A stretch of 64,000 bases of DNA from assembly GCF_002760655.1 (NCBI RefSeq), contig NZ_PDOC01000003.1, positions 124,001 to 188,000 of the forward strand. The letters run 5' to 3'. Positions 1 through 64,000 of this stretch are shown piece after piece (the stretch's first letter is position 1; every line of letters starts with the position of its first letter). The stretch is from Massilia eurypsychrophila. GTDB lineage: Bacteria > Pseudomonadota > Gammaproteobacteria > Burkholderiales > Burkholderiaceae_D. The translations under genes and the position numbers were made by a program. The notes under the pieces are model-generated. The model had not been told where the DNA came from and ran no database searches. It saw only the letters and a list, made by a program, of their open reading frames with translations.

Positions 1-444
1 AATGCCGGTGTACTGGGCCGATACCATCTTCCATTCGCCGGCGCTCCTGTGCGCCACCAACGTCGCGCGCAGCGACATCTTGCGCGTTTCCCCGCTAGCG
101 GTCATCGTATAGGTCAGCTTGACCGTCTGGATCCCCACATCGCCATACACGCGCGTCAGCTCGTTATCGATAGTCAACGGCGGCGCCTGCGTCTTTTTCT
201 CCGGCGCGTAGAAGCCCAGCATCTTGGCGCGGTCGTCGAGCTCGCCGACCGGCGAGATTTCGACGTAGTTCTCCGCAGTTAACGCGCGTAGGGCTGGCAG
301 GTCGAAACTGCGCTGCGCTTCAAGAAATTTGCCTGTGAGGTCGGTCACCGCGGCGGCATCGTCCCGCGCGAACGCGCTCCCGCCGGCGATCGACAGCGAC
401 ACGGCAACGACGGCTACACGCACATGCGCAGCAAGCAGTTTCAT
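1..444 (-). CDS. Secreted SnoaL/NTF2-like (DUF4440-type) protein, 3' end cut off
   Basis: Reading from the ATG at 444 there is no stop before the window edge, so only the first 148 codons are seen. The first ~26 residues form a signal peptide (MKLLAAHV..., hydrophobic core, ending GGSAFA), which suggests export. The rest reads like an NTF2-fold domain of the DUF4440/SnoaL type: a helix with FLEAQRSFDLPALRAL, then ENYVEISPVGE, and later strand-like stretches (VKLTYTMT, WKMVSAQYTG). Such domains are often small-molecule binding or have no known activity, so no substrate can be named. It is divergent from the FMN reductase at 703. Confidence 0.65.
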   Translation of the reverse strand, partial: MKLLAAHVRVAVVAVSLSIAGGSAFARDDAAAVTDLTGKFLEAQRSFDLPALRALTAENYVEISPVGELDDRAKMLGFYAPEKKTQAPPLTIDNELTRVYGDVGIQTVKLTYTMTASGETRKMSLRATLVAHRSAGEWKMVSAQYTGI

Positions 445-702
445 GGGGGACTCCGGTGAATGGCAGGAATCGAATATACGGCACGAAAAGAATGCCAGTC
501 AACTTTGTGCATACACGCTGACAAGGGGCTGATTCTGCTGGCCGACGTTCGCTTGCGTGGCAAGGAAGGCGGCCGATAGGGCAGCCGGTGACGATCTCAA
601 CGGGTTTGAGCAAAATCTGGCAACATCATGCCGAAGTGGAAGCCGTCAGGCAGGCGTCCCGAGCGCGGTTGCACCATTCATCGTTTCATCCAAGGAGAAA
701 AA

Positions 703-1263
703 ATGTCCCAGACCTATCAAGTCGCTGTCCTCGTTGGCAGCCTGCGCAAGAAGTCATTCAACCGCATGCTGGCAAAGTCGATCGCCCAGATGGCGCAGCC
801 GGCGCTGTCGCTGAACATCGTTGAAATCGGCGATATGCCGTTCTATAACGAAGAGCTTGAAGAAGACGTGCCGGCTGCCTGGCAGCGCGTGCGCGAGGCC
901 GTCGGCGCCGCCGACGCGGTGCTGTTCGTCAGCCCGGAATACAACCGCTCCGTTCCAGCCGTCCTTAAAAACGCTGTCGACGTTCTGTCGCGGCCGTATG
1001 GCAAAGGCGCGCTGGGCGGCAAGCCGGCGGCGGTAGTCACGTCCAGCCCGGGTGCAATCGGCGGCTTCGGCGCCAATCATCACCTGCGTCAGTCGATCGT
1101 CGGCCTGGGGGTAATGGTCATGGGCGCGCCCGAGACGTATATCGGCAACATTGGCACCGCGTTCGATGAACAAGGCAATCTGATCAATCCGTCGACCAGG
1201 GAATTTCTGGAAAAATTCACGGTGGCCTTTCAAGAATGGATCGCGCTGACGGCTGCGCGCTAA
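703..1263 (+). CDS. NADPH-dependent FMN reductase family protein (chromate reductase/quinone reductase-like)
   Basis: A 186-residue flavodoxin-like oxidoreductase. The FMN phosphate loop GSLRKKSFN is near residue 12, and the family motif SPEYNRSVPAVLKNAVD is near residue 82. A following PGAIGGFGA loop matches NAD(P)H:FMN/quinone reductases such as E. coli ChrR/YieF. The start at 703 is preferred over an in-frame start at 628 because AAGGAG lies just upstream. The likely role is two-electron reduction of quinones or other electrophiles in the cytosol; the physiological substrate cannot be told from sequence. It appears monocistronic. Confidence 0.85.
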   Translation: MSQTYQVAVLVGSLRKKSFNRMLAKSIAQMAQPALSLNIVEIGDMPFYNEELEEDVPAAWQRVREAVGAADAVLFVSPEYNRSVPAVLKNAVDVLSRPYGKGALGGKPAAVVTSSPGAIGGFGANHHLRQSIVGLGVMVMGAPETYIGNIGTAFDEQGNLINPSTREFLEKFTVAFQEWIALTAAR

Positions 1264-1350
1264 GCAGCATTCCCCGCCATCAGGCGATGATAAGCCAGTT
1301 CGTCCGGCGTGCCGTTCGGTAAGGTTTCCTTCAGTGTGCCGGTCGCCAGG

Positions 1351-2184
1351 TCATGGCTCACCAGCGGCAGTGGCAGAGATGCGAATTTTTGCCAGTTTTT
1401 CCGCCAGCGAGGCTTCCGACAGCGGCCCAAGATGCGCATCGACCAGCTGGCCGCGTCCATCGAAGAACAGCGTTGTCGGCATGCCGGCCGAACCGACCGC
1501 GCGCGACGTGGCCGATAGCCGGTCGGTCAAGACGTTTTCCATCTGCAAACCTCGAGCCCGCAGGAAAGCTTGCACCTTGTCGGCCGATTCGCCCTGATTG
1601 GCGAAGACGTAGTGGACGCCGACATCGCGGCGCTGTGCGGCAGCAAGCACCGGCATTTCGCGGATGCATGGCGGACACCAGCTGGCCCACAGGTTGACGA
1701 CGGCCGGCTTTCCGCGCACCAGTTCCGGCAGCCGCACAGCGCGGCCGTCGAGTGCGGCGAGGGTCACATCCGGCACCGACTTGCCTGACTGCACCTGGGT
1801 CATCGCGGGTCCGCCCGACATGAACCACGCCAGCGCACCCGCCAGCACGCTGCCGATCAGCGGCTGGAGCAGGGCCCGCTGCCGCACCGCGCGCCATGTA
1901 CCGAAAGCGAGCGCGGCGCCGACGGCTGCGGGCACGTGGAAGCCGCCGTCGCGGATGTCGAGCATCGTCAGCGGCGCCTTGCTGTACTGCTCGAACCAGA
2001 TGACGACGAAGACCAGGCGGCCCGCGGCGAAGCCTGCGAGCAGCATGTCCGCCAAAACGGGGACGACCTTGACGTTGGCGCGCCGTCCGGCAACCATCCC
2101 CACCGCGGCGGCCGGCACCAGGCTGAGCAAAAGCATCAGGTGCGCGCCTAGAATGCTGACTGGTCCGATGTTAAAAGTATTCAT
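1351..2184 (-). CDS. Membrane-anchored TlpA-like thioredoxin with an Lgt-like N-terminal membrane domain
   Basis: 277 residues. The first ~120 are hydrophobic, with several membrane segments and the look of a shortened prolipoprotein diacylglyceryl transferase (Lgt) domain: an N-terminal GPVSILGAH segment and a DIRDGGFHVPA stretch. Residues ~135-270 form a periplasmic TlpA/ResA-type thioredoxin domain with the redox motif WASWCPPCIREMP and the cis-proline stretch AGMPTTLFF. The expected role is thiol-disulfide exchange in the periplasm, for example in cytochrome c maturation or oxidative defence. The Lgt part is too short and lacks clear catalytic segments, so it is probably only an anchor. 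In another frame the last bases stay open down to 1260, so the C-terminus is less certain. Confidence 0.75.
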   Translation of the reverse strand: MNTFNIGPVSILGAHLMLLLSLVPAAAVGMVAGRRANVKVVPVLADMLLAGFAAGRLVFVVIWFEQYSKAPLTMLDIRDGGFHVPAAVGAALAFGTWRAVRQRALLQPLIGSVLAGALAWFMSGGPAMTQVQSGKSVPDVTLAALDGRAVRLPELVRGKPAVVNLWASWCPPCIREMPVLAAAQRRDVGVHYVFANQGESADKVQAFLRARGLQMENVLTDRLSATSRAVGSAGMPTTLFFDGRGQLVDAHLGPLSEASLAEKLAKIRISATAAGEP

Positions 2185-2496
2185 GGTTGCATCTTAACGC
2201 GCGGCTGGGAAACCTGAACCAGACGCCGCATTTTCAGAGCGCAATGTTCGTCGGCCGAACTACGCCGCTGCCTTGGTCGTTTACAACATTTGTGCCAGGA
2301 CTGAATGCCTGGCCGTTGGCAACACGGTACGCGTAGCGCGGCCTGCAGGGACGCATCTCGAACAGGCGATGCACTGACCGGGCAGCACCGGCGCGCGGCG
2401 TCGCGTTGAATGAACTTAAGCCCGCTCGCCGATGTCGTAACACCATCTTCTTCGCCGCGCCTTCCGCCGTGCGGCGTCAACGTGACAGGATGGTGT
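2185..2496. other. Intergenic region between divergent genes
   Basis: About 310 bases between the divergent thioredoxin-like gene and the GGDEF-EAL gene. The reading frame of the latter is open back to 2410, so part of this could be coding if that ATG is used. I see no hairpin terminator, tandem repeat or recognisable operator here. Confidence 0.4.
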
Positions 2497-5022
2497 ATGG
2501 CGCATTCGCTTACCTGGTCGGCGCTCAGCAAGTTCGAAATGGCTGAGATGTTCCGGTTGATGGCCGACGAAATCCGGGAAACCGCAATTTTCCTGATGGA
2601 TACGAACGGGATCATCACGGCGTGGAACGACGGCGCCGCCGAAATGAAGGGCTATACCGCCGAGGAAGCGGTCGGGCAGTTCTTCGGCATCCTCTACACG
2701 CAAGAGGACCGGGACGCCGAAGCGCCGCAGCACAACCTGGCTATGGCGGCCCAGCAGGGCTACTTCCGCGAAGAAAGTTGGAGGGAACGAAAGGATGGCA
2801 CGCTGTTCTGGGCGCGCATCGCCCTGACCGCCTTGCGTGACGAGGACGGCACGATGATCGGCTTTTCCAAGGTCACGCTCGACCTGACGCACCACAAGCG
2901 GCTGGAAGAATGCGTCAAGGAAAAGGAGGAAACCCAGCGCATCATGGAAGCGGCCAGCGCCGGCACCTGGTCGTGGACGCCGGCCACGGCGCGCCTCAAA
3001 GTGTCCGAGCACCTGGCCGCACTGCTCGGCTACCCCAGCGAAACGTACACGCTGAGCCGCTCGCAGTCGCTGTCGCTGATCCATCCGGACGACGAAGACA
3101 AGGTCGCCGCCCAGCTGCGCTACGACGTCGGCGCGGTGCGCCCGGCGCCGGTGATGGCCGAGTTGCGTGTGCGCGGCGTCGACGGCGACTATCAGTGGGT
3201 CTACATGCGCGCGCAGTGGCGGCGCGACGAGGCGGACGAATCGCTGGTGCTGCACGGCGTCTGCGTGGCGATCCAGGAACTGAAGAACGCCCAGCGCGAG
3301 CGCGAAAACCTGTTTGCGCGGCTGCAGGAAGAGGAGCAGCGCGCCCAGATCACGCTGCGTTCGATCGCCGATGGCGTCATCACCGTCGATGCGGCCGGCG
3401 CCGTGGCCCAGCTCAATCCGGCCGCCGAGCGCCTGACCGGCTGGAGCGCCGAGCAGGCGCGCGGCAGGCAGGCCAGCGAGGTGTTCCACGTGAGGGCGCA
3501 CGAAAAGGGCGATGCCGAACCGCAGGAGGCCGTGCTCAATCCGATCGAACTGGCGCTGCGCGAGAACCGGGTCGTCTCGGCGCCGCGCAACGCCACGCTG
3601 ATCAGCCGGCACGGCCACCGCCATTCGGTCGCCTACGCCTGCGCGCCGCTGCGCATCATGGACGAGCAGCGTCCGGAAGGCGCGGTGTTGACCATCCACG
3701 ACGTGACGGAGTCGAAGGGCCTGCTCGACGACCTGACCTACCAGGCCAGCCACGACGCGCTCACTGGCCTGCTCAACCGGCGCGAATTTGCCATCAAGCT
3801 GCAGCGCACCCTCGACCGCGTCAAGGCCGAGCACTCGCACGGCGCCGCGCTGCTGTACATGGACCTGGACCAGTTCAAGATCGTCAACGACACCTGCGGC
3901 CATTCGGCCGGCGACGACCTGTTGCAGCAGCTTGCCACCGAATACCGCACGCACGTGCGCGAGCGCGACACGCTGGCGCGCCTTGGTGGCGACGAGTTCG
4001 CGCTCATCGTCGAGCATTGCTCGATCGAGGAAGCGCTGGTGGTGGCCAACAAGGTGCTGGCGACGACGCACCGCTTCCGCTACACCTGCGCCGGCCAGTC
4101 GTTCCAGATCGGCGTCAGCATCGGCCTCATTCCCATCCATCACGGCACCACCAATGTGGAAGAAGCGCTGCGCCTGGCCGACCACGCCTGCTACATCGCC
4201 AAGGAGGCGGGGCGCAACCGCGTGTTCGTGCAGCGCTCCGGCGACGTCGACGTGCAGCGCCGGCGCAATGACATGCACTGGGCCGCCAAGCTGGGCGACG
4301 CCTTCAGCAACGGCCAGCTGCAGTTGTTCGTCCAGCCGATCCGCGCGGTCGGTAAGGCCCAGCGCGGGCTGCACTACGAAGTGCTGCTGCGCATCCAGGA
4401 GGACGACAGTGCGCCGATCGAGCCGGCCATGTTCCTGCCGGCGGCCAACCGCTACGACCTGATGCCCAGCGTCGACCGCTGGGTGCTGAGCCAGACGGTC
4501 GCCTGGCTCGAAGGGCACGCCGAGCACGTCGAGGCGCTGGAAATGTGCTCGATGAACGTGTCGCAACGCGCGCTGGCCGACGATGCGTTCCGCGATTTCG
4601 CCGTCGAGCTGCTGGGGTCCATGTCGGTGCCGGCGCACAAGCTGTGCTTCGAGATCGCCGAAACGGGCGCCTGCGCCAACTTGCACAAGACGCTCGAGTT
4701 CATCGACCGGCTCAAGCAGCTGGGCTGCCGCTTCGCGCTCGACGATTTTGGCACCGGCATGGCGTCGTTTTCGTACCTGAAGCAGATTCCGGTCGACTTC
4801 GTCAAGATCGACGGCTCGTTCATCTCCATGATGACGAGCAGCAGGATCGACTATGAAATGGTGCGCTTTACCAATGAAATCAGCCACGTGATGGGACGCC
4901 AGACCATCGCCGAGTACGTCGCCGACAGCGCCACCTTGGAGGCGCTGGAGAACATCGGCGTCGACTTCGCCCAGGGCTTCTTGCTGGGCGAACCGCGCCC
5001 GATGGCGTTGTCGTTTGCGTGA
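2497..5022 (+). CDS. PAS-PAS-PAS-GGDEF-EAL protein (cyclic di-GMP synthesis/degradation)
   Basis: A cytoplasmic sensor of ~841 residues without membrane segments. It has three PAS-type modules (about 15-135, 145-270 and 280-405), then GGDEF (about 410-570) and EAL (about 590-835). The GGDEF active site is intact (LGGDEF, near residue 497), with an RxxD inhibitory site (RERD) five residues before it. The EAL domain has EVL in place of EAL (EVLLR) but keeps the DDFGTG metal-binding motif and downstream KIDG, so phosphodiesterase activity is plausible. Which activity dominates cannot be told. ATG 2410 is also in frame; 2497 is chosen because the PAS homology starts soon after it. Confidence 0.88.
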   Translation: MAHSLTWSALSKFEMAEMFRLMADEIRETAIFLMDTNGIITAWNDGAAEMKGYTAEEAVGQFFGILYTQEDRDAEAPQHNLAMAAQQGYFREESWRERKDGTLFWARIALTALRDEDGTMIGFSKVTLDLTHHKRLEECVKEKEETQRIMEAASAGTWSWTPATARLKVSEHLAALLGYPSETYTLSRSQSLSLIHPDDEDKVAAQLRYDVGAVRPAPVMAELRVRGVDGDYQWVYMRAQWRRDEADESLVLHGVCVAIQELKNAQRERENLFARLQEEEQRAQITLRSIADGVITVDAAGAVAQLNPAAERLTGWSAEQARGRQASEVFHVRAHEKGDAEPQEAVLNPIELALRENRVVSAPRNATLISRHGHRHSVAYACAPLRIMDEQRPEGAVLTIHDVTESKGLLDDLTYQASHDALTGLLNRREFAIKLQRTLDRVKAEHSHGAALLYMDLDQFKIVNDTCGHSAGDDLLQQLATEYRTHVRERDTLARLGGDEFALIVEHCSIEEALVVANKVLATTHRFRYTCAGQSFQIGVSIGLIPIHHGTTNVEEALRLADHACYIAKEAGRNRVFVQRSGDVDVQRRRNDMHWAAKLGDAFSNGQLQLFVQPIRAVGKAQRGLHYEVLLRIQEDDSAPIEPAMFLPAANRYDLMPSVDRWVLSQTVAWLEGHAEHVEALEMCSMNVSQRALADDAFRDFAVELLGSMSVPAHKLCFEIAETGACANLHKTLEFIDRLKQLGCRFALDDFGTGMASFSYLKQIPVDFVKIDGSFISMMTSSRIDYEMVRFTNEISHVMGRQTIAEYVADSATLEALENIGVDFAQGFLLGEPRPMALSFA

Positions 5023-5063
5023 CGCCGCGCCACCTGTCGCCGGATGTAAAGTGAGCGCCGCCC

Positions 5064-5810
5064 ATGCAGCTTCAGGGACTCAAGGATAAGGTGGCGATCG
5101 TCACCGGCGCTGCCGGCGGGATCGGCCTGGCCTGCGCGCGGCGCCTGCTCGGCGAGGGTGCGCGCGTGGTGCTGGCCGACCGCGACGAGGCCCGCTTGCA
5201 GCAGGCGTGCGAGGCGCTGCGCAAGAGTGCCGCGGCCAGGGTGCTGGCCAGCCGGTGCGATGTCGGCGTCGAGGCCGACGTCGTCGCCACGGTCGAGCTG
5301 GCGATCGGCACCTGGGAGCGGCTCGATATCGTCGTCAACAATGCCGGCCTGATGCTGTTCAAGCCGATCGAGCAGCTCACCGAGGACGACTGGCGGCGCG
5401 TGCTGCAGGTCGATTTGCTCGGCGCCTTCTTCTTCATTCGCCAGGCGTTCCTGAAGATGGACCGCGGCGGGGCGATCGTCAACGTCTCGAGCGTGCACGC
5501 GCTGGAGACGTCGGCCCTGGTGTCGGCGTATGCGGCGGCCAAGGCCGCGCTGCTGTCGCTGACCCGATCGGCGGCCATCGAAGCCAAGCCAAAGGGCATC
5601 CGGGTCAACGCCATCCTGCCGGGCGCGGTCGACACGCCGATGTTGTGGTCAAATCCGAACGTCAAGTCGGGCGTCGAAAGAGTGCGGCCGGACGATGTCG
5701 GCACGGTCGACGAGATCGCCGCGGCGATCGTCTTCCTCGCCTCCGACGACGCGCTGTTCGTGCATGGCGCGGCGCTGCGGGTCGATGGCGGCCGGCTCGG
5801 CGCGCTATGA
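5064..5810 (+). CDS. Short-chain dehydrogenase/reductase
   Basis: 248 residues with the classical SDR layout: the cofactor motif TGAAGGIG near residue 14, NNAG near residue 90, a catalytic Ser (VNVSSVHA), and the YxxxK motif as YAAAK near residue 155. A PGAVDTPM loop follows. The aspartate after beta-2 (LADRDEA) suggests NAD(H) rather than NADP(H). The substrate is unknown. It starts 41 bases after the GGDEF-EAL gene and may be co-transcribed with it, though no functional link is evident. Confidence 0.85.
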   Translation: MQLQGLKDKVAIVTGAAGGIGLACARRLLGEGARVVLADRDEARLQQACEALRKSAAARVLASRCDVGVEADVVATVELAIGTWERLDIVVNNAGLMLFKPIEQLTEDDWRRVLQVDLLGAFFFIRQAFLKMDRGGAIVNVSSVHALETSALVSAYAAAKAALLSLTRSAAIEAKPKGIRVNAILPGAVDTPMLWSNPNVKSGVERVRPDDVGTVDEIAAAIVFLASDDALFVHGAALRVDGGRLGAL

Positions 5811-5833
5811 ATGCCGGCGGGCGCCGGCCGGCG

Positions 5834-6631
5834 TCAGCCGCAGCCGAGCACCTTGATGTCGCCCGGACAGCGCAGGTAGCGCGCGCGGATCTTGCGGTAC
5901 TCGCCGTCGGCAATCATCGCCTGCAGCGCCTGGTTGAAGGCGGCCACGGTCTGCGGCGAGACGCTGCGCTTGCTGAAGGCGACCATCGCCATGTTGGTCG
6001 AGACGATCACGCCGCTCGCCGTCAGCGTGTCGGCCAGCCCGAGCTGCTGCAGTTCCAGCGCGGCGCTCGCCTCGTCGGCGATCATGCCGTCGATGCGGCC
6101 CAGTTCCATCATCTTCCACGCGTTGCGCCGCTGCGTGATCGACACCTGGTTTTCCCTGAAGCGCGGATTGGCCTTGAGCTTGTCGAACAGGTCGCCATAC
6201 GACACGCCGATCTGCACGCCGAGCTGGAAGCGGGTGCCGATGATGTCGTCGAGCTTGTTCAGCTTGTAGGTCGAGCGTGCTTTCGGTCCCAGGTACAGCA
6301 GGTTGGGCGACTGCAGCGACGGCTTGGAAAAGTACGCAAACGCGTCGCGTTCGGCACTGCGAAAGCTGCTGGGCAGCACATCGAGCCGTCCTGCTTCGAG
6401 TTCGGCCAGCGCGCGCGCCCATGGCATTTCGACGAAAACGGCTTCGCAGCCCATGCGCTTGAGGATCGCGCGCGTCAGGTCTGCATCGAATCCCCGGATC
6501 TGGCCGTCCGGCCCGCGGAACGAGTAGGGTGCATCGTCATAACACCGCACAGTTTTGCTGCAAGCGTGGGCGTCGAGCGCCGGCAGCAACGACATCGCCA
6601 TGACACCCAACATGTTCAGGACCTTCGTCAC
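5834..6631 (-). CDS. Periplasmic solute-binding protein, family 3 (SBP_bac_3)
   Basis: 265 residues with an N-terminal signal peptide ending near DAHA-CSK. The mature protein follows the ABC amino-acid binding fold: DAPYSFRGPDGQIRGFDADL at the start, then EMPWARALAELEAGRLDV. No permease or ATPase gene is adjacent, so it may be an orphan sensor-type binding protein rather than part of a transporter, as is common in Oxalobacteraceae. A second protein of this type lies at 18728-19456. The ligand is unknown. Confidence 0.75.
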   Translation of the reverse strand: MTKVLNMLGVMAMSLLPALDAHACSKTVRCYDDAPYSFRGPDGQIRGFDADLTRAILKRMGCEAVFVEMPWARALAELEAGRLDVLPSSFRSAERDAFAYFSKPSLQSPNLLYLGPKARSTYKLNKLDDIIGTRFQLGVQIGVSYGDLFDKLKANPRFRENQVSITQRRNAWKMMELGRIDGMIADEASAALELQQLGLADTLTASGVIVSTNMAMVAFSKRSVSPQTVAAFNQALQAMIADGEYRKIRARYLRCPGDIKVLGCG

Positions 6632-6732
6632 AACCTTACCTCGCGTCGATCACATTGCATATTTGAACATCGTACGCGCAAAACCGCCGCCTGTGTAGGG
6701 CACCGCGTTGGCGGCAGCGGCCAGGCCGGCGT

Positions 6733-7788
6733 TCATGCCGCGTGGGCTGCGCGCTTGCCAGGGCCGGCAGTGCGAAAGCGGGCGCGAAACTCGTGCGGAC
6801 CGATGTCGAGGTGGCGCCTGAAAGCGAGCCGCATCGCCTCGGCCGACGCAAAGCCGCAGCGCGCCGCGATGCGCGCGACCGAGTCGGTGCCATCGGTCAG
6901 GCCGCGCCGGGCGGCATCGATGCGCATCTTCTCGAGGTACTTTGCCGGCGCGATGTTCATCGCCTCGACGAACCTGCGGGCGAAGTTGCGCGGACTCATG
7001 GGGACGGGTTCGGCCAGCCGGTCAATCGACAGGTCGCTTGACCGGCTGTGCTGGATCCATTCGGTCAGCGCGGCGAAGCGATGCGGATCGTCCGCTGCCG
7101 CTTCGGCGGCGAGCGGTGCGCTGAACTGGGCCTGGCCGCCGGGACGCTTCAGAAACACCACCAGGTTGCGCGCCACTTCCAGCGCCAGCTGCCGGCCCAT
7201 GTCCGTTTCCAGGATCGACAGCGAATAGTCGATGCCGGCGCTGATGCCGGCGGAACTGTGCCAAGGGCCATCGTTGATGAACAGGGCATGCGGGTCGAGC
7301 CGGACGTCGGGAAACAGGGCGGCGAACTCGTCGAAGTGGCTCCAGTGCGTGGTTGCCCGCAATTGCTTCAGCAAGCCCGTTGCCGCCAGCGGAAACAGGC
7401 CGGTGCAGATTGACGCGACGCGGGGAACCCGTCGGCACAGTGCCGTCAAGGCGCCGATCAACGCGCTGTCGCGCACCGCCGCGCGCGCGCCGACGCCGCC
7501 AGCGATGAGCACGGTGTCGGCCTGCAGGGCGGGGTCGACAATCGATTCCGACGCCAGCAGCGCAATGCCAGATGTCGTCATGACCGGGCCTGCTTGCGGG
7601 GCGGCGACGACAAGCTCGTAAGGCGCCGGCCTGCCGGCACTCCGGCAGCAGGTATTGGCCATGGCGAACACCTCGAGCGGACCGGTGATGTCGAGCATCT
7701 GGGCGGGGCCGAAAGCGGCGATGACGATCCGGTGGCGTGGCTGCATGGCTGGCTTCATGGCGTGGCAAATGATGGCAGGAGCTTGCAT
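6733..7788 (-). CDS. GlxA-family transcriptional regulator (DJ-1/PfpI domain plus AraC helix-turn-helix)
   Basis: About 351 residues. The first ~180 form a DJ-1/PfpI-like domain (RIVIAAFGPAQMLDITGPLEVF, then a nucleophile-elbow-like stretch with Cys in VASICTGLFPLAATG). The last ~110 form an AraC-type double helix-turn-helix (MSPRNFARRFVEAMNIAPAKYL, ARCGFASAEAMRLAFRRH). Members of this family regulate amine or amino-acid related genes; the effector here is unknown. ATGs at 7815, 7788 and 7746 are all in frame, none with a strong ribosome site; 7746 begins just before the domain. Confidence 0.82.
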   Translation of the reverse strand: MQAPAIICHAMKPAMQPRHRIVIAAFGPAQMLDITGPLEVFAMANTCCRSAGRPAPYELVVAAPQAGPVMTTSGIALLASESIVDPALQADTVLIAGGVGARAAVRDSALIGALTALCRRVPRVASICTGLFPLAATGLLKQLRATTHWSHFDEFAALFPDVRLDPHALFINDGPWHSSAGISAGIDYSLSILETDMGRQLALEVARNLVVFLKRPGGQAQFSAPLAAEAAADDPHRFAALTEWIQHSRSSDLSIDRLAEPVPMSPRNFARRFVEAMNIAPAKYLEKMRIDAARRGLTDGTDSVARIAARCGFASAEAMRLAFRRHLDIGPHEFRARFRTAGPGKRAAHAA

Positions 7789-7938
7789 AGTGAGGCCAAG
7801 GCCCGTCCCGGCCAAGCAGAATCGGCGCCGCCGCCGGCGCGGGCGCGGCGCCAGTTGGCAGAAAAGCGGGACCGCTTTGTCCGCAGCGGCGGCAGCGAGC
7901 GCGACATCCTCGCAATCTCCCTTTTCCTGAAAGACACC

Positions 7939-8398
7939 ATGAAGCTATCTTTTCGCCTTGCGCTTGCGCTCGTCGCTTGCATTGGCCTGCTGTCCGCCTG
8001 TTCGATGTTCAGTGCGACGGCCGACCTCGACCTGCGCCTGACGCGCCCGTCCATCAACGCCCGCTACGTCGTGTCGATGCGTCCGCTGGGCGAGCCGGCG
8101 GCCATCAATCAGATCCATGCATGGCAAATCATCGTCACCAGCAGCGCCGGCGCCGGTGGTTGACGCGAAGATCGCCTTTTCGGGCGGAATGCCCCAGCAT
8201 GGCCATGGCTATCCGACCAGGCCGGCCGTCACCGCCAATCTCGGCGAGGGCCGTTATCGCTTGAGCGGGATGAAGTTCAGCATGAGCGGATGGTGGGAAA
8301 TGAAGCTCAACATCGGCTCGACGCTCGGCGCCGATCAGGTGGTCTTCAACACGGTCGTCGTTGCCGATGCGCCGCCACAGCTGGCCGCCGCCCGATGA
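7939..8398 (+). pseudogene. Small FixH/YtkA-like lipoprotein, interrupted by a one-base frameshift
   Basis: The ATG at 7939 opens a lipoprotein signal peptide (lipobox LLSAC, Cys about residue 18). The reading frame stops at 8161, but the neighbouring frame continues the same protein (APVVDAKIAFSGGMPQHGHGY..., GEGRYRLSGMKFSMSGWWEM) to a TGA ending at 8398. One missing base in the GC-rich run near 8145-8160 explains it. The C-terminal half resembles the FixH/YtkA-like fold with its GMPxHGHG motif, often a periplasmic metal- or redox-associated protein. The stop overlaps the peroxidase start by four bases (ATGA), so the two were co-expressed. Either a real mutation or a sequencing indel. Confidence 0.6.
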
Positions 8399-9629
8399 GC
8401 CAGGGCCCACGCGGCGGCGTGGCGAACCGGACGCGCGCCCTGGCCGCTTACCTGTGCTGCCTGCTGGCGCAGGCAGCAACCGGCGCCGACGACGTCTGGA
8501 GCGCGAGCGAACGTGCCACGCTGGCGTCGCTGCAGCTGTCGCGCATGCCCGCCGCGCGCACCGATCCGTCGAATGCCTGCGAAGGCTCGCCGGCGGCGGC
8601 GGCGCTGGGCAAGCGGTTGTTTTTCGACGAGCGCCTGAGCGCCAATCAAAAGGTCGCCTGCGCCACTTGCCACATCCCGGACAAGCAGTTCCAGGACGGC
8701 AAGCGCACCGGTGTCGGCGTCGGTGTCGGCATCCGCCGCACCATGCCGGTGGGCGACCTCGGCGGCCAGGCCTGGCTGTTCTGGGACGGCCGCAAGGACA
8801 GCCTGTGGGCGCAGGCGCTCGGGCCGCTGGAAGACCCGAACGAGCATGGCGGCAACCGGCTCGCCTTTGCCAAACTGATGCGTCAGCACTATCGAAGCGA
8901 CTACGAGGCGCTGTTTTCCGCCATGCCGAACCTGGACGGCCTGCCCCAACACGCCGGCCCGAACGGCACGGCGGCCGAACGCGCCGCCTGGAACAAGCTA
9001 AGCGAAGCGCAGCGGCGCGACGTGTCGCGCGTGTTTGCCAACATCGGCAAGGCCATCGCCGCATACGAAGCGACCTTGCATCACGGCCCGGCGCCGTTCG
9101 ACAACTACATCGGCGCGACCTTGCGCGGCGCGCCTGCGGCGCCGGCCATGTTGTCGTCGTCGGAAAAGCGCGGCCTGCGGCTGTTCATCGGCAAGGCCGA
9201 ATGCATCTCCTGCCATGGCGGGCCACTGCTGACGGACCAGCATTTTCATAACACCGGCGTACCGGCGCGCGATTCGCCAGCCGAACTTGGCCGCGCAAGC
9301 GCCGTGGCCGCCATGCTGCGCGACCAGTTCAACTGCCTTGGCGCGTATAGCGACGCGCGGCCCGACGACTGCCAGGAATTGCAGTTTGTCGCGCGTGACG
9401 ATCCGCACATGGTCGGCGCGTTCAAGACGCCAGGCCTGCGCAATGTCGCGCTGCGAGCGCCGTATATGCATGCCGGACAGATCGCCACGCTGACCGGTGT
9501 CGTGCGCCACTACGCCGCGGCGCCGGCGGCCGCAGCGAACGCAAGCCGCTGCGATTGTCCGAACAGGAAATTGCCGACCTGGCCGGCTTTCTGGCGACGT
9601 TGTCGGGCCCGATCGTGGAGCGCAAATGA
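8395..9629 (+). pseudogene. Di-haem cytochrome c peroxidase/MauG-family protein, frameshifted near its 3' end
   Basis: From ATG 8395 there is a signal peptide, then two c-type haem motifs, CATCH (in VACATCHIPDKQFQDG) and CISCH (in ECISCHGGPL). The conserved tail KTPGLRNVALRAPYMHAG is also present, all typical of bacterial di-haem peroxidases. Near 9520-9535 the frame is lost: the true C-terminus (GRSERKPLRLSEQE..., ending IVERK) is in another frame and stops at 9629. A one-base deletion fits. Without correction the frame runs on into the next gene and would give a false 600-residue fusion. Expected role: periplasmic H2O2 removal or oxidative maturation of a partner. Confidence 0.7.
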
Positions 9630-9657
9630 CGACGCCTCAACTTTCAAAGAACACCCG

Positions 9658-10101
9658 ATGAGCGCGTTGGCAGGCGTCGGCCTCGCGCTCGTCGTGTTCG
9701 CCGGGGCGGCGTCGGCCGGATTCTCGCGCGATCGCAGTTTCTATCCGGCGGTGCTGATCGTTACCGCGTCGTACGGCGTGCTGTTCGCCGTGCAGGAGCA
9801 GGCGCATGCAGCACTGCTGCTGGAGACGGCGGCGATGGCGCTGTTCATGGCGCTGGCGGTGGTCGGCTTTCGGACATCGGCCTGGATCGTCGTCGCCGCG
9901 CTGGTTCTGCACGGCGCGTTCGACATGGTGCATGCCGCGCTCATCGACAACCCCGGCATGCCCGCCTGGTGGCCGCTGTTTTGCTGGACGTTCGATTTGG
10001 CCCTGGGCGCCTGTGTCGCTGTTGCGCTGTTGGTGAAACAGCGCCGCCGCCGCGCGCATGGCGCGGTTGGGCGCCGGCATCCGGGCGGGCACTGCACGTG
10101 A
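9658..10101 (+). CDS. Small integral membrane protein of unknown function
   Basis: 147 residues from ATG 9658, chosen because the frame upstream belongs to the shifted tail of the peroxidase. Four or five hydrophobic segments are visible (ALAGVGLALVVFAGAA, AVLIVTASYGVLFAV, TAAMALFMALAVVGF, WTFDLALGACVAVALLV), with a conserved-looking HGAFDMVHA between the third and fourth. No enzymatic motif is recognised. It follows the peroxidase by 28 bases and is probably in the same transcript. Confidence 0.6.
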   Translation: MSALAGVGLALVVFAGAASAGFSRDRSFYPAVLIVTASYGVLFAVQEQAHAALLLETAAMALFMALAVVGFRTSAWIVVAALVLHGAFDMVHAALIDNPGMPAWWPLFCWTFDLALGACVAVALLVKQRRRRAHGAVGRRHPGGHCT

Positions 10102-10180
10102 GTCGGCCGGTAGGATGACAGCGTTCTTCACCTGTGTTGATGCCGATCAGAGGTTGCTGTTCAAGATACGTAAAACAATC

Positions 10181-10246
10181 GGGGTCAGACCCGTTTAAAC
10201 GATCGAAAAATGCGCGGAACGCCATCTATAAAACGGGTCTGACCCC
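10181..10246. repeat. Palindromic GGGGTCAGACCCG repeat, copy 1
   Basis: Two 16-base arms, 10181-10196 and 10231-10246, are exact inverted complements (GGGGTCAGACCCGTTT / AAACGGGTCTGACCCC) around a 34-base spacer. It is an REP-like extragenic palindrome. A second copy follows at 10316-10384, and a shorter relative at 34460-34480. Confidence 0.85.
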
Positions 10247-10315
10247 AATTCTTTAGCCCGACCGCGAAGTTACAACCCGCCTCCCACAGGCGGTTCAAAT
10301 GGACGGTAAAAAAAT

Positions 10316-10384
10316 TGGGGTCAGACCCGTTTTATTGATGCCGAAATCGCCCGAACGCCGTTTATCAAACGGGTCTGACCCCAT
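10316..10384. repeat. Palindromic GGGGTCAGACCCG repeat, copy 2
   Basis: Arms 10316-10332 and 10368-10384 pair perfectly over 17 bases, around a spacer that differs from copy 1 but keeps the pattern CGAACGCC before the right arm. Followed by a T run on the plus strand (from 10386), so transcribed from the left it could act as a terminator. With copy 1 it fills most of the gene-poor stretch 10102-10695. Confidence 0.85.
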
Positions 10385-10395
10385 TTTTTTGAAGA

Positions 10396-10507
10396 TCAGG
10401 CCGCGCGGGGCGGCAAGCTCGTCCAGGCCGGCGAAGTCGACCTCCTTTTGCGCCACCCGCAGCAGCACGACCAGCGAGCAGGCGCCGTGCATCTGGTAGA
10501 GCGTCAT
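10396..10507 (-). pseudogene. N-terminal fragment resembling a glutathione S-transferase
   Basis: Minus-strand frame from ATG 10507 begins MTLYQMHGACSLVVLLRVA, which resembles the thioredoxin-fold start of beta/theta-class GSTs (xLYxxxGACSLxxxxxL). Similarity ends at about residue 40, where the palindromic repeat begins, and the remaining frame is repeat sequence. It looks like a gene truncated at the repeat. The match is short, so this call is tentative. Confidence 0.35.
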
Positions 10508-10695
10508 CGGTATTCCATTGACAAGTCGGTAAGCGGGGTAGACTATGCCATCCGGGCACCGCGCCGATTGGTGTCATGCCGGCACCATGGTGCGGCCCGC
10601 TGCGCGCTTTGCCGCCGGCCTGAAGCGCGCCTGGACTGGTCGCGCACGCAGGTGCCTCTCAGCACGACATTTACCAGGAACGTACCCGACTCGAC

Positions 10696-11245
10696 ATGAC
10701 GACCTCCATCTTCTCCAAGGCGCCGGCCACAGGCGGCACCGGCGCGCTGTCGGACCTGTACACCTCCGTGACCAAATCGCTGCTGGTGAAAAATCCGGGC
10801 ATGAAGAACCTCGAAGCGCAACTCACGCGCGACAGTGCGCGCCTGTCGACCATCGGCAAGCTGGCGTTGGCGCTCGACCAGTTCCGCACCGGCGCCGACC
10901 GGCTGTCCGGCGCCAAGCTGACGTGGCGGCGCTGAACGCGGCGATCGCGGCGACGCCGGACAAGGTCGCGCAGCTGTTTGGCGCGCCCGGCACGCGCTTG
11001 GCGCAGCAGCTGTCGGCGCGCGTGTCGGAGCACATGTCGAACAGCGGCATGCTGGCCACTCAGGCCGTTGCCGCGCAGGGATCGGTCGACCAGCTGGACG
11101 CCAAATAAGCCCAGATGACCGAGGCCATCCAGCGCCAGGCAGCACGCTGGTGCAGCAATACGCGCAGGCGGCGAGCGGTGGCAACTCGCCGTTCGGCACC
11201 GATGGCGCGAACCAGGCGATGTCGCTGTTCGACATCCTGAGCTGA
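10696..11245 (+). pseudogene. Degenerate gene, possibly flagellar-cap/hook-associated-like
   Basis: A protein can be followed across three frames. MTTSIFSKAPATGGTGALSD... runs to about 10930. ALNAAIAATPDKVAQLF... QGSVDQLDAK is in a second frame and meets a TAA at 11106. A C-terminus with LVQQYAQAASGGNSPF and final SLFDILS is in a third frame, ending at 11245. At least two frameshifts and one in-frame stop make it non-functional as read. The helical, Gln/Ala-rich pieces (KNLEAQLTRDSARLSTIGKL) recall the coiled-coil ends of FliD-like proteins, but the match is weak and no flagellar gene is nearby. Confidence 0.5.
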
Positions 11246-11319
11246 GTGGCCGCACTAAGTATTCGCTAAGTGTCGCCCTTTATTATTGCTCAGCGGGCAA
11301 GCCAGATTGCCGCGCCGTC

Positions 11320-12438
11320 ATGGTCATCAGCAAAAAGGGCTGCACATTGTTTCAAACATTTATCCCCAGAAAAACGGCAATAGCGATCAGCGTGCTGTCC
11401 GCGCTCGTGTTGGCGCTCGCTGCGCCGGCCAGCGCGGCGCGGCCGCGAGCGCTGCCGGCCGCCGCTGACCTGGCGGTGGACTTCAAGGCGCTGGCCCGGC
11501 AGCGGCCGTGGACCTGCGCCGTCCAGCCGGCCATCGGCGTGCCGCCAGCCGGCTGGGCCGCGGTAGCCGATCAGTGCGCCTGGCAAAACCGCTTGCGCAT
11601 GCGGCGCTGGAGCGGGCCGGTCGCCGCCAAACCGGGCGCCTGTGTCAGCGCGCAGGCGCAGTGGTGGGCATGGGCGCGCGGCGCCGCGCCGGCCGCCGGA
11701 ACGCCGGCCGCCGGAACGCCGGCCGCCTGGCGCACGACGTGGGCAACCCAAAGCATCATCGACGAACGCGGCGCGGAAAAGCGTATCGTGATTGCGCGCC
11801 GCCTGAAAAATGGCGAGTGGAGCGCCACCGAGTGGCGCTGGAATCCGTCGCCGCGCGCCGCCACCCGGGCCTGGCAGGAGGGCCGCTGGAAATTGCTGGC
11901 CGAGCGTGCCGCCCAGCTGCGTGCGCCGGCCGAGGCCGCCCAGGGAGCGCCGCAGGCGCGCATGTTGCGCGCCGTGCTCGAAGCGAACCTGGGCACGCGC
12001 GCCGGCGAAATCGGCGAGCGCGGCTGGAGGTGGCAGGGCGACGGCCTGTGCCTGGCCGTCGACGAGGCAGGGCTTGGCCAGCAAATCATGCAACTGCCGT
12101 ATTCGAGCGACGACAGCCGCCTCGAACAGCGCGCCGCGATGCAGCTGCAACTGGCGCGGCGCTATCCGAGGGCGACCTGGCTGACCAATTTCAGTTTGGT
12201 GCCGACGTCGCCGAACGAGCGCGGCGGCGCCAAGTTCTACGCGATCTGGACCGAGCAGGCCACGCTCAAGGGACAGCTGTGGATTCCGACCAGGGGCAAC
12301 GGTCCGCTGGTGCGGCTGCGCCTGACTGCCGCGCTGCCCGGCGTCGCCGCCGAGGCGCCGGCCGTCGCCCGCGCCGAACAGGCGATGCAGCGCGAACTGA
12401 TGGCACTGGCATCGCGCTGGGCAGCTCAGCATGAATGA
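11320..12438 (+). CDS. Exported protein of unknown function (first gene of antiporter operon)
   Basis: 372 residues with a long N-region and a signal peptide (TAIAISVLSALVLALAAPASA). The mature part is Ala/Arg/Trp-rich, with W-containing stretches such as QWWAWARG and WSATEWRWNP, and no motif I recognise. A 15-base tandem repeat (11692-11726, about 2.3 copies) encodes AAGTP units near residue 127. Its stop overlaps the start of the antiporter gene by eight bases, implying translational coupling and a linked role, possibly a periplasmic partner. Function unknown. Confidence 0.65.
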   Translation: MVISKKGCTLFQTFIPRKTAIAISVLSALVLALAAPASAARPRALPAAADLAVDFKALARQRPWTCAVQPAIGVPPAGWAAVADQCAWQNRLRMRRWSGPVAAKPGACVSAQAQWWAWARGAAPAAGTPAAGTPAAWRTTWATQSIIDERGAEKRIVIARRLKNGEWSATEWRWNPSPRAATRAWQEGRWKLLAERAAQLRAPAEAAQGAPQARMLRAVLEANLGTRAGEIGERGWRWQGDGLCLAVDEAGLGQQIMQLPYSSDDSRLEQRAAMQLQLARRYPRATWLTNFSLVPTSPNERGGAKFYAIWTEQATLKGQLWIPTRGNGPLVRLRLTAALPGVAAEAPAVARAEQAMQRELMALASRWAAQHE

Positions 12439-13645
12439 CGATTTCGGCGCCATGCCGTTGTGGATGCTGTCGCCGCTGGCGGTGGTCGGCGCCGGCCTGC
12501 TGCTGTCGCAGGTGATCGGCGTGCTGATGCAAGCGCGCGGCTGGCCCAGGCTGTATGGCGCGGTCATCGCCGGCCTGATCTTGGGCGTGAGCGGCCTTGG
12601 CATGGTCGACGCGGCGCTGCTGACGCAGTTCCAGGAACTGTTCAACGCCGCCTCCGCGCTGGTGCTGTTTGAAGTGGGCCGCAAGATGGACCTGGCCTGG
12701 CTGTGGCGCAGCGGGCGCCAGGGCGGGGTGCTGGTGCTCGGCTGCGTGCTGCGCGGCATGGGCGCGTGGGCGCTGCTGGTCGCCTTCGGCCTCGGCTGGG
12801 GCGAGGCGGCCTTCATCGCCGCCATCCTGATCGCGGTCAACCCGGTCATCTTCACGTCGATGGTGTCGGACTCGAACGCCAGCGGCGTGGCCACCTACGC
12901 CGCCGCCAACACCGTTGGCATCAGCAACCTGATTGCGCTGCTGGCCCTGTCCGGATCGCTGGCATGGATGCGCAGCCACAACATCAACGCCGAACTCGGT
13001 TTCTCCGGCGAACTGTTGCGCCAGGCCAGCAAGCTCGCGCTCGGCGCAGGCATCGCCGTCTTCTGCTATGGTTTGTATACGCTGGCCACCCGTATTTCAA
13101 AAGCGCAAGCAGGCCTGCGCCCCGGCATCTTGCTCGCCGCGCTGATGATGGACCTGGGCCTGTGCTCGGTGACGGCGTCAAGCGCATTGTTGTCGCTGCT
13201 GTTGATGGGATTGCTGCTGCGCAATGTAGAGACGCGAGAAAACGTCTTCCAGGCCCAGGTCAAGACGGCGCAGGACATCGGCTACGCGCTGCTGTTCATG
13301 ATGTCGGCGGCGCTGGTGCAGGTCCAGCAGCTGTTCGAATGGGTGCCGCTGCTGGCGGCCACTTTGGTGTTCGCCGCGCGCATCGGCCTGACGCGCCTGG
13401 CCTTGCTGCCCAGCGGCGCCTGGGGCGGCGACAAGAAGCACGCGATCGCGCTGTCGCTCTGTTCGCTGGTCGGCTTCGGCTCGCTGGTGGTGGACAATTC
13501 ATTGACCGGCGCGTCGTACATGAGCGACAGCGCGGCGAGCATCATGGCCGCGCTGCTGGCGTTAAATGTGTTGGTAGGGCCCGGTCTCACCTGGTGGGGG
13601 CTAAAGCTTGCCGGCGAGACACACGAAGGAGATAAACATGGCTGA
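12431..13645 (+). CDS. Cation:proton antiporter-like membrane protein (CPA2-type)
   Basis: 404 residues with about 11-12 hydrophobic segments. It opens with PLAVVGAGLLLSQVIGVLM and has GWPRLYGAVIAGLILG, the arrangement seen at the start of Na+/H+ or K+/H+ exchangers of the CPA2 family. Further motifs include ALVLFEVGRKMDL (the conserved acidic helix) and VVDNSLTGASYMSD near the end. There is no C-terminal nucleotide-binding (TrkA-N) domain as found in KefB/KefC, so gating must differ. It overlaps the gene before by eight bases and the ligase gene after by eight. The ion is not predictable from sequence; K+ or Na+ efflux against protons is the family expectation. Confidence 0.75.
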   Translation: MNDDFGAMPLWMLSPLAVVGAGLLLSQVIGVLMQARGWPRLYGAVIAGLILGVSGLGMVDAALLTQFQELFNAASALVLFEVGRKMDLAWLWRSGRQGGVLVLGCVLRGMGAWALLVAFGLGWGEAAFIAAILIAVNPVIFTSMVSDSNASGVATYAAANTVGISNLIALLALSGSLAWMRSHNINAELGFSGELLRQASKLALGAGIAVFCYGLYTLATRISKAQAGLRPGILLAALMMDLGLCSVTASSALLSLLLMGLLLRNVETRENVFQAQVKTAQDIGYALLFMMSAALVQVQQLFEWVPLLAATLVFAARIGLTRLALLPSGAWGGDKKHAIALSLCSLVGFGSLVVDNSLTGASYMSDSAASIMAALLALNVLVGPGLTWWGLKLAGETHEGDKHG

Positions 13646-14879
13646 AGCGACCCTCGAACAGCAACGTTTCGACGCCGCCCAGGCGCTGGCGGTGACCGGC
13701 CAGGGACCGGCGTACCTGCCGCCATTCATGGCCTCGCAACTGGGCACGATGGGCATCGAACTGGAATTGATGGTGCTTGACCGGCTGACGTACGACCTGA
13801 TGCCGGCCGCGCCGGACATCCTGCGCCTGCTCGACCAGCAAACCAAGAAATGGGTGGCGACCCCCGAGATCACCACGTCGATGCTGGAAGTGGCGACGTC
13901 GATCCTGAACGGCTACGACGGCGCCGCCGCCGAGATCGAGGAAATCCGCGCCAGCGTGCAGCGCGCCGCCTTCCAGGTCGGCGCGGCCATCTCCGGCGGC
14001 GGCGCCCACCCGTTCCAGAAGTGGAATGAACAGCGCATCTATCCGAAGGAACGCTACCGCGAATCGGCCAAGAAATACGGCTACCTGGCCAAGATGTTCA
14101 CCGTGTTCGGCATGCACGTGCACATCGGCATCCCCAACGCCGACGAAGCGATCCGCACCTGCGCCTGGCTGACGCAGCGCGCGCCGCTGTTCATCGCGCT
14201 GTCGGCCAATTCGCCGTGCTGGCAAGGCGAGGATTCCGGCTTTTGCAGCGCGCGCAGCAATGTGGTCGGGGCTTTCCCGATGAGCGGCACCATGCCGTCG
14301 CACATCCGCAGCTGGCACGATTTCCACCAGCACTTCGAGCGCCTGGCGGCGCACGGCATCGTCAACAGCATCAAGGATTTTTATTGGGACGTGCGGCCCA
14401 AGCCCGAATACGGCACGGTCGAACTGCGCGTGCTCGACACGCCGCTGCAGCCGGCCCACGCCGCTGCGCTGGCCTGCTACGCGCGTGAACTGTGCGTGGA
14501 AGTGGCCGACCAGGAAGGGCGCTGGCCGCACGACGATTCGCGCGAGCTGTATGCGTGGAACCGCTTCAACGCGGCCAAGGAAGGCGTCGCGGCGAACTGG
14601 ATCAATCCCTGCACCGGCGTGGCGCTACCGGTCAGGCAGGTCGTCATGGACGACCTGGAGCGGCTCGCCGGGCGCACCACCGATCCGGGCTTTTTCGAGG
14701 CGTGCCGGATGATTGAAGACCTGATGCGCGGCGGCGGCCAGGCGCGCTGGCTGCGCTCGCACATGGATGCAGGGTCCGGCATGAACGATCTGTCGCGCGT
14801 GGCCAGCGAACTGTTCGAGCGGCCGTTCGCCAGCACCGGGCGCGGGCGCGAGCCACTGACCGCGGGAGTGGCGCCATGA
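13638..14879 (+). CDS. ybdK: Carboxylate-amine ligase, YbdK type (weak glutamate-cysteine ligase family)
   Basis: 413 residues from ATG 13638, preceded by GAAGGAGA; the in-frame start at 13608 lies inside the antiporter gene. GCS2-family hallmarks are present: GIELELMV near the start, MFTVFGMHVHIG, ANSPCWQGEDSGFCSAR and GTVELRVLDTP. E. coli YbdK has weak gamma-glutamylcysteine ligase activity in vitro and an unsettled role. Here it sits between an antiporter and a two-component system with overlapping reading frames, so it may make a small gamma-glutamyl thiol or amide used in the same response. It is most likely cytosolic. Confidence 0.85.
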   Translation: MAEATLEQQRFDAAQALAVTGQGPAYLPPFMASQLGTMGIELELMVLDRLTYDLMPAAPDILRLLDQQTKKWVATPEITTSMLEVATSILNGYDGAAAEIEEIRASVQRAAFQVGAAISGGGAHPFQKWNEQRIYPKERYRESAKKYGYLAKMFTVFGMHVHIGIPNADEAIRTCAWLTQRAPLFIALSANSPCWQGEDSGFCSARSNVVGAFPMSGTMPSHIRSWHDFHQHFERLAAHGIVNSIKDFYWDVRPKPEYGTVELRVLDTPLQPAHAAALACYARELCVEVADQEGRWPHDDSRELYAWNRFNAAKEGVAANWINPCTGVALPVRQVVMDDLERLAGRTTDPGFFEACRMIEDLMRGGGQARWLRSHMDAGSGMNDLSRVASELFERPFASTGRGREPLTAGVAP

Positions 14880-15538
14880 GAGTACTGGTGGTGGAAGACG
14901 ATCCGATGATCGGCAACGTGCTGCAGCAGGAATTGCGCGACGCCAGCTATGCCGCCGACTGGGTCTGCGACGGCCAGGCTGCCCTGAACAGCATTGCCGC
15001 GTTGACCTACTCGCTGATTCTGCTCGACCTGGGACTGCCGAAGATGGACGGCATGGATGTGCTGCGCGCCATCCGCCAGGCTGAGAACGATGTGCCGATC
15101 CTGGTGCTGACGGCGCGCGACGCGACCGAGGACCGCGTCGCCGGCCTCGACGGCGGCGCCGACGACTACCTGGTCAAGCCGTTTGCGATGAGCGAGTTGC
15201 TGGCGCGCATGCGCGCGCTGACGCGCCGCAAGGAGAGCGCGGTCGGGCCGAGGCTGTCGAACGGGGTGGTCAGCCTCGATCCTGCCACCCACGTCGCCAG
15301 CGTCGATGGCGCCGAAGTGCGGCTGACCGCGCGCGAATTTTCCCTGTTGCAGTCGCTGCTGCTGCGCCCGGGCGCCATCCTGTCGCGCGCCGAACTGGAA
15401 AATCGCCTGTACGGCTGGAACGAAGAAGTCGAGAGCAACGCCGTCGAGTTCCTGATCCATGCATTGCGCAAGAAGCTGGGCGCCGAGATCATCAAGAATA
15501 TCAGGGGCGTGGGATGGATGGTTTCGAAAGGACAGTAG
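14876..15538 (+). CDS. OmpR-family response regulator
   Basis: 220 residues. The receiver domain (1-115) has acidic pocket EDD, phosphoacceptor Asp in LLDLGLPKMDG and the conserved Lys in DDYLVKPF. A winged-helix DNA-binding domain (about 125-218) shows the usual LTAREFSLLQSL and IHALRKKLGAEIIKNIRGVG. The start overlaps the ligase stop by four bases (ATGA), and the 3' end overlaps the kinase gene by 25 bases. Closest in style to QseB/TctD/PmrA-type regulators. It probably controls this same operon. Confidence 0.92.
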   Translation: MRVLVVEDDPMIGNVLQQELRDASYAADWVCDGQAALNSIAALTYSLILLDLGLPKMDGMDVLRAIRQAENDVPILVLTARDATEDRVAGLDGGADDYLVKPFAMSELLARMRALTRRKESAVGPRLSNGVVSLDPATHVASVDGAEVRLTAREFSLLQSLLLRPGAILSRAELENRLYGWNEEVESNAVEFLIHALRKKLGAEIIKNIRGVGWMVSKGQ

Positions 15539-16863
15539 CTGCCTCGCTCAAGTTCAAGCTGTCGTTTTGGCTGACGCTGGCGATCGTCATCATCGCCGCC
15601 GCCGCCGGCGTGGTCTCGTTCGTGTCGGCCACCGCCGAAGCGAACCGGATGCAGGATAATCAGTTGCTGCAAACGGGCTACCTGATCAGCCGGCTCGACG
15701 CGGTACCGTCGTCGCCATTGGCGCGCGAGCGCGCCGGCGACGTCGATTTCGATGCCCGCGTCGTCGTCCGCTTCCTGCAGACCGGGCCCGGACTGGCTGC
15801 CGCGCCGGCTCCGCGCCCGCCGATGTTTTCCAACCAGCTCGGCGACGGCCTGCAGACGGTCTTCGTCGGCAAGGAGCGCTGGCGGGTGTTCGTCAAGACC
15901 AACGCCAAGGGCGTGCGCGTGGCGGTGGGCCAGCAGACGTCGGTGCGCGATGCCGCCGCCAGCGCCAGCGCGCTGCGTACCCTGATGCCGATCCTGATGC
16001 TGGTGCCCGTGCTGGTGCTGCTGGTCGGGGTGCTGCTGCGCCAGATGTTCAAGCCGTTCAAGGCGCTGGCCGATGAACTCGGGCGCCGCACCGAGGCCGA
16101 CCTGGGGCCGCTCGATCACGCCGGCCTGCCGTCGGAAGTGTGGCCGTTCGTCGTGGCGATCAATGCGCTGCTGGTGAGGATGGGGCGCTCGCTCTCCTCG
16201 CAGCGCAGGTTCATCGCCGATGCGGCCCATGAACTGCGTTCGCCGCTGACGGCGATGTCGTTGCAGGCCGAACGCCTGGGCGCGGCCAACATGCCGGGCG
16301 AGGCGCGCACGCGGCTGCAGGCGCTCATCGCCGGGCTGCAGCGCACCCGCATCCTGCTCGACCAGATGCTGGCGCTGGCCAGGGCGCAGGAGTCGCGCGC
16401 GGATGTGACGACCACCATATCGCTGCAGCACGTCATCCGCGACGTGCTCGAGGACCTGGTGCCGATCGCGGAAGCGAAAAACATCGACGTCGGCGTCATC
16501 GGCGACGCCGACGGCGAAGTCAATGCCCGCGGCGTCGACCTGAAGGTGCTGGTCAAGAATCTGCTCGATAACGCGATCCGCTACACGCCGAACGGCGGCC
16601 GCGTCGATATCACGGTGCACGGCAAGCCGGGCGTGGTGACGCTGCAGGTGGAGGACACCGGTCCCGGCATCGCGCCGGAGGAACGCGAGCGCGTGTTCGA
16701 CTCGTTTTACCGGGTGCTGGGAAACGGTGAGATCGGCTCCGGCCTGGGGCTGGCGATTACCCGCACCGTCGCCGACAGCATGGCCGCGACCATCGAGCTG
16801 TCGGACGCGCGTGCGCCGCACGGCGGACTGCGGGTGGTGGTGACGTTCAGGGCGGCGGCCTGA
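15514..16863 (+). CDS. Membrane sensor histidine kinase
   Basis: 449 residues. Membrane segment 1 lies at about residues 13-40 and segment 2 at about 155-175, enclosing a periplasmic sensor region of ~115 residues with no recognised fold. A HAMP-like linker follows, then HisKA (FIADAAHELRSPLTAM, phospho-His) and HATPase_c with the N box (VKNLLDNAIRYTPNGG), G1 (EDTGPGIAPEERERVF) and G2 (GSGLGLAI). It resembles QseC-type kinases and is partner to the regulator just upstream. The periplasmic domain may respond to ions, thiol stress or the exported first-gene product, but this is inference. Confidence 0.9.
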   Translation: MDGFERTVAASLKFKLSFWLTLAIVIIAAAAGVVSFVSATAEANRMQDNQLLQTGYLISRLDAVPSSPLARERAGDVDFDARVVVRFLQTGPGLAAAPAPRPPMFSNQLGDGLQTVFVGKERWRVFVKTNAKGVRVAVGQQTSVRDAAASASALRTLMPILMLVPVLVLLVGVLLRQMFKPFKALADELGRRTEADLGPLDHAGLPSEVWPFVVAINALLVRMGRSLSSQRRFIADAAHELRSPLTAMSLQAERLGAANMPGEARTRLQALIAGLQRTRILLDQMLALARAQESRADVTTTISLQHVIRDVLEDLVPIAEAKNIDVGVIGDADGEVNARGVDLKVLVKNLLDNAIRYTPNGGRVDITVHGKPGVVTLQVEDTGPGIAPEERERVFDSFYRVLGNGEIGSGLGLAITRTVADSMAATIELSDARAPHGGLRVVVTFRAAA

Positions 16864-16884
16864 CGGCGCGCCCAAACGGTGGCA

Positions 16885-17157
16885 TCAATCCGGACCGGCT
16901 GGACGCAGCGGCGCGAGCAAGTCGACCAGCGGCGACGAATCGATCGGCTTGACCAGGTGGTGATCGAAGCCGGCAGCCAGCGTATTTTCCCGGTCCTGCA
17001 CGCCGCCGTAGCCGGTCGCGGCGATCAGCAGGGCGCCGGCGGTTTCCGGGTGCTGGCGCAATCGCCTGGCCAGCTCGTTGCCGTCCATGTCCGGCAAACC
17101 GATGTCGAGGATGCAGGCGTCCGGCTTGTCGCGCAGCGCCCGTTCCAGGCCCTGCAC
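16885..17157 (-). pseudogene. Truncated response-regulator receiver domain
   Basis: Only the C-terminal two-thirds of a receiver domain remain. The phosphoacceptor strand ACILDIGLPDMDGNEL, the ATGYGG switch region and the conserved Lys in HHLVKPID are present. The first beta strand and acidic pair are missing, and the frame upstream of the GTG at 17157 runs into a stop near 17220. It looks like the tail of a hybrid kinase or response regulator left after a deletion. It lies antisense and 21 bases downstream of the intact kinase gene. Confidence 0.7.
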
Positions 17158-17356
17158 GCCATTGTGCTCGGGGTGGCTGGGACTACATCGCAGAAAGCAT
17201 TCGGATGTTCCGCTCCGCTCTCAAGTGTCACCGCGAGCGGAACCACGACTGACCCACCTTTATTCAGCGCTCGCAACCGGGGGCTTTTTTTCGCCTGCTG
17301 AGATAATCGCGCCAAAATGCTGTTGGCAGAATGCCATCACATTCCAAGGACCCCGC

Positions 17357-17586
17357 ATGAAGGCCACATTTCCGCAAACCCGATACCGGCTGGCTTTGGT
17401 CGCGCTCCCGGTAATCGTCGCCTGGCTTGCAACAGCCTCGGTTAAAACCGAGAACCAGCGGTACGCGCTGAGCGTGGGCCAGTGCGTCGACAAGACGATG
17501 TAGATGGCAGATTTACCCTGCCTGGCGAAGGTGGCAACCCGGACAGCCTGTGGTACTGGCACATTTACTACGGGCTGACGAACTGA
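17357..17586 (+). pseudogene. Small membrane-anchored or secreted protein, frameshifted
   Basis: ATG 17357 starts a peptide with a hydrophobic N-terminus (YRLALVALPVIVAWLATASV) that stops at 17503 after 48 codons. The adjoining frame continues with GRFTLPGEGGNPDSLWYWHI and ends YYGLTN at 17586, one base before the next gene. A single missing base near 17498-17503 would give a ~76-residue protein. Function unknown. Paired with the HEPN-like gene by spacing. Confidence 0.45.
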
Positions 17587-17587
17587 C

Positions 17588-18025
17588 ATGAGCAATCTCG
17601 GCTTAACGCCCAAAATACTGGTGGCCAAGGAGCTGCTGGAGCGCGCGCTGCGTCTGTACTATGAGGGCGACTCCTACTTTGCGAGCCTGCACCTAGCGGG
17701 CGGAGCCGAGCAAATTCTCGGCACGTACGTGACCCGCGCGGGCGCGGAGAATGCGTTCAAGAGCCTGCAAATGGCTGCGGTGTGCTTCTCGGCACTCGAC
17801 GATGGAGGGCCTTGCAAATCGGGGGAAATTAAAGCCCTTATGGTCCATGCAAGGAACCGCATCAAGCATCTGGACGAGGAAGACGACGACGAGATTAATT
17901 TTGACCCGAGGGAGGAGGCCAAAAATTTGCTTCGCCGGGCGGTTTCGAACTACCACCACTTGATGAACTACTACCCTTTGGGAGAAACCCCGTTGCTCCG
18001 GCGCTTTAACGAAGACCGAAGCTAA
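17588..18025 (+). CDS. HEPN-like protein of unknown function
   Basis: 145 residues, almost entirely helical, without signal or membrane segment. The RNRIKH stretch (Arg89 to His94) has the Rx4-6H spacing seen in HEPN domains. It sits in a helix-turn setting with KALMVHA before it and a second long helix (REEAKNLLRRAVSNYHHL) after. The N-terminal part (KELLERALRLYYEGDSYFASLHLAGGAE) resembles the first long helix of DUF4145/HEPN-type proteins. HEPN domains are ribonuclease or protein-interaction modules; no nucleotidyltransferase partner is adjacent, so a toxin role is not supported. Lower GC than its neighbours suggests acquisition. Confidence 0.5.
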   Translation: MSNLGLTPKILVAKELLERALRLYYEGDSYFASLHLAGGAEQILGTYVTRAGAENAFKSLQMAAVCFSALDDGGPCKSGEIKALMVHARNRIKHLDEEDDDEINFDPREEAKNLLRRAVSNYHHLMNYYPLGETPLLRRFNEDRS

Positions 18026-18157
18026 GCAGCGCCAGCATCCGGGGTATCGTAGAGCCTCAGTTAGCAATAGCGGGAGGCTTCACAAACGTGATAGCTGAGC
18101 AATTTGCGACCATAACTGACTGCTTGTACTGTATCAAGCCATCGCCGCCCCGGCTGG

Positions 18158-18538
18158 TTAGGATCCGAGCTGGTCCTGCCCGGTGTTATCGCGCCAGAAC
18201 GTATGAATCTCAAGGGTGCTGCCGGGGTAAAGGAGAATAAAAAGCCATCTCCTTCTCGCCAGAGCGCAGCAACTTGACGACGGCGCCTTCTCCTTTAACG
18301 GAGTCCGCCTGCTTGGTGGCATCGACGTACAAGATGTCATAGTCTGTGTCGCCGACCTTCCGTAGGGTGAATAATCCTGGCGATATTTTGTCCTTTTCCC
18401 ACCCTGCAGCCTTGGCGGTCATGAGCCCGCGAAGGGGGAAGTAGGCGTGACGACCGGCTCCCTGCAGGTTGCTAGCTCTTGTGAGAAAGCTGCGCTGCTC
18501 ATGGCTAGCAGTGCGAATGTCGCGGCAAGATTTTTCAT
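18158..18538 (-). pseudogene. Small secreted protein interrupted by two compensating frameshifts
   Basis: On the minus strand ATG 18538 starts a clean signal peptide (LAATFALLAMSSAAFSQE) but soon stops. The middle of the protein (HAYFPLRGLMTAKAAGWEKD..., DTDYDILYVDATKQAD, KEMAFYS) is in a second frame. The C-terminus (PGSTLEIHTFWRDNTG) returns to the first frame and ends at 18158. The two shifts cancel, which suggests either two sequencing indels or a decaying gene. The protein would be ~125 residues and periplasmic; no family recognised. Confidence 0.5.
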
Positions 18539-18727
18539 GGCTGGGCTCTCGAATTGTCTGTTTAGCATCGTATCGTAAGTGACCCAGTGCAACTAAACAC
18601 CCGCACGAGGCGGGCTTCGTACTACAGCAGCTCGAGCTTCGGAGGTTGCCCGGGTCCTTGCGATACCAGCAGCGCCAGCTGCTGCCGGCACGGCGATTAT
18701 ATTTCGAGGGTAAAGTCCGACAGGAAG

Positions 18728-19456
18728 CTAGCGGTATTTGTCGTAGATGGCGTCGATCTCTCTGCGCTCGCGCAGGTTCTTGATGGCGCGGTTGATCTGC
18801 TCGACCGGATACGGGCTGGCCCGCGACACCGCGCAAGAGGCGACGTAGCGGCGCACCACCAGCGGATTTCTGACTTTGACCGCGAGCCCATGGCGGCGCT
18901 GCTGGTAGCGCAGGAAGACTTCGCCGGCCAATGCGTGATCGATGCGCCCGGCATCGAGTTTCAACAGGTTGTGGGTGAGGTCGGCGGCATCCTCGCGCAT
19001 GAAACCGACGCCGAGAATGCGCGTCATGTCCGGGTATTCGAAGCCATGCACCGTCCCGATCCGCACGCCGCGCAATGCGAGCAGCGTGGGCGGGCGCGCA
19101 ACGCGCGCGCTTGAAAGCAGCAGCAGCGAATTCGGCATGAACGGTTCGGTCCAGTCGAGCTGTCCCGGCATCCACTCCGGCAGGTAATGGCATGACAGAT
19201 GACCGGCGCCTCGTTCCAGCACGCCGGGAATGCGCTTGCGCGGCATCAGGACAAACGCCGCCTCGGTGTTCAATTCCCTGGCGATCGCGCTGCCAAGGTC
19301 GCGGTGGATGCCGCCGACGACCTGTGAATCGGCGATCAGCGCCATCGGCATCGCGGTACTCGCGTCGACCACGATCTTCAGCTGAGGCAAGGCATGCGCC
19401 GGCAGCCACCATAACAAGGTAGCCGCACATGCCAACGCTTTCATCGCTACGCGCAT
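18728..19456 (-). CDS. Periplasmic solute-binding protein, family 3-like
   Basis: 242 residues with a signal peptide (MKALACAATLLWWLPAHA). The mature protein has the SBP_bac_3 pattern: a first strand LKIVVDASTAMPMALI, GGIHRDLGSAIARELN, then the second-lobe start GVRIGTVHGFEYPD. No transporter genes adjoin. Like the protein at 5834-6631 it may be an orphan ligand-binding protein. The next gene upstream on the same strand is a diguanylate cyclase, 30 bases away, so the pair could link ligand sensing and c-di-GMP, but this is not shown by the sequence. Confidence 0.68.
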   Translation of the reverse strand: MRVAMKALACAATLLWWLPAHALPQLKIVVDASTAMPMALIADSQVVGGIHRDLGSAIARELNTEAAFVLMPRKRIPGVLERGAGHLSCHYLPEWMPGQLDWTEPFMPNSLLLLSSARVARPPTLLALRGVRIGTVHGFEYPDMTRILGVGFMREDAADLTHNLLKLDAGRIDHALAGEVFLRYQQRRHGLAVKVRNPLVVRRYVASCAVSRASPYPVEQINRAIKNLRERREIDAIYDKYR

Positions 19457-19486
19457 TTCGCCTTTGCCTTTTCGCTACGCCGACCG

Positions 19487-21034
19487 TTACCGTGCTGCCG
19501 CGAGCGTCTCGCGCCATGGTCCCGCTCTCGATGCCAGCGCGATGACGCAAAACTGGCTCTTGCCTTTGCGCTTGGAGGCGTACAGCGCGGCATCGGCTTC
19601 GTGCGCCAACGAGTCGGCCGTTGCATCGGCGCCGCCGAGCGCCACGCCAATGCTGACCGATACCTGGATCGCTTTGCCGTTAGCCGAAAAAGGCGCTTTC
19701 AGCACGTCGAGGATTTTTCGCGCAACCGCTTCGCAGTCTTCGACCGTGCCGACGCCTTCAAGCACGACGGTAAATTCATCGCCGGCCAGGCGCGCGAGGA
19801 TATCCGATTCGCGCAACGCCGACTTGACGCGCTTGCCGAACTCGATCAGCACCGCATCGCCGGCGCCGTGGCCATGGGTATCGTTAATTTTCTTGAAATT
19901 GTCGAGGTCAAGGTACATCAGGCCGAGCCGGGTGCCCTGGCGGCGCGACAGCGCCATCGCTTTTTGCAGGTGGAATTCGTACACGCGGCGGTTCGGCAGG
20001 CCGGTCAGCGGATCGGCGTTCGCCAGTGCCAGCAGCTGGCGCTCATGTTCGCGCGACGCGGTCGAATCGGTTGCCAGTACGTAGATGCCGACCACCTCGC
20101 CGTCGCGGTGGTGCGGAATGTACGTGGTATTCAAGATGCGCTCGTGTCCTTTGCGCTGTACCTTCGCTTCGAAGTTGGTCATGTGGCCGGCCAGCGCCTG
20201 CATCAGGCTGGGCTTTCGATCCTCGTAAAAGGCGGCGCCGAATACAGCTTCCATCGTATTGCCGATCATGTCGGCGTTGCGCTGTCCCAGCCACTCCTTG
20301 TAGACCGCATTGGCGAACTGAAAGCGAAATTCGACATCGAGGTAGGAAATCAGGACCGGCACATTATCGGTAATGGTGCGCAGCATCTGCTCGCTGCTGT
20401 GAAGCTTGTGCTCGACTTGAGCGCGCTGGCGGATTTCGCGGTTCAGCGCGTCGTTCTTTTCCTGCAGCGCCATGGCACGTTCCTGCACGCGCTTGTCGAG
20501 CGACGCGTTGAGCGCGTGCAGGGCGCTTTCGGCGGCGCTTCGCGCGACGATGACGGCGTCGTGATTGAGTTCATGCTCGACCAGTTTGGCCAATGACCGC
20601 AACATCGACAATTGCTCATCGGTCAAGTTGCGCGGCTTTGTATCGATGATGCACAGGGTGCCGACAGCGAACCCGTCATGCGATCGGATCGGCTGGCCGG
20701 CGTAGAAGCGGATGTGCGGTGTGCCGCGCACCAGTGCGTTGGCGAAAAATCGCGCATCTTGTAGCGCATCCGCGACAACCAGGGTCGCGTCGGCATCGAC
20801 GGCAAAACTGCAGAACGAGAGCGAGCGGTGCGTTTCGCTGGCTGCCAGGCCGACGCGCGACTTGAACCACTGGCGGTCGCTGTCCACCAGCGAGACCAGT
20901 GCGATGGGCACGCCGAATGCCGCTGCGGCGAGCAGGGTGAACTGATCGAAGCGGTGTTCCTCGGGCGTGTCGAGAATGGCCAGGCTGCGCAGCGAGCGCA
21001 ATCGGTAATGTTCTTTAGATAATGTATTTTCCAT
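19487..21034 (-). CDS. GAF-PAS-GGDEF diguanylate cyclase
   Basis: About 515 residues from ATG 21034 (an in-frame start at 21076 is less likely). Residues 1-150 form a GAF domain (FDQFTLLAAAAFGVPIALVSLVD, SFCSFAV). A coiled-coil linker follows near 155-215, then PAS (about 220-340) and GGDEF (about 350-510). The catalytic motif reads AGDEF (LARLAGDEF), with an RxxD inhibitory site (RESD) five residues earlier, so it is probably active and product-inhibited. Cytoplasmic; the GAF ligand is unknown. Confidence 0.87.
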   Translation of the reverse strand: MENTLSKEHYRLRSLRSLAILDTPEEHRFDQFTLLAAAAFGVPIALVSLVDSDRQWFKSRVGLAASETHRSLSFCSFAVDADATLVVADALQDARFFANALVRGTPHIRFYAGQPIRSHDGFAVGTLCIIDTKPRNLTDEQLSMLRSLAKLVEHELNHDAVIVARSAAESALHALNASLDKRVQERAMALQEKNDALNREIRQRAQVEHKLHSSEQMLRTITDNVPVLISYLDVEFRFQFANAVYKEWLGQRNADMIGNTMEAVFGAAFYEDRKPSLMQALAGHMTNFEAKVQRKGHERILNTTYIPHHRDGEVVGIYVLATDSTASREHERQLLALANADPLTGLPNRRVYEFHLQKAMALSRRQGTRLGLMYLDLDNFKKINDTHGHGAGDAVLIEFGKRVKSALRESDILARLAGDEFTVVLEGVGTVEDCEAVARKILDVLKAPFSANGKAIQVSVSIGVALGGADATADSLAHEADAALYASKRKGKSQFCVIALASRAGPWRETLAAAR

Positions 21035-21291
21035 CAAGCACCGTAGAGTTGAGGTGCCTCTGGACGAGGCACGCAAAAAAGCATCCGGTGTTTGGCCCGA
21101 TGGGCAGGATGTATTTTCCGCAGCGGGAAGTTGGCTGGATGCCTATGGTAGCGCGGCACTTGCCATAGGTACAGTTTTATCTGATTTTTGGCAATGAAAG
21201 CGCAGTGGCAACGTTGGCAACACGCCACTGCTGTGCTTGTTTTTTGATCTGGCACTAAACCGGTTTGCGCGGTAAGTCTAGTATTGGTTCT

Positions 21292-21365
21292 GGCGAGGTA
21301 GCAAAGAGGTCATGCAGCGGCCTGCAAAGCCGTCCAGACAGGTTCGATTCCTGTCCTCGCCTCCA
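21292..21365 (+). tRNA. tRNA-Cys (anticodon GCA), CCA encoded
   Basis: 74 bases forming a full cloverleaf. The acceptor stem GGCGAGG pairs with CCTCGCC (21355-21361); the T-loop is GGTTCGATTCC, and the anticodon loop is CTGCAAA with GCA. Encoded CCA is at 21363-21365. A strong intrinsic terminator follows at 21375. Confidence 0.95.
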
Positions 21366-21374
21366 GGATTCCGG

Positions 21375-21405
21375 ATAGCCCACTTTCGAGTGGGCTATTT
21401 TTTTT
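21375..21405 (+). terminator. Intrinsic terminator after tRNA-Cys
   Basis: Perfect 10-bp stem ATAGCCCACT / AGTGGGCTAT with a TTCG tetraloop, followed by a run of T's. It begins 10 bases after the tRNA. As an inverted repeat it may also stop the converging peptidase transcript. Confidence 0.92.
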
Positions 21406-21428
21406 GGGCGTCAACTACGTGTGAGGCG

Positions 21429-23060
21429 TCACTTTTTAAACGTATCGCCAAAAAAATCGCCCTTGTTCCACGTCGGCTTCGCGCCGGCGTTGGCAATCTC
21501 CAGCGCGATGTTGTAGTTCAGCTGCGCGAAGCGGGCGGCGGCGTCAAAATTGAACGGCAGGTTCAGGTCGTCGCTCGGCTGATGATAGTGTTTGGCGAGA
21601 AACTCTCCCCACAGCTTGGCGGCGTCCTCGTTCTTGTTGAACGAATTTTGCCCCGGCACCAGGAAAATCGACGGTACGCCCTGCCTGACAAACATGTAGT
21701 GATCGGACCGCGTGAACAGGCCTTGCGCCGGCCACGGATCGGGAATCAGCCCGACGCCCATCTTCTCGGCCGCCCGCGCGACCGAACCCTTCAGGCTGGA
21801 ATGCTCGGCGCCGAACGCCACCACGTTCTTGAAATCGAAGGTCAACAGCGGCATGTCGAGGTTGACGTTGGCCACCATCGCGCCGGCCGGCACGGTCGAA
21901 TTGGTGGCGAAATAGTCCGAGCCCAGCAAACCCTTTTCCTCGCCCGTCAGGGCGACGAACAGCACCGAGCGCTTCGGCCGGGTCGCCGACTGGCTGAACA
22001 GGCGCGCCGTCTCGATCAGCGTTGCCACGCCGGAGGCGTTGTCCATCGCGCCGTTGTAGATATTGTCGCCGGTCTTTTCCTTGACCTGGCCGATATGGTC
22101 GAGGTGGGCGCTGAAGACGACGTACTCGTTTTTCAGGCGCGGATCGCTGCCCTCGATCAGGCCGACCACGTTGCTGCTGCGAACTTCGCTCAGCACGCGC
22201 TTGTGCGACATCAGCATCGACATCTTCAGATCCATCTGCGGCACCGGCTTGTTGGTCGCCGCCAGCGCGTAGATGTCGTCGAGCCTGGCGTCGACCTGGG
22301 TAAACAGCTTTTTCGACGCGGCCAGGCTGAGCGCGACATCGTCCTGCAGCGCCGGCAGGCTGTGGGCCGGCTTGCCGGCCGCGTCGAGCCAGCTCATGCT
22401 GGGAAAGACGTTGCGTTCAAGTACTTTGGCGAACGGCATCGCCTTTTCCGTGTCGGGCGTCCACAGCGTGACCATGCCGACGGCGCCAAGTTGCGCGGCC
22501 AGCTTGCGTTTCTCGCGGCCGCTGCCGAAGTGGGCGCCTTCTTCGGTCGGGAAGCGGCTCGGCTTGCCTTGCAGGACGACGACGATCTTGCCCTTGACGT
22601 CGATGCCGGCGTAATCGTTGTGGCCGAAGCGGTCGGCGCGGATGCCGTAGCCGACGAACACCAGCGGCGCCGCCGCGGCCGCGCGCGGCTCGAGCACATC
22701 GGCGCCGATGACAAAGTCGGTATCGGCCGACAGCGGCTCGACGCCGGCGGCCGAGCGCAGTTCGACCAAGCTCGACCCGGGCACCGCGCGCGAGGCGCGC
22801 AGCGGCACGCTTTGCAGGTAGCTGCCCTTGCTGCCCTTCGGCGCCAGGCCGTACTGGGCAAACTGGGCGGCGACATAGTTGGCGGCGATATCGTAGCCGC
22901 GGGTGCCGGTGTCGCGCCCTTCAAGCAGGTCGTCGGCCAGAAACGCCAGGTGGGCGCGGATCGCCGCCTTGTCGGCCTTCGGCGCGTGGTCGGCGGCGTG
23001 CGCCGCGCTGCCGGCGGCCAGCAGCAGCATCGCAGCGGCCAGAGTGGAACGGTATCGCAT
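21429..23060 (-). CDS. M28-family zinc metallopeptidase, exported
   Basis: 543 residues with a signal peptide (LAAAMLLLAAGSAAHA). A protease-associated (PA) insert is seen at about 125-260 (PLVFVGYGIRA, DVKGKIVVVLQG). The catalytic M28 domain is C-terminal: zinc ligands in FSAHLDHIG and NGAMDNASG, catalytic Glu in LTGEEKGLLGS, and further ligands in NLDMP and a late His. It is expected to be a periplasmic or secreted aminopeptidase. The start overlaps the stop of the acyl-CoA dehydrogenase (TAATG), so the two are translationally coupled though functionally unrelated. Confidence 0.88.
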   Translation of the reverse strand: MRYRSTLAAAMLLLAAGSAAHAADHAPKADKAAIRAHLAFLADDLLEGRDTGTRGYDIAANYVAAQFAQYGLAPKGSKGSYLQSVPLRASRAVPGSSLVELRSAAGVEPLSADTDFVIGADVLEPRAAAAAPLVFVGYGIRADRFGHNDYAGIDVKGKIVVVLQGKPSRFPTEEGAHFGSGREKRKLAAQLGAVGMVTLWTPDTEKAMPFAKVLERNVFPSMSWLDAAGKPAHSLPALQDDVALSLAASKKLFTQVDARLDDIYALAATNKPVPQMDLKMSMLMSHKRVLSEVRSSNVVGLIEGSDPRLKNEYVVFSAHLDHIGQVKEKTGDNIYNGAMDNASGVATLIETARLFSQSATRPKRSVLFVALTGEEKGLLGSDYFATNSTVPAGAMVANVNLDMPLLTFDFKNVVAFGAEHSSLKGSVARAAEKMGVGLIPDPWPAQGLFTRSDHYMFVRQGVPSIFLVPGQNSFNKNEDAAKLWGEFLAKHYHQPSDDLNLPFNFDAAARFAQLNYNIALEIANAGAKPTWNKGDFFGDTFKK

Positions 23061-24244
23061 TAGTGTGCTTTCTCAGTCGTGGTGCGGAATGGCCGCATGA
23101 TGTCCTTGGCGATGCTCCAGCGGTGCACCTCGGACGGGCCGTCGTAAATGCGGAAGGCGCGCGCGTCGGCAAAGATGCGCGCGACGATCGTCTCATGGGT
23201 GACGCCCTGGCCGCCCAGCACCTGCACGCTGCGGTCGACCACGCGCCAGATCGCTTCCGACGAAATCACCTTCGCCACGCTCGATTCGTGCTTGCCGAGG
23301 TGGCCCTGGTCGAGCACCCACGCGCAGTGCCAGATCGACAGGCGCGTCACGTGCAGGTCCATCTCGTTGTCGGCCAGTTGGAAGCCGACCCCTTCGTGCT
23401 GGCCGAGCGACTTGCCGAACGCCTGGCGTTGCGCCGCATACCGCACCGCGACATCGTGCGCGCGGCGCGCCTGGCCGAGCCAGCGCATGCAGTGCGTCAG
23501 GCGCGCCGGCGACAATCGCACCTGGGCGTAGCGGAAGCCTTCGCCGGCCGCGCCGAGGATGTCGGCCGCAGGCACGCGCAGGTTCTCGAAGCGCACCACG
23601 CCGTGGCCGCCGGCAAAGCACGAGTCGAGCGAATCCATCAGGCGCTCGAGCACGATGCCCGGCTGGTCCATGTCGGCCAGGAACATCGTCGCGCTGCCGT
23701 CTTCCAGCTTGGCCATGATGATCGCGAACGCGGCGCCCTCGGCGCCGGTGATGAACCACTTGACACCGTTGATGACGTAGTCGTCGCCGTCGCGCACCGC
23801 GGTGGTGGCAAGCATGCTCGGGTCGGCGCCGGCGCCGGGCGACGGCTCCGTCATGCAAAAGCACGAGCGGATGTGGCCGGCGGCTAACGGGCGCAGCCAG
23901 CGTTCCTGCTGCGCCGGCGTGGCCACTTCTTCGAGCAGGTGCATGTTGCCTTCGTCGGGCGCATGGATGTTCAGCGCGACCGGGCCGAGCGGCGAATAGC
24001 CGGCTTCCTCGAACACGATCGCCTTGGCGCGGTGGTCCAGGCCGAGGCCGCCCATCGCCACCGACACGTGGCTCGACAGCAGGCCGGCCGCGCGGCCAAG
24101 TTCGACCAGCTCGCGCCGCAAGTCTTCGGTCGGGCCGTGCGGCGTGCAGCGCGGATCGGTTTCGAACGGAATGATCTTGTCGGCGATGAAGCTGCGGGTG
24201 CGCTGCTGTAGTTCGAGCAGCGCCGGAGAAAGCGCGAAGTCCAT
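23060..24244 (-). CDS. Acyl-CoA dehydrogenase
   Basis: 394 residues with the full three-domain ACAD layout. The N-terminal helical part has EEAGYSPLGP. The FAD-binding middle has CFCMTEPSPGAGADPS and YVINGVKWFITGAEGA. The C-terminal domain has RQAFGKSLGQHEGVGFQLAD and the late VLGGQGVTHE. The catalytic Glu of short/medium-chain enzymes is not placed with certainty. Role: alpha,beta-dehydrogenation of an acyl-CoA in beta-oxidation or amino-acid breakdown, passing electrons to ETF. First gene of a two-gene unit with the M28 peptidase. Confidence 0.9.
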   Translation of the reverse strand: MDFALSPALLELQQRTRSFIADKIIPFETDPRCTPHGPTEDLRRELVELGRAAGLLSSHVSVAMGGLGLDHRAKAIVFEEAGYSPLGPVALNIHAPDEGNMHLLEEVATPAQQERWLRPLAAGHIRSCFCMTEPSPGAGADPSMLATTAVRDGDDYVINGVKWFITGAEGAAFAIIMAKLEDGSATMFLADMDQPGIVLERLMDSLDSCFAGGHGVVRFENLRVPAADILGAAGEGFRYAQVRLSPARLTHCMRWLGQARRAHDVAVRYAAQRQAFGKSLGQHEGVGFQLADNEMDLHVTRLSIWHCAWVLDQGHLGKHESSVAKVISSEAIWRVVDRSVQVLGGQGVTHETIVARIFADARAFRIYDGPSEVHRWSIAKDIMRPFRTTTEKAH

Positions 24245-24671
24245 GGTAGTCCCGGTCAGGAGGTTGGGCGGGCCGGCGGATCGCCGCCCCGAAGTTGCTG
24301 CAATATTACTTCACTTGGCGGCGGGCCGTGGCTCGGCCAGCTGCGCCAGCACTTGCAGCTCGATGGCCGGCGGCCCCGTTCACAGTCCCAGCATGCCGCG
24401 CGCCGATGTACGCTTTAACAAGTTTCACCCGGCTGAGCTGATGCGCTGGCGAGCTCCTCTTTATCGGCGATTGCACGCGCTTTTACAAATGGTTGCGAAT
24501 GAGTTTTTTTACCCCTTTCGCGTGCGCCCTCGGAGGAAGTAGTCTATTGCCATGCCTTACGTATGCACATTTAACTGAGCGCGCGCACCCTTCGCGCGCG
24601 TGGCGGCGCCCCGCTGGCGGCCGAAAGGCCAGCCCCCGGGCGACGCAATCCCAACCCAACAGGAGCCCTCC
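24245..24671. other. Intergenic region upstream of the ftsZ-like gene
   Basis: About 430 bases between divergent genes. Its right part holds the leader of the ftsZ-like gene with an AGGAG ribosome site at 24661. A GCGCGC...GCGCGC inverted pair lies near 24579-24600. On the minus strand at 24310-24390 a short open stretch (ELQVLAQLAEPRPAAK) could be the end of a lost gene, but too short to call. Confidence 0.4.
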
Positions 24672-25883
24672 TTGTCCGACCTCAAAAATCCAAAGCCTGA
24701 AACTGTCATCAAAGTCATCGGCGTCGGTGGCGCCGGCGGCAACGCCGTCAATCACATGGCGTCTTCCGGCCTGTCCGACATCGAATTCATTTGTGCCAAC
24801 ACCGATGCGCAGGCGCTGTCGCACACCGGCGACGCCACCCGCATCCAGTTGGGCGAAAGCGGCCTTGGCGCCGGCAGCGACCCAGTCGTCGGGCGCGAGA
24901 GCGCCATCCGCGAGCGCACCATCATCGCCGACGCGCTCAAGGGCGCCAACATGGTGTTCATCACCGCCGGCATGGGCGGCGGCACCGGCACCGGCGCCGC
25001 GCCGATCGTGGCCGAAGTGGCGCGCGAGATGGGCATCCTGACCGTCGGCGTGGTCTCCAAGCCGTTCGAATTCGAAGGCGCGCGCCGCATGCGCGTGGCC
25101 GAAGAAGGCATCGCGCTGCTGTCGAAGTGCGTCGATTCGCTCGTCATCGTTCTCAATAGCCGGCTCGAAGAAGTGCTCGGCGATGACATCACCCAAAAGC
25201 AGGCGTTCCGCGCCGCCGACGAGGTGCTCAGCAAGGCCGTTACCGGCATCGCCGAAATCATCAACGTGCCCGGCATGATCAACGTCGATTTCGAGGACGT
25301 GCGCACCGTGATGCGCCAGACCGGCACGGCCATGATGGGTTCGGCCGAATACGCCGGCGAGGACCGCGCGGTCAAGGCGGCGGAGGAGGCGATCTCCTGT
25401 CCGCTGCTCGACGGCTCGAACCTGCATGCCGCGCGCGGCCTGCTGGTCAACATCGCCGCGTCGGAAGAAACGCTGAAGCTGCGCGAGACCAAGCTGGTGA
25501 TGAACGTCATCTGCGCGCAGACGAGCGACGACGCGATCATCAAGTTCGGCGCCGTGTTCGACGATTCGCTCGGCGACGCGATGCGCGTGACAGTGGTCGC
25601 CACCGGCCTGTCGCGGCCGATGGAGGTGGCGCCGCCGGTGCAGCCGCCGATGTCGCGGCCGATGCCGGGCCAGCCCGGCTTGGGGCCGAACGTGGGCAAC
25701 GCGGTGCGTGCCGGCGGCATGCGCACGGCCGCGCCGGCGTATGCGGCGAACCGCCAAAGCACGCTGCCTGCCGCTTCGCCGGGTTCGCGCCTGGGCACGG
25801 CGCCGCGCCATGCTGCTTCCAACAGCGGCGAGGAGACCGAGCCGACGGCGGCGTCGCAAACCGCGCAGCCGGGCAACCACTAA
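24672..25883 (+). CDS. ftsZ: FtsZ paralogue (tubulin-like GTPase) outside the dcw cluster
   Basis: 403 residues from a TTG start with AGGAG six bases upstream. Full FtsZ GTPase core: GVGGAGGNAVNHM near residue 20, the tubulin signature GGGTGTG near residue 105, and the T7 synergy loop NVDFEDVRTVM with its catalytic Asp. The C-terminal tail (after about residue 315) is a Pro/Ala/Met-rich linker ending QPGNH. It lacks the conserved C-terminal peptide (DIPxFLRxQ type) that binds FtsA, ZipA and MinC. None of the normal neighbours (ftsQ, ftsA, lpxC) is here. It is probably a second FtsZ that co-polymerises or does a specialised job; whether the host has another copy cannot be seen. Confidence 0.9.
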   Translation: MSDLKNPKPETVIKVIGVGGAGGNAVNHMASSGLSDIEFICANTDAQALSHTGDATRIQLGESGLGAGSDPVVGRESAIRERTIIADALKGANMVFITAGMGGGTGTGAAPIVAEVAREMGILTVGVVSKPFEFEGARRMRVAEEGIALLSKCVDSLVIVLNSRLEEVLGDDITQKQAFRAADEVLSKAVTGIAEIINVPGMINVDFEDVRTVMRQTGTAMMGSAEYAGEDRAVKAAEEAISCPLLDGSNLHAARGLLVNIAASEETLKLRETKLVMNVICAQTSDDAIIKFGAVFDDSLGDAMRVTVVATGLSRPMEVAPPVQPPMSRPMPGQPGLGPNVGNAVRAGGMRTAAPAYAANRQSTLPAASPGSRLGTAPRHAASNSGEETEPTAASQTAQPGNH

Positions 25884-25917
25884 GGCTGGCACGCCGTCGC
25901 CGCGCTGGCCATTGCGC

Positions 25918-26919
25918 TCACCAGTACACCTGGTGCGACGCCGGCTTGGTCGCGCACAGCCACACCGCGGCGATGCGGTCGACCGTGCGATAGGCCGGGT
26001 TATCGAGCTCCTCGCCGAAAATGTCCGGATCGATTTCGTCGTACGTCCAGCGCATGTCGGCCCGCTCCAGGCGCCGCGCCACGTCGGCTCTGAGCGCGTC
26101 GACGCCGTCGACGATCGCCGCGGCCGTGTACAGCAGCAGCGAGCCGCCCGGCGCCAGCCTGCCGATCGCCGCGTTGACGATCGCCAGCGACAGCCCCGCG
26201 CCAAGGTCGCCGCCGCCGTTGCGGTAGGCACGCGCACCTTCGTCGACCAGGTAAGGCGGGTTGGCGACGATCAGGTCGAAGGTGCCGTCGACGTTGGCCA
26301 GCAGGTCGCTGTATTCGGGCAGCACGGCGCGCGTATCGGCCAGCAGGGCGTTGACGCGCGTGAGCGTCAGCGCGGCCGGGTTGATGTCGACCGCGTGCAC
26401 CGACGCCGCTGGGCACATGCGCGCCAGTTCGATGGCGCCTGCGCCGGCGCCGCAGCCGATGTCGACGCAGCGGGTCACGCGCCGCGCCAGCGCCGGCACG
26501 CACGCGCGCAGCTGGCGCGCGAAGCGGTAGGTATCGGGTCCGAAGAACACCGAGTCGGCCGCCTCGGTGGGGAAGGCTGAATGGAAGTACAGCTGCTCGC
26601 CGAGCGACGACACGCGCAGCGTACTGCGCAAGCCGCTCGCACACTCTTCGATGACGCCGGCGTCGCGCATGGCGCCGAGGATCGCCTCGGGGATCAGCAC
26701 CGGATTGAACGGGCGGTTCCAGCCGAACACGTCGGTCAGGCTGCGGGCGCGTGCGTTGCCGCGCCGGGCGTTGACGCGCGCGATGGTGGCCGGCGTCGGC
26801 GTGACGAAGTGATAATTGGCGCGGCGCAGCTGCTTGCCGAGTTCGACCAGGGCCATCGTCGCGGAGGGCAAGGCGGCGCTGCGCAAGGATGTCGTTTCTA
26901 TTACGGGGAAATCAACCAT
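25918..26919 (-). CDS. Class I SAM-dependent methyltransferase (PrmB/RsmC/HemK-like)
   Basis: 333 residues. The SAM-binding motif I is DIGCGAGAGAIELAR (about residue 165), followed by an acidic end of beta-2 (VHAVDIN) and the NPPY catalytic motif of N-methyltransferases (VANPPYLVDEG). This is as in PrmC/PrmB (glutamine in release factors or ribosomal protein) and RsmC-type enzymes. The N-terminal ~130 residues are a separate domain. ATG 26919 is chosen because GGAG lies six bases upstream. The target is unknown. Confidence 0.8.
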   Translation of the reverse strand: MVDFPVIETTSLRSAALPSATMALVELGKQLRRANYHFVTPTPATIARVNARRGNARARSLTDVFGWNRPFNPVLIPEAILGAMRDAGVIEECASGLRSTLRVSSLGEQLYFHSAFPTEAADSVFFGPDTYRFARQLRACVPALARRVTRCVDIGCGAGAGAIELARMCPAASVHAVDINPAALTLTRVNALLADTRAVLPEYSDLLANVDGTFDLIVANPPYLVDEGARAYRNGGGDLGAGLSLAIVNAAIGRLAPGGSLLLYTAAAIVDGVDALRADVARRLERADMRWTYDEIDPDIFGEELDNPAYRTVDRIAAVWLCATKPASHQVYW

Positions 26920-27224
26920 CGGAGACTCCAGCAAAGATCGGGCCGCTACGGTTGGTAGCGAGGAGGATATATCGTAGCGAATTTACCAATCGCTCACCGT
27001 GGGTCTACCAGCCACATTCGTGTAGGAGCACTCCGGCACGGCGCGTTGCAATTGCCATGGCGAATTCGGCCTTTCCTACTCGAAACGCGCCTAAATTCCA
27101 GCAGTCAATTCAATTGAAATATTATCTCTAAACCATCTTGAGTTATCGAATCGTGCGCATTAACATTCGCCAAATATTGCACTGATGGCAGTGATAAAGC
27201 GTGTCGACGTTTTGAAGAAGGACG

Positions 27225-27629
27225 ATGCAATTGGATTCGAAATTGAATAGTGCGGAAATGCATGCCCTGCAGTCTCTGGACACTTACCGCGACGGCGACC
27301 TGCCGCAGCGCCTGTTTGCCTACAACCTGGTGATGCGCCAGCCGTCGGGCGCCACCGTGCTGACCAGGCACGGCGAGCGCACCTTGTTTCGCCAGGCTTG
27401 CCTGGCAGCATTGCAGGCGCTTGACACCGGTGAGGCCACCGACATGGCGACCGGCGTCACAAAGTGGCTGCTGGCGAGCGGCTTCATCAAGGAAGCCGCC
27501 GGCGTCGCGCAGGCGCCATCGATCACGCCGCGCGGCAAACTGTGGCTGGCCTCGTTTGAGGCCGACGACGCCACCGCACAGGAGGAAGCGGTGCTGACGG
27601 CATCCGATTTCGCCCGGCGCCGCGCCTGA
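27225..27629 (+). CDS. Conserved-looking hypothetical protein
   Basis: 134 residues, mostly helical, no signal or membrane segment. The ribosome site GAAGGA is just upstream of ATG 27225. Composition and codon use match the host. No family recognised; motifs such as ATVLTRHGERTLFRQACLAAL and a C-terminal EEAVLTASDFARRRA give no function. It lies upstream of the FNR box of the Aer-like gene and is probably transcribed separately. Confidence 0.6.
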   Translation: MQLDSKLNSAEMHALQSLDTYRDGDLPQRLFAYNLVMRQPSGATVLTRHGERTLFRQACLAALQALDTGEATDMATGVTKWLLASGFIKEAAGVAQAPSITPRGKLWLASFEADDATAQEEAVLTASDFARRRA

Positions 27630-27675
27630 CCGGTGCGCCGCTGGCGTCCGGCGGCAACGCCAATGACTCCCGGTT

Positions 27676-27689
27676 TTGATCCATATCAA
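27676..27689. promoter_or_regulatory. FNR box upstream of the Aer-like receptor gene
   Basis: TTGATCCATATCAA is a perfect match to the FNR/ANR consensus TTGAT-N4-ATCAA. A -10-like CATAAA lies at 27710-27715, about 30 bases downstream of the box centre, the spacing of a class II (-41.5) FNR-activated promoter. The receptor start is at 27763. Confidence 0.82.
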
Positions 27690-27762
27690 GGAATTTTACA
27701 GTTGCCTTGCATAAACTTCGGCAAAGCAAAATTACTTGCTTCGTGGAAATTATGGAGTCATT

Positions 27763-29394
27763 GTGCGCACCAATCTGCCCGTTAGCGGCATCGAATACGA
27801 ACTGAAGGACGGCCAGTCGATCGTCTCGACCACCGACATCAAGGGCAGGATCACCTACGTCAATCCGTGCTTCGTCGAGGTCAGCGGCTTTGAGCGCGAC
27901 GAGCTGATCGGCAAGGCGCACAACCTGGTGCGCCACCCGGACATGCCGCCCGAAGCGTTCGCCGACATGTGGCACTCGCTCAAAGCCGGGGCGCCGTGGA
28001 CCGGAATGGTCAAGAACCGCCGCAAGAACGGCGACTTTTACTGGGTCGTCGCCAACGTCACCCCGGTGATGGAACAGGGCCGCACGGTCGGCTTCATGTC
28101 GGTGCGTACCCGTCCCGACCGCGCCGACGTCCAGGCCGCGGCCGCGCTGTACCTGCGCATGCGGCAGGGCCAGGACCCCGGCATTCGGATTCGCGCCGGC
28201 GAGGCGGTGCGCAGGGGCCCGCGCGGCCTGCCTGCGCGCCTGCGCGCGCTGCCGGTCAGCGTGCGCCTGGCCGTGGTGATGGCGCCGCTGGCGCTGCTGA
28301 TGGCGGCGCTGGCGCTCGCTGCCGCGCATCCGGTCGCGCGTATCGCCGCCATCGCCGGTGTGCTGCTGGCGCTGGCCGGCTGGCGCGATCTGCACCGCAC
28401 GGTGGTGGCGCCGCTGCGCGCGGCGACCGACGCGATGCGTGCGCTGGCCGGCGGCGACCTGTCGCGCGACGTCGATGCCGGCGGCGCCGGCGACGGCGCC
28501 CAGCTGATGCGCGCGCTGCGCCAGCTGACGGTCAATCTGCGCGCCATCATCGGCGACGTGCGCACCAATGTCAGTTCGATCGAGACGGTCACGCGCGAGC
28601 TGGCCGACGCCAATGGCGACCTGTCGGAGCGTACCGAATCGCAGGCGGCCAATCTCGAACAGACGGCGGCCAGCATGGAGCAATTCGCGGCGACCGCGCA
28701 GCAAAACAGCGCCGGCGCGTTGCAGGCCAACGCGCTGGTCGAAGCGGCGGCCACCCTGGCCGGCCAGGGCGGCACCGCGGTCGCCAGCGTCGGCGCCACG
28801 ATGGAGCAGATCAGCGCATCGGCGTCGCGCATCGTCGACATCATCAGCCTGATCGACGGCATCGCCTTCCAGACCAACATCCTCGCGCTCAATGCGGCGG
28901 TGGAGGCGGCGCGCGCCGGCGAGCAGGGCAGGGGCTTCGCCGTCGTCGCTGGCGAGGTGCGCAGCCTGGCGCAGCGCTCGGCACTGGCGGCCAAGGAAAT
29001 CAAGACGCTGATCGACGAATCGGCCCGCCAGGTCGGGCACGGCGGCGCGCTGGTCGACGCCGCCGGCGCCACCATGACGCAGGCGGTCGGATCGGTGCGC
29101 GACGCCACCGCGCTGATGCACGACATCGCGCGCGCCGGCGTCGAGCAGGCTGGCGCCATCGCCCAGGTCAACGCCGCGATTAGCGAACTCGATGGCATGA
29201 CGCGCCAGAACGCGGCGCTGGTGCGGCAATCGGCGGCGGCGACTGCCAGCGTCGCCGACGACGCGGCCGGCCTGGCCGAAGCGCTGTCGGTGTTCAAGCT
29301 GGAACGGCGCACGCTGTCCCTCGGCGGACGTGCCGTCCACATTCCAACCTCCACCGGGGTCAGTGCCGGCAATCGTACACAGCCTCGGCACTAA
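27763..29394 (+). CDS. aer: Aer-like methyl-accepting chemotaxis protein with PAS domain
   Basis: 543 residues from GTG 27763 (GGAG upstream; an in-frame start at 27736 is less likely). The N-terminal PAS domain (about 10-120) resembles Aer: [29 protein letters not shown], where FAD binds, and [13 protein letters not shown] hydrophobic anchor follows at about 170-205, then HAMP-like and signalling domains with the hairpin [20 protein letters not shown]. Predicted role: redox/energy taxis in low-oxygen gradients, under FNR control. The last ~15 codons lie inside a palindromic repeat unit, so the natural C-terminus may have been altered. No CheB/CheR pentapeptide tether is seen. Confidence 0.85.
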
Positions 29395-29497
29395 GGGGCG
29401 CTAATCCACCGGGGTCAGTGCCGGCAATTGAACACAGCCCCAGCACTAAGGGTCGCCTAACGATGGGGTCGTGTGCGATTGCCGGCACTGACCCCGG
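29351..29497. repeat. Direct and inverted REP-like repeats between aer and hemN
   Basis: Two ~48-base direct copies (29351-29398 and 29406-29453) share CCACCGGGGTCAGTGCCGG followed by CAAT and ACACAGCC. An inverted copy (29471-29497) is complementary to their left half. The first copy overlaps the last codons of the receptor gene. The core GGGGTCAG matches the palindromes at 10181 and 10316. The gene-free stretch 29395-29712 otherwise holds only the hemN promoter region. Confidence 0.82.
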
Positions 29498-29614
29498 CGG
29501 GCAGACCCCGGCGGGCAAACCAGCTGCAGCGGCGCACGCTGGCTCTGGGCCGGCGTGCCGCTTGAACTTCTTGCCACTATTGCCAAAACCCTTGACGGGC
29601 GGTGCCTGCCGTTT

Positions 29615-29628
29615 TTGATGCATGTCAA
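29615..29628. promoter_or_regulatory. FNR box upstream of hemN
   Basis: TTGATGCATGTCAA, one mismatch from TTGAT-N4-ATCAA. A -10-like TACACT at 29651-29656 lies ~30 bases from the box centre, again class II spacing. hemN starts at 29713. Confidence 0.78.
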
Positions 29629-29712
29629 GGATTTTGTAGCTCCGGATCAATACACTTGGCGACAATGAGGACATGGCCACGTTTGGGCATGGCCGGCCGC
29701 CGGAGTCAATTG

Positions 29713-31128
29713 ATGTCACATGCAACAACCGCTTCCACCGTTCCGACGGTGCAGTTCGATGCCCAGCTGGTGCGCAAACTGAGTAAGCCTGGACCGCGTT
29801 ACACGTCGTATCCCACCGCCGACCGCTTCAGCGCCGATTTCGGCTACCGCGACTACCTGCAGGCGGTGGCCGGCGTGCGCACGCGCGGCGCCGCCAAGCC
29901 GCTCTCGCTCTACCTGCACATCCCGTTCTGCGACACCATCTGCTACTACTGCGCCTGCAACAAGATCGTCACCAAACACCGCGACAAGGCATCGGTCTAC
30001 CTGAGCTACCTGAAACGCGAAATCGACATGCAGGCGTCGCTGTTTGCCGGCATCAACCAGGTCAGCCAGCTGCACCTGGGCGGCGGCACGCCGACCTACC
30101 TGTCCGACGCGCAGATGGACGACCTGATGGCGCACCTGCACCGCCGCTTCCAGTTCGCCCCCGACGCACAGGGCGAATACTCGATCGAGGTCGACCCGCG
30201 CACCGTCGACCGCGAGCGCGTGCACAGCCTGCGCCGCCAGGGCTTCAACCGCATCAGCCTGGGCGTGCAGGACTACGACGACCAGGTGCAGCGCGCCGTC
30301 AACCGCGTTCAGCCCGAACACCAGACCCAGGCCATCATCGACGCCGCGCGTGACGCCGGTTTTCGCTCGGTCAGCATCGACCTCATTTACGGCCTGCCGA
30401 AACAGACCGCGATGAGCATGGCGCAGACCCTGGCGAAAGTGATCAAGGCCGGTCCCGACCGCATCGCCGTCTACAACTACGCCCACCTGCCGCGCCTGTT
30501 CAAGCCGCAGCGCCGCATCGCCGAGGCCGACCTGCCGAACGCCGAAAGCCGGCTCGACATGCTCGGCCTGTGCATCCGCCGCCTCTGCGAAGCCGGTTAC
30601 GTCTACATCGGCATGGACCATTTCGCCAGGCCCGACGACGACCTGGCGGTGGCGCAGCAGCAGGGCCGCCTGCACCGCAACTTCCAGGGCTATTCGACCC
30701 ATGCCGATGCCGACCTGGTGGCGTGCGGCGTGTCGGCCATCGGCGCGGTCGGCAGCACGTACAGCCAGAACGTCAAGACGCTCGAAGCGTACTACGCGCG
30801 CATCGACAGCAACGAGCTGCCGATCGAGCGCGGCATCGCGCTGACGATGGACGACCTGCTGCGGCGCTGCCTGATCCAGATGCTGATGTGTCATTTCGAA
30901 CTGTCCGTTAGCGCGCTCGAACAGGCCTTTCCGATCGTGTTCGCCGATTACTTTGCGCCCGAAATCGAGCGGCTGCGGGTGCTGGCCGGCGATGGCCTGC
31001 TCACCGTCGGCCCGGAGTGGATCAGCGTGACGCTGAAGGGGCGCCTGTTGATCCGCAATATCTGCATGGTGTTCGACCGCTACCTGGCCGGCGAGCCGGC
31101 CGCGCCGCGCTTTTCGAGCACGATATAA
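29713..31128 (+). CDS. hemN: Oxygen-independent coproporphyrinogen III oxidase
   Basis: 471 residues from ATG 29713 with CGGAG upstream. It is a radical-SAM enzyme: CDTICYYCAC gives the CX3CX2C cluster site (about residue 75), followed by LHLGGGTPTYLS. The C-terminal HemN domain is complete (DDLLRRCLIQMLMCHFE). It converts coproporphyrinogen III to protoporphyrinogen IX when oxygen is scarce, supplying haem for the cbb3 oxidase encoded downstream. FNR-boxed promoter. Heads the transcript towards the TauE/SafE-like gene, ccoI and ccoS. Confidence 0.93.
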   Translation: MSHATTASTVPTVQFDAQLVRKLSKPGPRYTSYPTADRFSADFGYRDYLQAVAGVRTRGAAKPLSLYLHIPFCDTICYYCACNKIVTKHRDKASVYLSYLKREIDMQASLFAGINQVSQLHLGGGTPTYLSDAQMDDLMAHLHRRFQFAPDAQGEYSIEVDPRTVDRERVHSLRRQGFNRISLGVQDYDDQVQRAVNRVQPEHQTQAIIDAARDAGFRSVSIDLIYGLPKQTAMSMAQTLAKVIKAGPDRIAVYNYAHLPRLFKPQRRIAEADLPNAESRLDMLGLCIRRLCEAGYVYIGMDHFARPDDDLAVAQQQGRLHRNFQGYSTHADADLVACGVSAIGAVGSTYSQNVKTLEAYYARIDSNELPIERGIALTMDDLLRRCLIQMLMCHFELSVSALEQAFPIVFADYFAPEIERLRVLAGDGLLTVGPEWISVTLKGRLLIRNICMVFDRYLAGEPAAPRFSSTI

Positions 31129-31138
31129 AGGCGCCGCG

Positions 31139-31900
31139 ATGAGTACCATCAGCCTGGCCCCGGTGTTCCTGGTCGGCCTTCTTGGCAGCGTCCACTGCGC
31201 CGGCATGTGCGGCGGCATCGTCAGCGCCTTCTCGATCGCGCCGGCGCGCCGCTTCCCGGTGGCGGTGGTGAGCCTGCGCAGCGCGGCGCCTGGACCGGCA
31301 CTGGCGCGCGTGCTGGCCTATAACAGCGGCCGCATCGCCAGCTACATGGCGGCCGGCGCGCTGGCCGGCGGCCTGGCCGGCGCCGCGCGCACGCTGTCCG
31401 GTCTTGCCGTGATCGAAACGGCCGCCTACTGGCTGGCGAACCTGATGCTGGTGGTGCTCGGCCTGTACCTGATGGACGCCTGGCGCGGCCTCGCGCGCGT
31501 CGAGCAGCTTGGTCGCACGCTGTGGCGCCGCATCGAGCCGGCCACCGCGCTGCTGCTGCCGCTCGATTCGCCGGCCAAACTGGTGGCGATGGGCGCGGTG
31601 TGGGGCTGGCTGCCGTGCGGGATGGTCTACAGCGTGCTGCTGACGGCCATGCTGAGCGGCTCGGCGCTGTCCGGCGCCGCCGTGATGCTCGCCTTTGGCC
31701 TGGGCACCTTGCCGATGCTGCTGTCGATGGGGATGCTCGGCGCGCCGCTGCGCAACGCCATCGCCCGCCCGCTGGTGCGGCGCGCCTGCGGCCTGATGGT
31801 GCTCGCCTTCGGCGCCGTCGGCATGCTGCGCGCCGCGCGCGGCGTCGACCACGGCTGGATCGACGCGCTGTGCATCGCCGTGCCGGCTCTGCTGCCATGA
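31139..31900 (+). CDS. TauE/SafE-family membrane protein of the cbb3 assembly locus
   Basis: 253 residues with about six hydrophobic segments. The N-terminus carries a HCAGMCGG motif (LLGSVHCAGMCGGIVSAF), characteristic of the DsbD/CcdA-like subgroup encoded next to cco genes and usually annotated as sulfite exporter TauE/SafE or as a cytochrome assembly factor. A second GCxPCGM-like segment is GWLPCGMVYS. Function probably in copper or thiol handling during oxidase assembly. Its stop overlaps the ccoI start (ATGA). Confidence 0.8.
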   Translation: MSTISLAPVFLVGLLGSVHCAGMCGGIVSAFSIAPARRFPVAVVSLRSAAPGPALARVLAYNSGRIASYMAAGALAGGLAGAARTLSGLAVIETAAYWLANLMLVVLGLYLMDAWRGLARVEQLGRTLWRRIEPATALLLPLDSPAKLVAMGAVWGWLPCGMVYSVLLTAMLSGSALSGAAVMLAFGLGTLPMLLSMGMLGAPLRNAIARPLVRRACGLMVLAFGAVGMLRAARGVDHGWIDALCIAVPALLP

Positions 31901-34302
31901 GCGCCGTGCTGGCGCCGTGCGCCTGCTTTCACTGCGGCCTGCCGGTGCCGGCCGGCAGCCGCTGGTCGGTCGATGTCGATGGCGCCGCGCGCACGATGTG
32001 CTGCCCCGGCTGCGAAGCGGTCGCCGCCAGCATCGTCGCCAGCGGCTGCGCCGACTACTACCTCAATCGCACTGAATTTGCCGCGCCGGCCGACCTGGCC
32101 GCGCTGGCGCCGCCCGAACTGGTGCTCTACGACGCCGGCGCCGCGACCGATGACGCCGTCAGCGACGCCGTCTACTCGGTCGACGGCATCCGCTGCGCCG
32201 CCTGCGTGTGGCTGATCGAACGGCGCCTGCGTGGCGTGGCCGGCGTGCGCGCGGCCGACATGAACGTCACCACCGGGCGCCTGTCGGTCAGCTGGAACGA
32301 CGCCGAATGCCGCCCCAGCACGATTCTCGGCACGCTGCGCCAGATCGGCTACGCGGCCTATCCGTTCGACCCGCAGCGCCACGGCGAGCAGCTCGAACGC
32401 GAGCGCAAGAAGCTGTTTCGCCAGCTGTTCATCGCCGGCCTGTCGATGATGCAGGTGATGATGTACGCGCTGCCGGTCTACCTGGCCAACGACGGCACCA
32501 TGGACGCCGACATGACGGCGCTGATGCATTGGGCATCGCTGCTGCTGACGTTGCCGGCGCTGCTGTATTCGGCGCAGCCGTTCTGGCGCGGCGCCTGGAT
32601 TGGCATCAAGACGCGCATGCCCGGCATGGACGTGCCGGTCGCGCTCGGGATCGCCGCCGCCGCCGGCGGCAGCATCGTCGCGCTGCTGCGCGGCGAGGGC
32701 GACGTGTATTTCGATTCGGTGACGATGTTCATCTTCCTGCTGCTTGGCAGCCGCTACCTCGAGCTGTCGGCGCGCCGCGCCGCCGCCGGCGCGCTGGAAA
32801 ACCTGCGCCACGCGCTGCCCGCGGCGGCCGCGCGCATGGCGCTGTTCCCGGCCTCGCGCCGCACCGAACTGGTGGCCAGCAGCGCGCTGCAGGCCGGCGA
32901 CGTGATCCTTGTGCGTCCCGGCGAAGCGGTGGCGGCCGACGGCATCATCGTCGAAGGCGACACCGACGTCGACCTGGCGCTGCTGACGGGCGAAAGCCGC
33001 GCCCAGCGGCGCGCCGTCGGCGACGAGCTGCCGGGCGGCGCCGTCAACACCGGCCAGCCGGTGCTGCTGCGCGTTACGCGCGCGGCGCGCCAGAGCACGA
33101 TGGCGCTGCTGGTCGAACTGGTCGAGCGCGCCGGCATGGGCAAGCCGCGCATCGCGCAGTGGGCCGACCGCGTGGCGGCATGGTTCGTCGCAGCGCTGCT
33201 GCTGTTCGCCGTAGCGGTGTGGGTCGCCTGGCACCTGATCGATCCGGCGCGCGCCTGGCAGGTGGCGGTGGCGGTGCTGGTGGTGTCGTGCCCGTGCGCG
33301 CTGTCGCTGGCCACGCCCACCGCGCTGGCGGCAGCCACCAGCCGCCTGCTGCGCAGCGGCGTGCTGGTGGTGCAGCCGCACGTGCTCGAAACGCTGCACC
33401 GCGCCACCCACATCATCTTCGACAAGACCGGCACCCTGACGCGCGGCCAGCCGGCGCTGCGCGCCGTGCGCCTGTTCGGCGCGGCCGCGCGCGCCGACTG
33501 CCTGGCGCTCGCCGCCGCGCTGGAAGAATCGAGCACCCATCCGCTCGGCGCGGCGTTGCGCGCCGCCGCCAGCGGTCCGCGCCGCGAAGCGCGCGAACTG
33601 CGCCAAACCGCCGGGCAAGGCATCGAGGGCGTCGTCGACGGTGTGCACTACCGGCTTGGCAGCGCCACTTTCGCCGGCGCCGAACACCCAGAAGCCGGCG
33701 CGCCTTCCGACGACGCCTCGCTGGTGTTCCTGGCAGGCCCTGCAGGCGTGCTGGCCCGCTTCGAGCTGGCCGACGCGCTGCGCGAAGACGCCGCCGACGT
33801 CGTGCGCCAGTTCCAGCGCCGCGGCATGGAAGTGATCCTCCTCAGTGGCGACGCACCGGCGCTGGCCGCGCGCGTGGCCGGCCAGCTTGGCATCGCGCGC
33901 GCGCTGGGCGGCCAGATGCCCGAGCAGAAGCTCGCCTTCGTGCAGGCGCTGCAGGCGCAGGGCGCGGTGGTGGCGATGGTCGGCGACGGCGTCAACGACG
34001 CCGCGGTGCTGCGCGCGGCCGACGTATCGTTCGCGATGGGCGGCGGCAGCGACCTGGCGCGCATGCACGCCGACTGCGTGCTGATGTCGAACCGGCTGTC
34101 CGACCTGGGCGACTGCGCACAAACGGCATCGCGCACGCTGGCGGTGGTGCGCCAGAACCTGGCCTGGGCCACGCTGTACAACACCTGCGCCATTCCGGCC
34201 GCGGCGCTGGGCATGCTGAACCCGTGGATGTCGAGCATCGGCATGTCGGTCAGTTCGGCGGTGGTGGTGATCAATGCGCTGCGCCTGCGCGCGAAGGACT
34301 GA
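31897..34302 (+). CDS. ccoI: Copper-type P1B ATPase for cbb3 oxidase maturation
   Basis: 801 residues. The N-terminal ~90 residues have zinc-finger-like cysteine pairs (CFHCGLPV, CCPGCEA). Then comes a heavy-metal-associated domain with CAAC (GIRCAACVWLIE). Eight membrane segments follow with the CPC ion site (VVSCPCALSL), the phosphorylation motif DKTGTLT, and MVGDGVND. This is CcoI/FixI, which exports copper for insertion into CcoN. Coupled upstream (4-base overlap) and followed by ccoS two bases later. Confidence 0.93.
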   Translation: MSAVLAPCACFHCGLPVPAGSRWSVDVDGAARTMCCPGCEAVAASIVASGCADYYLNRTEFAAPADLAALAPPELVLYDAGAATDDAVSDAVYSVDGIRCAACVWLIERRLRGVAGVRAADMNVTTGRLSVSWNDAECRPSTILGTLRQIGYAAYPFDPQRHGEQLERERKKLFRQLFIAGLSMMQVMMYALPVYLANDGTMDADMTALMHWASLLLTLPALLYSAQPFWRGAWIGIKTRMPGMDVPVALGIAAAAGGSIVALLRGEGDVYFDSVTMFIFLLLGSRYLELSARRAAAGALENLRHALPAAAARMALFPASRRTELVASSALQAGDVILVRPGEAVAADGIIVEGDTDVDLALLTGESRAQRRAVGDELPGGAVNTGQPVLLRVTRAARQSTMALLVELVERAGMGKPRIAQWADRVAAWFVAALLLFAVAVWVAWHLIDPARAWQVAVAVLVVSCPCALSLATPTALAAATSRLLRSGVLVVQPHVLETLHRATHIIFDKTGTLTRGQPALRAVRLFGAAARADCLALAAALEESSTHPLGAALRAAASGPRREARELRQTAGQGIEGVVDGVHYRLGSATFAGAEHPEAGAPSDDASLVFLAGPAGVLARFELADALREDAADVVRQFQRRGMEVILLSGDAPALAARVAGQLGIARALGGQMPEQKLAFVQALQAQGAVVAMVGDGVNDAAVLRAADVSFAMGGGSDLARMHADCVLMSNRLSDLGDCAQTASRTLAVVRQNLAWATLYNTCAIPAAALGMLNPWMSSIGMSVSSAVVVINALRLRAKD

Positions 34303-34304
34303 CG

Positions 34305-34454
34305 ATGGAAGCGCTATACCTGCTCATTCCCCTCAGCGTGTGCCTGGTCGCCCTGGCCATCTGGGTGTTCTTCGGCGCCTCCGACAGCGGCCAGTTCGAC
34401 GACCTCGAGGGACCCGGCATCCGCGTCCTCCACGACGACGACAGCGTCGAATGA
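34305..34454 (+). CDS. ccoS: cbb3 oxidase maturation protein CcoS
   Basis: 49 residues: one membrane helix (YLLIPLSVCLVALAIWVFFG), then an acidic tail with GQFDDLEGPG, the CcoS signature. It is needed for cofactor insertion into cbb3 oxidase. It starts two bases after the ccoI stop. Confidence 0.9.
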   Translation: MEALYLLIPLSVCLVALAIWVFFGASDSGQFDDLEGPGIRVLHDDDSVE

Positions 34455-34459
34455 TTCGC

Positions 34460-34480
34460 GGTCTGACCTATGGTCAGACC
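34460..34480. repeat. Short GGTCTGACC/GGTCAGACC hairpin
   Basis: 9-base arms around TAT, related to the cores of the palindromes at 10181 and 10316. It lies between the ccoS stop and the ccoN promoter and could terminate or stabilise the upstream transcript, though no T run follows. Confidence 0.65.
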
Positions 34481-34528
34481 CCAAACCGACGAAGAAGTTT
34501 GGCCCTATCTGGGCCGATCTCGGCCAAT

Positions 34529-34542
34529 TTGATTCACATCAA
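34529..34542. promoter_or_regulatory. FNR box upstream of ccoN
   Basis: TTGATTCACATCAA is a perfect TTGAT-N4-ATCAA match, centred 71 bases before the ccoN start. A TACTCT element about 30 bases downstream of the centre is a plausible -10. Confidence 0.85.
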
Positions 34543-34606
34543 GGATTTTTGAACTGCAGAAATTTACTCTGCGTAGTGTCAACGATGTATTTTCAGGAGA
34601 GTAGCA

Positions 34607-36067
34607 GTGGACACAGGTTTGAACTACAACTACAAGATCGTCAAGCAGTTCACGATCGCCACCGTGGTATGGGGGGTGATCGGCATGCTGGTGGGCGTCG
34701 TCATCGCCGCGCAGCTGGCCTGGCCGGCGCTCAATTTCGACGTGCCATGGCTGACGTACGGGCGCCTGCGCCCTTTGCACACCAACGCCGTCATCTTCGC
34801 CTTCGGCATCTGCGGTCTGTTCGCCACCTCGTATTACGTGGTGCAGCGCACCTGCCAGGTGCGGCTGTTTTCCGACACGCTGGCCGCCTTCACCTTCTGG
34901 GGCTGGCAGGCGGTGCTGGTGCTGGCGACGATCACCTTGCCGATGGGTTTCACGCGCGGCAAGGAGTACGCCGAGCTGGAATGGCCGATCACGATCCTGA
35001 TCACGGTGGTATGGGTGGTCTACGCGGTCGTCTTCTTCGGCACCATCGTCAAGCGCAAGGTCAAGCACATCTACGTGGCCAACTGGTTTTTCGGCGCCTA
35101 TATCATCGCCGTGGCGGTGCTGCACGTGGTCAATGGCGCTTCCATGCCGGCATCGGCGATGAAGTCGTACTCGGCCTACTCGGGCGTGCAGGACGCGATG
35201 ATACAGTGGTGGTACGGCCACAATGCGGTCGGCTTCATTCTCACCGCCGGCTACCTCGGCATGGTGTACTACTTCATCCCGAAACAGGCCGAGCGCCCGG
35301 TGTATTCGTACCGGCTGTCGATCGTCCACTTCTGGGCGCTGATCTTCACCTACATGTGGGCAGGACCGCACCACCTGCACTACACCGCGCTGCCTGACTG
35401 GACGCAATCGATCGGCATGGTGTTCTCGCTGATCCTGCTGGCGCCGTCTTGGGGCGGGATGATCAACGGGATCATGACCTTGTCGGGCGCCTGGCACAAG
35501 CTGCGCACCGATCCGATCCTGAAATTCCTGATCGTGTCGCTGTCGTTCTACGGCATGGCCACCTTCGAAGGCCCGATGATGTCGATCAAGACCATCAACT
35601 CGCTGTCGCACTACACCGACTGGGGCATCGCCCACGTCCATGCCGGCGCGCTGGGCTGGGTCGGGTTCATCACGATGGGATCGATCTATTACCTGATCCC
35701 GCGCCTGTCGGGCAAGAAGGAAATGTGGAGCGTGCGCCTGATCGACCTGCACTTCTGGGTCGCCACCATCGGCATCGTGCTGTACATCGCCTCGATGTGG
35801 ATCGCCGGCGTGATGCAGGGCCTGATGTGGCGCGCGGTCAATCCGGACGGCACCTTGACGTACACCTTCGTCGAAGGCGTCAAGGCGACCTATCCGTACT
35901 ACGTGATTCGCTTCGGCGGCGGCCTGCTGTACTTGTCGGGCATGCTGATGATGGCCTACAACACGCTCATGACGATGCGCGGCACGGTGGCGGTCGACCC
36001 GACCATCCCGTCGATCACGCCTAACAAACCGCACAAGACAGGAGCAGGTAATGAAGTTTTCGCATGA
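34607..36067 (+). CDS. ccoN: cbb3-type cytochrome c oxidase subunit I
   Basis: 486 residues from GTG 34607 with AGGAGA upstream. Twelve membrane segments; haem and CuB histidine regions include [39 protein letters not shown] and [13 protein letters not shown]. It is the catalytic subunit, holding haems b, b3 and CuB, of the high-affinity oxidase used at low oxygen. First gene of the FNR-boxed ccoNOQPGH operon; its 3' end overlaps ccoO by 17 bases. Confidence 0.96.
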
Positions 36068-36665
36068 ATGGATCGAGAAAAACCCGTGGCTGCTGATTGG
36101 CCTGGTGCTGCTGGTGATCTCGGTGGGCGGGCTGGTTGAAATCGTGCCGCTGTTCTTCCAGAAGTCGACCACCGAGCCGGTGGCGGGACTGAAACCGTAT
36201 TCGGCGCTGCGCCTGGTGGGCCGCGACATCTACGTGCGCGAAGGCTGCTACAACTGCCACTCGCAGATGATCCGGCCGTTCCGCGCCGAGACCGAGCGCT
36301 ATGGCCACTACTCGGTGGCCGGGGAATTCGTCTACGACCGGCCGTTCCAGTGGGGCTCGAAGCGCACCGGTCCGGACCTGGCGCGCGTTGGCGGGCGCTA
36401 TAGCGACGAGTGGCATCGCACCCACCTCGACAGCCCGCGCGACCTGGTGCCGGAATCGAACATGCCGAACTACCCGTGGCTGGCGAAGGCGCGGCTGGTG
36501 CCGGCCGACGTGGTGCCGAAGATGCGCGCGCTGCAGCGATTGTCGGTGCCGTACAGCGAGCAGGAAATCAAGGACGCGCCGGCAACGCTGGAGGGCAAGA
36601 CCGAGCAGGACGCGCTGGTGGCCTACCTGCAGGGCCTCGGTACGCAGATCAAGACAAGGAACTGA
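36051..36665 (+). CDS. ccoO: cbb3 oxidase mono-haem subunit
   Basis: 204 residues: an N-terminal membrane anchor ([21 protein letters not shown]), the single haem c motif CYNCH ([15 protein letters not shown]), and the late Met-containing stretch [11 protein letters not shown] that supplies the axial ligand. It transfers electrons from CcoP to CcoN. Confidence 0.95.
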
Positions 36666-36666
36666 C

Positions 36667-36837
36667 ATGGCAATCGAACATATTTTTGACAGCGCGAGCA
36701 GCGTGATGACGGTGATCAGCTTCACCACTTTCGTCGGCATCCTGCTGTGGACCTTCGTGCTCAAGCGCGGACAGGATTTTGCGACGGCGGCGGCGCTGCC
36801 GTTCGCCGACGACGAGGAGGACAGCGGTCATGGCTGA
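36667..36837 (+). CDS. ccoQ: cbb3 oxidase small subunit
   Basis: 56 residues with a single membrane helix (VMTVISFTTFVGILLWTFVL) and a short acidic tail. It has the length and position of CcoQ, which stabilises the complex. It starts one base after the ccoO stop; its last eight bases overlap ccoP. Confidence 0.88.
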   Translation: MAIEHIFDSASSVMTVISFTTFVGILLWTFVLKRGQDFATAAALPFADDEEDSGHG

Positions 36838-37768
36838 TTTCACCAACGGCTTCTGGGATTACTACATCGCCATCATCACGCTGCTGTCGATCGCCGGCTG
36901 CGGCCTGCTGCTGTGGTCCCAATCGAAGCACCGCGTCAAGGAGATCCCGGAAGGTTCGCCCGCAGGTCCCGGCACCACCGGCCACGTATGGGATGAAGAC
37001 CTGACGGAACTGAACACGCCGATGCCGCGCTGGTGGATGTGGCTGTTCTACCTGACGATCGTGTTCGCGCTGGTGTACCTGGTGCTGTATCCGGGTCTGG
37101 GCAGCTACGCCGGCACCTTCGGCTGGAAGTCGTCGGGCGAATACCAGAGCGAACTGAAAAAGGCGGACGCCGAGTACGGCCCGCTGTTCGACCGCTACGC
37201 CAAGCTCGATCTGAAGACGGTGGCGGCCGACCCGCAGGCGCAGGCGATCGGCGAGCGGCTGTTCCTGACCTACTGCGCGCAGTGCCACGGCTCCGACGCG
37301 CGCGGCAACAAGGGCTTTCCGAACTTGACCGACGGCGATTGGCTGTACGGCGGCGACGCGGCGATGATCAAGACGACCATCATGCACGGGCGCAGCGGCA
37401 TGATGCCGGCGATGGGCGCGGCGGTGGGCTCCGACAAGGACGTCGAGAACGTCGCCCATTACGTGCGCAGCCTGTCGAACCTGACCACCGATCCGATCAA
37501 GGTCGCCTTCGGCAAGCAGAAATTTGCCGCCTGCATCGCCTGCCACGGCGCCGACGGCGGCGGCAACCAGGCGATGGGCGCGCCGAATCTGACCGACAAG
37601 GTGTGGCTGTACGGCGGTAACGCCGACACCATCGTCGAGACGATCAACAAGGGCCGCAGCAACATGATGCCCGCGTTCGACGGCTTCCTCGGCGAGCCGA
37701 AGGTGCATCTGCTGGCAGCGTACGTGTGGGGCCTGTCGAATCAACCTGCGGCGGTACCGAAAAAATGA
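36830..37768 (+). CDS. ccoP: cbb3 oxidase di-haem subunit
   Basis: 312 residues from ATG 36830 with GAGGAGG upstream. There are two N-terminal membrane segments (the long form of CcoP), a conserved GHVWDEDLTELNTPMPRWW between them, and two c-type haem motifs, CAQCH and CIACH, in separate domains. It accepts electrons from soluble cytochrome c. The stop overlaps ccoG by four bases. Confidence 0.95.
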   Translation: MADFTNGFWDYYIAIITLLSIAGCGLLLWSQSKHRVKEIPEGSPAGPGTTGHVWDEDLTELNTPMPRWWMWLFYLTIVFALVYLVLYPGLGSYAGTFGWKSSGEYQSELKKADAEYGPLFDRYAKLDLKTVAADPQAQAIGERLFLTYCAQCHGSDARGNKGFPNLTDGDWLYGGDAAMIKTTIMHGRSGMMPAMGAAVGSDKDVENVAHYVRSLSNLTTDPIKVAFGKQKFAACIACHGADGGGNQAMGAPNLTDKVWLYGGNADTIVETINKGRSNMMPAFDGFLGEPKVHLLAAYVWGLSNQPAAVPKK

Positions 37769-39186
37769 ACGAGGCAGCGCCGCGCGAGGCAGTCATCAAG
37801 ATGTACGCCAAGCGCGAGGAAATCTATCCGCGCGAGGCGAAGGGGCCGTATGCGACCCTGCGCTGGGCCTGCGTGTGGCTGACCCAGCTCGTGTTCTACG
37901 GCCTGCCGTGGCTGAACTGGAACGGCCGCCAGGCAGTGCTGTTCGACCTCGGCGAGCGCAAGTTCTATATTTTCGGCGTGGTGCTGTGGCCGCAGGACTT
38001 CATCTACCTGGCCGCGCTCTTGATCATCTGCGCCTTTGCGCTGTTCTTGGTGACGGCGGTGGCCGGGCGGGTGTGGTGCGGGTTCGCCTGCCCGCAGACG
38101 GTGTACACCGAGATTTTCATGTGGATCGAGCGCCAGATCGAAGGTGCGCGCAGCGCGCGCATCCGGCTCGACCGCCAGCCCTGGAGCATCAACAAGGCCG
38201 CGCGCAAGGTCGCCAAGCATTCGGCCTGGCTGGCAGTGGCGCTGTTGACGGGCCTGAGCTTTGTCGGCTACTTCGTGCCGGTGGAGCGGCTGGCCAGCGA
38301 GTTGTGGAACCTGCAGCTGTCGTCGTGGGAGACGTTCTGGGTGCTGTTCTATGCGCTGGCAACCTACGGCAACGCCGGCTGGCTGCGCGAGCAGGTATGC
38401 AAGTACATGTGCCCGTATGCGCGCTTCCAGAGCGCGATGTTCGATCAGGACACCTTGATCGTCACGTATGACGTGGGGCGCGGCGAACCGCGCGGCGCGC
38501 AGGCAAAGGCGGCGCCGGAAAAAAGCTTCGCCACGCTCGATCTGCCGAAAGCGGGCGACTGCATCGACTGCAGCCTGTGCGTGCAGGTGTGCCCGACCGG
38601 CATCGACATCCGCGACGGCCTGCAGTACGAGTGCATCGGCTGCGCGGCCTGCATCGACGCGTGCAATACGGTGATGGCCAAAGTGGACAAGCCGCCAGGG
38701 CTGATCCGCTATTCGACCGGCAATGCGATGGCGGGCGGCTGGAGCATGGCGCGGGTGCGGCGCCAGCTGGTGCGCCCGCGCATCCTGGTGTATTGCGCGC
38801 TGCTGGGGGCGATCGTGTTCGCCGTCGGCGCCGCGCTGGCGCTGCGCACGCCGCTCAAGCTCGACGTCATCCGCGACCGCGGCGCCATGGGGCGCGAAGT
38901 CGAAGACGGCGTCATCGAAAACGTCTACCGGCTGCAGGTGATGAACACGGCCGAAAAGGCGCACACGTTCCGCGTATCGGTGTCGGGACTCGACTCGATC
39001 AGCCTGGCCTCGGAGGAACTGGCGCGGCTCGAAGGGGCCAGCGCGCGCGCCGTGCCGGTGCGGGTGCGGGTGCCGCGCAGCGCCGCCGCGACCGGATCGA
39101 ACCAGATCGAGTTTGTCCTCACGGCGCTCGACGACCCGGCGCTGAAGGTGACCGAAAAAGCGGTCTTCATCGTTCCGAAACCATGA
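37765..39186 (+). CDS. ccoG: cbb3 oxidase accessory protein, polyferredoxin-like
   Basis: 473 residues, five or six membrane segments, with two 4Fe-4S ferredoxin motifs (CIDCSLCVQVCPTG and CIGCAACIDACNT) and CGFACPQTVYTE. A C-terminal Ig-like FixG domain follows (about residues 365-470). CcoG reduces copper for oxidase assembly. ATGA overlaps on both sides (ccoP and ccoH). Confidence 0.94.
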   Translation: MNEAAPREAVIKMYAKREEIYPREAKGPYATLRWACVWLTQLVFYGLPWLNWNGRQAVLFDLGERKFYIFGVVLWPQDFIYLAALLIICAFALFLVTAVAGRVWCGFACPQTVYTEIFMWIERQIEGARSARIRLDRQPWSINKAARKVAKHSAWLAVALLTGLSFVGYFVPVERLASELWNLQLSSWETFWVLFYALATYGNAGWLREQVCKYMCPYARFQSAMFDQDTLIVTYDVGRGEPRGAQAKAAPEKSFATLDLPKAGDCIDCSLCVQVCPTGIDIRDGLQYECIGCAACIDACNTVMAKVDKPPGLIRYSTGNAMAGGWSMARVRRQLVRPRILVYCALLGAIVFAVGAALALRTPLKLDVIRDRGAMGREVEDGVIENVYRLQVMNTAEKAHTFRVSVSGLDSISLASEELARLEGASARAVPVRVRVPRSAAATGSNQIEFVLTALDDPALKVTEKAVFIVPKP

Positions 39187-39749
39187 TCAAGGAAAGCTCC
39201 ATGCCAATCGCATCGACTGTCGCATCCCCGGCCGCCGTGCCGGTCCGTCCGTGGTACAGCCACCGCTGGCCGTGGTTCCTGATGATCGGCCCCGTCTTCG
39301 TGCTGGTCGGCGGCGGCGTGGCCGGCTCGCTGGCGCTGTCGCGGCCCGATGCGATGGTGGTCGACGACTACTACAAGCAGGGCAAGGCGATCAACCAGGA
39401 TTTGCGGCGCGACCGCGCGGCGACGGCGCTGGCGATCGCGTTCGAGGCAAGCTACGACCCGGGCGCCGGGGTGCTCAGCGGCGTGGTCACCAGTGGCGGC
39501 GCGCCGCTGCCGGCGCCGCTGCACATCTACCTGGCGCACCCGACCCAGCCGGGCAAGGACCTGCAGCTGCTGGCGCGGCCCGGCAGCGACGGCCGCTTCG
39601 CCGTGCCGGTGGCCAAGTTAGAGGCGACCCACTGGCAGGTGGTGGTGGAGGGCGCGCGGCGCGAATGGCGGGTGGCGCGCAGCTGGAGCTGGCCGCGCGA
39701 GAGCGCGCTGGCGATCCACGCCGACGCACCGACGGCGTCGGCGCCGTGA
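39183..39749 (+). CDS. ccoH: cbb3 oxidase assembly protein, FixH family
   Basis: 188 residues: one membrane helix (WFLMIGPVFVLVGGGVAGSLA), the VVDDYYKQGKAINQDL motif typical of FixH/CcoH, and a periplasmic beta-rich domain. ATG 39183 overlaps the ccoG stop; a second in-frame ATG at 39201 has a better ribosome site (GGAAAG) and may be used. Confidence 0.9.
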   Translation: MIKESSMPIASTVASPAAVPVRPWYSHRWPWFLMIGPVFVLVGGGVAGSLALSRPDAMVVDDYYKQGKAINQDLRRDRAATALAIAFEASYDPGAGVLSGVVTSGGAPLPAPLHIYLAHPTQPGKDLQLLARPGSDGRFAVPVAKLEATHWQVVVEGARREWRVARSWSWPRESALAIHADAPTASAP

Positions 39750-39757
39750 GGGGCACC

Positions 39758-39994
39758 ATGCGGCGCCTGGCGATGACGGTGTTGTGGCCATCGTTCGTGG
39801 CGGCGGCGCTGGCGGAAGGCTGCGTGTTCTCGGTGTTCGATCCGGCCGACCTGGCTTACCTGGCGGAGTCCGGCATCACGCCGACGGCGGTCTACAGCGT
39901 CGGTTTTTTTGCGTTGTGGAGCTTGTGTGCTCTGTCGAGTTTGCTGACGATGTACCTGGTGGTCACGCCGGCCGACCAGAAGGCGCCGTTTTAA
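39758..39994 (+). CDS. Small membrane protein at the end of the cco operon
   Basis: 78 residues with two hydrophobic segments (LWPSFVAAALAEGCVFSVF and GFFALWSLCALSSLLTMYLV) and GAGGGG upstream of ATG 39758. It lies nine bases after ccoH and is probably co-transcribed. No named family recognised; convergent with fnr nine bases further on. Confidence 0.7.
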   Translation: MRRLAMTVLWPSFVAAALAEGCVFSVFDPADLAYLAESGITPTAVYSVGFFALWSLCALSSLLTMYLVVTPADQKAPF

Positions 39995-40003
39995 TGGCGG
40001 GCT

Positions 40004-40771
40004 TTACGCCATTGGACTGCAGCGCTCGGTGCCGGCGGCCATTGCCTTGAGCAGCGCCGGCTGCAGCAGCGTCACTTCGCGCTTGTCGACCTTGAGCAGG
40101 CCCTGCTTCTTGAAGCGCGACAGCAGCCGGCTGATGCTCTCGATGGTCAGGCCGAGGTAGTTGCCGATGTCTTCGCGCGACATGCGCAGCTGGAAGGCGC
40201 TGGCCGAATAGCCGCGCGCGGCGTAGCGGGCCGACAGGTTGGTGAGGAAAACGGCGAAGCGCTGCTCGGCCTGCATATTACCGAGCAGAAGCATGACGTT
40301 TTGCTCGCGCGTAATTTCGGTGCTCATGATGCGGTGGAAATGGCGCAGCAAGGTCGGCACGTGGGCGAACAGGTGCTCGAGGCCTTCGAACGGGATTTCG
40401 CAGACCTCGCTGTCTTCGAGGGCGACGGCGTCGCAGTGGTGGCGTTCGCCGCTGATGGCGTCCATGCCGAGCAGTTCGCCGGCCATCTGGAAGCCGGTGA
40501 TCTGCTCGTCGCCGGCGGCATTGACCTGGTACGTTTTAAAGTGGCCGAAGCGGATCGCGTACAGGCTGCGGAACGGCTGGTCCATCTGGTACAGGCGCTC
40601 GTCGCGGGCGATGCGCCGGCGCAGGCCGATCACTTCGTCGAGGCGAACGATTTCTGCAGCATCGAGGCCCATCGGCAGGCACAACTGGTGCATGCTGCAA
40701 TTGGCACAACTCGCCTTGAGGGCAGTGATGTTCAACTGCGGCAGGGCGGTTAATGGGGAGGAAACTGACAT
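40004..40771 (-). CDS. fnr: FNR-type oxygen-sensing transcription regulator
   Basis: 255 residues counted from ATG 40771; earlier in-frame ATGs exist up to 40912. The N-terminus has three cysteines (22, 25, 31 in ASCANCSMHQLCLPMGL) and a fourth at 113 (ERHHCDAV), the [4Fe-4S] ligand set of FNR/ANR. A cNMP-binding-fold sensor and dimerisation helix follow, then a helix-turn-helix with recognition helix LGLTIESISRLLSRF. The E..SR residues read TTGAT. It should activate the four FNR boxes in this window when oxygen falls. An 11-base tandem repeat lies upstream. Confidence 0.92.
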   Translation of the reverse strand: MSVSSPLTALPQLNITALKASCANCSMHQLCLPMGLDAAEIVRLDEVIGLRRRIARDERLYQMDQPFRSLYAIRFGHFKTYQVNAAGDEQITGFQMAGELLGMDAISGERHHCDAVALEDSEVCEIPFEGLEHLFAHVPTLLRHFHRIMSTEITREQNVMLLLGNMQAEQRFAVFLTNLSARYAARGYSASAFQLRMSREDIGNYLGLTIESISRLLSRFKKQGLLKVDKREVTLLQPALLKAMAAGTERCSPMA

Positions 40772-40898
40772 TGGCGGCTCGAGTTGCGGCATGGCCGCGG
40801 CGCGGGTGCCTGCCATATTATACGCCCGCGGCAGAGCGTACGAATCGCAGTGGCGCCAATGCGCCGGCGATGTCGTCAATCGGTTGCGATAAACCGCG

Positions 40899-40937
40899 CA
40901 CTCGTCGTGCATTCGTTGTGCACTCGTTGTGCACTCG
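40899..40937. repeat. 11-base tandem repeat upstream of fnr
   Basis: Three full copies of CA(C/T)TCGT(C/T)GTG at 40899-40909, 40910-40920 and 40921-40931, plus a partial fourth. It lies ~130 bases upstream of the preferred fnr start, overlapping the longest possible fnr reading frame. It could affect the fnr promoter or length of its N-terminus. Confidence 0.75.
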
Positions 40938-40954
40938 TCAATACATCGGTGAGC

Positions 40955-41404
40955 TCAGCGCTCCTGCCAGCGTCCCATTGCCGCAAACGACAGCGTGACA
41001 TGCCGGTTTGCCTGCGACAGAAAGCGGACTTCGGCGCTACTGTCTTGCAAATGCAACAACTGACCGGCCATCACGTCGTACATCGGCAAACTGCCGGTGG
41101 GCCGCGCGCACAGGTGGTAGCGGACGATGCCGTGTTCGCCGAGGACGTCGATGTTGACGGCCGAGTCGAGCCGGATGCGGTAGCGGTCGCCCGTGCTGCC
41201 CCCGATCACGTGGAAGTAGCCGTGGGCCTGGAATTCGCGGCGCTGCTCGGGGTTGAGCAGGCCGAGCAGGAGCGCCAGCGCCCGTTGCTCGGCATGCGCC
41301 CGTTGCAAAGCCTCCTGTCGCAGCTTTTCGCGCGTGCGCCGCGCTGCCTGCCACCATGCGGTGCAGCGCGCGAAAAGCCAGCTTGCCCGATCCAGGACTT
41401 GCAA
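40955..41404 (-). CDS. Protein of unknown function, second gene of an FNR-boxed pair
   Basis: 149 residues starting with TTG 41404. The GGAGG ribosome site is formed by the last codons of the gene before it, so translation is coupled. The N-terminal ~65 residues are helical and Arg/Gln-rich (REKLRQEALQRAHAEQRALALLLGLL). The C-terminal half is beta-rich with GYFHVIGGSTGDRYRIR and YHLCARPTGSLPMYDVMAGQLL. No signal peptide. I do not recognise the family. Confidence 0.65.
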   Translation of the reverse strand: MQVLDRASWLFARCTAWWQAARRTREKLRQEALQRAHAEQRALALLLGLLNPEQRREFQAHGYFHVIGGSTGDRYRIRLDSAVNIDVLGEHGIVRYHLCARPTGSLPMYDVMAGQLLHLQDSSAEVRFLSQANRHVTLSFAAMGRWQER

Positions 41405-41405
41405 C

Positions 41406-41657
41406 TTAGCCTCCGACGATACGCGGCACCATGACCACTTCTTCCATGGTGGGATCGAACGCCGTGATCGCCCGCTTGGCGTCGGTGCCGCTGCTGGCGC
41501 CGAACGCCGCGTATCCCTGCTTGACCAGGCGGTCGAAAGTCTTTTGCGCGGCGGCTACTTCCCTGGAATTGGCCATGTTCCAGTTCATTTGCCGGTGCCC
41601 AGATTCGTCCATGATATTCATTGCGCCGATTGGCGATGCGTGTGCGTTATCCATCAT
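41406..41657 (-). CDS. Small protein of unknown function, first gene of an FNR-boxed pair
   Basis: 83 residues. Two consecutive ATGs (41657 and 41654) follow a strong AGGAGGA ribosome site. Sequence features: MNIMDESGHRQMNW, then a helix AAAQKTFDRLVKQGYAAFG and a C-terminus FDPTMEEVVMVPRIVGG. Soluble, no known domain. An FNR box lies 90 bases upstream, with an intergenic region that holds no other gene. One base separates it from the next gene. Probably made at low oxygen; function unknown. Confidence 0.65.
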   Translation of the reverse strand: MMDNAHASPIGAMNIMDESGHRQMNWNMANSREVAAAQKTFDRLVKQGYAAFGASSGTDAKRAITAFDPTMEEVVMVPRIVGG

Positions 41658-41745
41658 TCCTCCTCAAGAGCTGAGACGTTACCGAACCACTACCTGCTGT
41701 AGACACCGGCGCAGTGGCCAAAGTCGCCCGTGATCAATCCGGAAT

Positions 41746-41759
41746 TTGATGTAGATCAA
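41746..41759. promoter_or_regulatory. FNR box upstream of the 41406-41657 gene
   Basis: TTGATGTAGATCAA is a perfect TTGAT-N4-ATCAA match, about 90 bases before the minus-strand start at 41657. The nearest promoter-like hexamer on that strand is further away than in the other FNR promoters, so a class I arrangement is possible. Confidence 0.75.
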
Positions 41760-41931
41760 AGAAATTTTTGAACAGTCAGCAGAATTGCTCGACAGCATTG
41801 GCAATCCTGCGGCCGTAGAGCAAGTACTTTCGGCGCTGCCATTGCTGACCCGAGCTACGGCGGTCGGCGCGGTGCGGGTCCGGCAGATGACCGATGATGG
41901 TATTTATTGCAACGTTAATTTTGTGGAATTC

Positions 41932-41952
41932 TATCCACAGATTCTGTGGGTA
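41932..41952. repeat. Inverted repeat with DnaA-box-like halves
   Basis: TATCCACAG-ATT-CTGTGGGTA; each half is one base away from the DnaA 9-mer TTATCCACA read outward. It sits in the gene-free stretch 41658-42093, which otherwise contains only the FNR box and the protease terminator. Confidence 0.55.
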
Positions 41953-42044
41953 AGATGAACACAGAAAAGGCGCACATACCAGTACGGGTGGCCTAATTAT
42001 CGGCCTGCCTAAAATTTGAGCAGGCGTAAGCACTCAGCATAGAA

Positions 42045-42076
42045 AAGGGGCGACGGCATCACTGCCGTCGCCCCTT
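42045..42076 (-). terminator. Intrinsic terminator of the subtilase gene
   Basis: A perfect 14-bp stem (AAGGGGCGACGGCA / TGCCGTCGCCCCTT) with a four-base loop, followed on the minus strand by TTTT. It lies 18 bases beyond the protease stop. Confidence 0.88.
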
Positions 42077-42093
42077 GACCTATGGCGCTGCGA

Positions 42094-43914
42094 TCAGCGC
42101 ACGACCACGACCTGCACCGTCGAGCTGGCGCGGTTGCCGGCCGCGTCTTTCGCCACGACCTTGATGGCGTGCGGGCCGGTCATCCAGCGGCGTGTCTGCC
42201 AGGTGTAGGCGAGCGAGCCGCCCCTGCCATTGCTGACGAGGGCATTGTCGATGTAGATCGACTGCATCAGTGATGCCGTGCCGCGGTTGTCGGTGGCGCT
42301 GACGCTGATGGTGACGGCGCCGCTGACGGTGCCCGATACCGGGTTGTCGATTTTTACGGTCGGCGGCGTGGTGTCGGCCGTCGGCGGCGGCACCGCGTTG
42401 GCGACGCTGACCGACACCGGGCTCGACGCGGTGGCATTGCCGGCCTTGTCGTAGGCGGTGGCGACCAGCGTGTTCATGCCGTTCGGCACGCCCGCCGAAT
42501 TCCACGCGAAGCTGAACGGACCGGCGATGTCGGCACCGACGACAGTGCCGTTGGCCTTCAGTTCGACCCGGTCGACGCCGACATTGTCGGTGGCATTGAC
42601 GGCGACCGTGACGGTGCCGCTGACGCTGGAACTGGCCGCCGGCGAGGTAATCGCGGCGGTCGGCGCCTGGGTGTCGGCGACGACGACCCTGGCCAGCACG
42701 GCGCGCACGCCGGCGGCGGCGTCGACGCGGCCGTGGCCGAACAGTGGATCGCGCCCGGCCGCGCCGAGCGGCACGGCGGAGGCAAACAGCGCCTGCTCGA
42801 TCGCCGCGCCGTCCAGCGACGGGGCGGCGGCCATCATCAGCGCGGCGACGCCGGCGGCAACCGGGCTGGCGAACGAGGTGCCGTTCCAGCCGTCGTAGGC
42901 GCCACCTTGCGACGTGGTCCAGATGCCGGCGCCGGGCGCGGCCAGCGACACGAAGCTGCCGTAGCTCGACCAGCCGGCCCTGGCGTCGGCCGAATCCGTC
43001 GCCGAGACGGCGATCAGCGTGTTCGAAGGCACGATGTTTTCATCGACGCCATTGTTGCCGGCAGAAACGAACACCAGGCCGCCCTTGTTCTTCATGTACT
43101 GCGCGGCGCTCTGGATGGTGGCGCTGCCGGCCAGCGGACCGTAGCTGACGTTGGCGATGCGGGCGCCGTGGTCGGCGGCCCAGGTAATGCCGGCGGCGAT
43201 CGTGCTGGTGTAGGCGTAGCAACCGCCGCCGGCGTCCTTGTAGGCAACGCGGATCGGCATGATCTTGGCCAGCCCGGCAACCCCGGCCACGCCGGCGCCG
43301 TTGTTGGTGCGCGCCGCGGCCGAGCCGGCGACGGCGGTGCCGTGGCCGCAGACGTCGGCGGTGTCGGTGTTGTTGCCGTGCGTGTTGTAGCCCGGCACCA
43401 GGTTAGGCAGCAGGTCCGGGTGGCTGCCGTCGACGCCCGAATCGAGGATCGCGATGGTGACGCCGGCGCCCTGGGTGCTGTCCCAGGCGGTGGTGGCGCC
43501 GATCTTGCCGAGGTGCCATTCGCTGCCGGCATACGGATCGTTGACCGCCAGCGTGCTTTTGACGCGGCGATCGAGTTCGACGTACTTGAAGGCGGGGTGG
43601 CGGCGCAGGCGCTCGACGAGGGCTGCTTCCGAGGCGCCGGCGGGCAGCTCGACGATGTTCAGGTTGCTCTGACCCATCTTGCGGCGCTTGCCGCCACCGT
43701 GGGTCTTGAGGATTTTTTCCAGCTCGTCACCGGACAGGCCGGCACGCGCCTCGACCAGGATGCGGCCGCGGGCGTACTGGTGGACGCCATCGCTGAAGTC
43801 GGCGGCGGCAGCCGGCGTGACGGCGACCAGGATAGCGGCGGCGGCGCCGATGGCCGCGGCCAGCGGAGGCATCGACGGCGTGACGGAACGTTGGGTGAGA
43901 CGGGTTTTCAGCAT
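42094..43914 (-). CDS. Secreted subtilisin-like serine protease (S8) with two Ig-like domains
   Basis: 606 residues from ATG 43914 (the frame is open to 44067). Signal peptide (IGAAAAILVAVTPAAA), then an inhibitor-I9-like propeptide (RILVEARAGLSGDELEKIL). The S8 domain has the catalytic triad Asp (ILDSGVDGSHPD), His (CGHGTAVAGSAA) and Ser (NGTSFASPVAAG). Two C-terminal Ig-like beta domains follow (APTAAITSPAASS... and PPTVKIDNPVSG...), each with the TATDNxG-type motif of bacterial Ig folds. It should be an extracellular, calcium-stabilised endoprotease; export to the outside is inferred. Confidence 0.9.
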   Translation of the reverse strand: MLKTRLTQRSVTPSMPPLAAAIGAAAAILVAVTPAAAADFSDGVHQYARGRILVEARAGLSGDELEKILKTHGGGKRRKMGQSNLNIVELPAGASEAALVERLRRHPAFKYVELDRRVKSTLAVNDPYAGSEWHLGKIGATTAWDSTQGAGVTIAILDSGVDGSHPDLLPNLVPGYNTHGNNTDTADVCGHGTAVAGSAAARTNNGAGVAGVAGLAKIMPIRVAYKDAGGGCYAYTSTIAAGITWAADHGARIANVSYGPLAGSATIQSAAQYMKNKGGLVFVSAGNNGVDENIVPSNTLIAVSATDSADARAGWSSYGSFVSLAAPGAGIWTTSQGGAYDGWNGTSFASPVAAGVAALMMAAAPSLDGAAIEQALFASAVPLGAAGRDPLFGHGRVDAAAGVRAVLARVVVADTQAPTAAITSPAASSSVSGTVTVAVNATDNVGVDRVELKANGTVVGADIAGPFSFAWNSAGVPNGMNTLVATAYDKAGNATASSPVSVSVANAVPPPTADTTPPTVKIDNPVSGTVSGAVTISVSATDNRGTASLMQSIYIDNALVSNGRGGSLAYTWQTRRWMTGPHAIKVVAKDAAGNRASSTVQVVVVR

Positions 43915-44313
43915 GCGTGGCTTTCCAGTGAGGAGGGCAAGGAGGATGCGGCGGATTGAAACTTGCGGCGATGGTAATGGCCGAGACTGGCAGCCGCAAG
44001 CCGCCAAAACGCCCGTGATGAGATCGACAATATCGGCTTGATAAGGCGCACTGACGAATATCGGCACCGGCCAATACTGTTCGGTAACTGTTTGATTACA
44101 CGCGGCTTATTGAACAGCCGCACGTCTGGATGTTGTTCGCTAGGAAGGCTTAGATGGCGCGGCGAGAAGTGGTATTGCCGGCTTGTCGTTCAGGCAGCAC
44201 GCGGCGGCGACGCGACCGGGGCGCGGACCGTACAATTGGTAACAAAAATGTTTGGCAACGTCCGAATGGGACAACGCGCGATGGCGCGCATGCGGCTGCG
44301 TGCCCCCTGCCGC
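43915..44313. other. Intergenic region, no gene supported
   Basis: About 400 bases between the start of the protease gene and the end of the diguanylate cyclase gene on the same strand. It must hold the protease promoter. I see no convincing -10/-35 pair, hairpin or repeat. Confidence 0.4.
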
Positions 44314-45396
44314 TCAGGCCGCCAAAACGCAGTTGCGGCCGTTCGCCTTGGCGCGGTACATTGCTTCGTCGGCGCGGTGGATCGCCTGATCGAACCGTTC
44401 CAGCGGCAGCGAAGCGGCCACGCCGGCCGAGAACGTGATCCGCACTGACGGATCGATGTCGGCGACTGGCATTGCGGCGATGCGCGCAGCCATCCGCTCG
44501 ATCACGGCAGTCGCCTCGTCGAGCCGCGTATCGGGCATCAAGAGCAGAAATTCCTCGCCGCCCCAGCGCGCCAGCGTATCGCCTGAGCGCAGCGTGGCGC
44601 CGGCTTCGCGGGCGAACGACTTGAGCACGGCGTCGCCGGCGGCGTGGCCGAACTTGTCGTTGATCGCCTTGAAAAAATCGATGTCGATCAGGGCGACGCA
44701 GACATGCTGCCGGGAGGCGGCGCGGCGGCTCTGTTCCAGCGCCAGCAAGTCGTTCATGTGGCGCCGGTTGGCCAGCAATGTCAGTTCGTCGGTCGTGGCC
44801 AGGGTGCGGATGGTGTCGACCGCCTCGACCAGCTGGCCGCGCAAGCGGTGCAGTTCGCCGGTGATGGCGGTGACCGACACCATGCCGAACGTGGTCAGCG
44901 CGAAGTACACGCATTCGTTGTACAGCGGGTAGTGCGCCGGGTTCGACAGCACCAGCGCCGTCATGGTCGCCGCCAAGCCTGCGACGGCGCAAGCGCTCAG
45001 CACGACGGTCTGGCGCGGGCGCAGCGAAAATGCGCAGAAGACGATGACCACCGGCAGCCCGATCAGCATGGCGCCACGCAAGGTGTCGAGCACCGCATAC
45101 AGCACCAGGTCGAAGATGATGGCGAACTGCGCCTGACGCAGGGCCAGCTTCCAGTTCGCTATGTTGAGGCGAGGGGCACAGCGCAGCAGGATGTAAAACA
45201 CCAGCAGGCTCGCCACGCCGAGCGCGGTGACCAGGTTGGCCTGGCTGGCCGGCACCGCGCCGGCCGCCTGCTCGTGCGCGACGATGGTCAGGCAGAAGCC
45301 GTACACCAGCGCCGTCGAGGCCCAGTACGCCATGACGCGGCGCATCTTTGGCGTCGCCCCGAACACGAGCCTGGTGAGGGTTTGGAGCAGTCGCAT
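44314..45396 (-). CDS. Membrane-bound diguanylate cyclase
   Basis: 360 residues. About six membrane segments in the first ~185 residues form a MASE-like integral sensor. A short coiled coil follows, then GGDEF (about 195-358) with GGEEF (ARWGGEEFLLLM) and an RxxD inhibitory site (RSGD) five residues before it. Catalytically competent by motif. Sensor ligand unknown. Monocistronic as seen. Confidence 0.87.
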   Translation of the reverse strand: MRLLQTLTRLVFGATPKMRRVMAYWASTALVYGFCLTIVAHEQAAGAVPASQANLVTALGVASLLVFYILLRCAPRLNIANWKLALRQAQFAIIFDLVLYAVLDTLRGAMLIGLPVVIVFCAFSLRPRQTVVLSACAVAGLAATMTALVLSNPAHYPLYNECVYFALTTFGMVSVTAITGELHRLRGQLVEAVDTIRTLATTDELTLLANRRHMNDLLALEQSRRAASRQHVCVALIDIDFFKAINDKFGHAAGDAVLKSFAREAGATLRSGDTLARWGGEEFLLLMPDTRLDEATAVIERMAARIAAMPVADIDPSVRITFSAGVAASLPLERFDQAIHRADEAMYRAKANGRNCVLAA

Positions 45397-45620
45397 TGCG
45401 TTGCTATTGTTGCTGGTGAGAATTCGTTAGTCTACAAGAGTGCCCATAAGTAGCAAGTAGAAATTGCACGAAATACTGCACGGCGGGTCGGCCACGCCGC
45501 CAGGCGATCGCCAGGTGACGGTTACGGCGAGAGCGGCAACGTCGCGCGGCAAACTGGGCGATAATGAAACGACATGCCTCCCTTGTCATATTGCCTACAA
45601 ACTTGATCGAAAGGTTCGCG

Positions 45621-46334
45621 ATGAGCGATCTGTCCGTATTCCCGATTTCCAGAAAGTGGCCGGCTGCCCACTCCGAACGGCTGCAGCTGTACTCGCTGCC
45701 GACGCCGAACGGCGTGAAGGTGTCGATCATGCTGGAAGAAACCGGCTTGCCGTACGAGCCGCACACCGTCAGTTTCGAGACGAACGACCAGATGACGCCC
45801 GAGTTCATGTCGCTCAATCCGAACAACAAGATCCCGGCGATCATCGACCCTGACGGGCCGGGCGGCGCGCCGCTGGCGCTGTTCGAGTCCGGTGCGATCC
45901 TGATCTACCTGGCCGAGAAGACTGGCCGCTTCATGCCGCAGGACGCGGCCGAACGCTATCAGGCGATCCAGTGGGTCATGTTCCAGGTCGGCGGCATCGG
46001 GCCGATGTTCGGCCAACTCGGCTTCTTCCACAAGTTTGCCGGCAAGGATTACGACGACAAGCGGCCGCGCGACCGCTACGCGGCCGAAACGAAGCGGCTG
46101 CTTGGCGTGCTCGAAGGCCACCTCGCGGGACGCGACTGGATGGTGGGCAAGGACTACTCCATCGCCGACATTGCCATTTTTCCTTGGGTGCGCAACCTGG
46201 TCGGCTTTTATGCCGCCGGCGAGCTGGTCGGCTTCAGCGAATTTCCCAACGTCCAGCGCGTGCTCGACGCGTTCGTCGCGCGGCCGGCGGTGGCACGCGG
46301 GCTGGAGATTCCGAGCCGCACGCCGGCGGCCTGA
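45621..46334 (+). CDS. Glutathione S-transferase, Nu-class (YghU-like)
   Basis: 237 residues from ATG 45621 with GAAAGG upstream. Thioredoxin-fold start LQLYSLPTPNGVKVSIMLEETG, the NPNNKIPAI cis-Pro loop, and ESGAILIYLAEKTG. The C-terminal helical domain is complete (DWMVGKDYSIADIAIFPWV). The TPNG segment is typical of the YghU/YfcG nu-class enzymes, which act as disulfide-bond oxidoreductases or glutathione-dependent peroxidases. Confidence 0.88.
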   Translation: MSDLSVFPISRKWPAAHSERLQLYSLPTPNGVKVSIMLEETGLPYEPHTVSFETNDQMTPEFMSLNPNNKIPAIIDPDGPGGAPLALFESGAILIYLAEKTGRFMPQDAAERYQAIQWVMFQVGGIGPMFGQLGFFHKFAGKDYDDKRPRDRYAAETKRLLGVLEGHLAGRDWMVGKDYSIADIAIFPWVRNLVGFYAAGELVGFSEFPNVQRVLDAFVARPAVARGLEIPSRTPAA

Positions 46335-46354
46335 CGCCAGTTTGCATCAGGTAA

Positions 46355-46744
46355 TCAACGCGGCCCCTGGCACTCGGGTCCGTTGTTTGCCGCCAGCAGG
46401 TAGGCGACCAGGGCGCTGCGTTCGGCACGCCTGGGAACGGCGCCTTCGGTCATGGTGGTGCCGGGAACGGCCTTGCGCGGATCGGTGAGCAGCCGGTCGA
46501 GCGTGCGGGCGCTCCAGACAATGTCGGCGCGCTGCATCGCCGCCGAATAGTCGAATCCCGGCATGCTGCCGGCACGCCTGCCGATCAGGCCGCACAGGCG
46601 CGGCCCGTTGATGTCGTAGTTCATCGAGTGGCAGCCGGCGCAGCGCGCGAAGGCGGCTTTGCCGAGCTTGAGGTCGGGTGGCGCAGCCAGTGCGTTCGTG
46701 GCGCCGGCCAGTGCCAGCGCGATGATCAGCTTAGAAGTGTGCAT
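46355..46744 (-). CDS. Small mono-haem c-type cytochrome
   Basis: 129 residues from ATG 46744. Signal peptide (KLIIALALAGATNALA), one haem motif CAGCH (FARCAGCHSMNYD), GPRLCGLIGRRAG and the axial-Met region VPGTTMTEG. The fold is class I cytochrome c (cytochrome c2/c550-like), periplasmic electron carrier. Two additional Cys (one in RLCGL, one near the end) are unusual and could form a disulfide. Confidence 0.85.
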   Translation of the reverse strand: MHTSKLIIALALAGATNALAAPPDLKLGKAAFARCAGCHSMNYDINGPRLCGLIGRRAGSMPGFDYSAAMQRADIVWSARTLDRLLTDPRKAVPGTTMTEGAVPRRAERSALVAYLLAANNGPECQGPR

Positions 46745-46822
46745 GCTTCTTGGACGCCGCCGGTGCGCCACCGTTCCCGCGGTATTCAGACGCGGTGTCG
46801 CAAGCGCTTGCGAAACGGTCGA

Positions 46823-47167
46823 CTATACTTTCTTGACGAACTCGGTCTTCAGGCTCATCGCGCCGAAGCCGTCGATCTTGCAGTCGATGTCGTGGTCGCT
46901 GTCGACCAGCCGGATGTTCTTGACCTTGGTGCCCATCTTGACGGTGCCGCCCGAACCCTTCAACTTCAAGTCCTTGATGACGCTCACGGTATCGCCGTCC
47001 TGCAGCACGGTGCCGGACGAATCGCGGTACACGCGCGCGCCTTCCTCGACGCTTTCGACGGCCGCCGTCGCGCTCCACTCGTGGCCGCATTCAGGACACA
47101 CCAGCTGGGCGCCATCGTTGTAGGTAAATTCGGATTTGCAGTTGGGGCAGGGAGGCAGCGCGCTCAT
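46823..47167 (-). CDS. yjdM: Zinc-ribbon protein YjdM (formerly PhnA)
   Basis: 114 residues from ATG 47167 with AGGACC upstream. N-terminal zinc ribbon CPNCKSEFTY...CPECGHEW, then the small beta domain with QDGDTVSVIKDLKLKGSGG and IDGFGAMSLKTEFVKK, diagnostic for YjdM/PhnA. Biochemical role not established. Divergent from cioA. Confidence 0.9.
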   Translation of the reverse strand: MSALPPCPNCKSEFTYNDGAQLVCPECGHEWSATAAVESVEEGARVYRDSSGTVLQDGDTVSVIKDLKLKGSGGTVKMGTKVKNIRLVDSDHDIDCKIDGFGAMSLKTEFVKKV

Positions 47168-47327
47168 CGAGGTCCTTGTAGAGACAGGCGAAATGCCTGA
47201 AAACACACGCAGTATACAGCGCCTGCGCTGACCCGGTCAGTATCGACCGGGCGCCAACGCGCATCTGCAAAGCGTGATAAATTAGTCGAGATGTTCCGCA
47301 TCTGCGGAATCCCTTCGGAGCAGTCTG

Positions 47328-48752
47328 ATGCTTGGTTTTACAGCGCTGGAACTGGCGCGCATCCAGTTCGCTTTCACGATGTCGTTTCACATCCTTTTCC
47401 CCGCCATCACGATCGGACTGGCCAGCTATCTGGCAGTGCTCGAACTGTGCTGGCTGCGCACCGGCCGCCAGGTCTACGTCGACCTGTACCAATACTGGCT
47501 CAAGATTTTTTCGGTCAACTTCGGCATGGGCGTCGTCTCCGGTCTCGTCATGGCCTACCAGTTCGGCACCAACTGGAGCGGCTTTTCCGAATTTGCCGGC
47601 AGCGTCACCGGACCGCTGCTGGCATATGAAGTGCTCACCGCCTTCTTCCTCGAGGCCGGCTTTCTCGGCGTGATGCTGTTCGGCTGGACGCGCGTCGGCC
47701 CCGGCCTGCATTTCCTTTCCACTTGCATGGTCGCGCTCGGCACGCTGATCTCGGCCACCTGGATCCTCGCCTCCAACAGTTGGATGCAAACGCCGCAAGG
47801 CCACGCCATCATCAACGGCGCCGTCGTGCCGCAGGACTGGCTGGCGATCATCTTCAACCCGTCGTTTCCGTACCGGCTCGTGCACATGAGCGTGGCCGCT
47901 TTCCTGTGCACGGCGCTGTTCGTCGCCGCCGCCGCCGCCTGGCACCTGCTGCGCCGCAACGATACGCCGGCGGTGCGCAAGATGCTGTCGATGGCGATGT
48001 GGATGATCGTCATCGTCGCGCCGATCCAGGCAGTCATCGGCGACTTCCATGGCATCAATACGCTCAAGCACCAGCCGGCCAAGATCGCCGCGATGGAAGG
48101 CCATTGGGAAAACAAGCCGGGCGAGGGCCTGCCGCTGATCCTGTTCGGCGTCCCCGACATGGAAGCAGAAACGACCAGGTACGCGGTCGAGATACCGCGC
48201 CTTGGCAGCCTGATCCTCACGCACAGCCTGGACGGCCAGATCAAGGGCCTGAAGGAGTTTGCCAAGGAAGACAGGCCGCCGGCGCAGATCGTGTTCTGGT
48301 CGTTTCGCATCATGGTCGGCCTCGGCTTTGCGATGATCGCCCTTGGCCTGTGGAGCCTGATCGGGCGGCGCGGCAACAAGCTGTACGCGTCGCGCCCGTT
48401 CCTGTGGGCCGCGCTGCTGATGGGGCCAAGCGGCCTGGTCGCCATCCTGGCCGGCTGGGTCACCACCGAAGTGGGGCGCCAGCCGTGGGTGGTGTACGGC
48501 TTGCTGCGCACCAAGGACGCGGTGTCGGCGCATGCGCCCGAATCGCTGGCGCTGACGCTGGGCCTGTTCATCATCGTCTACCTGTTCGTGTTCGGCACCG
48601 GCATCGCCTATGTGCTGCGCCTGGTGCGCGGCGGGCCGACTCACTTTGACGCTTCTGTCCATCCGCCCGAAGGCGGACCGGGCCACGAGCGCACGCCGGC
48701 GCGGCCGATGTCGGCGGCGCTGAACGACTCGGAATCGAAAGCGGGGAACTAA
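47328..48752 (+). CDS. cioA: Cytochrome bd-type ubiquinol oxidase subunit I, cyanide-insensitive (short Q-loop)
   Basis: 474 residues, about nine membrane segments, with the haem-ligand regions FTMSFHILFPAITIGLA and QAVIGDFHG. The Q-loop is short, and GWVTTEVGRQPWVVYG follows it, as in CioA of Pseudomonas rather than E. coli CydA. It oxidises ubiquinol and reduces oxygen to water without pumping protons, resistant to cyanide. GGAG precedes the start. No FNR box was seen upstream. Confidence 0.93.
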   Translation: MLGFTALELARIQFAFTMSFHILFPAITIGLASYLAVLELCWLRTGRQVYVDLYQYWLKIFSVNFGMGVVSGLVMAYQFGTNWSGFSEFAGSVTGPLLAYEVLTAFFLEAGFLGVMLFGWTRVGPGLHFLSTCMVALGTLISATWILASNSWMQTPQGHAIINGAVVPQDWLAIIFNPSFPYRLVHMSVAAFLCTALFVAAAAAWHLLRRNDTPAVRKMLSMAMWMIVIVAPIQAVIGDFHGINTLKHQPAKIAAMEGHWENKPGEGLPLILFGVPDMEAETTRYAVEIPRLGSLILTHSLDGQIKGLKEFAKEDRPPAQIVFWSFRIMVGLGFAMIALGLWSLIGRRGNKLYASRPFLWAALLMGPSGLVAILAGWVTTEVGRQPWVVYGLLRTKDAVSAHAPESLALTLGLFIIVYLFVFGTGIAYVLRLVRGGPTHFDASVHPPEGGPGHERTPARPMSAALNDSESKAGN

Positions 48753-48755
48753 CTG

Positions 48756-49763
48756 ATGGGCATCGATCTTCCGGTCATCTGGGCCATCATCATTTTCTTC
48801 GGCGTCTTCATGTACGTGGTGATGGACGGCTTCGACCTTGGCATCGGCATGCTGTTTCCGTTCGTGCCGGACCGCCACGACCGCGACGTCATGATGAATA
48901 CCGTCGCGCCTGTGTGGGACGGCAACGAAACCTGGCTGGTGCTGGGCGGCGCGGGCCTGCTGGCGGCATTCCCGCTGGCGTATTCGATCATCCTGTCGGG
49001 CCTGTACCTGCCGCTGATCTTCATGCTGCTCGGCCTGATCTTTCGCGGCGTCGCTTTCGAATTTCGCTTCAAGGCGCTCGAGCACGAACGCCACGTGTGG
49101 GACAAGGCGTTCATCGGCGGCTCGGTGACGGCGGCATTTTTCCAGGGTGTCGCGCTCGGCGCCTTCTTGCAGGGCATTCCGGTCAACGGGCGCGTCTACG
49201 CCGGCGGCCCGCTCGACTGGCTGGCGCCGTTCCCCTTGCTGTCGGGCGTGGGCGTCATGATCGCCTACACGCTGCTCGGCAGCACCTGGCTGATCATGAA
49301 GACCGAGGGCGACCTGCAGCAGCGCATGATCCATGTGGCGCGCCCGTTCAGCCTGATGCTGCTTGGCGCCATCGCCGTGGTCAGCGTGTGGACCCCGCTG
49401 ACCCATCCCGAAGTGGCCGCGCGCTGGTTCAGCTTTCCCAACCTGGTGTATTTCGCGCCGGTGCCGCTGCTGGTCGGCGTCGGCATCTTCTGGCTGCTGC
49501 GCTCGCTCAAGGGCGCGCCGCACCGCAGCCCGTTCGTCGCCGCGCTCGGCCTGATCTTCCTCGGCTACACCGGCATGGCGATCAGCATCTGGCCGAACAT
49601 CGTGCCGCCGTACATCACCATCTGGACTGCGTCGTCGCCGCCGCAAAGCCAGGGCTTCGCGCTGGTCGGCACGCTGTTCATCCTGCCGTTCATCCTCGGC
49701 TACACGGTGTGGTCGTACTACGTTTTCCGCGGCAAGGTGCGCGTGGGGGAGGGCTACCATTGA
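48756..49763 (+). CDS. cioB: Cytochrome bd-type oxidase subunit II
   Basis: 335 residues starting three bases after cioA, about nine membrane segments, with IWAIIIFFGVFMYVVMDGFDLGIGML and VWDGNETWLVLGGAGL, both hallmarks of CydB/CioB. It supports the haem-binding subunit I. Its stop overlaps the small subunit gene. Confidence 0.94.
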   Translation: MGIDLPVIWAIIIFFGVFMYVVMDGFDLGIGMLFPFVPDRHDRDVMMNTVAPVWDGNETWLVLGGAGLLAAFPLAYSIILSGLYLPLIFMLLGLIFRGVAFEFRFKALEHERHVWDKAFIGGSVTAAFFQGVALGAFLQGIPVNGRVYAGGPLDWLAPFPLLSGVGVMIAYTLLGSTWLIMKTEGDLQQRMIHVARPFSLMLLGAIAVVSVWTPLTHPEVAARWFSFPNLVYFAPVPLLVGVGIFWLLRSLKGAPHRSPFVAALGLIFLGYTGMAISIWPNIVPPYITIWTASSPPQSQGFALVGTLFILPFILGYTVWSYYVFRGKVRVGEGYH

Positions 49764-49885
49764 AGCGCAAACGCTGGCTCTCGCGGATCGGCTGGCTGCT
49801 CGTCATCTGGGCGGCCAGCGTGGCGGCGCTGGCGCTGGCGGCGGCGCTGATGCGCCTGTTGATGCGCGCGGCCGGCATGTACTGA
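49760..49885 (+). CDS. Small bd-oxidase-associated membrane protein (DUF2474/CydX-like)
   Basis: 41 residues: a basic start (KRKRWLSR), one membrane helix ([22 protein letters not shown]) and RLLMRAAGMY. The start is TTG overlapping the cioB TGA. Length, position and sequence match the DUF2474 small subunits that follow cioAB and probably play the part of CydX. Confidence 0.82.
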   Translation: MKRKRWLSRIGWLLVIWAASVAALALAAALMRLLMRAAGMY

Positions 49886-49969
49886 CGGCGCACGCGCGGT
49901 CGCGCTGGAACGCGCCCGTCCGTGGCACAATGGACATTCCTTCCCCACGCCCGCACTGGAGACTGCTCG

Positions 49970-51646
49970 ATGAACCCGTACCAACGCTTTGTCGACGCCC
50001 GCGACTTCCTGCAACGCCACCGCAACGACTATGACGCCGCCTACAGCGGCTACGTGGCGCCGGCGCTGACGACGTTTAACTGGGCGCTCGATTTTTTCGA
50101 CGTCCAGGCGCAGGGCAACGACAAGCCGGCGCTGTGGGTGGTCGGCGAGGACGGCAGCGAAGGAAAAGTGTCGTACGCCGAAATGTCGGCGCGCTCGAAC
50201 CTGGTGGCCAATTACCTGCGCGAGCGCGGCGTCAAGCGCGGCGACCGCGTGCTGCTGATGCTGCCGAACCGGGTGGAGCTATGGGAAATCATGCTGGCCG
50301 GGATCAAGCTCGGCGCCGTCCTGGTACCCACCAGCATGCTGGCCGCGCCGGCCGACCTGGCCGACCGCCTGCACCGCGGCGCCGTGCGCCATGTGATCGC
50401 GCAGGCGTCCGAGTGCGCCAAGTTCGCCGGCCTGGCGGGCGACTTCACCCGCATCTCGGTGGGCGGCAAGTGCGACGGCTGGTTCGCGCTCGGTCGCAGC
50501 GCCGGCCCCGATGCTGCTTTCGAGCCCGATGGGCCGACCATGGCGACCGATCCGCTGCTGCTGTATTTCACTTCCGGCACCACCGCCCAGCCGAAACTGG
50601 TGATGCACAGCCACCAGAGCTATCCGGTTGGCCACTTGTCGACGATGTACTGGATCGGCCTGCAGGAGGGCGACGTCCATTGGAACATCAGCTCGCCCGG
50701 CTGGTCGAAGCACGCCTGGAGCTGCTTTTTCGCGCCGTGGAACGCCGGCGCCACGGTGTTTGTCTATAACTACGAGCGTTTCAGCGCCAAGGCCGCGTTC
50801 GACGTGATCCAGCGCTGCGGCGTGACGTCGCTGTGCGCGCCGCCGACGGTGTGGCGCATGATGATCCAGGAAGACCTGGCGGCGTGGCAGCTGCCGCTGC
50901 GCGAACTGGTTGGCGCCGGCGAGCCGCTCAACCCTGAAGTCATCGAGCAGGTCAAGCGCGCCTGGGGCATTCGCATCCGCGACGGCTTCGGCCAGTCGGA
51001 GACGACCGCGCAGATCGGCAACTCGCCAGGCCAGCTGCTCAAACCCGGCTCGATGGGGCGGCCGCTGCCCGGCTACAGAATCACCTTGCTCGACGCCGAC
51101 GAACAGCCGGCCGACGAGGGTGAAATCGCCGTCGACATGACGGCCGACCTGGTTGGCCTGATGCTCGGCTACGAGGGCGAGCTTGACAAGAACGCCGAGG
51201 TCATGCGCGACGGCTACTACCATACCGGCGACGTCGCCACGCGCGACGCCGACGGCTATTATTTTTACATTGGCCGCAATGACGATGTTTTCAAGTCGTC
51301 CGACTACCGCATCAGCCCGTTCGAACTCGAGAGCGTGCTGATCGAGCACGACGCGGTGCTGGAGGCGGCCATCGTGCCCAGCCCCGACGCCTTGCGCCTG
51401 GCGGTGCCGAAGGCGTTCATCACCCTGCGCGCGGGCGTGGAGCCGGGCAACGAGGTGGCGCAATCGATCTTCGCGTTTGCGCGCGCGCGCCTGTCGCCGT
51501 ACAAGCGGATCCGCCGCATCGAGTTTCGCGAGCTGCCGAAGACAATCTCTGGCAAGATTCGTCGCGTCGAACTGCGCAAGCAGGAAACCGCCGGCGCAGA
51601 AGACGCGCGGCCGGCCGCCGAGTACCGCGAAGACAATCCATCGTAA
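49970..51646 (+). CDS. AMP-forming acyl-CoA synthetase (medium-chain/benzoate type)
   Basis: 558 residues. ANL-superfamily motifs: P-loop YFTSGTTAQPKLVMHSH, the GAGEPLNPE loop, GFGQSETTAQIGN, YHTGDVATRDADGYY, and the catalytic Lys in LPKTISGKIRR. The arrangement is closest to ACSM-like medium-chain acyl-CoA synthetases. It activates a free fatty or aromatic acid for beta-oxidation; exact substrate unknown. The start at 49970 is chosen because an in-frame start at 49922 lies within a poor context. Confidence 0.88.
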   Translation: MNPYQRFVDARDFLQRHRNDYDAAYSGYVAPALTTFNWALDFFDVQAQGNDKPALWVVGEDGSEGKVSYAEMSARSNLVANYLRERGVKRGDRVLLMLPNRVELWEIMLAGIKLGAVLVPTSMLAAPADLADRLHRGAVRHVIAQASECAKFAGLAGDFTRISVGGKCDGWFALGRSAGPDAAFEPDGPTMATDPLLLYFTSGTTAQPKLVMHSHQSYPVGHLSTMYWIGLQEGDVHWNISSPGWSKHAWSCFFAPWNAGATVFVYNYERFSAKAAFDVIQRCGVTSLCAPPTVWRMMIQEDLAAWQLPLRELVGAGEPLNPEVIEQVKRAWGIRIRDGFGQSETTAQIGNSPGQLLKPGSMGRPLPGYRITLLDADEQPADEGEIAVDMTADLVGLMLGYEGELDKNAEVMRDGYYHTGDVATRDADGYYFYIGRNDDVFKSSDYRISPFELESVLIEHDAVLEAAIVPSPDALRLAVPKAFITLRAGVEPGNEVAQSIFAFARARLSPYKRIRRIEFRELPKTISGKIRRVELRKQETAGAEDARPAAEYREDNPS

Positions 51647-51679
51647 CCCCTGCTATTTTCACCATTTACCCATTGTTCC

Positions 51680-52186
51680 ATGACCACTACCAAGAGTTCG
51701 AAGTCAACAACCAGCACGCCGCCGTGCAAGGTCCAGCTGTCGCCGGTGCACGGCAACGGCGTGTTTGCCACCCGTAAGATCGAGGCGGGCGAGCGCATCA
51801 TCGAATACACCGGCGAGCGCATCGACTGGCCGGAGGCGCTGCGGCGCACCGAGGCGAGCGACGGCCCGCTGAACCACACCTTCTATTTCAGCCTCGACGA
51901 CGGCAACGTCATCGACGGCGGCAGCCGCGGCAACGACGCGCGCTGGATCAACCACGCCTGCGAGCCGAACTGCGAAGCCTACGAGGAAGACGGCCGGGTC
52001 TTCATCCACGCCCTGATGGACATCGACGCCGGCCAGGAGCTGAACTACAACTATGCGCTGGTGTACGAACCGCGCCACACCAAGGCCGTCAAGGCGGCGT
52101 TCGCATGCCGCTGCGGCGCGCCCGGCTGCCGGGGCACGATGCTGGCGCCGAAAAAGCGCAAGTCGCGCGCCAGGGCTGCCGCGTAG
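51680..52186 (+). CDS. SET-domain protein-lysine methyltransferase
   Basis: 168 residues. It is a compact SET domain: VHGNGVFATRKIEAGERIIEY at the start, the SAM/catalytic motif RWINHACEPNCEAY, the ELNYNYAL motif with the catalytic Tyr, and a post-SET zinc site (CRCGAPGCRG). It ends in a basic tail (KKRKSRARAAA). This closely follows eukaryotic histone lysine methyltransferases; bacterial versions methylate nucleoid or effector proteins, target unknown. It follows the acyl-CoA synthetase by 33 bases with no strong ribosome site. Confidence 0.86.
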   Translation: MTTTKSSKSTTSTPPCKVQLSPVHGNGVFATRKIEAGERIIEYTGERIDWPEALRRTEASDGPLNHTFYFSLDDGNVIDGGSRGNDARWINHACEPNCEAYEEDGRVFIHALMDIDAGQELNYNYALVYEPRHTKAVKAAFACRCGAPGCRGTMLAPKKRKSRARAAA

Positions 52187-52291
52187 GCTTGGTCCGGTGT
52201 TCAGGATTGCGCCTGAATTGTTCGGCCGATATTGGAGGGTGCGGCAGACTGTGTAATACTGGCACGTCGTTACCCAACTGCAACTCTATCC

Positions 52292-53749
52292 ATGGCCGAT
52301 GTGCGCCCGCTGCCTTCCACGCTGAAGCTTCGGCTGACCGCGGTCGTCGCCGTGCTGGTGCTGGCGGCGACGGGGCTGGTGACGATTCTGGTGCGCGGGA
52401 TGGCCGAGCGCGACATGAAGGGCGTCATCGGCGCCCAGCAGTTTGCCGTCGTCTCGAGCGCGGCGGCGTTCATCGATGATCGCCTCGAAGCGAAAAAGCA
52501 GCTGATGGTGGCGCTGGCAAAGGGCATGCCGCCGGCTGCACGCAGCGACCCGGTGCCAGGTGCAGGCCTTTCTCGACGCGCGCGTCGGCCTGCTTGACGA
52601 GTTCCTCAACGTGACCGCACTGGGCCCGGATGGGCGCCTGCTGGCGACGCTGCGTCCGAGCGCGACCGGGAAGCCGTTCAGCGCGCTCGGCAAGCAGTAT
52701 TTCGACGAAACGTTGGCAAAGAAGCGCGCCATTGTCTCGGCGCCGCTGCGCAACGTTCTGTCGGGCGCCCCGATCGTGCTGGTGACGGCGCCGCTGTACG
52801 ACGAGCAGGGCAAGCTGTGCTGATGCTTGCCGGCGGCATCGAACTGCAGCGCACCGCCTTCCTGCGCCAGATCGACCTGCTCAAGCCTGGCAAGACCGGC
52901 TTCGTGTTCATCATGACCGGCGCCGGCATCCTGGTTGACCATCCCGACCGCACGCGCCTGATGCAGCACATTCACCAGCGCCCCGGCATCAACAACGCCA
53001 CCAAGATGGCGGGGCGCTCGCTGGCGGAGGTGTTCGGCGCCGAGGCGTGCGTGCTGGCCAAGCCGCACCTGGAGGCGGCGTTCGACGGCCAGGCCGTGAC
53101 GTACGAAAGCAGGACGGCGCTGGCGGGCCGGGCCAGGATCCTCGAGACGACCTACGTCCCCGACATGCAGGCCGACGGCAACGTGGCCGGCGTGTACGCG
53201 CTGGCGCACGACACCACGCGCATGAAGGAGGTCGAGGAAAAGCTGATCCAGCTGACGCGCGTCGACAGCCTGACCGGCATCGCCAACCGGCACATGTTCG
53301 TCGAGGCGCTGCACCTGGCGATCGAGCGCGCGCGCCGCAGCGGCGCGCCGATGGCGCTGGCTTACCTCGACATCGATCACTTCAAGGCGATCAACGACAC
53401 CCACGGCCATGCGCTGGGCGATGACGCGCTCAAGGAGTTCGCGCCGCGCCTGAGCGTCGACGTGCGCGCCACCGATACCGTGGCGCGATTGTCGGGCGAC
53501 GAATTCGTCATCATCTTCGAAGACCTCAACAGCGAGCAGGAGGTGACGGCGGCGGCGGCCAAGATCATCGACGCGGTGCGGGCGCCGTTCGCGGCGGGCG
53601 ACGTGCGGCTGGCCGTCACCGCCAGCGTCGGCATCGCGCTGTTTCGCGGCCAGGGCCAGAGCCATGAGGAGCTGCTGGCCAACGCCGACAGCGCGCTGTA
53701 CACGGCCAAGCGCAACGGCCGCGACGGCGTCAGCGTGCACGGCTGGTAG
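52292..53749 (+). pseudogene. Membrane diguanylate cyclase (periplasmic sensor plus GGDEF) with two frameshifts
   Basis: ATG 52292 starts a membrane segment (LRLTAVVAVLVLAATGLVTILV) and the beginning of a periplasmic sensor. Near 52555 the frame changes (VQAFLDARVGLLDEFLNVTALGPDG...), and at about 52815 it changes back (MLAGGIELQRTAFLRQIDL...). The protein then continues to a complete GGDEF domain with SGDEF (ARLSGDEFVIIF). The sensor resembles dCache-type domains (FDETLAKKRAIVSAPL). Two compensating single-base changes argue for sequencing indels as strongly as for a dead gene. If intact, ~485 residues. Confidence 0.65.
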
Positions 53750-53804
53750 CCGTGCGCCTTTGCAGAAGTCGCCGCACATCGCGCGTTTCACGGCGAGCCA
53801 GCTC

Positions 53805-55166
53805 TCACAGCCCGACTGGGTAGGTCTCTGGCGCTTCGCCCTTGTCCCAGTGGCTGGTCGGTTCTAGCGGGTGCACCGCGTCGGTCGTGTCGATGTGGAT
53901 CATCGCGTCGAACTGATGCGGCAGCCGCGCGCTGAAGTAGTGGCTCTGGCGCTCGGTGCGCGGCAGGTACAGCACGCCGATGGCGCGCTGCAGGCGTGCC
54001 TCGAGCAGCGCATCGCGCGCCGCGCTGCGTGGACGCAGCGGCAGCATGAAGTTGCCAAGGCCGGTCTGGTGGAACAGGTCTTCATAGCTGCCCGCCAGCG
54101 CCGGACGCACCTGCTTGCGCTCGGCCGGGCCGTCCCAGTCGGAGGCGGCGGTGACCCAGCCGTCATAGGTGGAGAAGCCGACCAGGAAGGCGTCGTCGCC
54201 GTAGCGCTTGCGCGCCAGTTCGCCCACCGTCCATTCGCCGAGCCGGCCGACTTCGGTGGCGCGGGCATCGCCGACGTGCGAGTTGTGTTCCCACACCACC
54301 ACCTTGGCCGGCACGCCGCGCGTCTGCGCCAGGTGCTCGGCCAGCGCATCGAGCGTTTCGGCCATGTGGCGGTCGCGCAGGTTCCACGACGACACGCGGC
54401 CGCGGAACATCGTGCGGTAGTACTCCTCGGCGTTTTTCACCAGCCGCGCATTTTGCTGCGCGTAAAAGAAAGCGTCGCTGGCGCCGATGCCGTCGCGCTG
54501 CATGTCGGCAGCGGCGCGCTGCTGGATCTGTTCGAGTGTGGCGACGACTTCGCGCTGGCACGATTCGGAGCTGCCGAGTCCGGCGGCGTAAGCGTACTGC
54601 TGGCTGTCGTCGCCGTAGTGGTCAAAGCAGGCGTAGCGCTTGCGCGCTTCTTCGGCGCCGGCCGGGTCGACCTGCTGCAGGTAGCGCAGCACTTCCTCCA
54701 TCGACGTAAACAGGCTGTACAGGTCGAGGCCGTAGAAGCCGGTGCGCGCGGCCCCCGGGCGCGCGTCGTTATACGCGCGCAGCCAGTCGATGAAATGCAC
54801 GACGTCGTCGTTGCGCCACATCCAGCTGGGGAAGCGGCGAAAGCCGCCCAGCGCGCCGACCGCATCGACATCGCCGCCCTCGGCGCGCACGTAGCGGTTG
54901 ACGCGGTAGGCGTCGGGCCAGTCGGCTTCGACGGCGACGGCGATAAAGCCCTTTTCGCCGATCAGGCGCTCGGTGATGCGCGCGCGCTGTTCGTAAAACT
55001 CGTGGGTGCCGTGGGTGGCTTCGCCGAGCAGCACGAAGCGGGCGTCGCCGATCAGGTCGAGCAGGGCGTCGTAGTCGCCGGCGCCGCCGTCGAGCACGTG
55101 GGCGCTGTCGGCGATGGCGCGCGTCAGCGCGGCAGTGTCGGTGGCAGAAAATGTGCTTGTCGGCAT
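53805..55166 (-). CDS. Erythromycin-esterase-like protein
   Basis: 453 residues, cytoplasmic. The Ere-family core is clear: LLGEATHGTHEFYEQRARIT (with the conserved Glu and His), VAVEADWPDAYRVNRYV, and WEHNSHVGDARATE. Most family members outside known resistance genes are not macrolide esterases and their reaction is unknown. Third gene of a co-directional set with the phosphoribosyltransferase (14 bases upstream) and Hsp20, so a stress role rather than antibiotic resistance is likelier. Confidence 0.85.
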   Translation of the reverse strand: MPTSTFSATDTAALTRAIADSAHVLDGGAGDYDALLDLIGDARFVLLGEATHGTHEFYEQRARITERLIGEKGFIAVAVEADWPDAYRVNRYVRAEGGDVDAVGALGGFRRFPSWMWRNDDVVHFIDWLRAYNDARPGAARTGFYGLDLYSLFTSMEEVLRYLQQVDPAGAEEARKRYACFDHYGDDSQQYAYAAGLGSSESCQREVVATLEQIQQRAAADMQRDGIGASDAFFYAQQNARLVKNAEEYYRTMFRGRVSSWNLRDRHMAETLDALAEHLAQTRGVPAKVVVWEHNSHVGDARATEVGRLGEWTVGELARKRYGDDAFLVGFSTYDGWVTAASDWDGPAERKQVRPALAGSYEDLFHQTGLGNFMLPLRPRSAARDALLEARLQRAIGVLYLPRTERQSHYFSARLPHQFDAMIHIDTTDAVHPLEPTSHWDKGEAPETYPVGL

Positions 55167-55180
55167 GGCGATCTCGCTGC

Positions 55181-55861
55181 TCAGTCAGTTGCGCCGGCAC
55201 GGAGCGCCTGCCGGCGCCAGGCGAGCGCCAGCAGGTCCTGCACTTCCTCGTCGCCGGTCTGGTCGAAGTGGCGGTACCACTGACTGACGGCGTGAAAGTG
55301 CTCCGGCGTGGCAAGGCAAACCATCTCGTCGACTTCGGCGGCCAGCGCTTCGACGCTTTCGGGCGGGCCGACGGGCGCCGCCACCACCAGGCGCGCTACG
55401 CCGGCGCGGCGCACTATTTCGATGGCGGCGCGCAAGGTCAAGCCGGTGGCGATGCCGTCATCGACGAGGATGACACAGCGCCCGGCCAGCGCGGGAGCGG
55501 GGCGGCCGGCGCGGTAGAGACGGTCGCGGCGGGAAATTTCGGCCAGCGCGCGCTCGCTCGCCTGCTCGACATCGTCGGCGCTGACGATGCCCGATTCGAC
55601 CAGGCCGGCCTGGAGCACGCGCACGCCGCCGGCGCCGACCGCGCCAATGGCATATTCTTCGTGGCCCGGCATGCCGAGCTTGCGCACCAGCATGACGTCA
55701 AGGTCGACGCCAAGCGCTTCGGCAATGGCGAAGCCGACCGGCACGCCGCCGCGCGGCAATGCCAGTACCAGCACGTCGGGCCGGTTGGCGTATGTCGACA
55801 GCCGCTGCGCCAGTTGTTTGCCGGCATGGCTGCGGTCCTTGAAACGGTCTGCGCTGGACAT
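55181..55861 (-). CDS. Phosphoribosyltransferase-domain protein
   Basis: 226 residues. PRTase type I fold with the PRPP-binding motif VILVDDGIATG (about residue 120), LALPRGGVPVGFAIAEALG near the start and VRKLGMPGHEEYAIGA. Such stand-alone PRTases commonly sit next to Ere-like or dienelactone-hydrolase-like genes; the base acceptor is unknown. ATG 55861 chosen over 55888. Confidence 0.82.
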   Translation of the reverse strand: MSSADRFKDRSHAGKQLAQRLSTYANRPDVLVLALPRGGVPVGFAIAEALGVDLDVMLVRKLGMPGHEEYAIGAVGAGGVRVLQAGLVESGIVSADDVEQASERALAEISRRDRLYRAGRPAPALAGRCVILVDDGIATGLTLRAAIEIVRRAGVARLVVAAPVGPPESVEALAAEVDEMVCLATPEHFHAVSQWYRHFDQTGDEEVQDLLALAWRRQALRAGATD

Positions 55862-55971
55862 CGGGCGCCTCTCGTGGAGCAAATGCATTCGACAACGATG
55901 GCGAGGGACAGTTGCAGGAATTTGATGGAAGGGCGCCGCGGCGGCGTGGCCGCGGCGCCCGGATTGGGCGC

Positions 55972-56451
55972 TTACTGGATCGTCAGCTGCCTGGCTGCGC
56001 TGGCCTGCTTCTTCGGCAAGGTCAGCCTCAGCAGGCCGTCTTCGAGCCTGGCTTCGGCGCCGGCGTCGTCGACCTCGGTGGGCAGAACGAAGCTGCGCAC
56101 GAACCTGCGGGTGATGCGCTCGCGGTGGACAACGCTTTCGCCTTCACGCTGTTCGCCTCTCTGTCCGGCCGCGGCCTCGATGGTCACGCGCGGGCCGTCG
56201 ACCGAGACCTTGACGTCTTCTTTCTTGACGCCGGGCAGTTCAGCCTCGACGCGGAATGCGTTATCGTCTTCGGCGACGTTGACGCGCGGGCTGGTCTGGC
56301 CTTGCTCCGGAAAGCGCCCGGCCGCGGCAGCCTGCGCCACCGGCGCGATGAAGTCCTCGAACATGCTTTCGACCATCCGGCCGAGCTGGTCCTCGATGGA
56401 GCTGGGACGATAGCGGGCCAGCGGCGAACCTGTCCTTCTGGTGAGATTCAT
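55972..56451 (-). CDS. Hsp20/alpha-crystallin small heat-shock protein
   Basis: 159 residues from ATG 56451 (GGGGG just upstream; the frame is open to 56541). Alpha-crystallin domain at about 50-150 with FRVEAELPGVKKEDVKVSVD, and the A-x-x-x-x-G-x-L motif as ARLEDGLLRLTLPK. It holds unfolding proteins under stress. First gene of the set with the PRTase and Ere-like genes. I saw no ROSE-like thermosensor or CIRCE hairpin upstream. Confidence 0.9.
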   Translation of the reverse strand: MNLTRRTGSPLARYRPSSIEDQLGRMVESMFEDFIAPVAQAAAAGRFPEQGQTSPRVNVAEDDNAFRVEAELPGVKKEDVKVSVDGPRVTIEAAAGQRGEQREGESVVHRERITRRFVRSFVLPTEVDDAGAEARLEDGLLRLTLPKKQASAARQLTIQ

Positions 56452-56567
56452 GGCAACCCCCTCGATATCAAGTGTTGATGGGCGTGACACGACGCGCCGC
56501 GCCCGCACTGTCGTTATATGACAGGCGAGCGGGGTTTTCAAGAGGCGCGGGGAGTGCTGCGGCGGCG

Positions 56568-57407
56568 TCAGCCGAGGTTTTCACGGTGGAAGCGCAGGTG
56601 GTCCTCCATGAAGGTGGAGATGAAATAATAGCCGTGGTCGTAGCCGGCGTGGCGGCGCAATTCGAGCCGCTGGCCGGCCAGGGCGCAGGCGCTTTCAAAC
56701 ACCTCGGGTCGCAGCTGGGTGGCGAGGAACTTGTCGCCGAGGCCCTGGTCGATCAGGATGCCTTGCGGGAAGGGCGCCTGCATCATGCGCATCAGCTCGC
56801 TTGCGTCGTAGCGGCTCCATGCTTCCGGATCGACGCCGAGATATCCAGCGAACGCTTTTTCGCCCCACGGGCACAGCGTGGGGGCGGCGATCGGCGCGAA
56901 GGCCGAGACCGAGCGGAACAGGTCCGGGTTGCGCAGCGCCAGCACCAGCGCGCCGTGGCCGCCCATCGAGTGGCCGAAAATGCCGATGCGCTCGGCGTCG
57001 ACCGGCAGGGTGCGCAGCACCAGCGCGTGCAGCTCGAGGATGTAACTGTACATGCGGTAATGCTGGCGCCACGGTTCGGTGGTGGCGTCGACGTAGAAGC
57101 CGGCGCCCGCGCCGAAGTCCCAGGCGTCCGTTTCCCCGGCCACGCCGGCGTCGCGCGGGCTGGTGTCGGGCGCGATCAGGATCATGCCTTCGCGCGCGGC
57201 GTAGCGCTGGGCGCCGCCCTTGGTCGGGAAGGTTTCTTCGTTGCAGGTCAGGCCGGCGAGGTAGAACATGGCCGGCAGCAGGGCGCCTGGCGCCACCCGC
57301 GGCAAGAATACCGAGAAGCGCATCGGCAGGCCGATGGCGGTCGAATCGTGGCGATAAAAGCGTTGCACCCCGCCAAAGCAGGCGTGTTCGCTGATGAGTT
57401 CTGGCAT
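56568..57407 (-). CDS. fghA: S-formylglutathione hydrolase
   Basis: 279 residues from ATG 57407 with GGAAA upstream. Esterase-D family: LPAMFYLAGLTCNEETFPTKGG (oxyanion region), the nucleophile elbow GHSMGGHGALV, YLGVDPEAW and the late YDHGYYFISTF with the catalytic His. It hydrolyses S-formylglutathione in glutathione-dependent formaldehyde removal. The dehydrogenase partner is not in the window. Confidence 0.92.
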   Translation of the reverse strand: MPELISEHACFGGVQRFYRHDSTAIGLPMRFSVFLPRVAPGALLPAMFYLAGLTCNEETFPTKGGAQRYAAREGMILIAPDTSPRDAGVAGETDAWDFGAGAGFYVDATTEPWRQHYRMYSYILELHALVLRTLPVDAERIGIFGHSMGGHGALVLALRNPDLFRSVSAFAPIAAPTLCPWGEKAFAGYLGVDPEAWSRYDASELMRMMQAPFPQGILIDQGLGDKFLATQLRPEVFESACALAGQRLELRRHAGYDHGYYFISTFMEDHLRFHRENLG

Positions 57408-57474
57408 ACGGCATTTCCGGATCGTGGTCGAGTGCGAAGTATGCCTTGCCGGCGCGATCTTTGCCAACCCGCCG

Positions 57475-58038
57475 CTAAGCGCGCCCGGGCACAGCGAGCT
57501 GGCGGGCAACGGCGGCGCGGATGGCGTCGAAGTCGTCGGCGGTGTCTTGCAGTTCGGCCGCCAGCACGGTGTAGCGGGCGCGCATTGCCAGTTCGGCCGG
57601 CGTCTGCTGGCCCGGCAGGCGCGGCGCCATCGACGCGAACGTGAAGATGTTGATGGCGTAGTCGCGCGTGGCCAGGCCCCAGGTGCCGATCCGTACGCCC
57701 GCGTACAGCAACTTGCTGTCCATCAGCGCGCAGCCGCCGGCGGCACAGGCGAAATAAAACATCGTGTCGGCGTCGTCGCGCAGCACGCCGGGCATCTGGA
57801 CGGCGAAGTCATGGACGATGGCGGCGCGCCGGTATTTGCCGGTGTACGGGCTGCCGACGGAGCTCCAGAGGGTGCGCGGAATGCTGGCGCCGTTGGTAAT
57901 GCCGCCCTTCGGCGCATCCCAGCGCCGCCCTTGCGGGTCGGTGTACCAGAACGCTTCGAGCATGCGCATGTTGCTGTCGTCGACCTCGTTAGATAACCAT
58001 TCGGTCTTGGGATTTCCGGAAAAGCTGCCATACAGCAT
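57475..58038 (-). CDS. DUF1353-domain protein
   Basis: 187 residues. The DUF1353 signature is clear: WDAPKGGITNGASIPRTLWS, GSPYTGKYRRAAIVHDFAVQ, and a following helix with Asp/Met (LRDDADTMFYFA). DUF1353 occurs both in phage genes and as chromosomal singletons; function unknown. No phage genes lie around it. Confidence 0.8.
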   Translation of the reverse strand: MLYGSFSGNPKTEWLSNEVDDSNMRMLEAFWYTDPQGRRWDAPKGGITNGASIPRTLWSSVGSPYTGKYRRAAIVHDFAVQMPGVLRDDADTMFYFACAAGGCALMDSKLLYAGVRIGTWGLATRDYAINIFTFASMAPRLPGQQTPAELAMRARYTVLAAELQDTADDFDAIRAAVARQLAVPGRA

Positions 58039-58113
58039 GGTGAGTCACCTCCCTGGCGCCAGTACAGCACGGCTGGGAGGAAGGCACGATGGGCTGGCGC
58101 AAAGGCCGGTGTG

Positions 58114-58698
58114 TCAGACCAGTTGCAGTGCGCCAAGCACGGCGCCGACGCCGAGCAGCCACAGCAGGTGGATCTTCGTGCGCCAGATGACCAGGCCGCT
58201 GGCCACCGCCAGCAGCCACAGCGGCCAGTCGTGGCCGGCATCGCGGCCGGCGGCGCCAAGGATGAAGCTGGTCGACAGCAGCAGCGCGATGACGATCGGC
58301 GCCATGCCCTGCTTGAACGCACGCACCGCGCGCAACTCGCGGTTGCGGTGGCCCCACTGCGCCGCGACATAGGTCAGCACCGTCGACGGAATCATGATGC
58401 CGAGCATGGTCACGGCCACGCCGAGCAGGGCGGCGGTCATGCTGCCGGCATTCAGGCCGACGTGCCAGCCCATCAGCGCGACGAACAGCACGTTGGGGCC
58501 GGGCGCGGCCTGCGCCAGCGCGATCGACTCGTTGAACTGGGCCTGGGTCAGCCACTGGTGCTGCTCGACGAGGAAGCGGTGCATTTCCGGCGTGGTGGAG
58601 ATGGCGCCGCCGACCGACATCAGCGACAGCATCAGGTAGTGGCCGAACAGATTCGCCCAGTCGGCCCAGCTGAGCACCAGGTGCAGCGGCGCGTTCAT
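58114..58698 (-). CDS. Chromate transporter family protein, second half
   Basis: 194 residues, about five membrane segments, with the Chr motif GGAISTTPEMHRFLVEQHQW and AQAAPGPNVLFVALMGW. It is one of two half-length ChrA domains; its start overlaps the stop of the first half (58695) by four bases. The pair should form an antiparallel heterodimer that exports chromate, or another anion. Confidence 0.85.
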   Translation of the reverse strand: MNAPLHLVLSWADWANLFGHYLMLSLMSVGGAISTTPEMHRFLVEQHQWLTQAQFNESIALAQAAPGPNVLFVALMGWHVGLNAGSMTAALLGVAVTMLGIMIPSTVLTYVAAQWGHRNRELRAVRAFKQGMAPIVIALLLSTSFILGAAGRDAGHDWPLWLLAVASGLVIWRTKIHLLWLLGVGAVLGALQLV

Positions 58699-59306
58699 GG
58701 CTTGAGCCTGCGATAGGTCAGCACACAGCTGACGCCGCCCAGGCCGAACAGCACGTAGATGAGGGGCACTTGCAGCAGCGCCACCAGCACGAAGCCGGTG
58801 GCGGCGATGGCCGCGCCCCATGCCAGCGGCATGGGATTGCGCGCCAGAGCGCCGGTGAGCTTGAGGCCGGCGGCGCCGATCAGCCCGGCCGAGACGGCCG
58901 CCATGCCGCGCAGTGCGCCGGCGACGTGCGGATCGGACGCGACCTGGGCATGCAGCAAGGCCAGCAGCAGGATCAGCACCAGCGGCACCGCCAGCATGCC
59001 GGCCAGCGCCGCCATGGCGCCGGCCAGGCCGAAGTAGCGTCCGCCGATCATCATCGACAGGTTGACCACGTTGGGCCCCGGCATGACCTGTGCTACGGCC
59101 CAGTCCTCGATGAATTCGTCCGGCGTCAGCCAGCCCTTGCGCTCGACCAGTTCGCGCTGGACGACGGCGAGCACGCCGCCGAAGCCCTGCAGCGCAAGCC
59201 ATGTGAAGGAAACGAACAGGTCGGTCAGCGACAGCGGCGCGGGCCGCGGAGGAGAAGGCGCGGGGATCATACGTTCATTATCGCGTGCGTGCGCAGTGCT
59301 GTCCAT
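58695..59306 (-). CDS. Chromate transporter family protein, first half
   Basis: 203 residues from ATG 59306 (ATG 59270 also possible). Five or six membrane segments with TWLALQGFGGVLAVVQRELV, ERKGWLTPDEF and AVAQVMPGPNVVNLSMMIG, the Chr-domain motifs. It works with the downstream half-length protein. No chrB-type regulator adjoins. Confidence 0.85.
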   Translation of the reverse strand: MDSTAHARDNERMIPAPSPPRPAPLSLTDLFVSFTWLALQGFGGVLAVVQRELVERKGWLTPDEFIEDWAVAQVMPGPNVVNLSMMIGGRYFGLAGAMAALAGMLAVPLVLILLLALLHAQVASDPHVAGALRGMAAVSAGLIGAAGLKLTGALARNPMPLAWGAAIAATGFVLVALLQVPLIYVLFGLGGVSCVLTYRRLKP

Positions 59307-59506
59307 GCCGGTCAGAATCCACTTTGCCGTGGTGGACGTCGCGTACGGCGCCTGCTTTCGGATGGTGTTAGTGTGCACCTCAGGGGCTGATGAGGTCGCT
59401 AAAATAAAATGCAAACTCGATGGGAATGTGACATTGACTTTACAATTTATTGTTGGATACTCGGTAGGCAATCCGCGCCCCCGTTTTTACAACTGAAGGA
59501 ACCGCG

Positions 59507-59734
59507 ATGACTCAAGTCCCCAATCCGATGGCAGGCAATCTTGCCTTGGATGAAACAACTTATGAGCGGCGCGACGTACGTAGTCGCGATATCGTTGACC
59601 ATGCCATTTCCGTGCAGGAAACGCACAACACCATGTCAGCGCTGGAATACATGAAGTCCCATGATGTTGCCGCAGAGGTCATCGAGCGCGTGCTGCTCGG
59701 TCCGGACCGCCGCCGCGCCATCGAAGCGTATTAA
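59507..59734 (+). CDS. Small hypothetical protein
   Basis: 75 residues with a good ribosome site (AAGGAA) before ATG 59507. Soluble and helical; central TYERRDVRSRDIVDHAISVQE and a C-terminal helix VAAEVIERVLLGPDRRRAIE. No family recognised. Stand-alone. Confidence 0.6.
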   Translation: MTQVPNPMAGNLALDETTYERRDVRSRDIVDHAISVQETHNTMSALEYMKSHDVAAEVIERVLLGPDRRRAIEAY

Positions 59735-59887
59735 GCGCGTTTTTTACGGCGCCGCGCGCGCCCGGCATCATGTGAAAATGATATCGAATTCGGTCCTGTT
59801 CAGAACGTCAGGCAGGCGCGGTTATACACAAAAAAGTCCCGCAAGAATTGTCGAGATATTTTTTCGCGTTTTCTCCATTGACTTTGT

Positions 59888-60030
59888 AAGTCATTGATTT
59901 TAATCAGACTATTAAGTGCCTTCCGAACGGGCATTTTGTTGAAACCCGCATCGTTACAGGCTTGCGCGATGTCAAGGGCGGCTTATCCACAAAGTTATGC
60001 ACAACTGCTGTGGATATCTGAAAAAGTGCT
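59888..60030. repeat. DnaA-box-bearing element, copy 1
   Basis: About 140 bases that recur, with changes, at 63338-63480. Shared parts include TTGATTTT, GAACGGGCATTTTGTTGAAA, and a block with three DnaA-box-like 9-mers: TTATCCACA (59983-59991), TTATGCACA (59995-60003) and TGTGGATAT (60009-60017, opposite strand, one mismatch). Box starts are spaced 12 and 14 bases, as in copy 2. The stretch 59735-60193 holds no gene. Confidence 0.72.
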
Positions 60031-60193
60031 TTAGAAACGGCCACTTACGTGAATCGGCATGGATTGACGGGCGATTGCGGCGGGAACCGGCTGGCGTTTG
60101 TGGCGGCGATTTTCTAAAAATACCCGGAATATGCTTGCGCCAGACAACTGGACGGATGTACAGTGGTATTCCTTTCCAGTTTGAATGCTTGCC

Positions 60194-62284
60194 ATGTCCG
60201 TCGTCGCTGTGCCTGTCGCTCCCGATGACCCGTACGCCAGCCTGAACCGCGAGCAGCGGGCGGCCGTCGAGCACGATATCGGCGCCCAGGAAGGCGTGTC
60301 GCGGCCGTTGCTGGTCATCGCCGGCGCCGGTTCCGGCAAGACCAGCACGCTGGCGCACCGGGTTGCCCGGCTGATCCAGAGCGGCGCCGATCCGCAGCGC
60401 ATCTTGCTGCTGACGTTTTCCCGGCGCGCCGCCAGCGAAATGACGCATCGCGCCGGCAGCGTGCTGCACCGCGTGCTCGGTTTGCGCGGCAGCCAGGCGC
60501 CGACCAGCCTGCCGTGGGCCGGCACCTTCCACAGCATCGGCGCGCGCCTGCTGCGCCAGTATGCCGGCCGCATCGGGCTGGAAGAATCGTTCACCATCCA
60601 TGACCGCGGCGATTCGGAAGACCTGATGGGAATGGTGCGCCATGACATCGGCCTGACGCAGACGCAGAAACGTTTCCCGCTGAAGGGCACTTGCCTGTCG
60701 ATCTATTCGCGCGTGGTCAACAGCCGCGACCCGCTGCCGCTGGTGTTGCAGAGCACTTTCCCTTGGTGTAACGAATGGGAAGAGGAATTGAAGACGCTGT
60801 TCGGCGCCTACGTCGACGCCAAGCAGGAACAGAACGTGCTCGACTACGACGACCTGCTGCTGTTCTGGTCGGAGATGGCGGCCGATCCGGAGCTTGGCGT
60901 CGAACTGGGTGAGCTGTTCGACCACGTGCTGGTCGACGAGTACCAGGATACCAACCGGCTGCAGGCGGCGATCATCACCGGCATGAAGCCCGACGGGCGC
61001 GGCGTGATGGTGGTCGGCGACGATGCCCAGTCGATCTATTCGTTTCGCGGCGCCACCGTGCGCAACATCCTCGACTTTCCGAAACAGTTTTCGCAGCCGG
61101 CGCAGATGATCACGCTGGACCGCAACTACCGGTCGACGCAGCCTATCCTGGATGCATCGAACGCCGTCATCGATGCGGCGCTGGAGCGGCACGCCAAGAA
61201 CCTGTGGACCGACAAGGTGTCGACCGCGCTGCCGCAACTGGTGCTGATTCCCGATGAGGCCGAGCAGGCGCGCTGGGTGTGCAACCGTATCCTCGAGCAT
61301 CGCGAGGCCGGTATCGCGCTGACGGCGCAGGCGGTGTTGTTTCGGGCCGCCAGCCACAGTGCCGCGCTCGAGCTCGAACTCATCCGACGCAATATTCCAT
61401 TCGTTAAATTTGGCGGCCTGAAGTTTCTGGAGGCGTCGCACATCAAGGACGTGCTGGCGGTGCTGCGCTTTGCGCAAAATCCGAGCGGGCGCCTGGCCGG
61501 CTTCCGCGTGGCGCAACTGATTCCCGGCATCGGCCCGGCGAACGCCGCCAAGTTGCTCGACGCGGTCGGCGAAGCGGCCGAGCCGGTGCTGGCGGTGGAG
61601 CAGTTTGTCGCGCCGACCAAAAGCAGCGGCGACTGGCAGGAATTTGTCGACCTGTTCCGCGCGCTGCGCACGCCAGGGCTGCGCTGGCCGGCCGACATCG
61701 AGCTGGTCAAGAACTGGTACATGCCGCATCTTGAGCGCATGCACGACGACGCGCAGGTGCGTGCGGCCGATGTCGAGCAACTCGCCGCACTTGCCGGCGG
61801 CTACGGCACGCGCGAAAACTTCCTCGCCGAAATCACGCTCGATCCGCCGGAAGCGACCAGCGACCGCGCCGGACCGCCGTTGCTCGACGAGGATTACGTG
61901 ATCCTGTCGACCATTCATTCGTCGAAGGGGCAGGAGTGGAAATCGGTGCACGTACTCAACGTGGTCGATGGTTGCATCCCGTCCGACATGAGCACTGGCA
62001 ACGCCGATGACATCGAGGAGGAACGACGCCTGTTGTATGTGGCTATGACGCGTGCCAAGGAGCATTTGCACCTGGTGGTGCCGAACCGCTTCTTCATCAA
62101 GCAGCAGGCGCAGATGGGCGATCGTCATGTGTACGCCGCGCGCAGCCGCTTCATCAGTCCAGCGATGCTGAAGCATTTCGAGGAGTGCGTGTGGATCACC
62201 GCGGATACGCAAAAAAGCCGCAAGCCGATGCCCGACAGCGTGCGCATGCTGGTGCGCGATCGCGCCCGCAAGGCGTGGAAGTAG
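60194..62284 (+). CDS. UvrD/Rep-family superfamily 1 DNA helicase
   Basis: 696 residues from ATG 60194. SF1 motifs in order: Q motif (LNREQRAAV), Walker A (IAGAGSGKTSTLAHRVARL), Ia (LTFSRRAASEM), II (VDEYQDTN), III (GDDAQSIYSFRGA), IV (LDRNYRST), V (LSTIHSSKGQEW) and VI (EEERRLLYVAMTRAKEHLHL). A 3'-5' helicase for repair or replication restart. It is not a close UvrD or Rep orthologue by length or C-terminus. It lies immediately right of the DnaA-box element. Confidence 0.92.
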   Translation: MSVVAVPVAPDDPYASLNREQRAAVEHDIGAQEGVSRPLLVIAGAGSGKTSTLAHRVARLIQSGADPQRILLLTFSRRAASEMTHRAGSVLHRVLGLRGSQAPTSLPWAGTFHSIGARLLRQYAGRIGLEESFTIHDRGDSEDLMGMVRHDIGLTQTQKRFPLKGTCLSIYSRVVNSRDPLPLVLQSTFPWCNEWEEELKTLFGAYVDAKQEQNVLDYDDLLLFWSEMAADPELGVELGELFDHVLVDEYQDTNRLQAAIITGMKPDGRGVMVVGDDAQSIYSFRGATVRNILDFPKQFSQPAQMITLDRNYRSTQPILDASNAVIDAALERHAKNLWTDKVSTALPQLVLIPDEAEQARWVCNRILEHREAGIALTAQAVLFRAASHSAALELELIRRNIPFVKFGGLKFLEASHIKDVLAVLRFAQNPSGRLAGFRVAQLIPGIGPANAAKLLDAVGEAAEPVLAVEQFVAPTKSSGDWQEFVDLFRALRTPGLRWPADIELVKNWYMPHLERMHDDAQVRAADVEQLAALAGGYGTRENFLAEITLDPPEATSDRAGPPLLDEDYVILSTIHSSKGQEWKSVHVLNVVDGCIPSDMSTGNADDIEEERRLLYVAMTRAKEHLHLVVPNRFFIKQQAQMGDRHVYAARSRFISPAMLKHFEECVWITADTQKSRKPMPDSVRMLVRDRARKAWK

Positions 62285-62290
62285 GGCGGA

Positions 62291-63181
62291 TCAGGCTGGC
62301 GGCAGGGGAGTGGCGACGGCAATGTAGTGCTGCGGGGCGCCTTGCGAATTGTTGATGGCCAGCACCGAGCAGTGCAGGCGGCTGGGGCCGGCGGGCAGCG
62401 TGGTATCGACGCCGCCGGTCCAGGAACCGTCGCGCGCCAGGGTTTCGCGGATATCGTTGACGATCGTTTCCGGAAATGGCTGGCGATGGACCGCATGCAA
62501 GTCGCGGCCGCGCAGTTGCTCAGGGGCGAGGCCGGTGAGCTGGCAGAACAGCGGGTTAGCGTCGAGTATGCGGCCGCTGAGATCGAGCGTGAGCACCATC
62601 GCGTGGTGGTCGACCGCGGCCTGGACTTGGCGGGCCCGGTCGAGTTCGGCCAGCGCGTCATCGCGGGCCTGAGCGGCCGCCGCAAGGGTTGCGTAGGCGC
62701 GCAGCGAAGCGATAACGGTGGTGAACAATTTGCGCGTCGTGAGATCGGTTTTGCTCCAGAAATCGCTGACGTCGTAATCGACGATGATGCTGTGCTCGAG
62801 TGCCTGGCCAGGCTGGCCGGTGCGCAAGACGATACGGACGAGGTCGTTGTGCAAGGTTTCGCGTACCTGGCGCGCGAAGCGCAGGCCAGCGTCGGGCGTT
62901 TCCATCATGACGTCGAGCAGGATCAGGGCGACGTCGGGGGTATCACGAAGCTTGGCCAGCGCTTCCTTTGCCGAGTAGGCGTGGAAAAAGCTGAGGCGGC
63001 GACCAAGAAAGTTGGTGGTGCTGAGTGCGAATTTGGTGACGACGTGCACATCGACATCATCGTCGACGATCAGGATGCGCCAAGGCGCCGGCTCTGCCGC
63101 GTTGACGCCGGCCGACGACGCTTCCTCATCATTGAGGAACATGTCCGGCTCATCTTCATCGACATGATCGGTTGCTCGCAT
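62291..63181 (-). CDS. Receiver-PAS protein (response regulator without an output domain)
   Basis: 296 residues. The receiver domain (about 35-160) has an acidic pocket (VDDDVDVH), phospho-Asp in LILLDVMMETPDAGL, a switch Thr (RIVLRTGQPG) and the conserved Lys in DFWSKTDLT. This pattern is usually followed by DUF3369. Here a coiled coil (about 175-200) and a PAS domain (about 195-290, ANPLFCQLTGLAPEQLRG) follow, and the protein ends without kinase, GGDEF or DNA-binding output. It converges on the helicase gene, six bases apart. Confidence 0.82.
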   Translation of the reverse strand: MRATDHVDEDEPDMFLNDEEASSAGVNAAEPAPWRILIVDDDVDVHVVTKFALSTTNFLGRRLSFFHAYSAKEALAKLRDTPDVALILLDVMMETPDAGLRFARQVRETLHNDLVRIVLRTGQPGQALEHSIIVDYDVSDFWSKTDLTTRKLFTTVIASLRAYATLAAAAQARDDALAELDRARQVQAAVDHHAMVLTLDLSGRILDANPLFCQLTGLAPEQLRGRDLHAVHRQPFPETIVNDIRETLARDGSWTGGVDTTLPAGPSRLHCSVLAINNSQGAPQHYIAVATPLPPA

Positions 63182-63337
63182 CTGCCAACACTAAGTCAGT
63201 GCGGGCGCTTTGTCAAAGCAATTCCCGGTGCATGAAACAGGCTGCTGAGCTGCAATTTTCGGCGACTTATCCCCTGTTGTAGGAATTTGTAGGAATATGC
63301 CGCATAAGATGTGGATTGGGAAAACGTTGACGAACGC

Positions 63338-63480
63338 AAGTCGTTGATTTTGTTGGTTATTAATTTTGCCTTCAGAACGGGCATTTTGTTGAAAACCATG
63401 TGAATACGGGGCTTCCGGGACGTCGGAAGTGCCTTATCCACAACGTTATCCACAGTTCGTGTGGATATCCAGAAAAGCTG
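63338..63480. repeat. DnaA-box-bearing element, copy 2
   Basis: Related to 59888-60030. Boxes: TTATCCACA (63434-63442), TTATCCACA (63446-63454) and TGTGGATAT (63460-63468). The same 12- and 14-base spacing and the same GAACGGGCATTTTGTTGAAA lead. The gene-free stretch 63182-63670 is AT-richer than the rest of the window and contains no other recognisable element. Confidence 0.72.
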
Positions 63481-63670
63481 AATAAAATCCGTGGGTTAGC
63501 GGTCGCCGGACTACGCGCGTCCAACTGGCATAGAGGATCGCATTGTGCCTTTATGGCACTTTTCGTTTCCACTGCGTAAATTCCGTGTCAAAATAGCTTG
63601 CATCAATTTTCATCACATTTGTCACGATATGAGTAAGTTTGATTGATCGCGACACGTCGCCCGGCAAATT

Positions 63671-64000
63671 CTACGTCGTTTCGTAGCGGTGCGACTGCTT
63701 TGTATTGCCATCTCGAATTGCCTCTCGCATCCACTTGCATCCTGCAAGTCCATAGTAGAAGGTACCTATAGATTCCCATGTTCCCGTGCCTTTTTTCCGC
63801 GATATAATTGATCGTCCATCAGGGCTACGGCTGACGATAATAATTTCATTTTTGCCGTCCCCTGTCACATCAAGAAGGAAAGCGTCGCAACGCTCTCCAA
63901 CATAGACGAGGCAAAGGGGAGCGTCGCCTTTCTCCCAATGTCGAGATGGAATCTGAAGAAAGGACTCGGGCAATTTTGTCGACTTTGGCCATACGGTGAG
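63671..64000 (-). CDS. Hypothetical protein, N-terminus beyond the window
   Basis: The frame is open through the right edge, so 109 codons of the C-terminal part are seen. It contains DVTGDGKNEIIIVS, the D-x-x-x-D-G pattern of FG-GAP/VCBS-type repeats, and a terminal WMREAIRDGN helix. Its GC content is well below the window average. Function unknown; possibly extracytoplasmic. Confidence 0.55.
   Translation of the reverse strand, partial: LTVWPKSTKLPESFLQIPSRHWEKGDAPLCLVYVGERCDAFLLDVTGDGKNEIIIVSRSPDGRSIISRKKGTGTWESIGTFYYGLAGCKWMREAIRDGNTKQSHRYETT

Follow-up and report, generated by a model that had tools for sequence, protein, structure and literature searches.

Two copies of a probable DARS-type DnaA-control element on either side of a helicase gene in Massilia eurypsychrophila

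Each of the two similar elements that bracket a helicase gene and a receiver-PAS gene in Massilia eurypsychrophila is probably a DnaA-control element of the DARS type, with a DnaA-reactivating activity that is predicted by analogy with Escherichia coli. The window, i.e., the whole stretch of 64,000 nucleotides that was analysed, comprises positions 124,001 to 188,000 of the forward strand of contig NZ_PDOC01000003.1 (assembly GCF_002760655.1). The geometry of the core, the fixed distance to an IHF site, the occurrence of the box trio across the order, the conservation of the pair and its persistence in one relative without the helicase together argue for paired DARS-type elements and speak against both a replication origin and a scar left by a mobile unit. 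The DnaA-regulating locus suggested in the preliminary description is thus supported and sharpened to a DARS core geometry, but the core is not that of datA or oriC.

DARS-like sequences in proteobacteria are already mentioned in reviews, and the DARS literature found concerns E. coli. Literature searches returned nothing on DARS2 in Betaproteobacteria, on DARS together with DnaA boxes in Ralstonia or on DnaA boxes in Massilia. Neither the pairing, the composite layout, the putative relocation nor the arrays described below were found in print, in a comparison that covered literature other than the species list of Fujimitsu 2009, reportedly the original DARS paper. A base-pair-exact core in 214 of 300 genomes of another order and a fixed IHF distance would make DARS testable in a second large group, which offers natural variants that differ in copy number (pairs, and arrays of 4-7), in chromosomal place and, by about one helical turn, in IHF spacing.

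Layout of the two elements and comparison with DARS1 and DARS2

The features of the copy 5' of the helicase gene (copy U) and of the copy beyond the receiver-PAS gene (copy D) are shown in Table 1. The coordinates confirm two copies with three DnaA boxes each, orientation ++- and start spacing 12 then 14 in both; Pfam-type searches and coordinates agree that they bracket a UvrD-like helicase and a receiver-PAS gene, and they share the 20-mer GAACGGGCATTTTGTTGAAA, identical in both copies and otherwise without a match in the genome at up to three mismatches. The whole trio at up to three mismatches matches twice in the window and in 0 of 100 shuffles, and the box 9-mer TTATNCACA occurs five times versus 0.35 expected. 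An IHF consensus lies 96 bp (copy U) or 97 bp (copy D) 5' of the first box. The IHF consensus of each copy, the perfect box at 59822, which occupies the place of datA box 2, and the LexA/SOS-type box are features beyond the preliminary description.

Table 1. Coordinates of the two elements and of their neighbours in the window
Feature	Position	Strand	Remarks
Small ORF, 75 aa	59507-59734	+	Left-hand neighbour, syntenic marker
Upstream DnaA box, copy U	59822-59830	+	TTATACACA, perfect; 65 bp 5' of IHF site
IHF consensus, copy U	59887-59899	+	TAAGTCATTGATT, perfect
Central-block shared 20-mer, copy U	59925-59944	+	
DnaA box III, copy U	59983-59991	+	Box-pattern match
DnaA box II, copy U	59995-60003	+	Box-pattern match
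DnaA box I, copy U	60009-60017	-	ATATCCACA, one mismatch, inverted
Presumed LexA/SOS-type box	60148-60163	+	CTGGACGGATGTACAG, by eye; 5' of helicase, outside the element
UvrD/PcrA/Rep-type SF1 helicase	60185-62284	+	Neighbour; PF00580, PF13361
Receiver-PAS protein	62291-63181	-	Neighbour; copy D on its 5' side
Weak upstream box, copy D	63267-63275	+	TTATCCCCT, two mismatches
IHF consensus, copy D	63337-63349	+	CAAGTCGTTGATT, one mismatch
Central-block shared 20-mer, copy D	63375-63394	+	
DnaA box III, copy D	63434-63442	+	Box-pattern match
DnaA box II, copy D	63446-63454	+	Box-pattern match
DnaA box I, copy D	63460-63468	-	ATATCCACA, one mismatch, inverted

The helicase scores below the cut-off of every matching NCBIfam equivalog, and the families matched are repair-type, with no initiator among them. 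The receiver domain of the receiver-PAS protein reaches 27 bits, below its cut-off of 30.2, and the small ORF matched no Pfam or NCBIfam family. The motif before the helicase gene, which from the LexA pattern we take to be of the LexA/SOS type, has a counterpart in 54/54 relatives with both cores.

A DARS core consists of three boxes with box I opposite to boxes II and III, as described in PMC5742627. The cores of E. coli DARS1 and DARS2 have the same spacing and orientation as those of the window, with box I facing II and III and starts 14 and 12 bases apart, and carry 2 and 3 mismatches to the box pattern, whereas the E. coli datA (7 kb) and oriC (3 kb) stretches contain no trio at up to four mismatches. 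Also in common are the intergenic position close to DNA-repair genes (DARS1 lies 5' of uvrB, DARS2 between rppH and mutH) and, with DARS2, an IHF consensus flanking the core on the box III side. The window copies differ from both E. coli sites in the strong upstream box of copy U, the presence of two copies per locus, the lack of a clear fixed Fis site and the neighbours: their place is not that by uvrB or mutH but beside the helicase and receiver-PAS genes, and they are therefore DARS-type elements and not orthologues of DARS1 or DARS2. On the side beyond box III there is one IHF site instead of the two of DARS2, and it lies at -97, as against -87 in DARS2, where it is 10 bp closer to the core. 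According to PMC4245941, a 10-bp shift away from the core leaves E. coli DARS2 only moderately active.

Following the E. coli model, ADP-DnaA would assemble on the three boxes, the molecules on boxes I and II meeting head to head, and IHF would bend the flank and activate the DnaA complex. ADP would be released, the freed DnaA would rebind ATP, and the level of ATP-DnaA would rise for the next initiation. The genome encodes IhfA, IhfB, DnaA and Hda, all above the NCBIfam cut-offs, and a 77-aa Fis with 117.5 bits versus a cut-off of 122.

Conservation of the pair and occurrence in the order

The helicase loci compared are the best 80 from 85 relatives, with copies U and D counted as + strand cores at up to two mismatches. 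One core on each side of the helicase was found in 54 of the 80 loci, all titled Massilia, Telluria or Oxalobacteraceae, and the position of the pair relative to the helicase is constant in 54 of the 57 core-bearing loci. None of the 23 coreless loci has a Massilia title, and some have short flanks (e.g., L113, L144, L147). In one relative (genome G279, locus L176) both elements are kept 346 bp apart with the helicase absent between them, and the pair adjoins a small ORF similar, as judged by eye, to that of the window. Of the five genomes that represent the genus, one, G003 (82% complete), lacks both the pair and a close helicase. The association with the helicase seen at first reading is not required; the pair forms a stable unit of the chromosome, and the helicase is a neighbour that can be absent. 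Mean identity among relatives is 0.620 for U-U and 0.750 for D-D comparisons, and the central block of the D copies resembles that of the window.

With TAAnnnnTTGATW as the IHF consensus (from a figure legend of PMC8682772), a site with at most one mismatch is located at -95 to -98 in 51/56 U copies and 46/55 D copies, versus 1.8e-4 expected per position. A perfect Fis consensus is found at any one fixed offset in no more than 3 of 111 copies; if one mismatch is allowed, it occurs in 50/111 copies at -66 and in 11/33 order-level cores.

At up to two mismatches the trio is present in 214/300 genomes of the order, including 11/11 of the family, and missing in 86/300. One control spacing, with each gap one base longer, matched in 0/300 genomes, and a reversed-pattern control on the order-level genomes gave 0. 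Thirty loci taken from the 214 matching genomes, and not drawn at random, yielded 33 cores, of which five are Massilia-type and one of these is the window itself. An IHF site at -96 to -99 accompanies 22 of the 33 cores (17/28 without the Massilia-type ones) and is missing from 11. The element adjoins xseA in 12 of the 30 loci and priA in five. The xseA-side loci share the 12/14 core with the window pair, and 8/12 carry an IHF site between -97 and -99, but they differ in place, and in the window's genus this site carries arrays of 4-7 trios. In other Oxalobacteraceae, elements that lie between hemE and priA (L169, L173, L177, L178, L179) have the trio, IHF site and central block as in the window and 0.57-0.70 identity to its copies, although their genomic place differs. 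The hemE-priA copies from the genus of the window itself (G000, G004) resemble the window copies less, with an identity of 0.35-0.50.

Copy U and datA

Copy U has a second resemblance. Its perfect upstream box, IHF site and box III are arranged in one direction as box-65-IHF-96-box, where E. coli datA has box-65-IHF-97-box (-162, -97, 0); a datA-like triad is therefore laid over the DARS core, and the net effect of copy U could be opposite to that of DARS. The resemblance to datA covers this spacing and not the trio, which the datA stretch lacks. Among relatives, 45 of the 56 U copies carry a perfect upstream box on the same strand together with the IHF consensus, with 0.27 boxes expected, and in 43 of the 56 a perfect + strand box lies at -161 to -163. 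Copy D does not have the datA-type spacing, its upstream box being weak; in the D copies of relatives a box at that distance has two mismatches in 52/55 and one in 3/55. Beyond the pair, a perfect upstream box is absent at IHF-bearing xseA-side or other loci (L151, L153, L156, L157, L162, L164, L166) or lies 76-90 bp from the IHF site (L167, L168, L169, L173).

According to PMC5742627, datA needs the low-affinity box 7, which by our own assignment from the box order given there lies 12 bp before box 2 in E. coli. An equivalent 12 bp before the upstream box was found in 0/46 U copies at up to two mismatches; one U copy of the 46 has a one-mismatch box 13 bp before it. In E. coli datA, moreover, box 3 is accompanied by an inverted box at +12, where copy U has the DARS trio. 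A strict datA, which possesses box 7, is ruled out for copy U by the missing box.

Rather unlikely as a whole, and put forward tentatively, is a composite proposal that joins a switch in copy U, its resemblance to a datA/DARS2 ancestor and a relocation of the pair from hemE-priA. The datA triad and the DARS core would use one box III and one IHF site in common, and the choice between hydrolysis of ATP-DnaA and reactivation of ADP-DnaA would be set by the DnaA form and the partner proteins loaded. Copy U may then resemble the ancestor of the separate enterobacterial datA and DARS2, and in Massilia a working pair may have been moved or copied from the hemE-priA site to the SOS-helicase site, leaving the old copies to decay. 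If true, the composite layout would bear directly on the origin of two sites of opposite effect.

Other readings of the locus

A purely datA-like copy U, in which IHF bending would join ATP-DnaA on the upstream box and box III so that ATP is hydrolysed and DnaA activity lowered, is unlikely. The spacing and the 45 U copies with IHF consensus and perfect upstream box are consistent with it, but the missing box 7, the E. coli datA stretch without a trio, the weak upstream box of the D copies and the absent or displaced box at other loci argue against it.

Quite improbable is a DnaA-regulated promoter region in which the boxes control transcription of neighbouring repair genes. Copy U does lie 168-202 bp 5' of the helicase start, near the SOS-type box, copy D lies on the 5' side of the receiver-PAS gene, and the element adjoins xseA or priA elsewhere as the E. 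coli sites adjoin uvrB and mutH. By a distance-based estimate, however, the receiver-PAS gene fits in only 14/55 relatives, and in the 41/55 without room for it copy D is still present; both copies are also kept in G279 without the helicase, and simple repression needs no fixed IHF distance.

The preliminary description had also offered the scar of a mobile unit and a secondary or integrated origin. The former, in which the copies could also be terminal repeats of a unit carrying the helicase, is very improbable: a gene does stand between two direct copies, and L176 keeps them without it, but the pair holds its place in nearly all core-bearing loci, U and D are as alike within a genome (mean identity 0.578) as between genomes (0.578) and less so than U-U or D-D, and the 20-mer is found only twice in the genome. 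A high-copy repeat is rejected on the same two copies; in place of the hundreds of copies considered at the outset, the genome contains eight trios at up to three mismatches, spread over three loci. An origin hardly comes into question in spite of an AT-rich stretch and DnaA boxes next to a helicase, as the trio at up to four mismatches is absent from both the E. coli oriC stretch and the candidate oriC of the complete relative G004, the helicase belongs with repair-type and not initiator families, and in G004 about 2.08 Mb separate the pair from that dense candidate oriC. GC skew in G004, computed on 20 sampled 20-kb stretches and one further locus, was too noisy to place origin and terminus; its pair is located 0.39 Mb from a dif-like site.

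Paired elements around the helicase gene

Copies U and D, which lie upstream and downstream of the UvrD-like helicase gene (60185-62284, + strand), each contain two DnaA boxes in line with starts 12 bases apart and a third, inverted, 14 bases further on (boxes III, II and I, the trio or core; offsets are counted from the start of box III). This order and spacing, with the third box on the other strand, had been described from the sequence alone and is borne out in both copies (12/14, ++-), with two occurrences in the window and none in 100 shuffles. The shared segment of the preliminary description is an identical 20-mer in the central block of both copies, found nowhere else in the genome. 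U and D are a real, conserved pair of probable DARS-type elements, DARS being the E. coli sites that reactivate ADP-DnaA, with function assigned by analogy with E. coli. The kind of element is already known; new are the pairing, the datA-spacing overlay, the probable relocation and the arrays at other loci.

Positions of the elements, associated sites, E. coli boxes and trio arrays (G000-G004, genus set of the window, G000 being its own genome; G279 and G198, further genomes of the order; C, contig; L, sequence locus)
Feature	Position	Remarks
Copy U	59822-60017	IHF consensus, central block, DnaA-box trio
Copy D	63267-63468	IHF consensus, central block, DnaA-box trio
LexA/SOS-type box before UvrD-like helicase	60148-60163	SOS-type box at helicase kept in 54/54 relatives with both cores
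DARS1 boxes, E. coli bioD-uvrB gap	L148 2108(+), 2122(-), 2134(-)	measured
DARS2 boxes, E. coli between rppH and mutH	L149 3136(+), 3150(-), 3162(-)	measured
Trio array	G000 C6:270243-270942	L194
Trio array	G001 C3:113759-114384	L197
Trio array	G002 C498:3643-4374	
Trio array	G003 C346:3370-4094	
Trio array	G004 C1:773816-775220	L193
Trio array	G279 C1:1623426-1624076	L196
Trio array	G198 C12	L195

In the suggested comparison of synteny, the helicase is flanked by a core at either end in 54 of the best 80 of 85 relatives; a core lies upstream only in two (L072, L119), downstream only in one (L114) and on neither side in 23. The helicase match is incomplete in L119 and L114; L072 has a full flank, yet no D core in it. 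All 57 core-bearing loci of this set are labelled Massilia, Telluria or Oxalobacteraceae, and none of the 23 core-less loci is labelled Massilia. Within the genus set the pair is present in G001 and G004, and in G002 the two cores are split over two contigs by a break within the helicase; in G003 (82% complete) neither a core nor a close helicase was found. The IHF consensus (at most one mismatch) occurs in 51 of 56 U and 46 of 55 D copies, with a background of 1.8e-4 per position. From the helicase end to D the distance is 187-267 bp in 41 of 55 loci and 1094-1198 bp in 14, the longer gap being the room of the receiver-PAS gene, whose presence is estimated from the distance. Mean identity between U and D is 0.578 both within and between genomes, below that of U-U (0.620) and D-D (0.750), which points to an ancient duplication whose two types have stayed distinct.

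The helicase, which matches UvrD, PcrA and Rep models, each below its cut-off, is a neighbour of the element pair: the 3-kb locus L176 of G279 contains two cores, 346 bp from each other, but no match to the helicase, the cores adjoining a small ORF similar by eye to that left of copy U (59507-59734). Most D copies (40 of 55) and few U copies (4 of 56) have a second IHF-like site at +52, on the far side of the core; the window's own D has two mismatches there. Past the window end, after copy D, large ORFs resemble by eye a VgrG-type secretion region (L009 11470-17037).

Geometry compared with E. coli DARS and datA

The E. coli K-12 DARS1, DARS2, datA (site of DnaA-ATP hydrolysis) and oriC stretches were scanned directly for the trio with up to four mismatches. 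It was matched in the DARS1 stretch with two mismatches and in the DARS2 stretch with three, and was not found in the datA or oriC stretches at this threshold. Both DARS sites have spacings of 14 and 12 with box I opposed, and their other strand reads 12, 14, ++- as the window trio does; PMC5742627 likewise describes box I as facing the opposite way to II and III, with equal spacing in DARS1 and DARS2. Compared with the closest IHF site on the same strand in E. coli DARS2 (-87), the IHF site here (-97) is displaced outward by 10 bp, about one helical turn. Since a 10-bp shift away from the core is only moderately effective in E. coli DARS2, and 5-bp shifts only partly so (PMC4245941), the details would have to be different in this group.

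In E. coli datA two boxes at -162 and 0 and an IHF site at -97 share a single direction; from the order in PMC5742627 we take these to be box 2, box 3 and the IBS. Copy U has a box (59822) at -161 and its IHF site at -96, and both are present in 45 of 56 U copies (0.27 boxes expected). Box 7, essential in datA (PMC5742627), is absent from U, none of 46 copies having a box (at most two mismatches) at 12 bp; U thus matches the datA description in one respect and departs from it in another. Outside Massilia the box-IHF spacing is looser (67-68 bp in L177-L179, 76-78 bp in L169 and L173, 89-90 bp in L167 and L168), and a perfect upstream box was not found in L151, L153, L156, L157, L162, L164 and L166.

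Occurrence of the trio in the order

With at most two mismatches the trio is present in 214 of 300 genomes of the order, including 11 of 11 in the family, and absent from 86; a control spacing with each gap one base longer gave 0/300, and reversed-pattern control columns were zero. Context and IHF sites were surveyed in 33 cores at 30 order-level loci drawn from the 214 matching genomes. In 22 cores the IHF consensus falls at -96 to -99 relative to box III and points the same way, and in 11 it is missing there (17 of 28 have it after removal of five Massilia-type cores); no other offset within 160 bp recurs in more than two of the 33. The neighbours by tblastn are xseA with exbB, exbD or lpxK (12 loci), hemE and priA (5), the helicase (3), and a helicase-less pair (1), with nine loci unassigned. 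Among these nine, L158 adjoins a gyrB-type gene; this trio locus may be an origin. In the loci compared, DNA-metabolism genes are frequent neighbours of DARS-type elements: E. coli has uvrB and mutH in this position, and other genomes have xseA, priA or the window helicase.

The window copies share 0.57-0.70 identity with six hemE-priA elements from five loci in other genera of the family, versus 0.35-0.50 with the hemE-priA copies of their own genome and G004. Judged by eye, one G004 hemE-priA copy has no box I and the other a two-mismatch IHF site. A working pair may have moved or been copied to the helicase site, the old hemE-priA pair having decayed. The arrays comprise 4-7 DARS-geometry trios per 0.6-1.4 kb, mostly TTGCGCACA-N3-TTATCCACA-N5-TGTGCAGA, with xseA on one side and exbB on the other wherever context was read. 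Of 26 trios, 10 carry an IHF-like site at -29/-30. The arrays may act as a sink for DnaA or serve its reactivation.

DARS1- and DARS2-like sequences are described as conserved in many proteobacterial species (PMC10380432, citing Fujimitsu 2009); PMC4245941 associates the DARS2 core with E. coli-related gamma-proteobacteria, and PMC5742627 names beta or gamma. A search limited to one literature library found no report on DARS2 in Betaproteobacteria, DARS in Ralstonia or DnaA boxes in Massilia. DnaA-box clusters of Burkholderia cenocepacia are plotted in PMC4948915, whose text does not contain the term DARS.

Proposed mechanism and chromosomal place

The window's own genome encodes DnaA, Hda, IhfA and IhfB (above cut-offs) and Fis (slightly below). 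By extension from E. coli, where ADP-DnaA binds the DARS trio and release of ADP is promoted when boxes I and II make head-to-head contact (PMC8682772) and IHF bending activates DARS2 (PMC4245941), ADP-DnaA would assemble on the trio, contact between boxes I and II would promote ADP release, and IHF bending would activate the element.

On the complete genome of the relative G004, the pair maps to 2362-2366 kb, dnaA to 4153 kb and the candidate oriC, the densest cluster of DnaA boxes among the stretches read, to 4445-4446 kb. The placement against oriC that had been proposed earlier puts the pair of G004 about 2.08 Mb from this origin, which stands as a candidate only. A putative dif-like site is located at 1976.5 kb. 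Within its 1.2 kb the candidate oriC (L066 17058-18260) has ten DnaA boxes and three CTACTACTA repeats, which we take to be DnaA-trio-like; dnaA is about 290 kb away.
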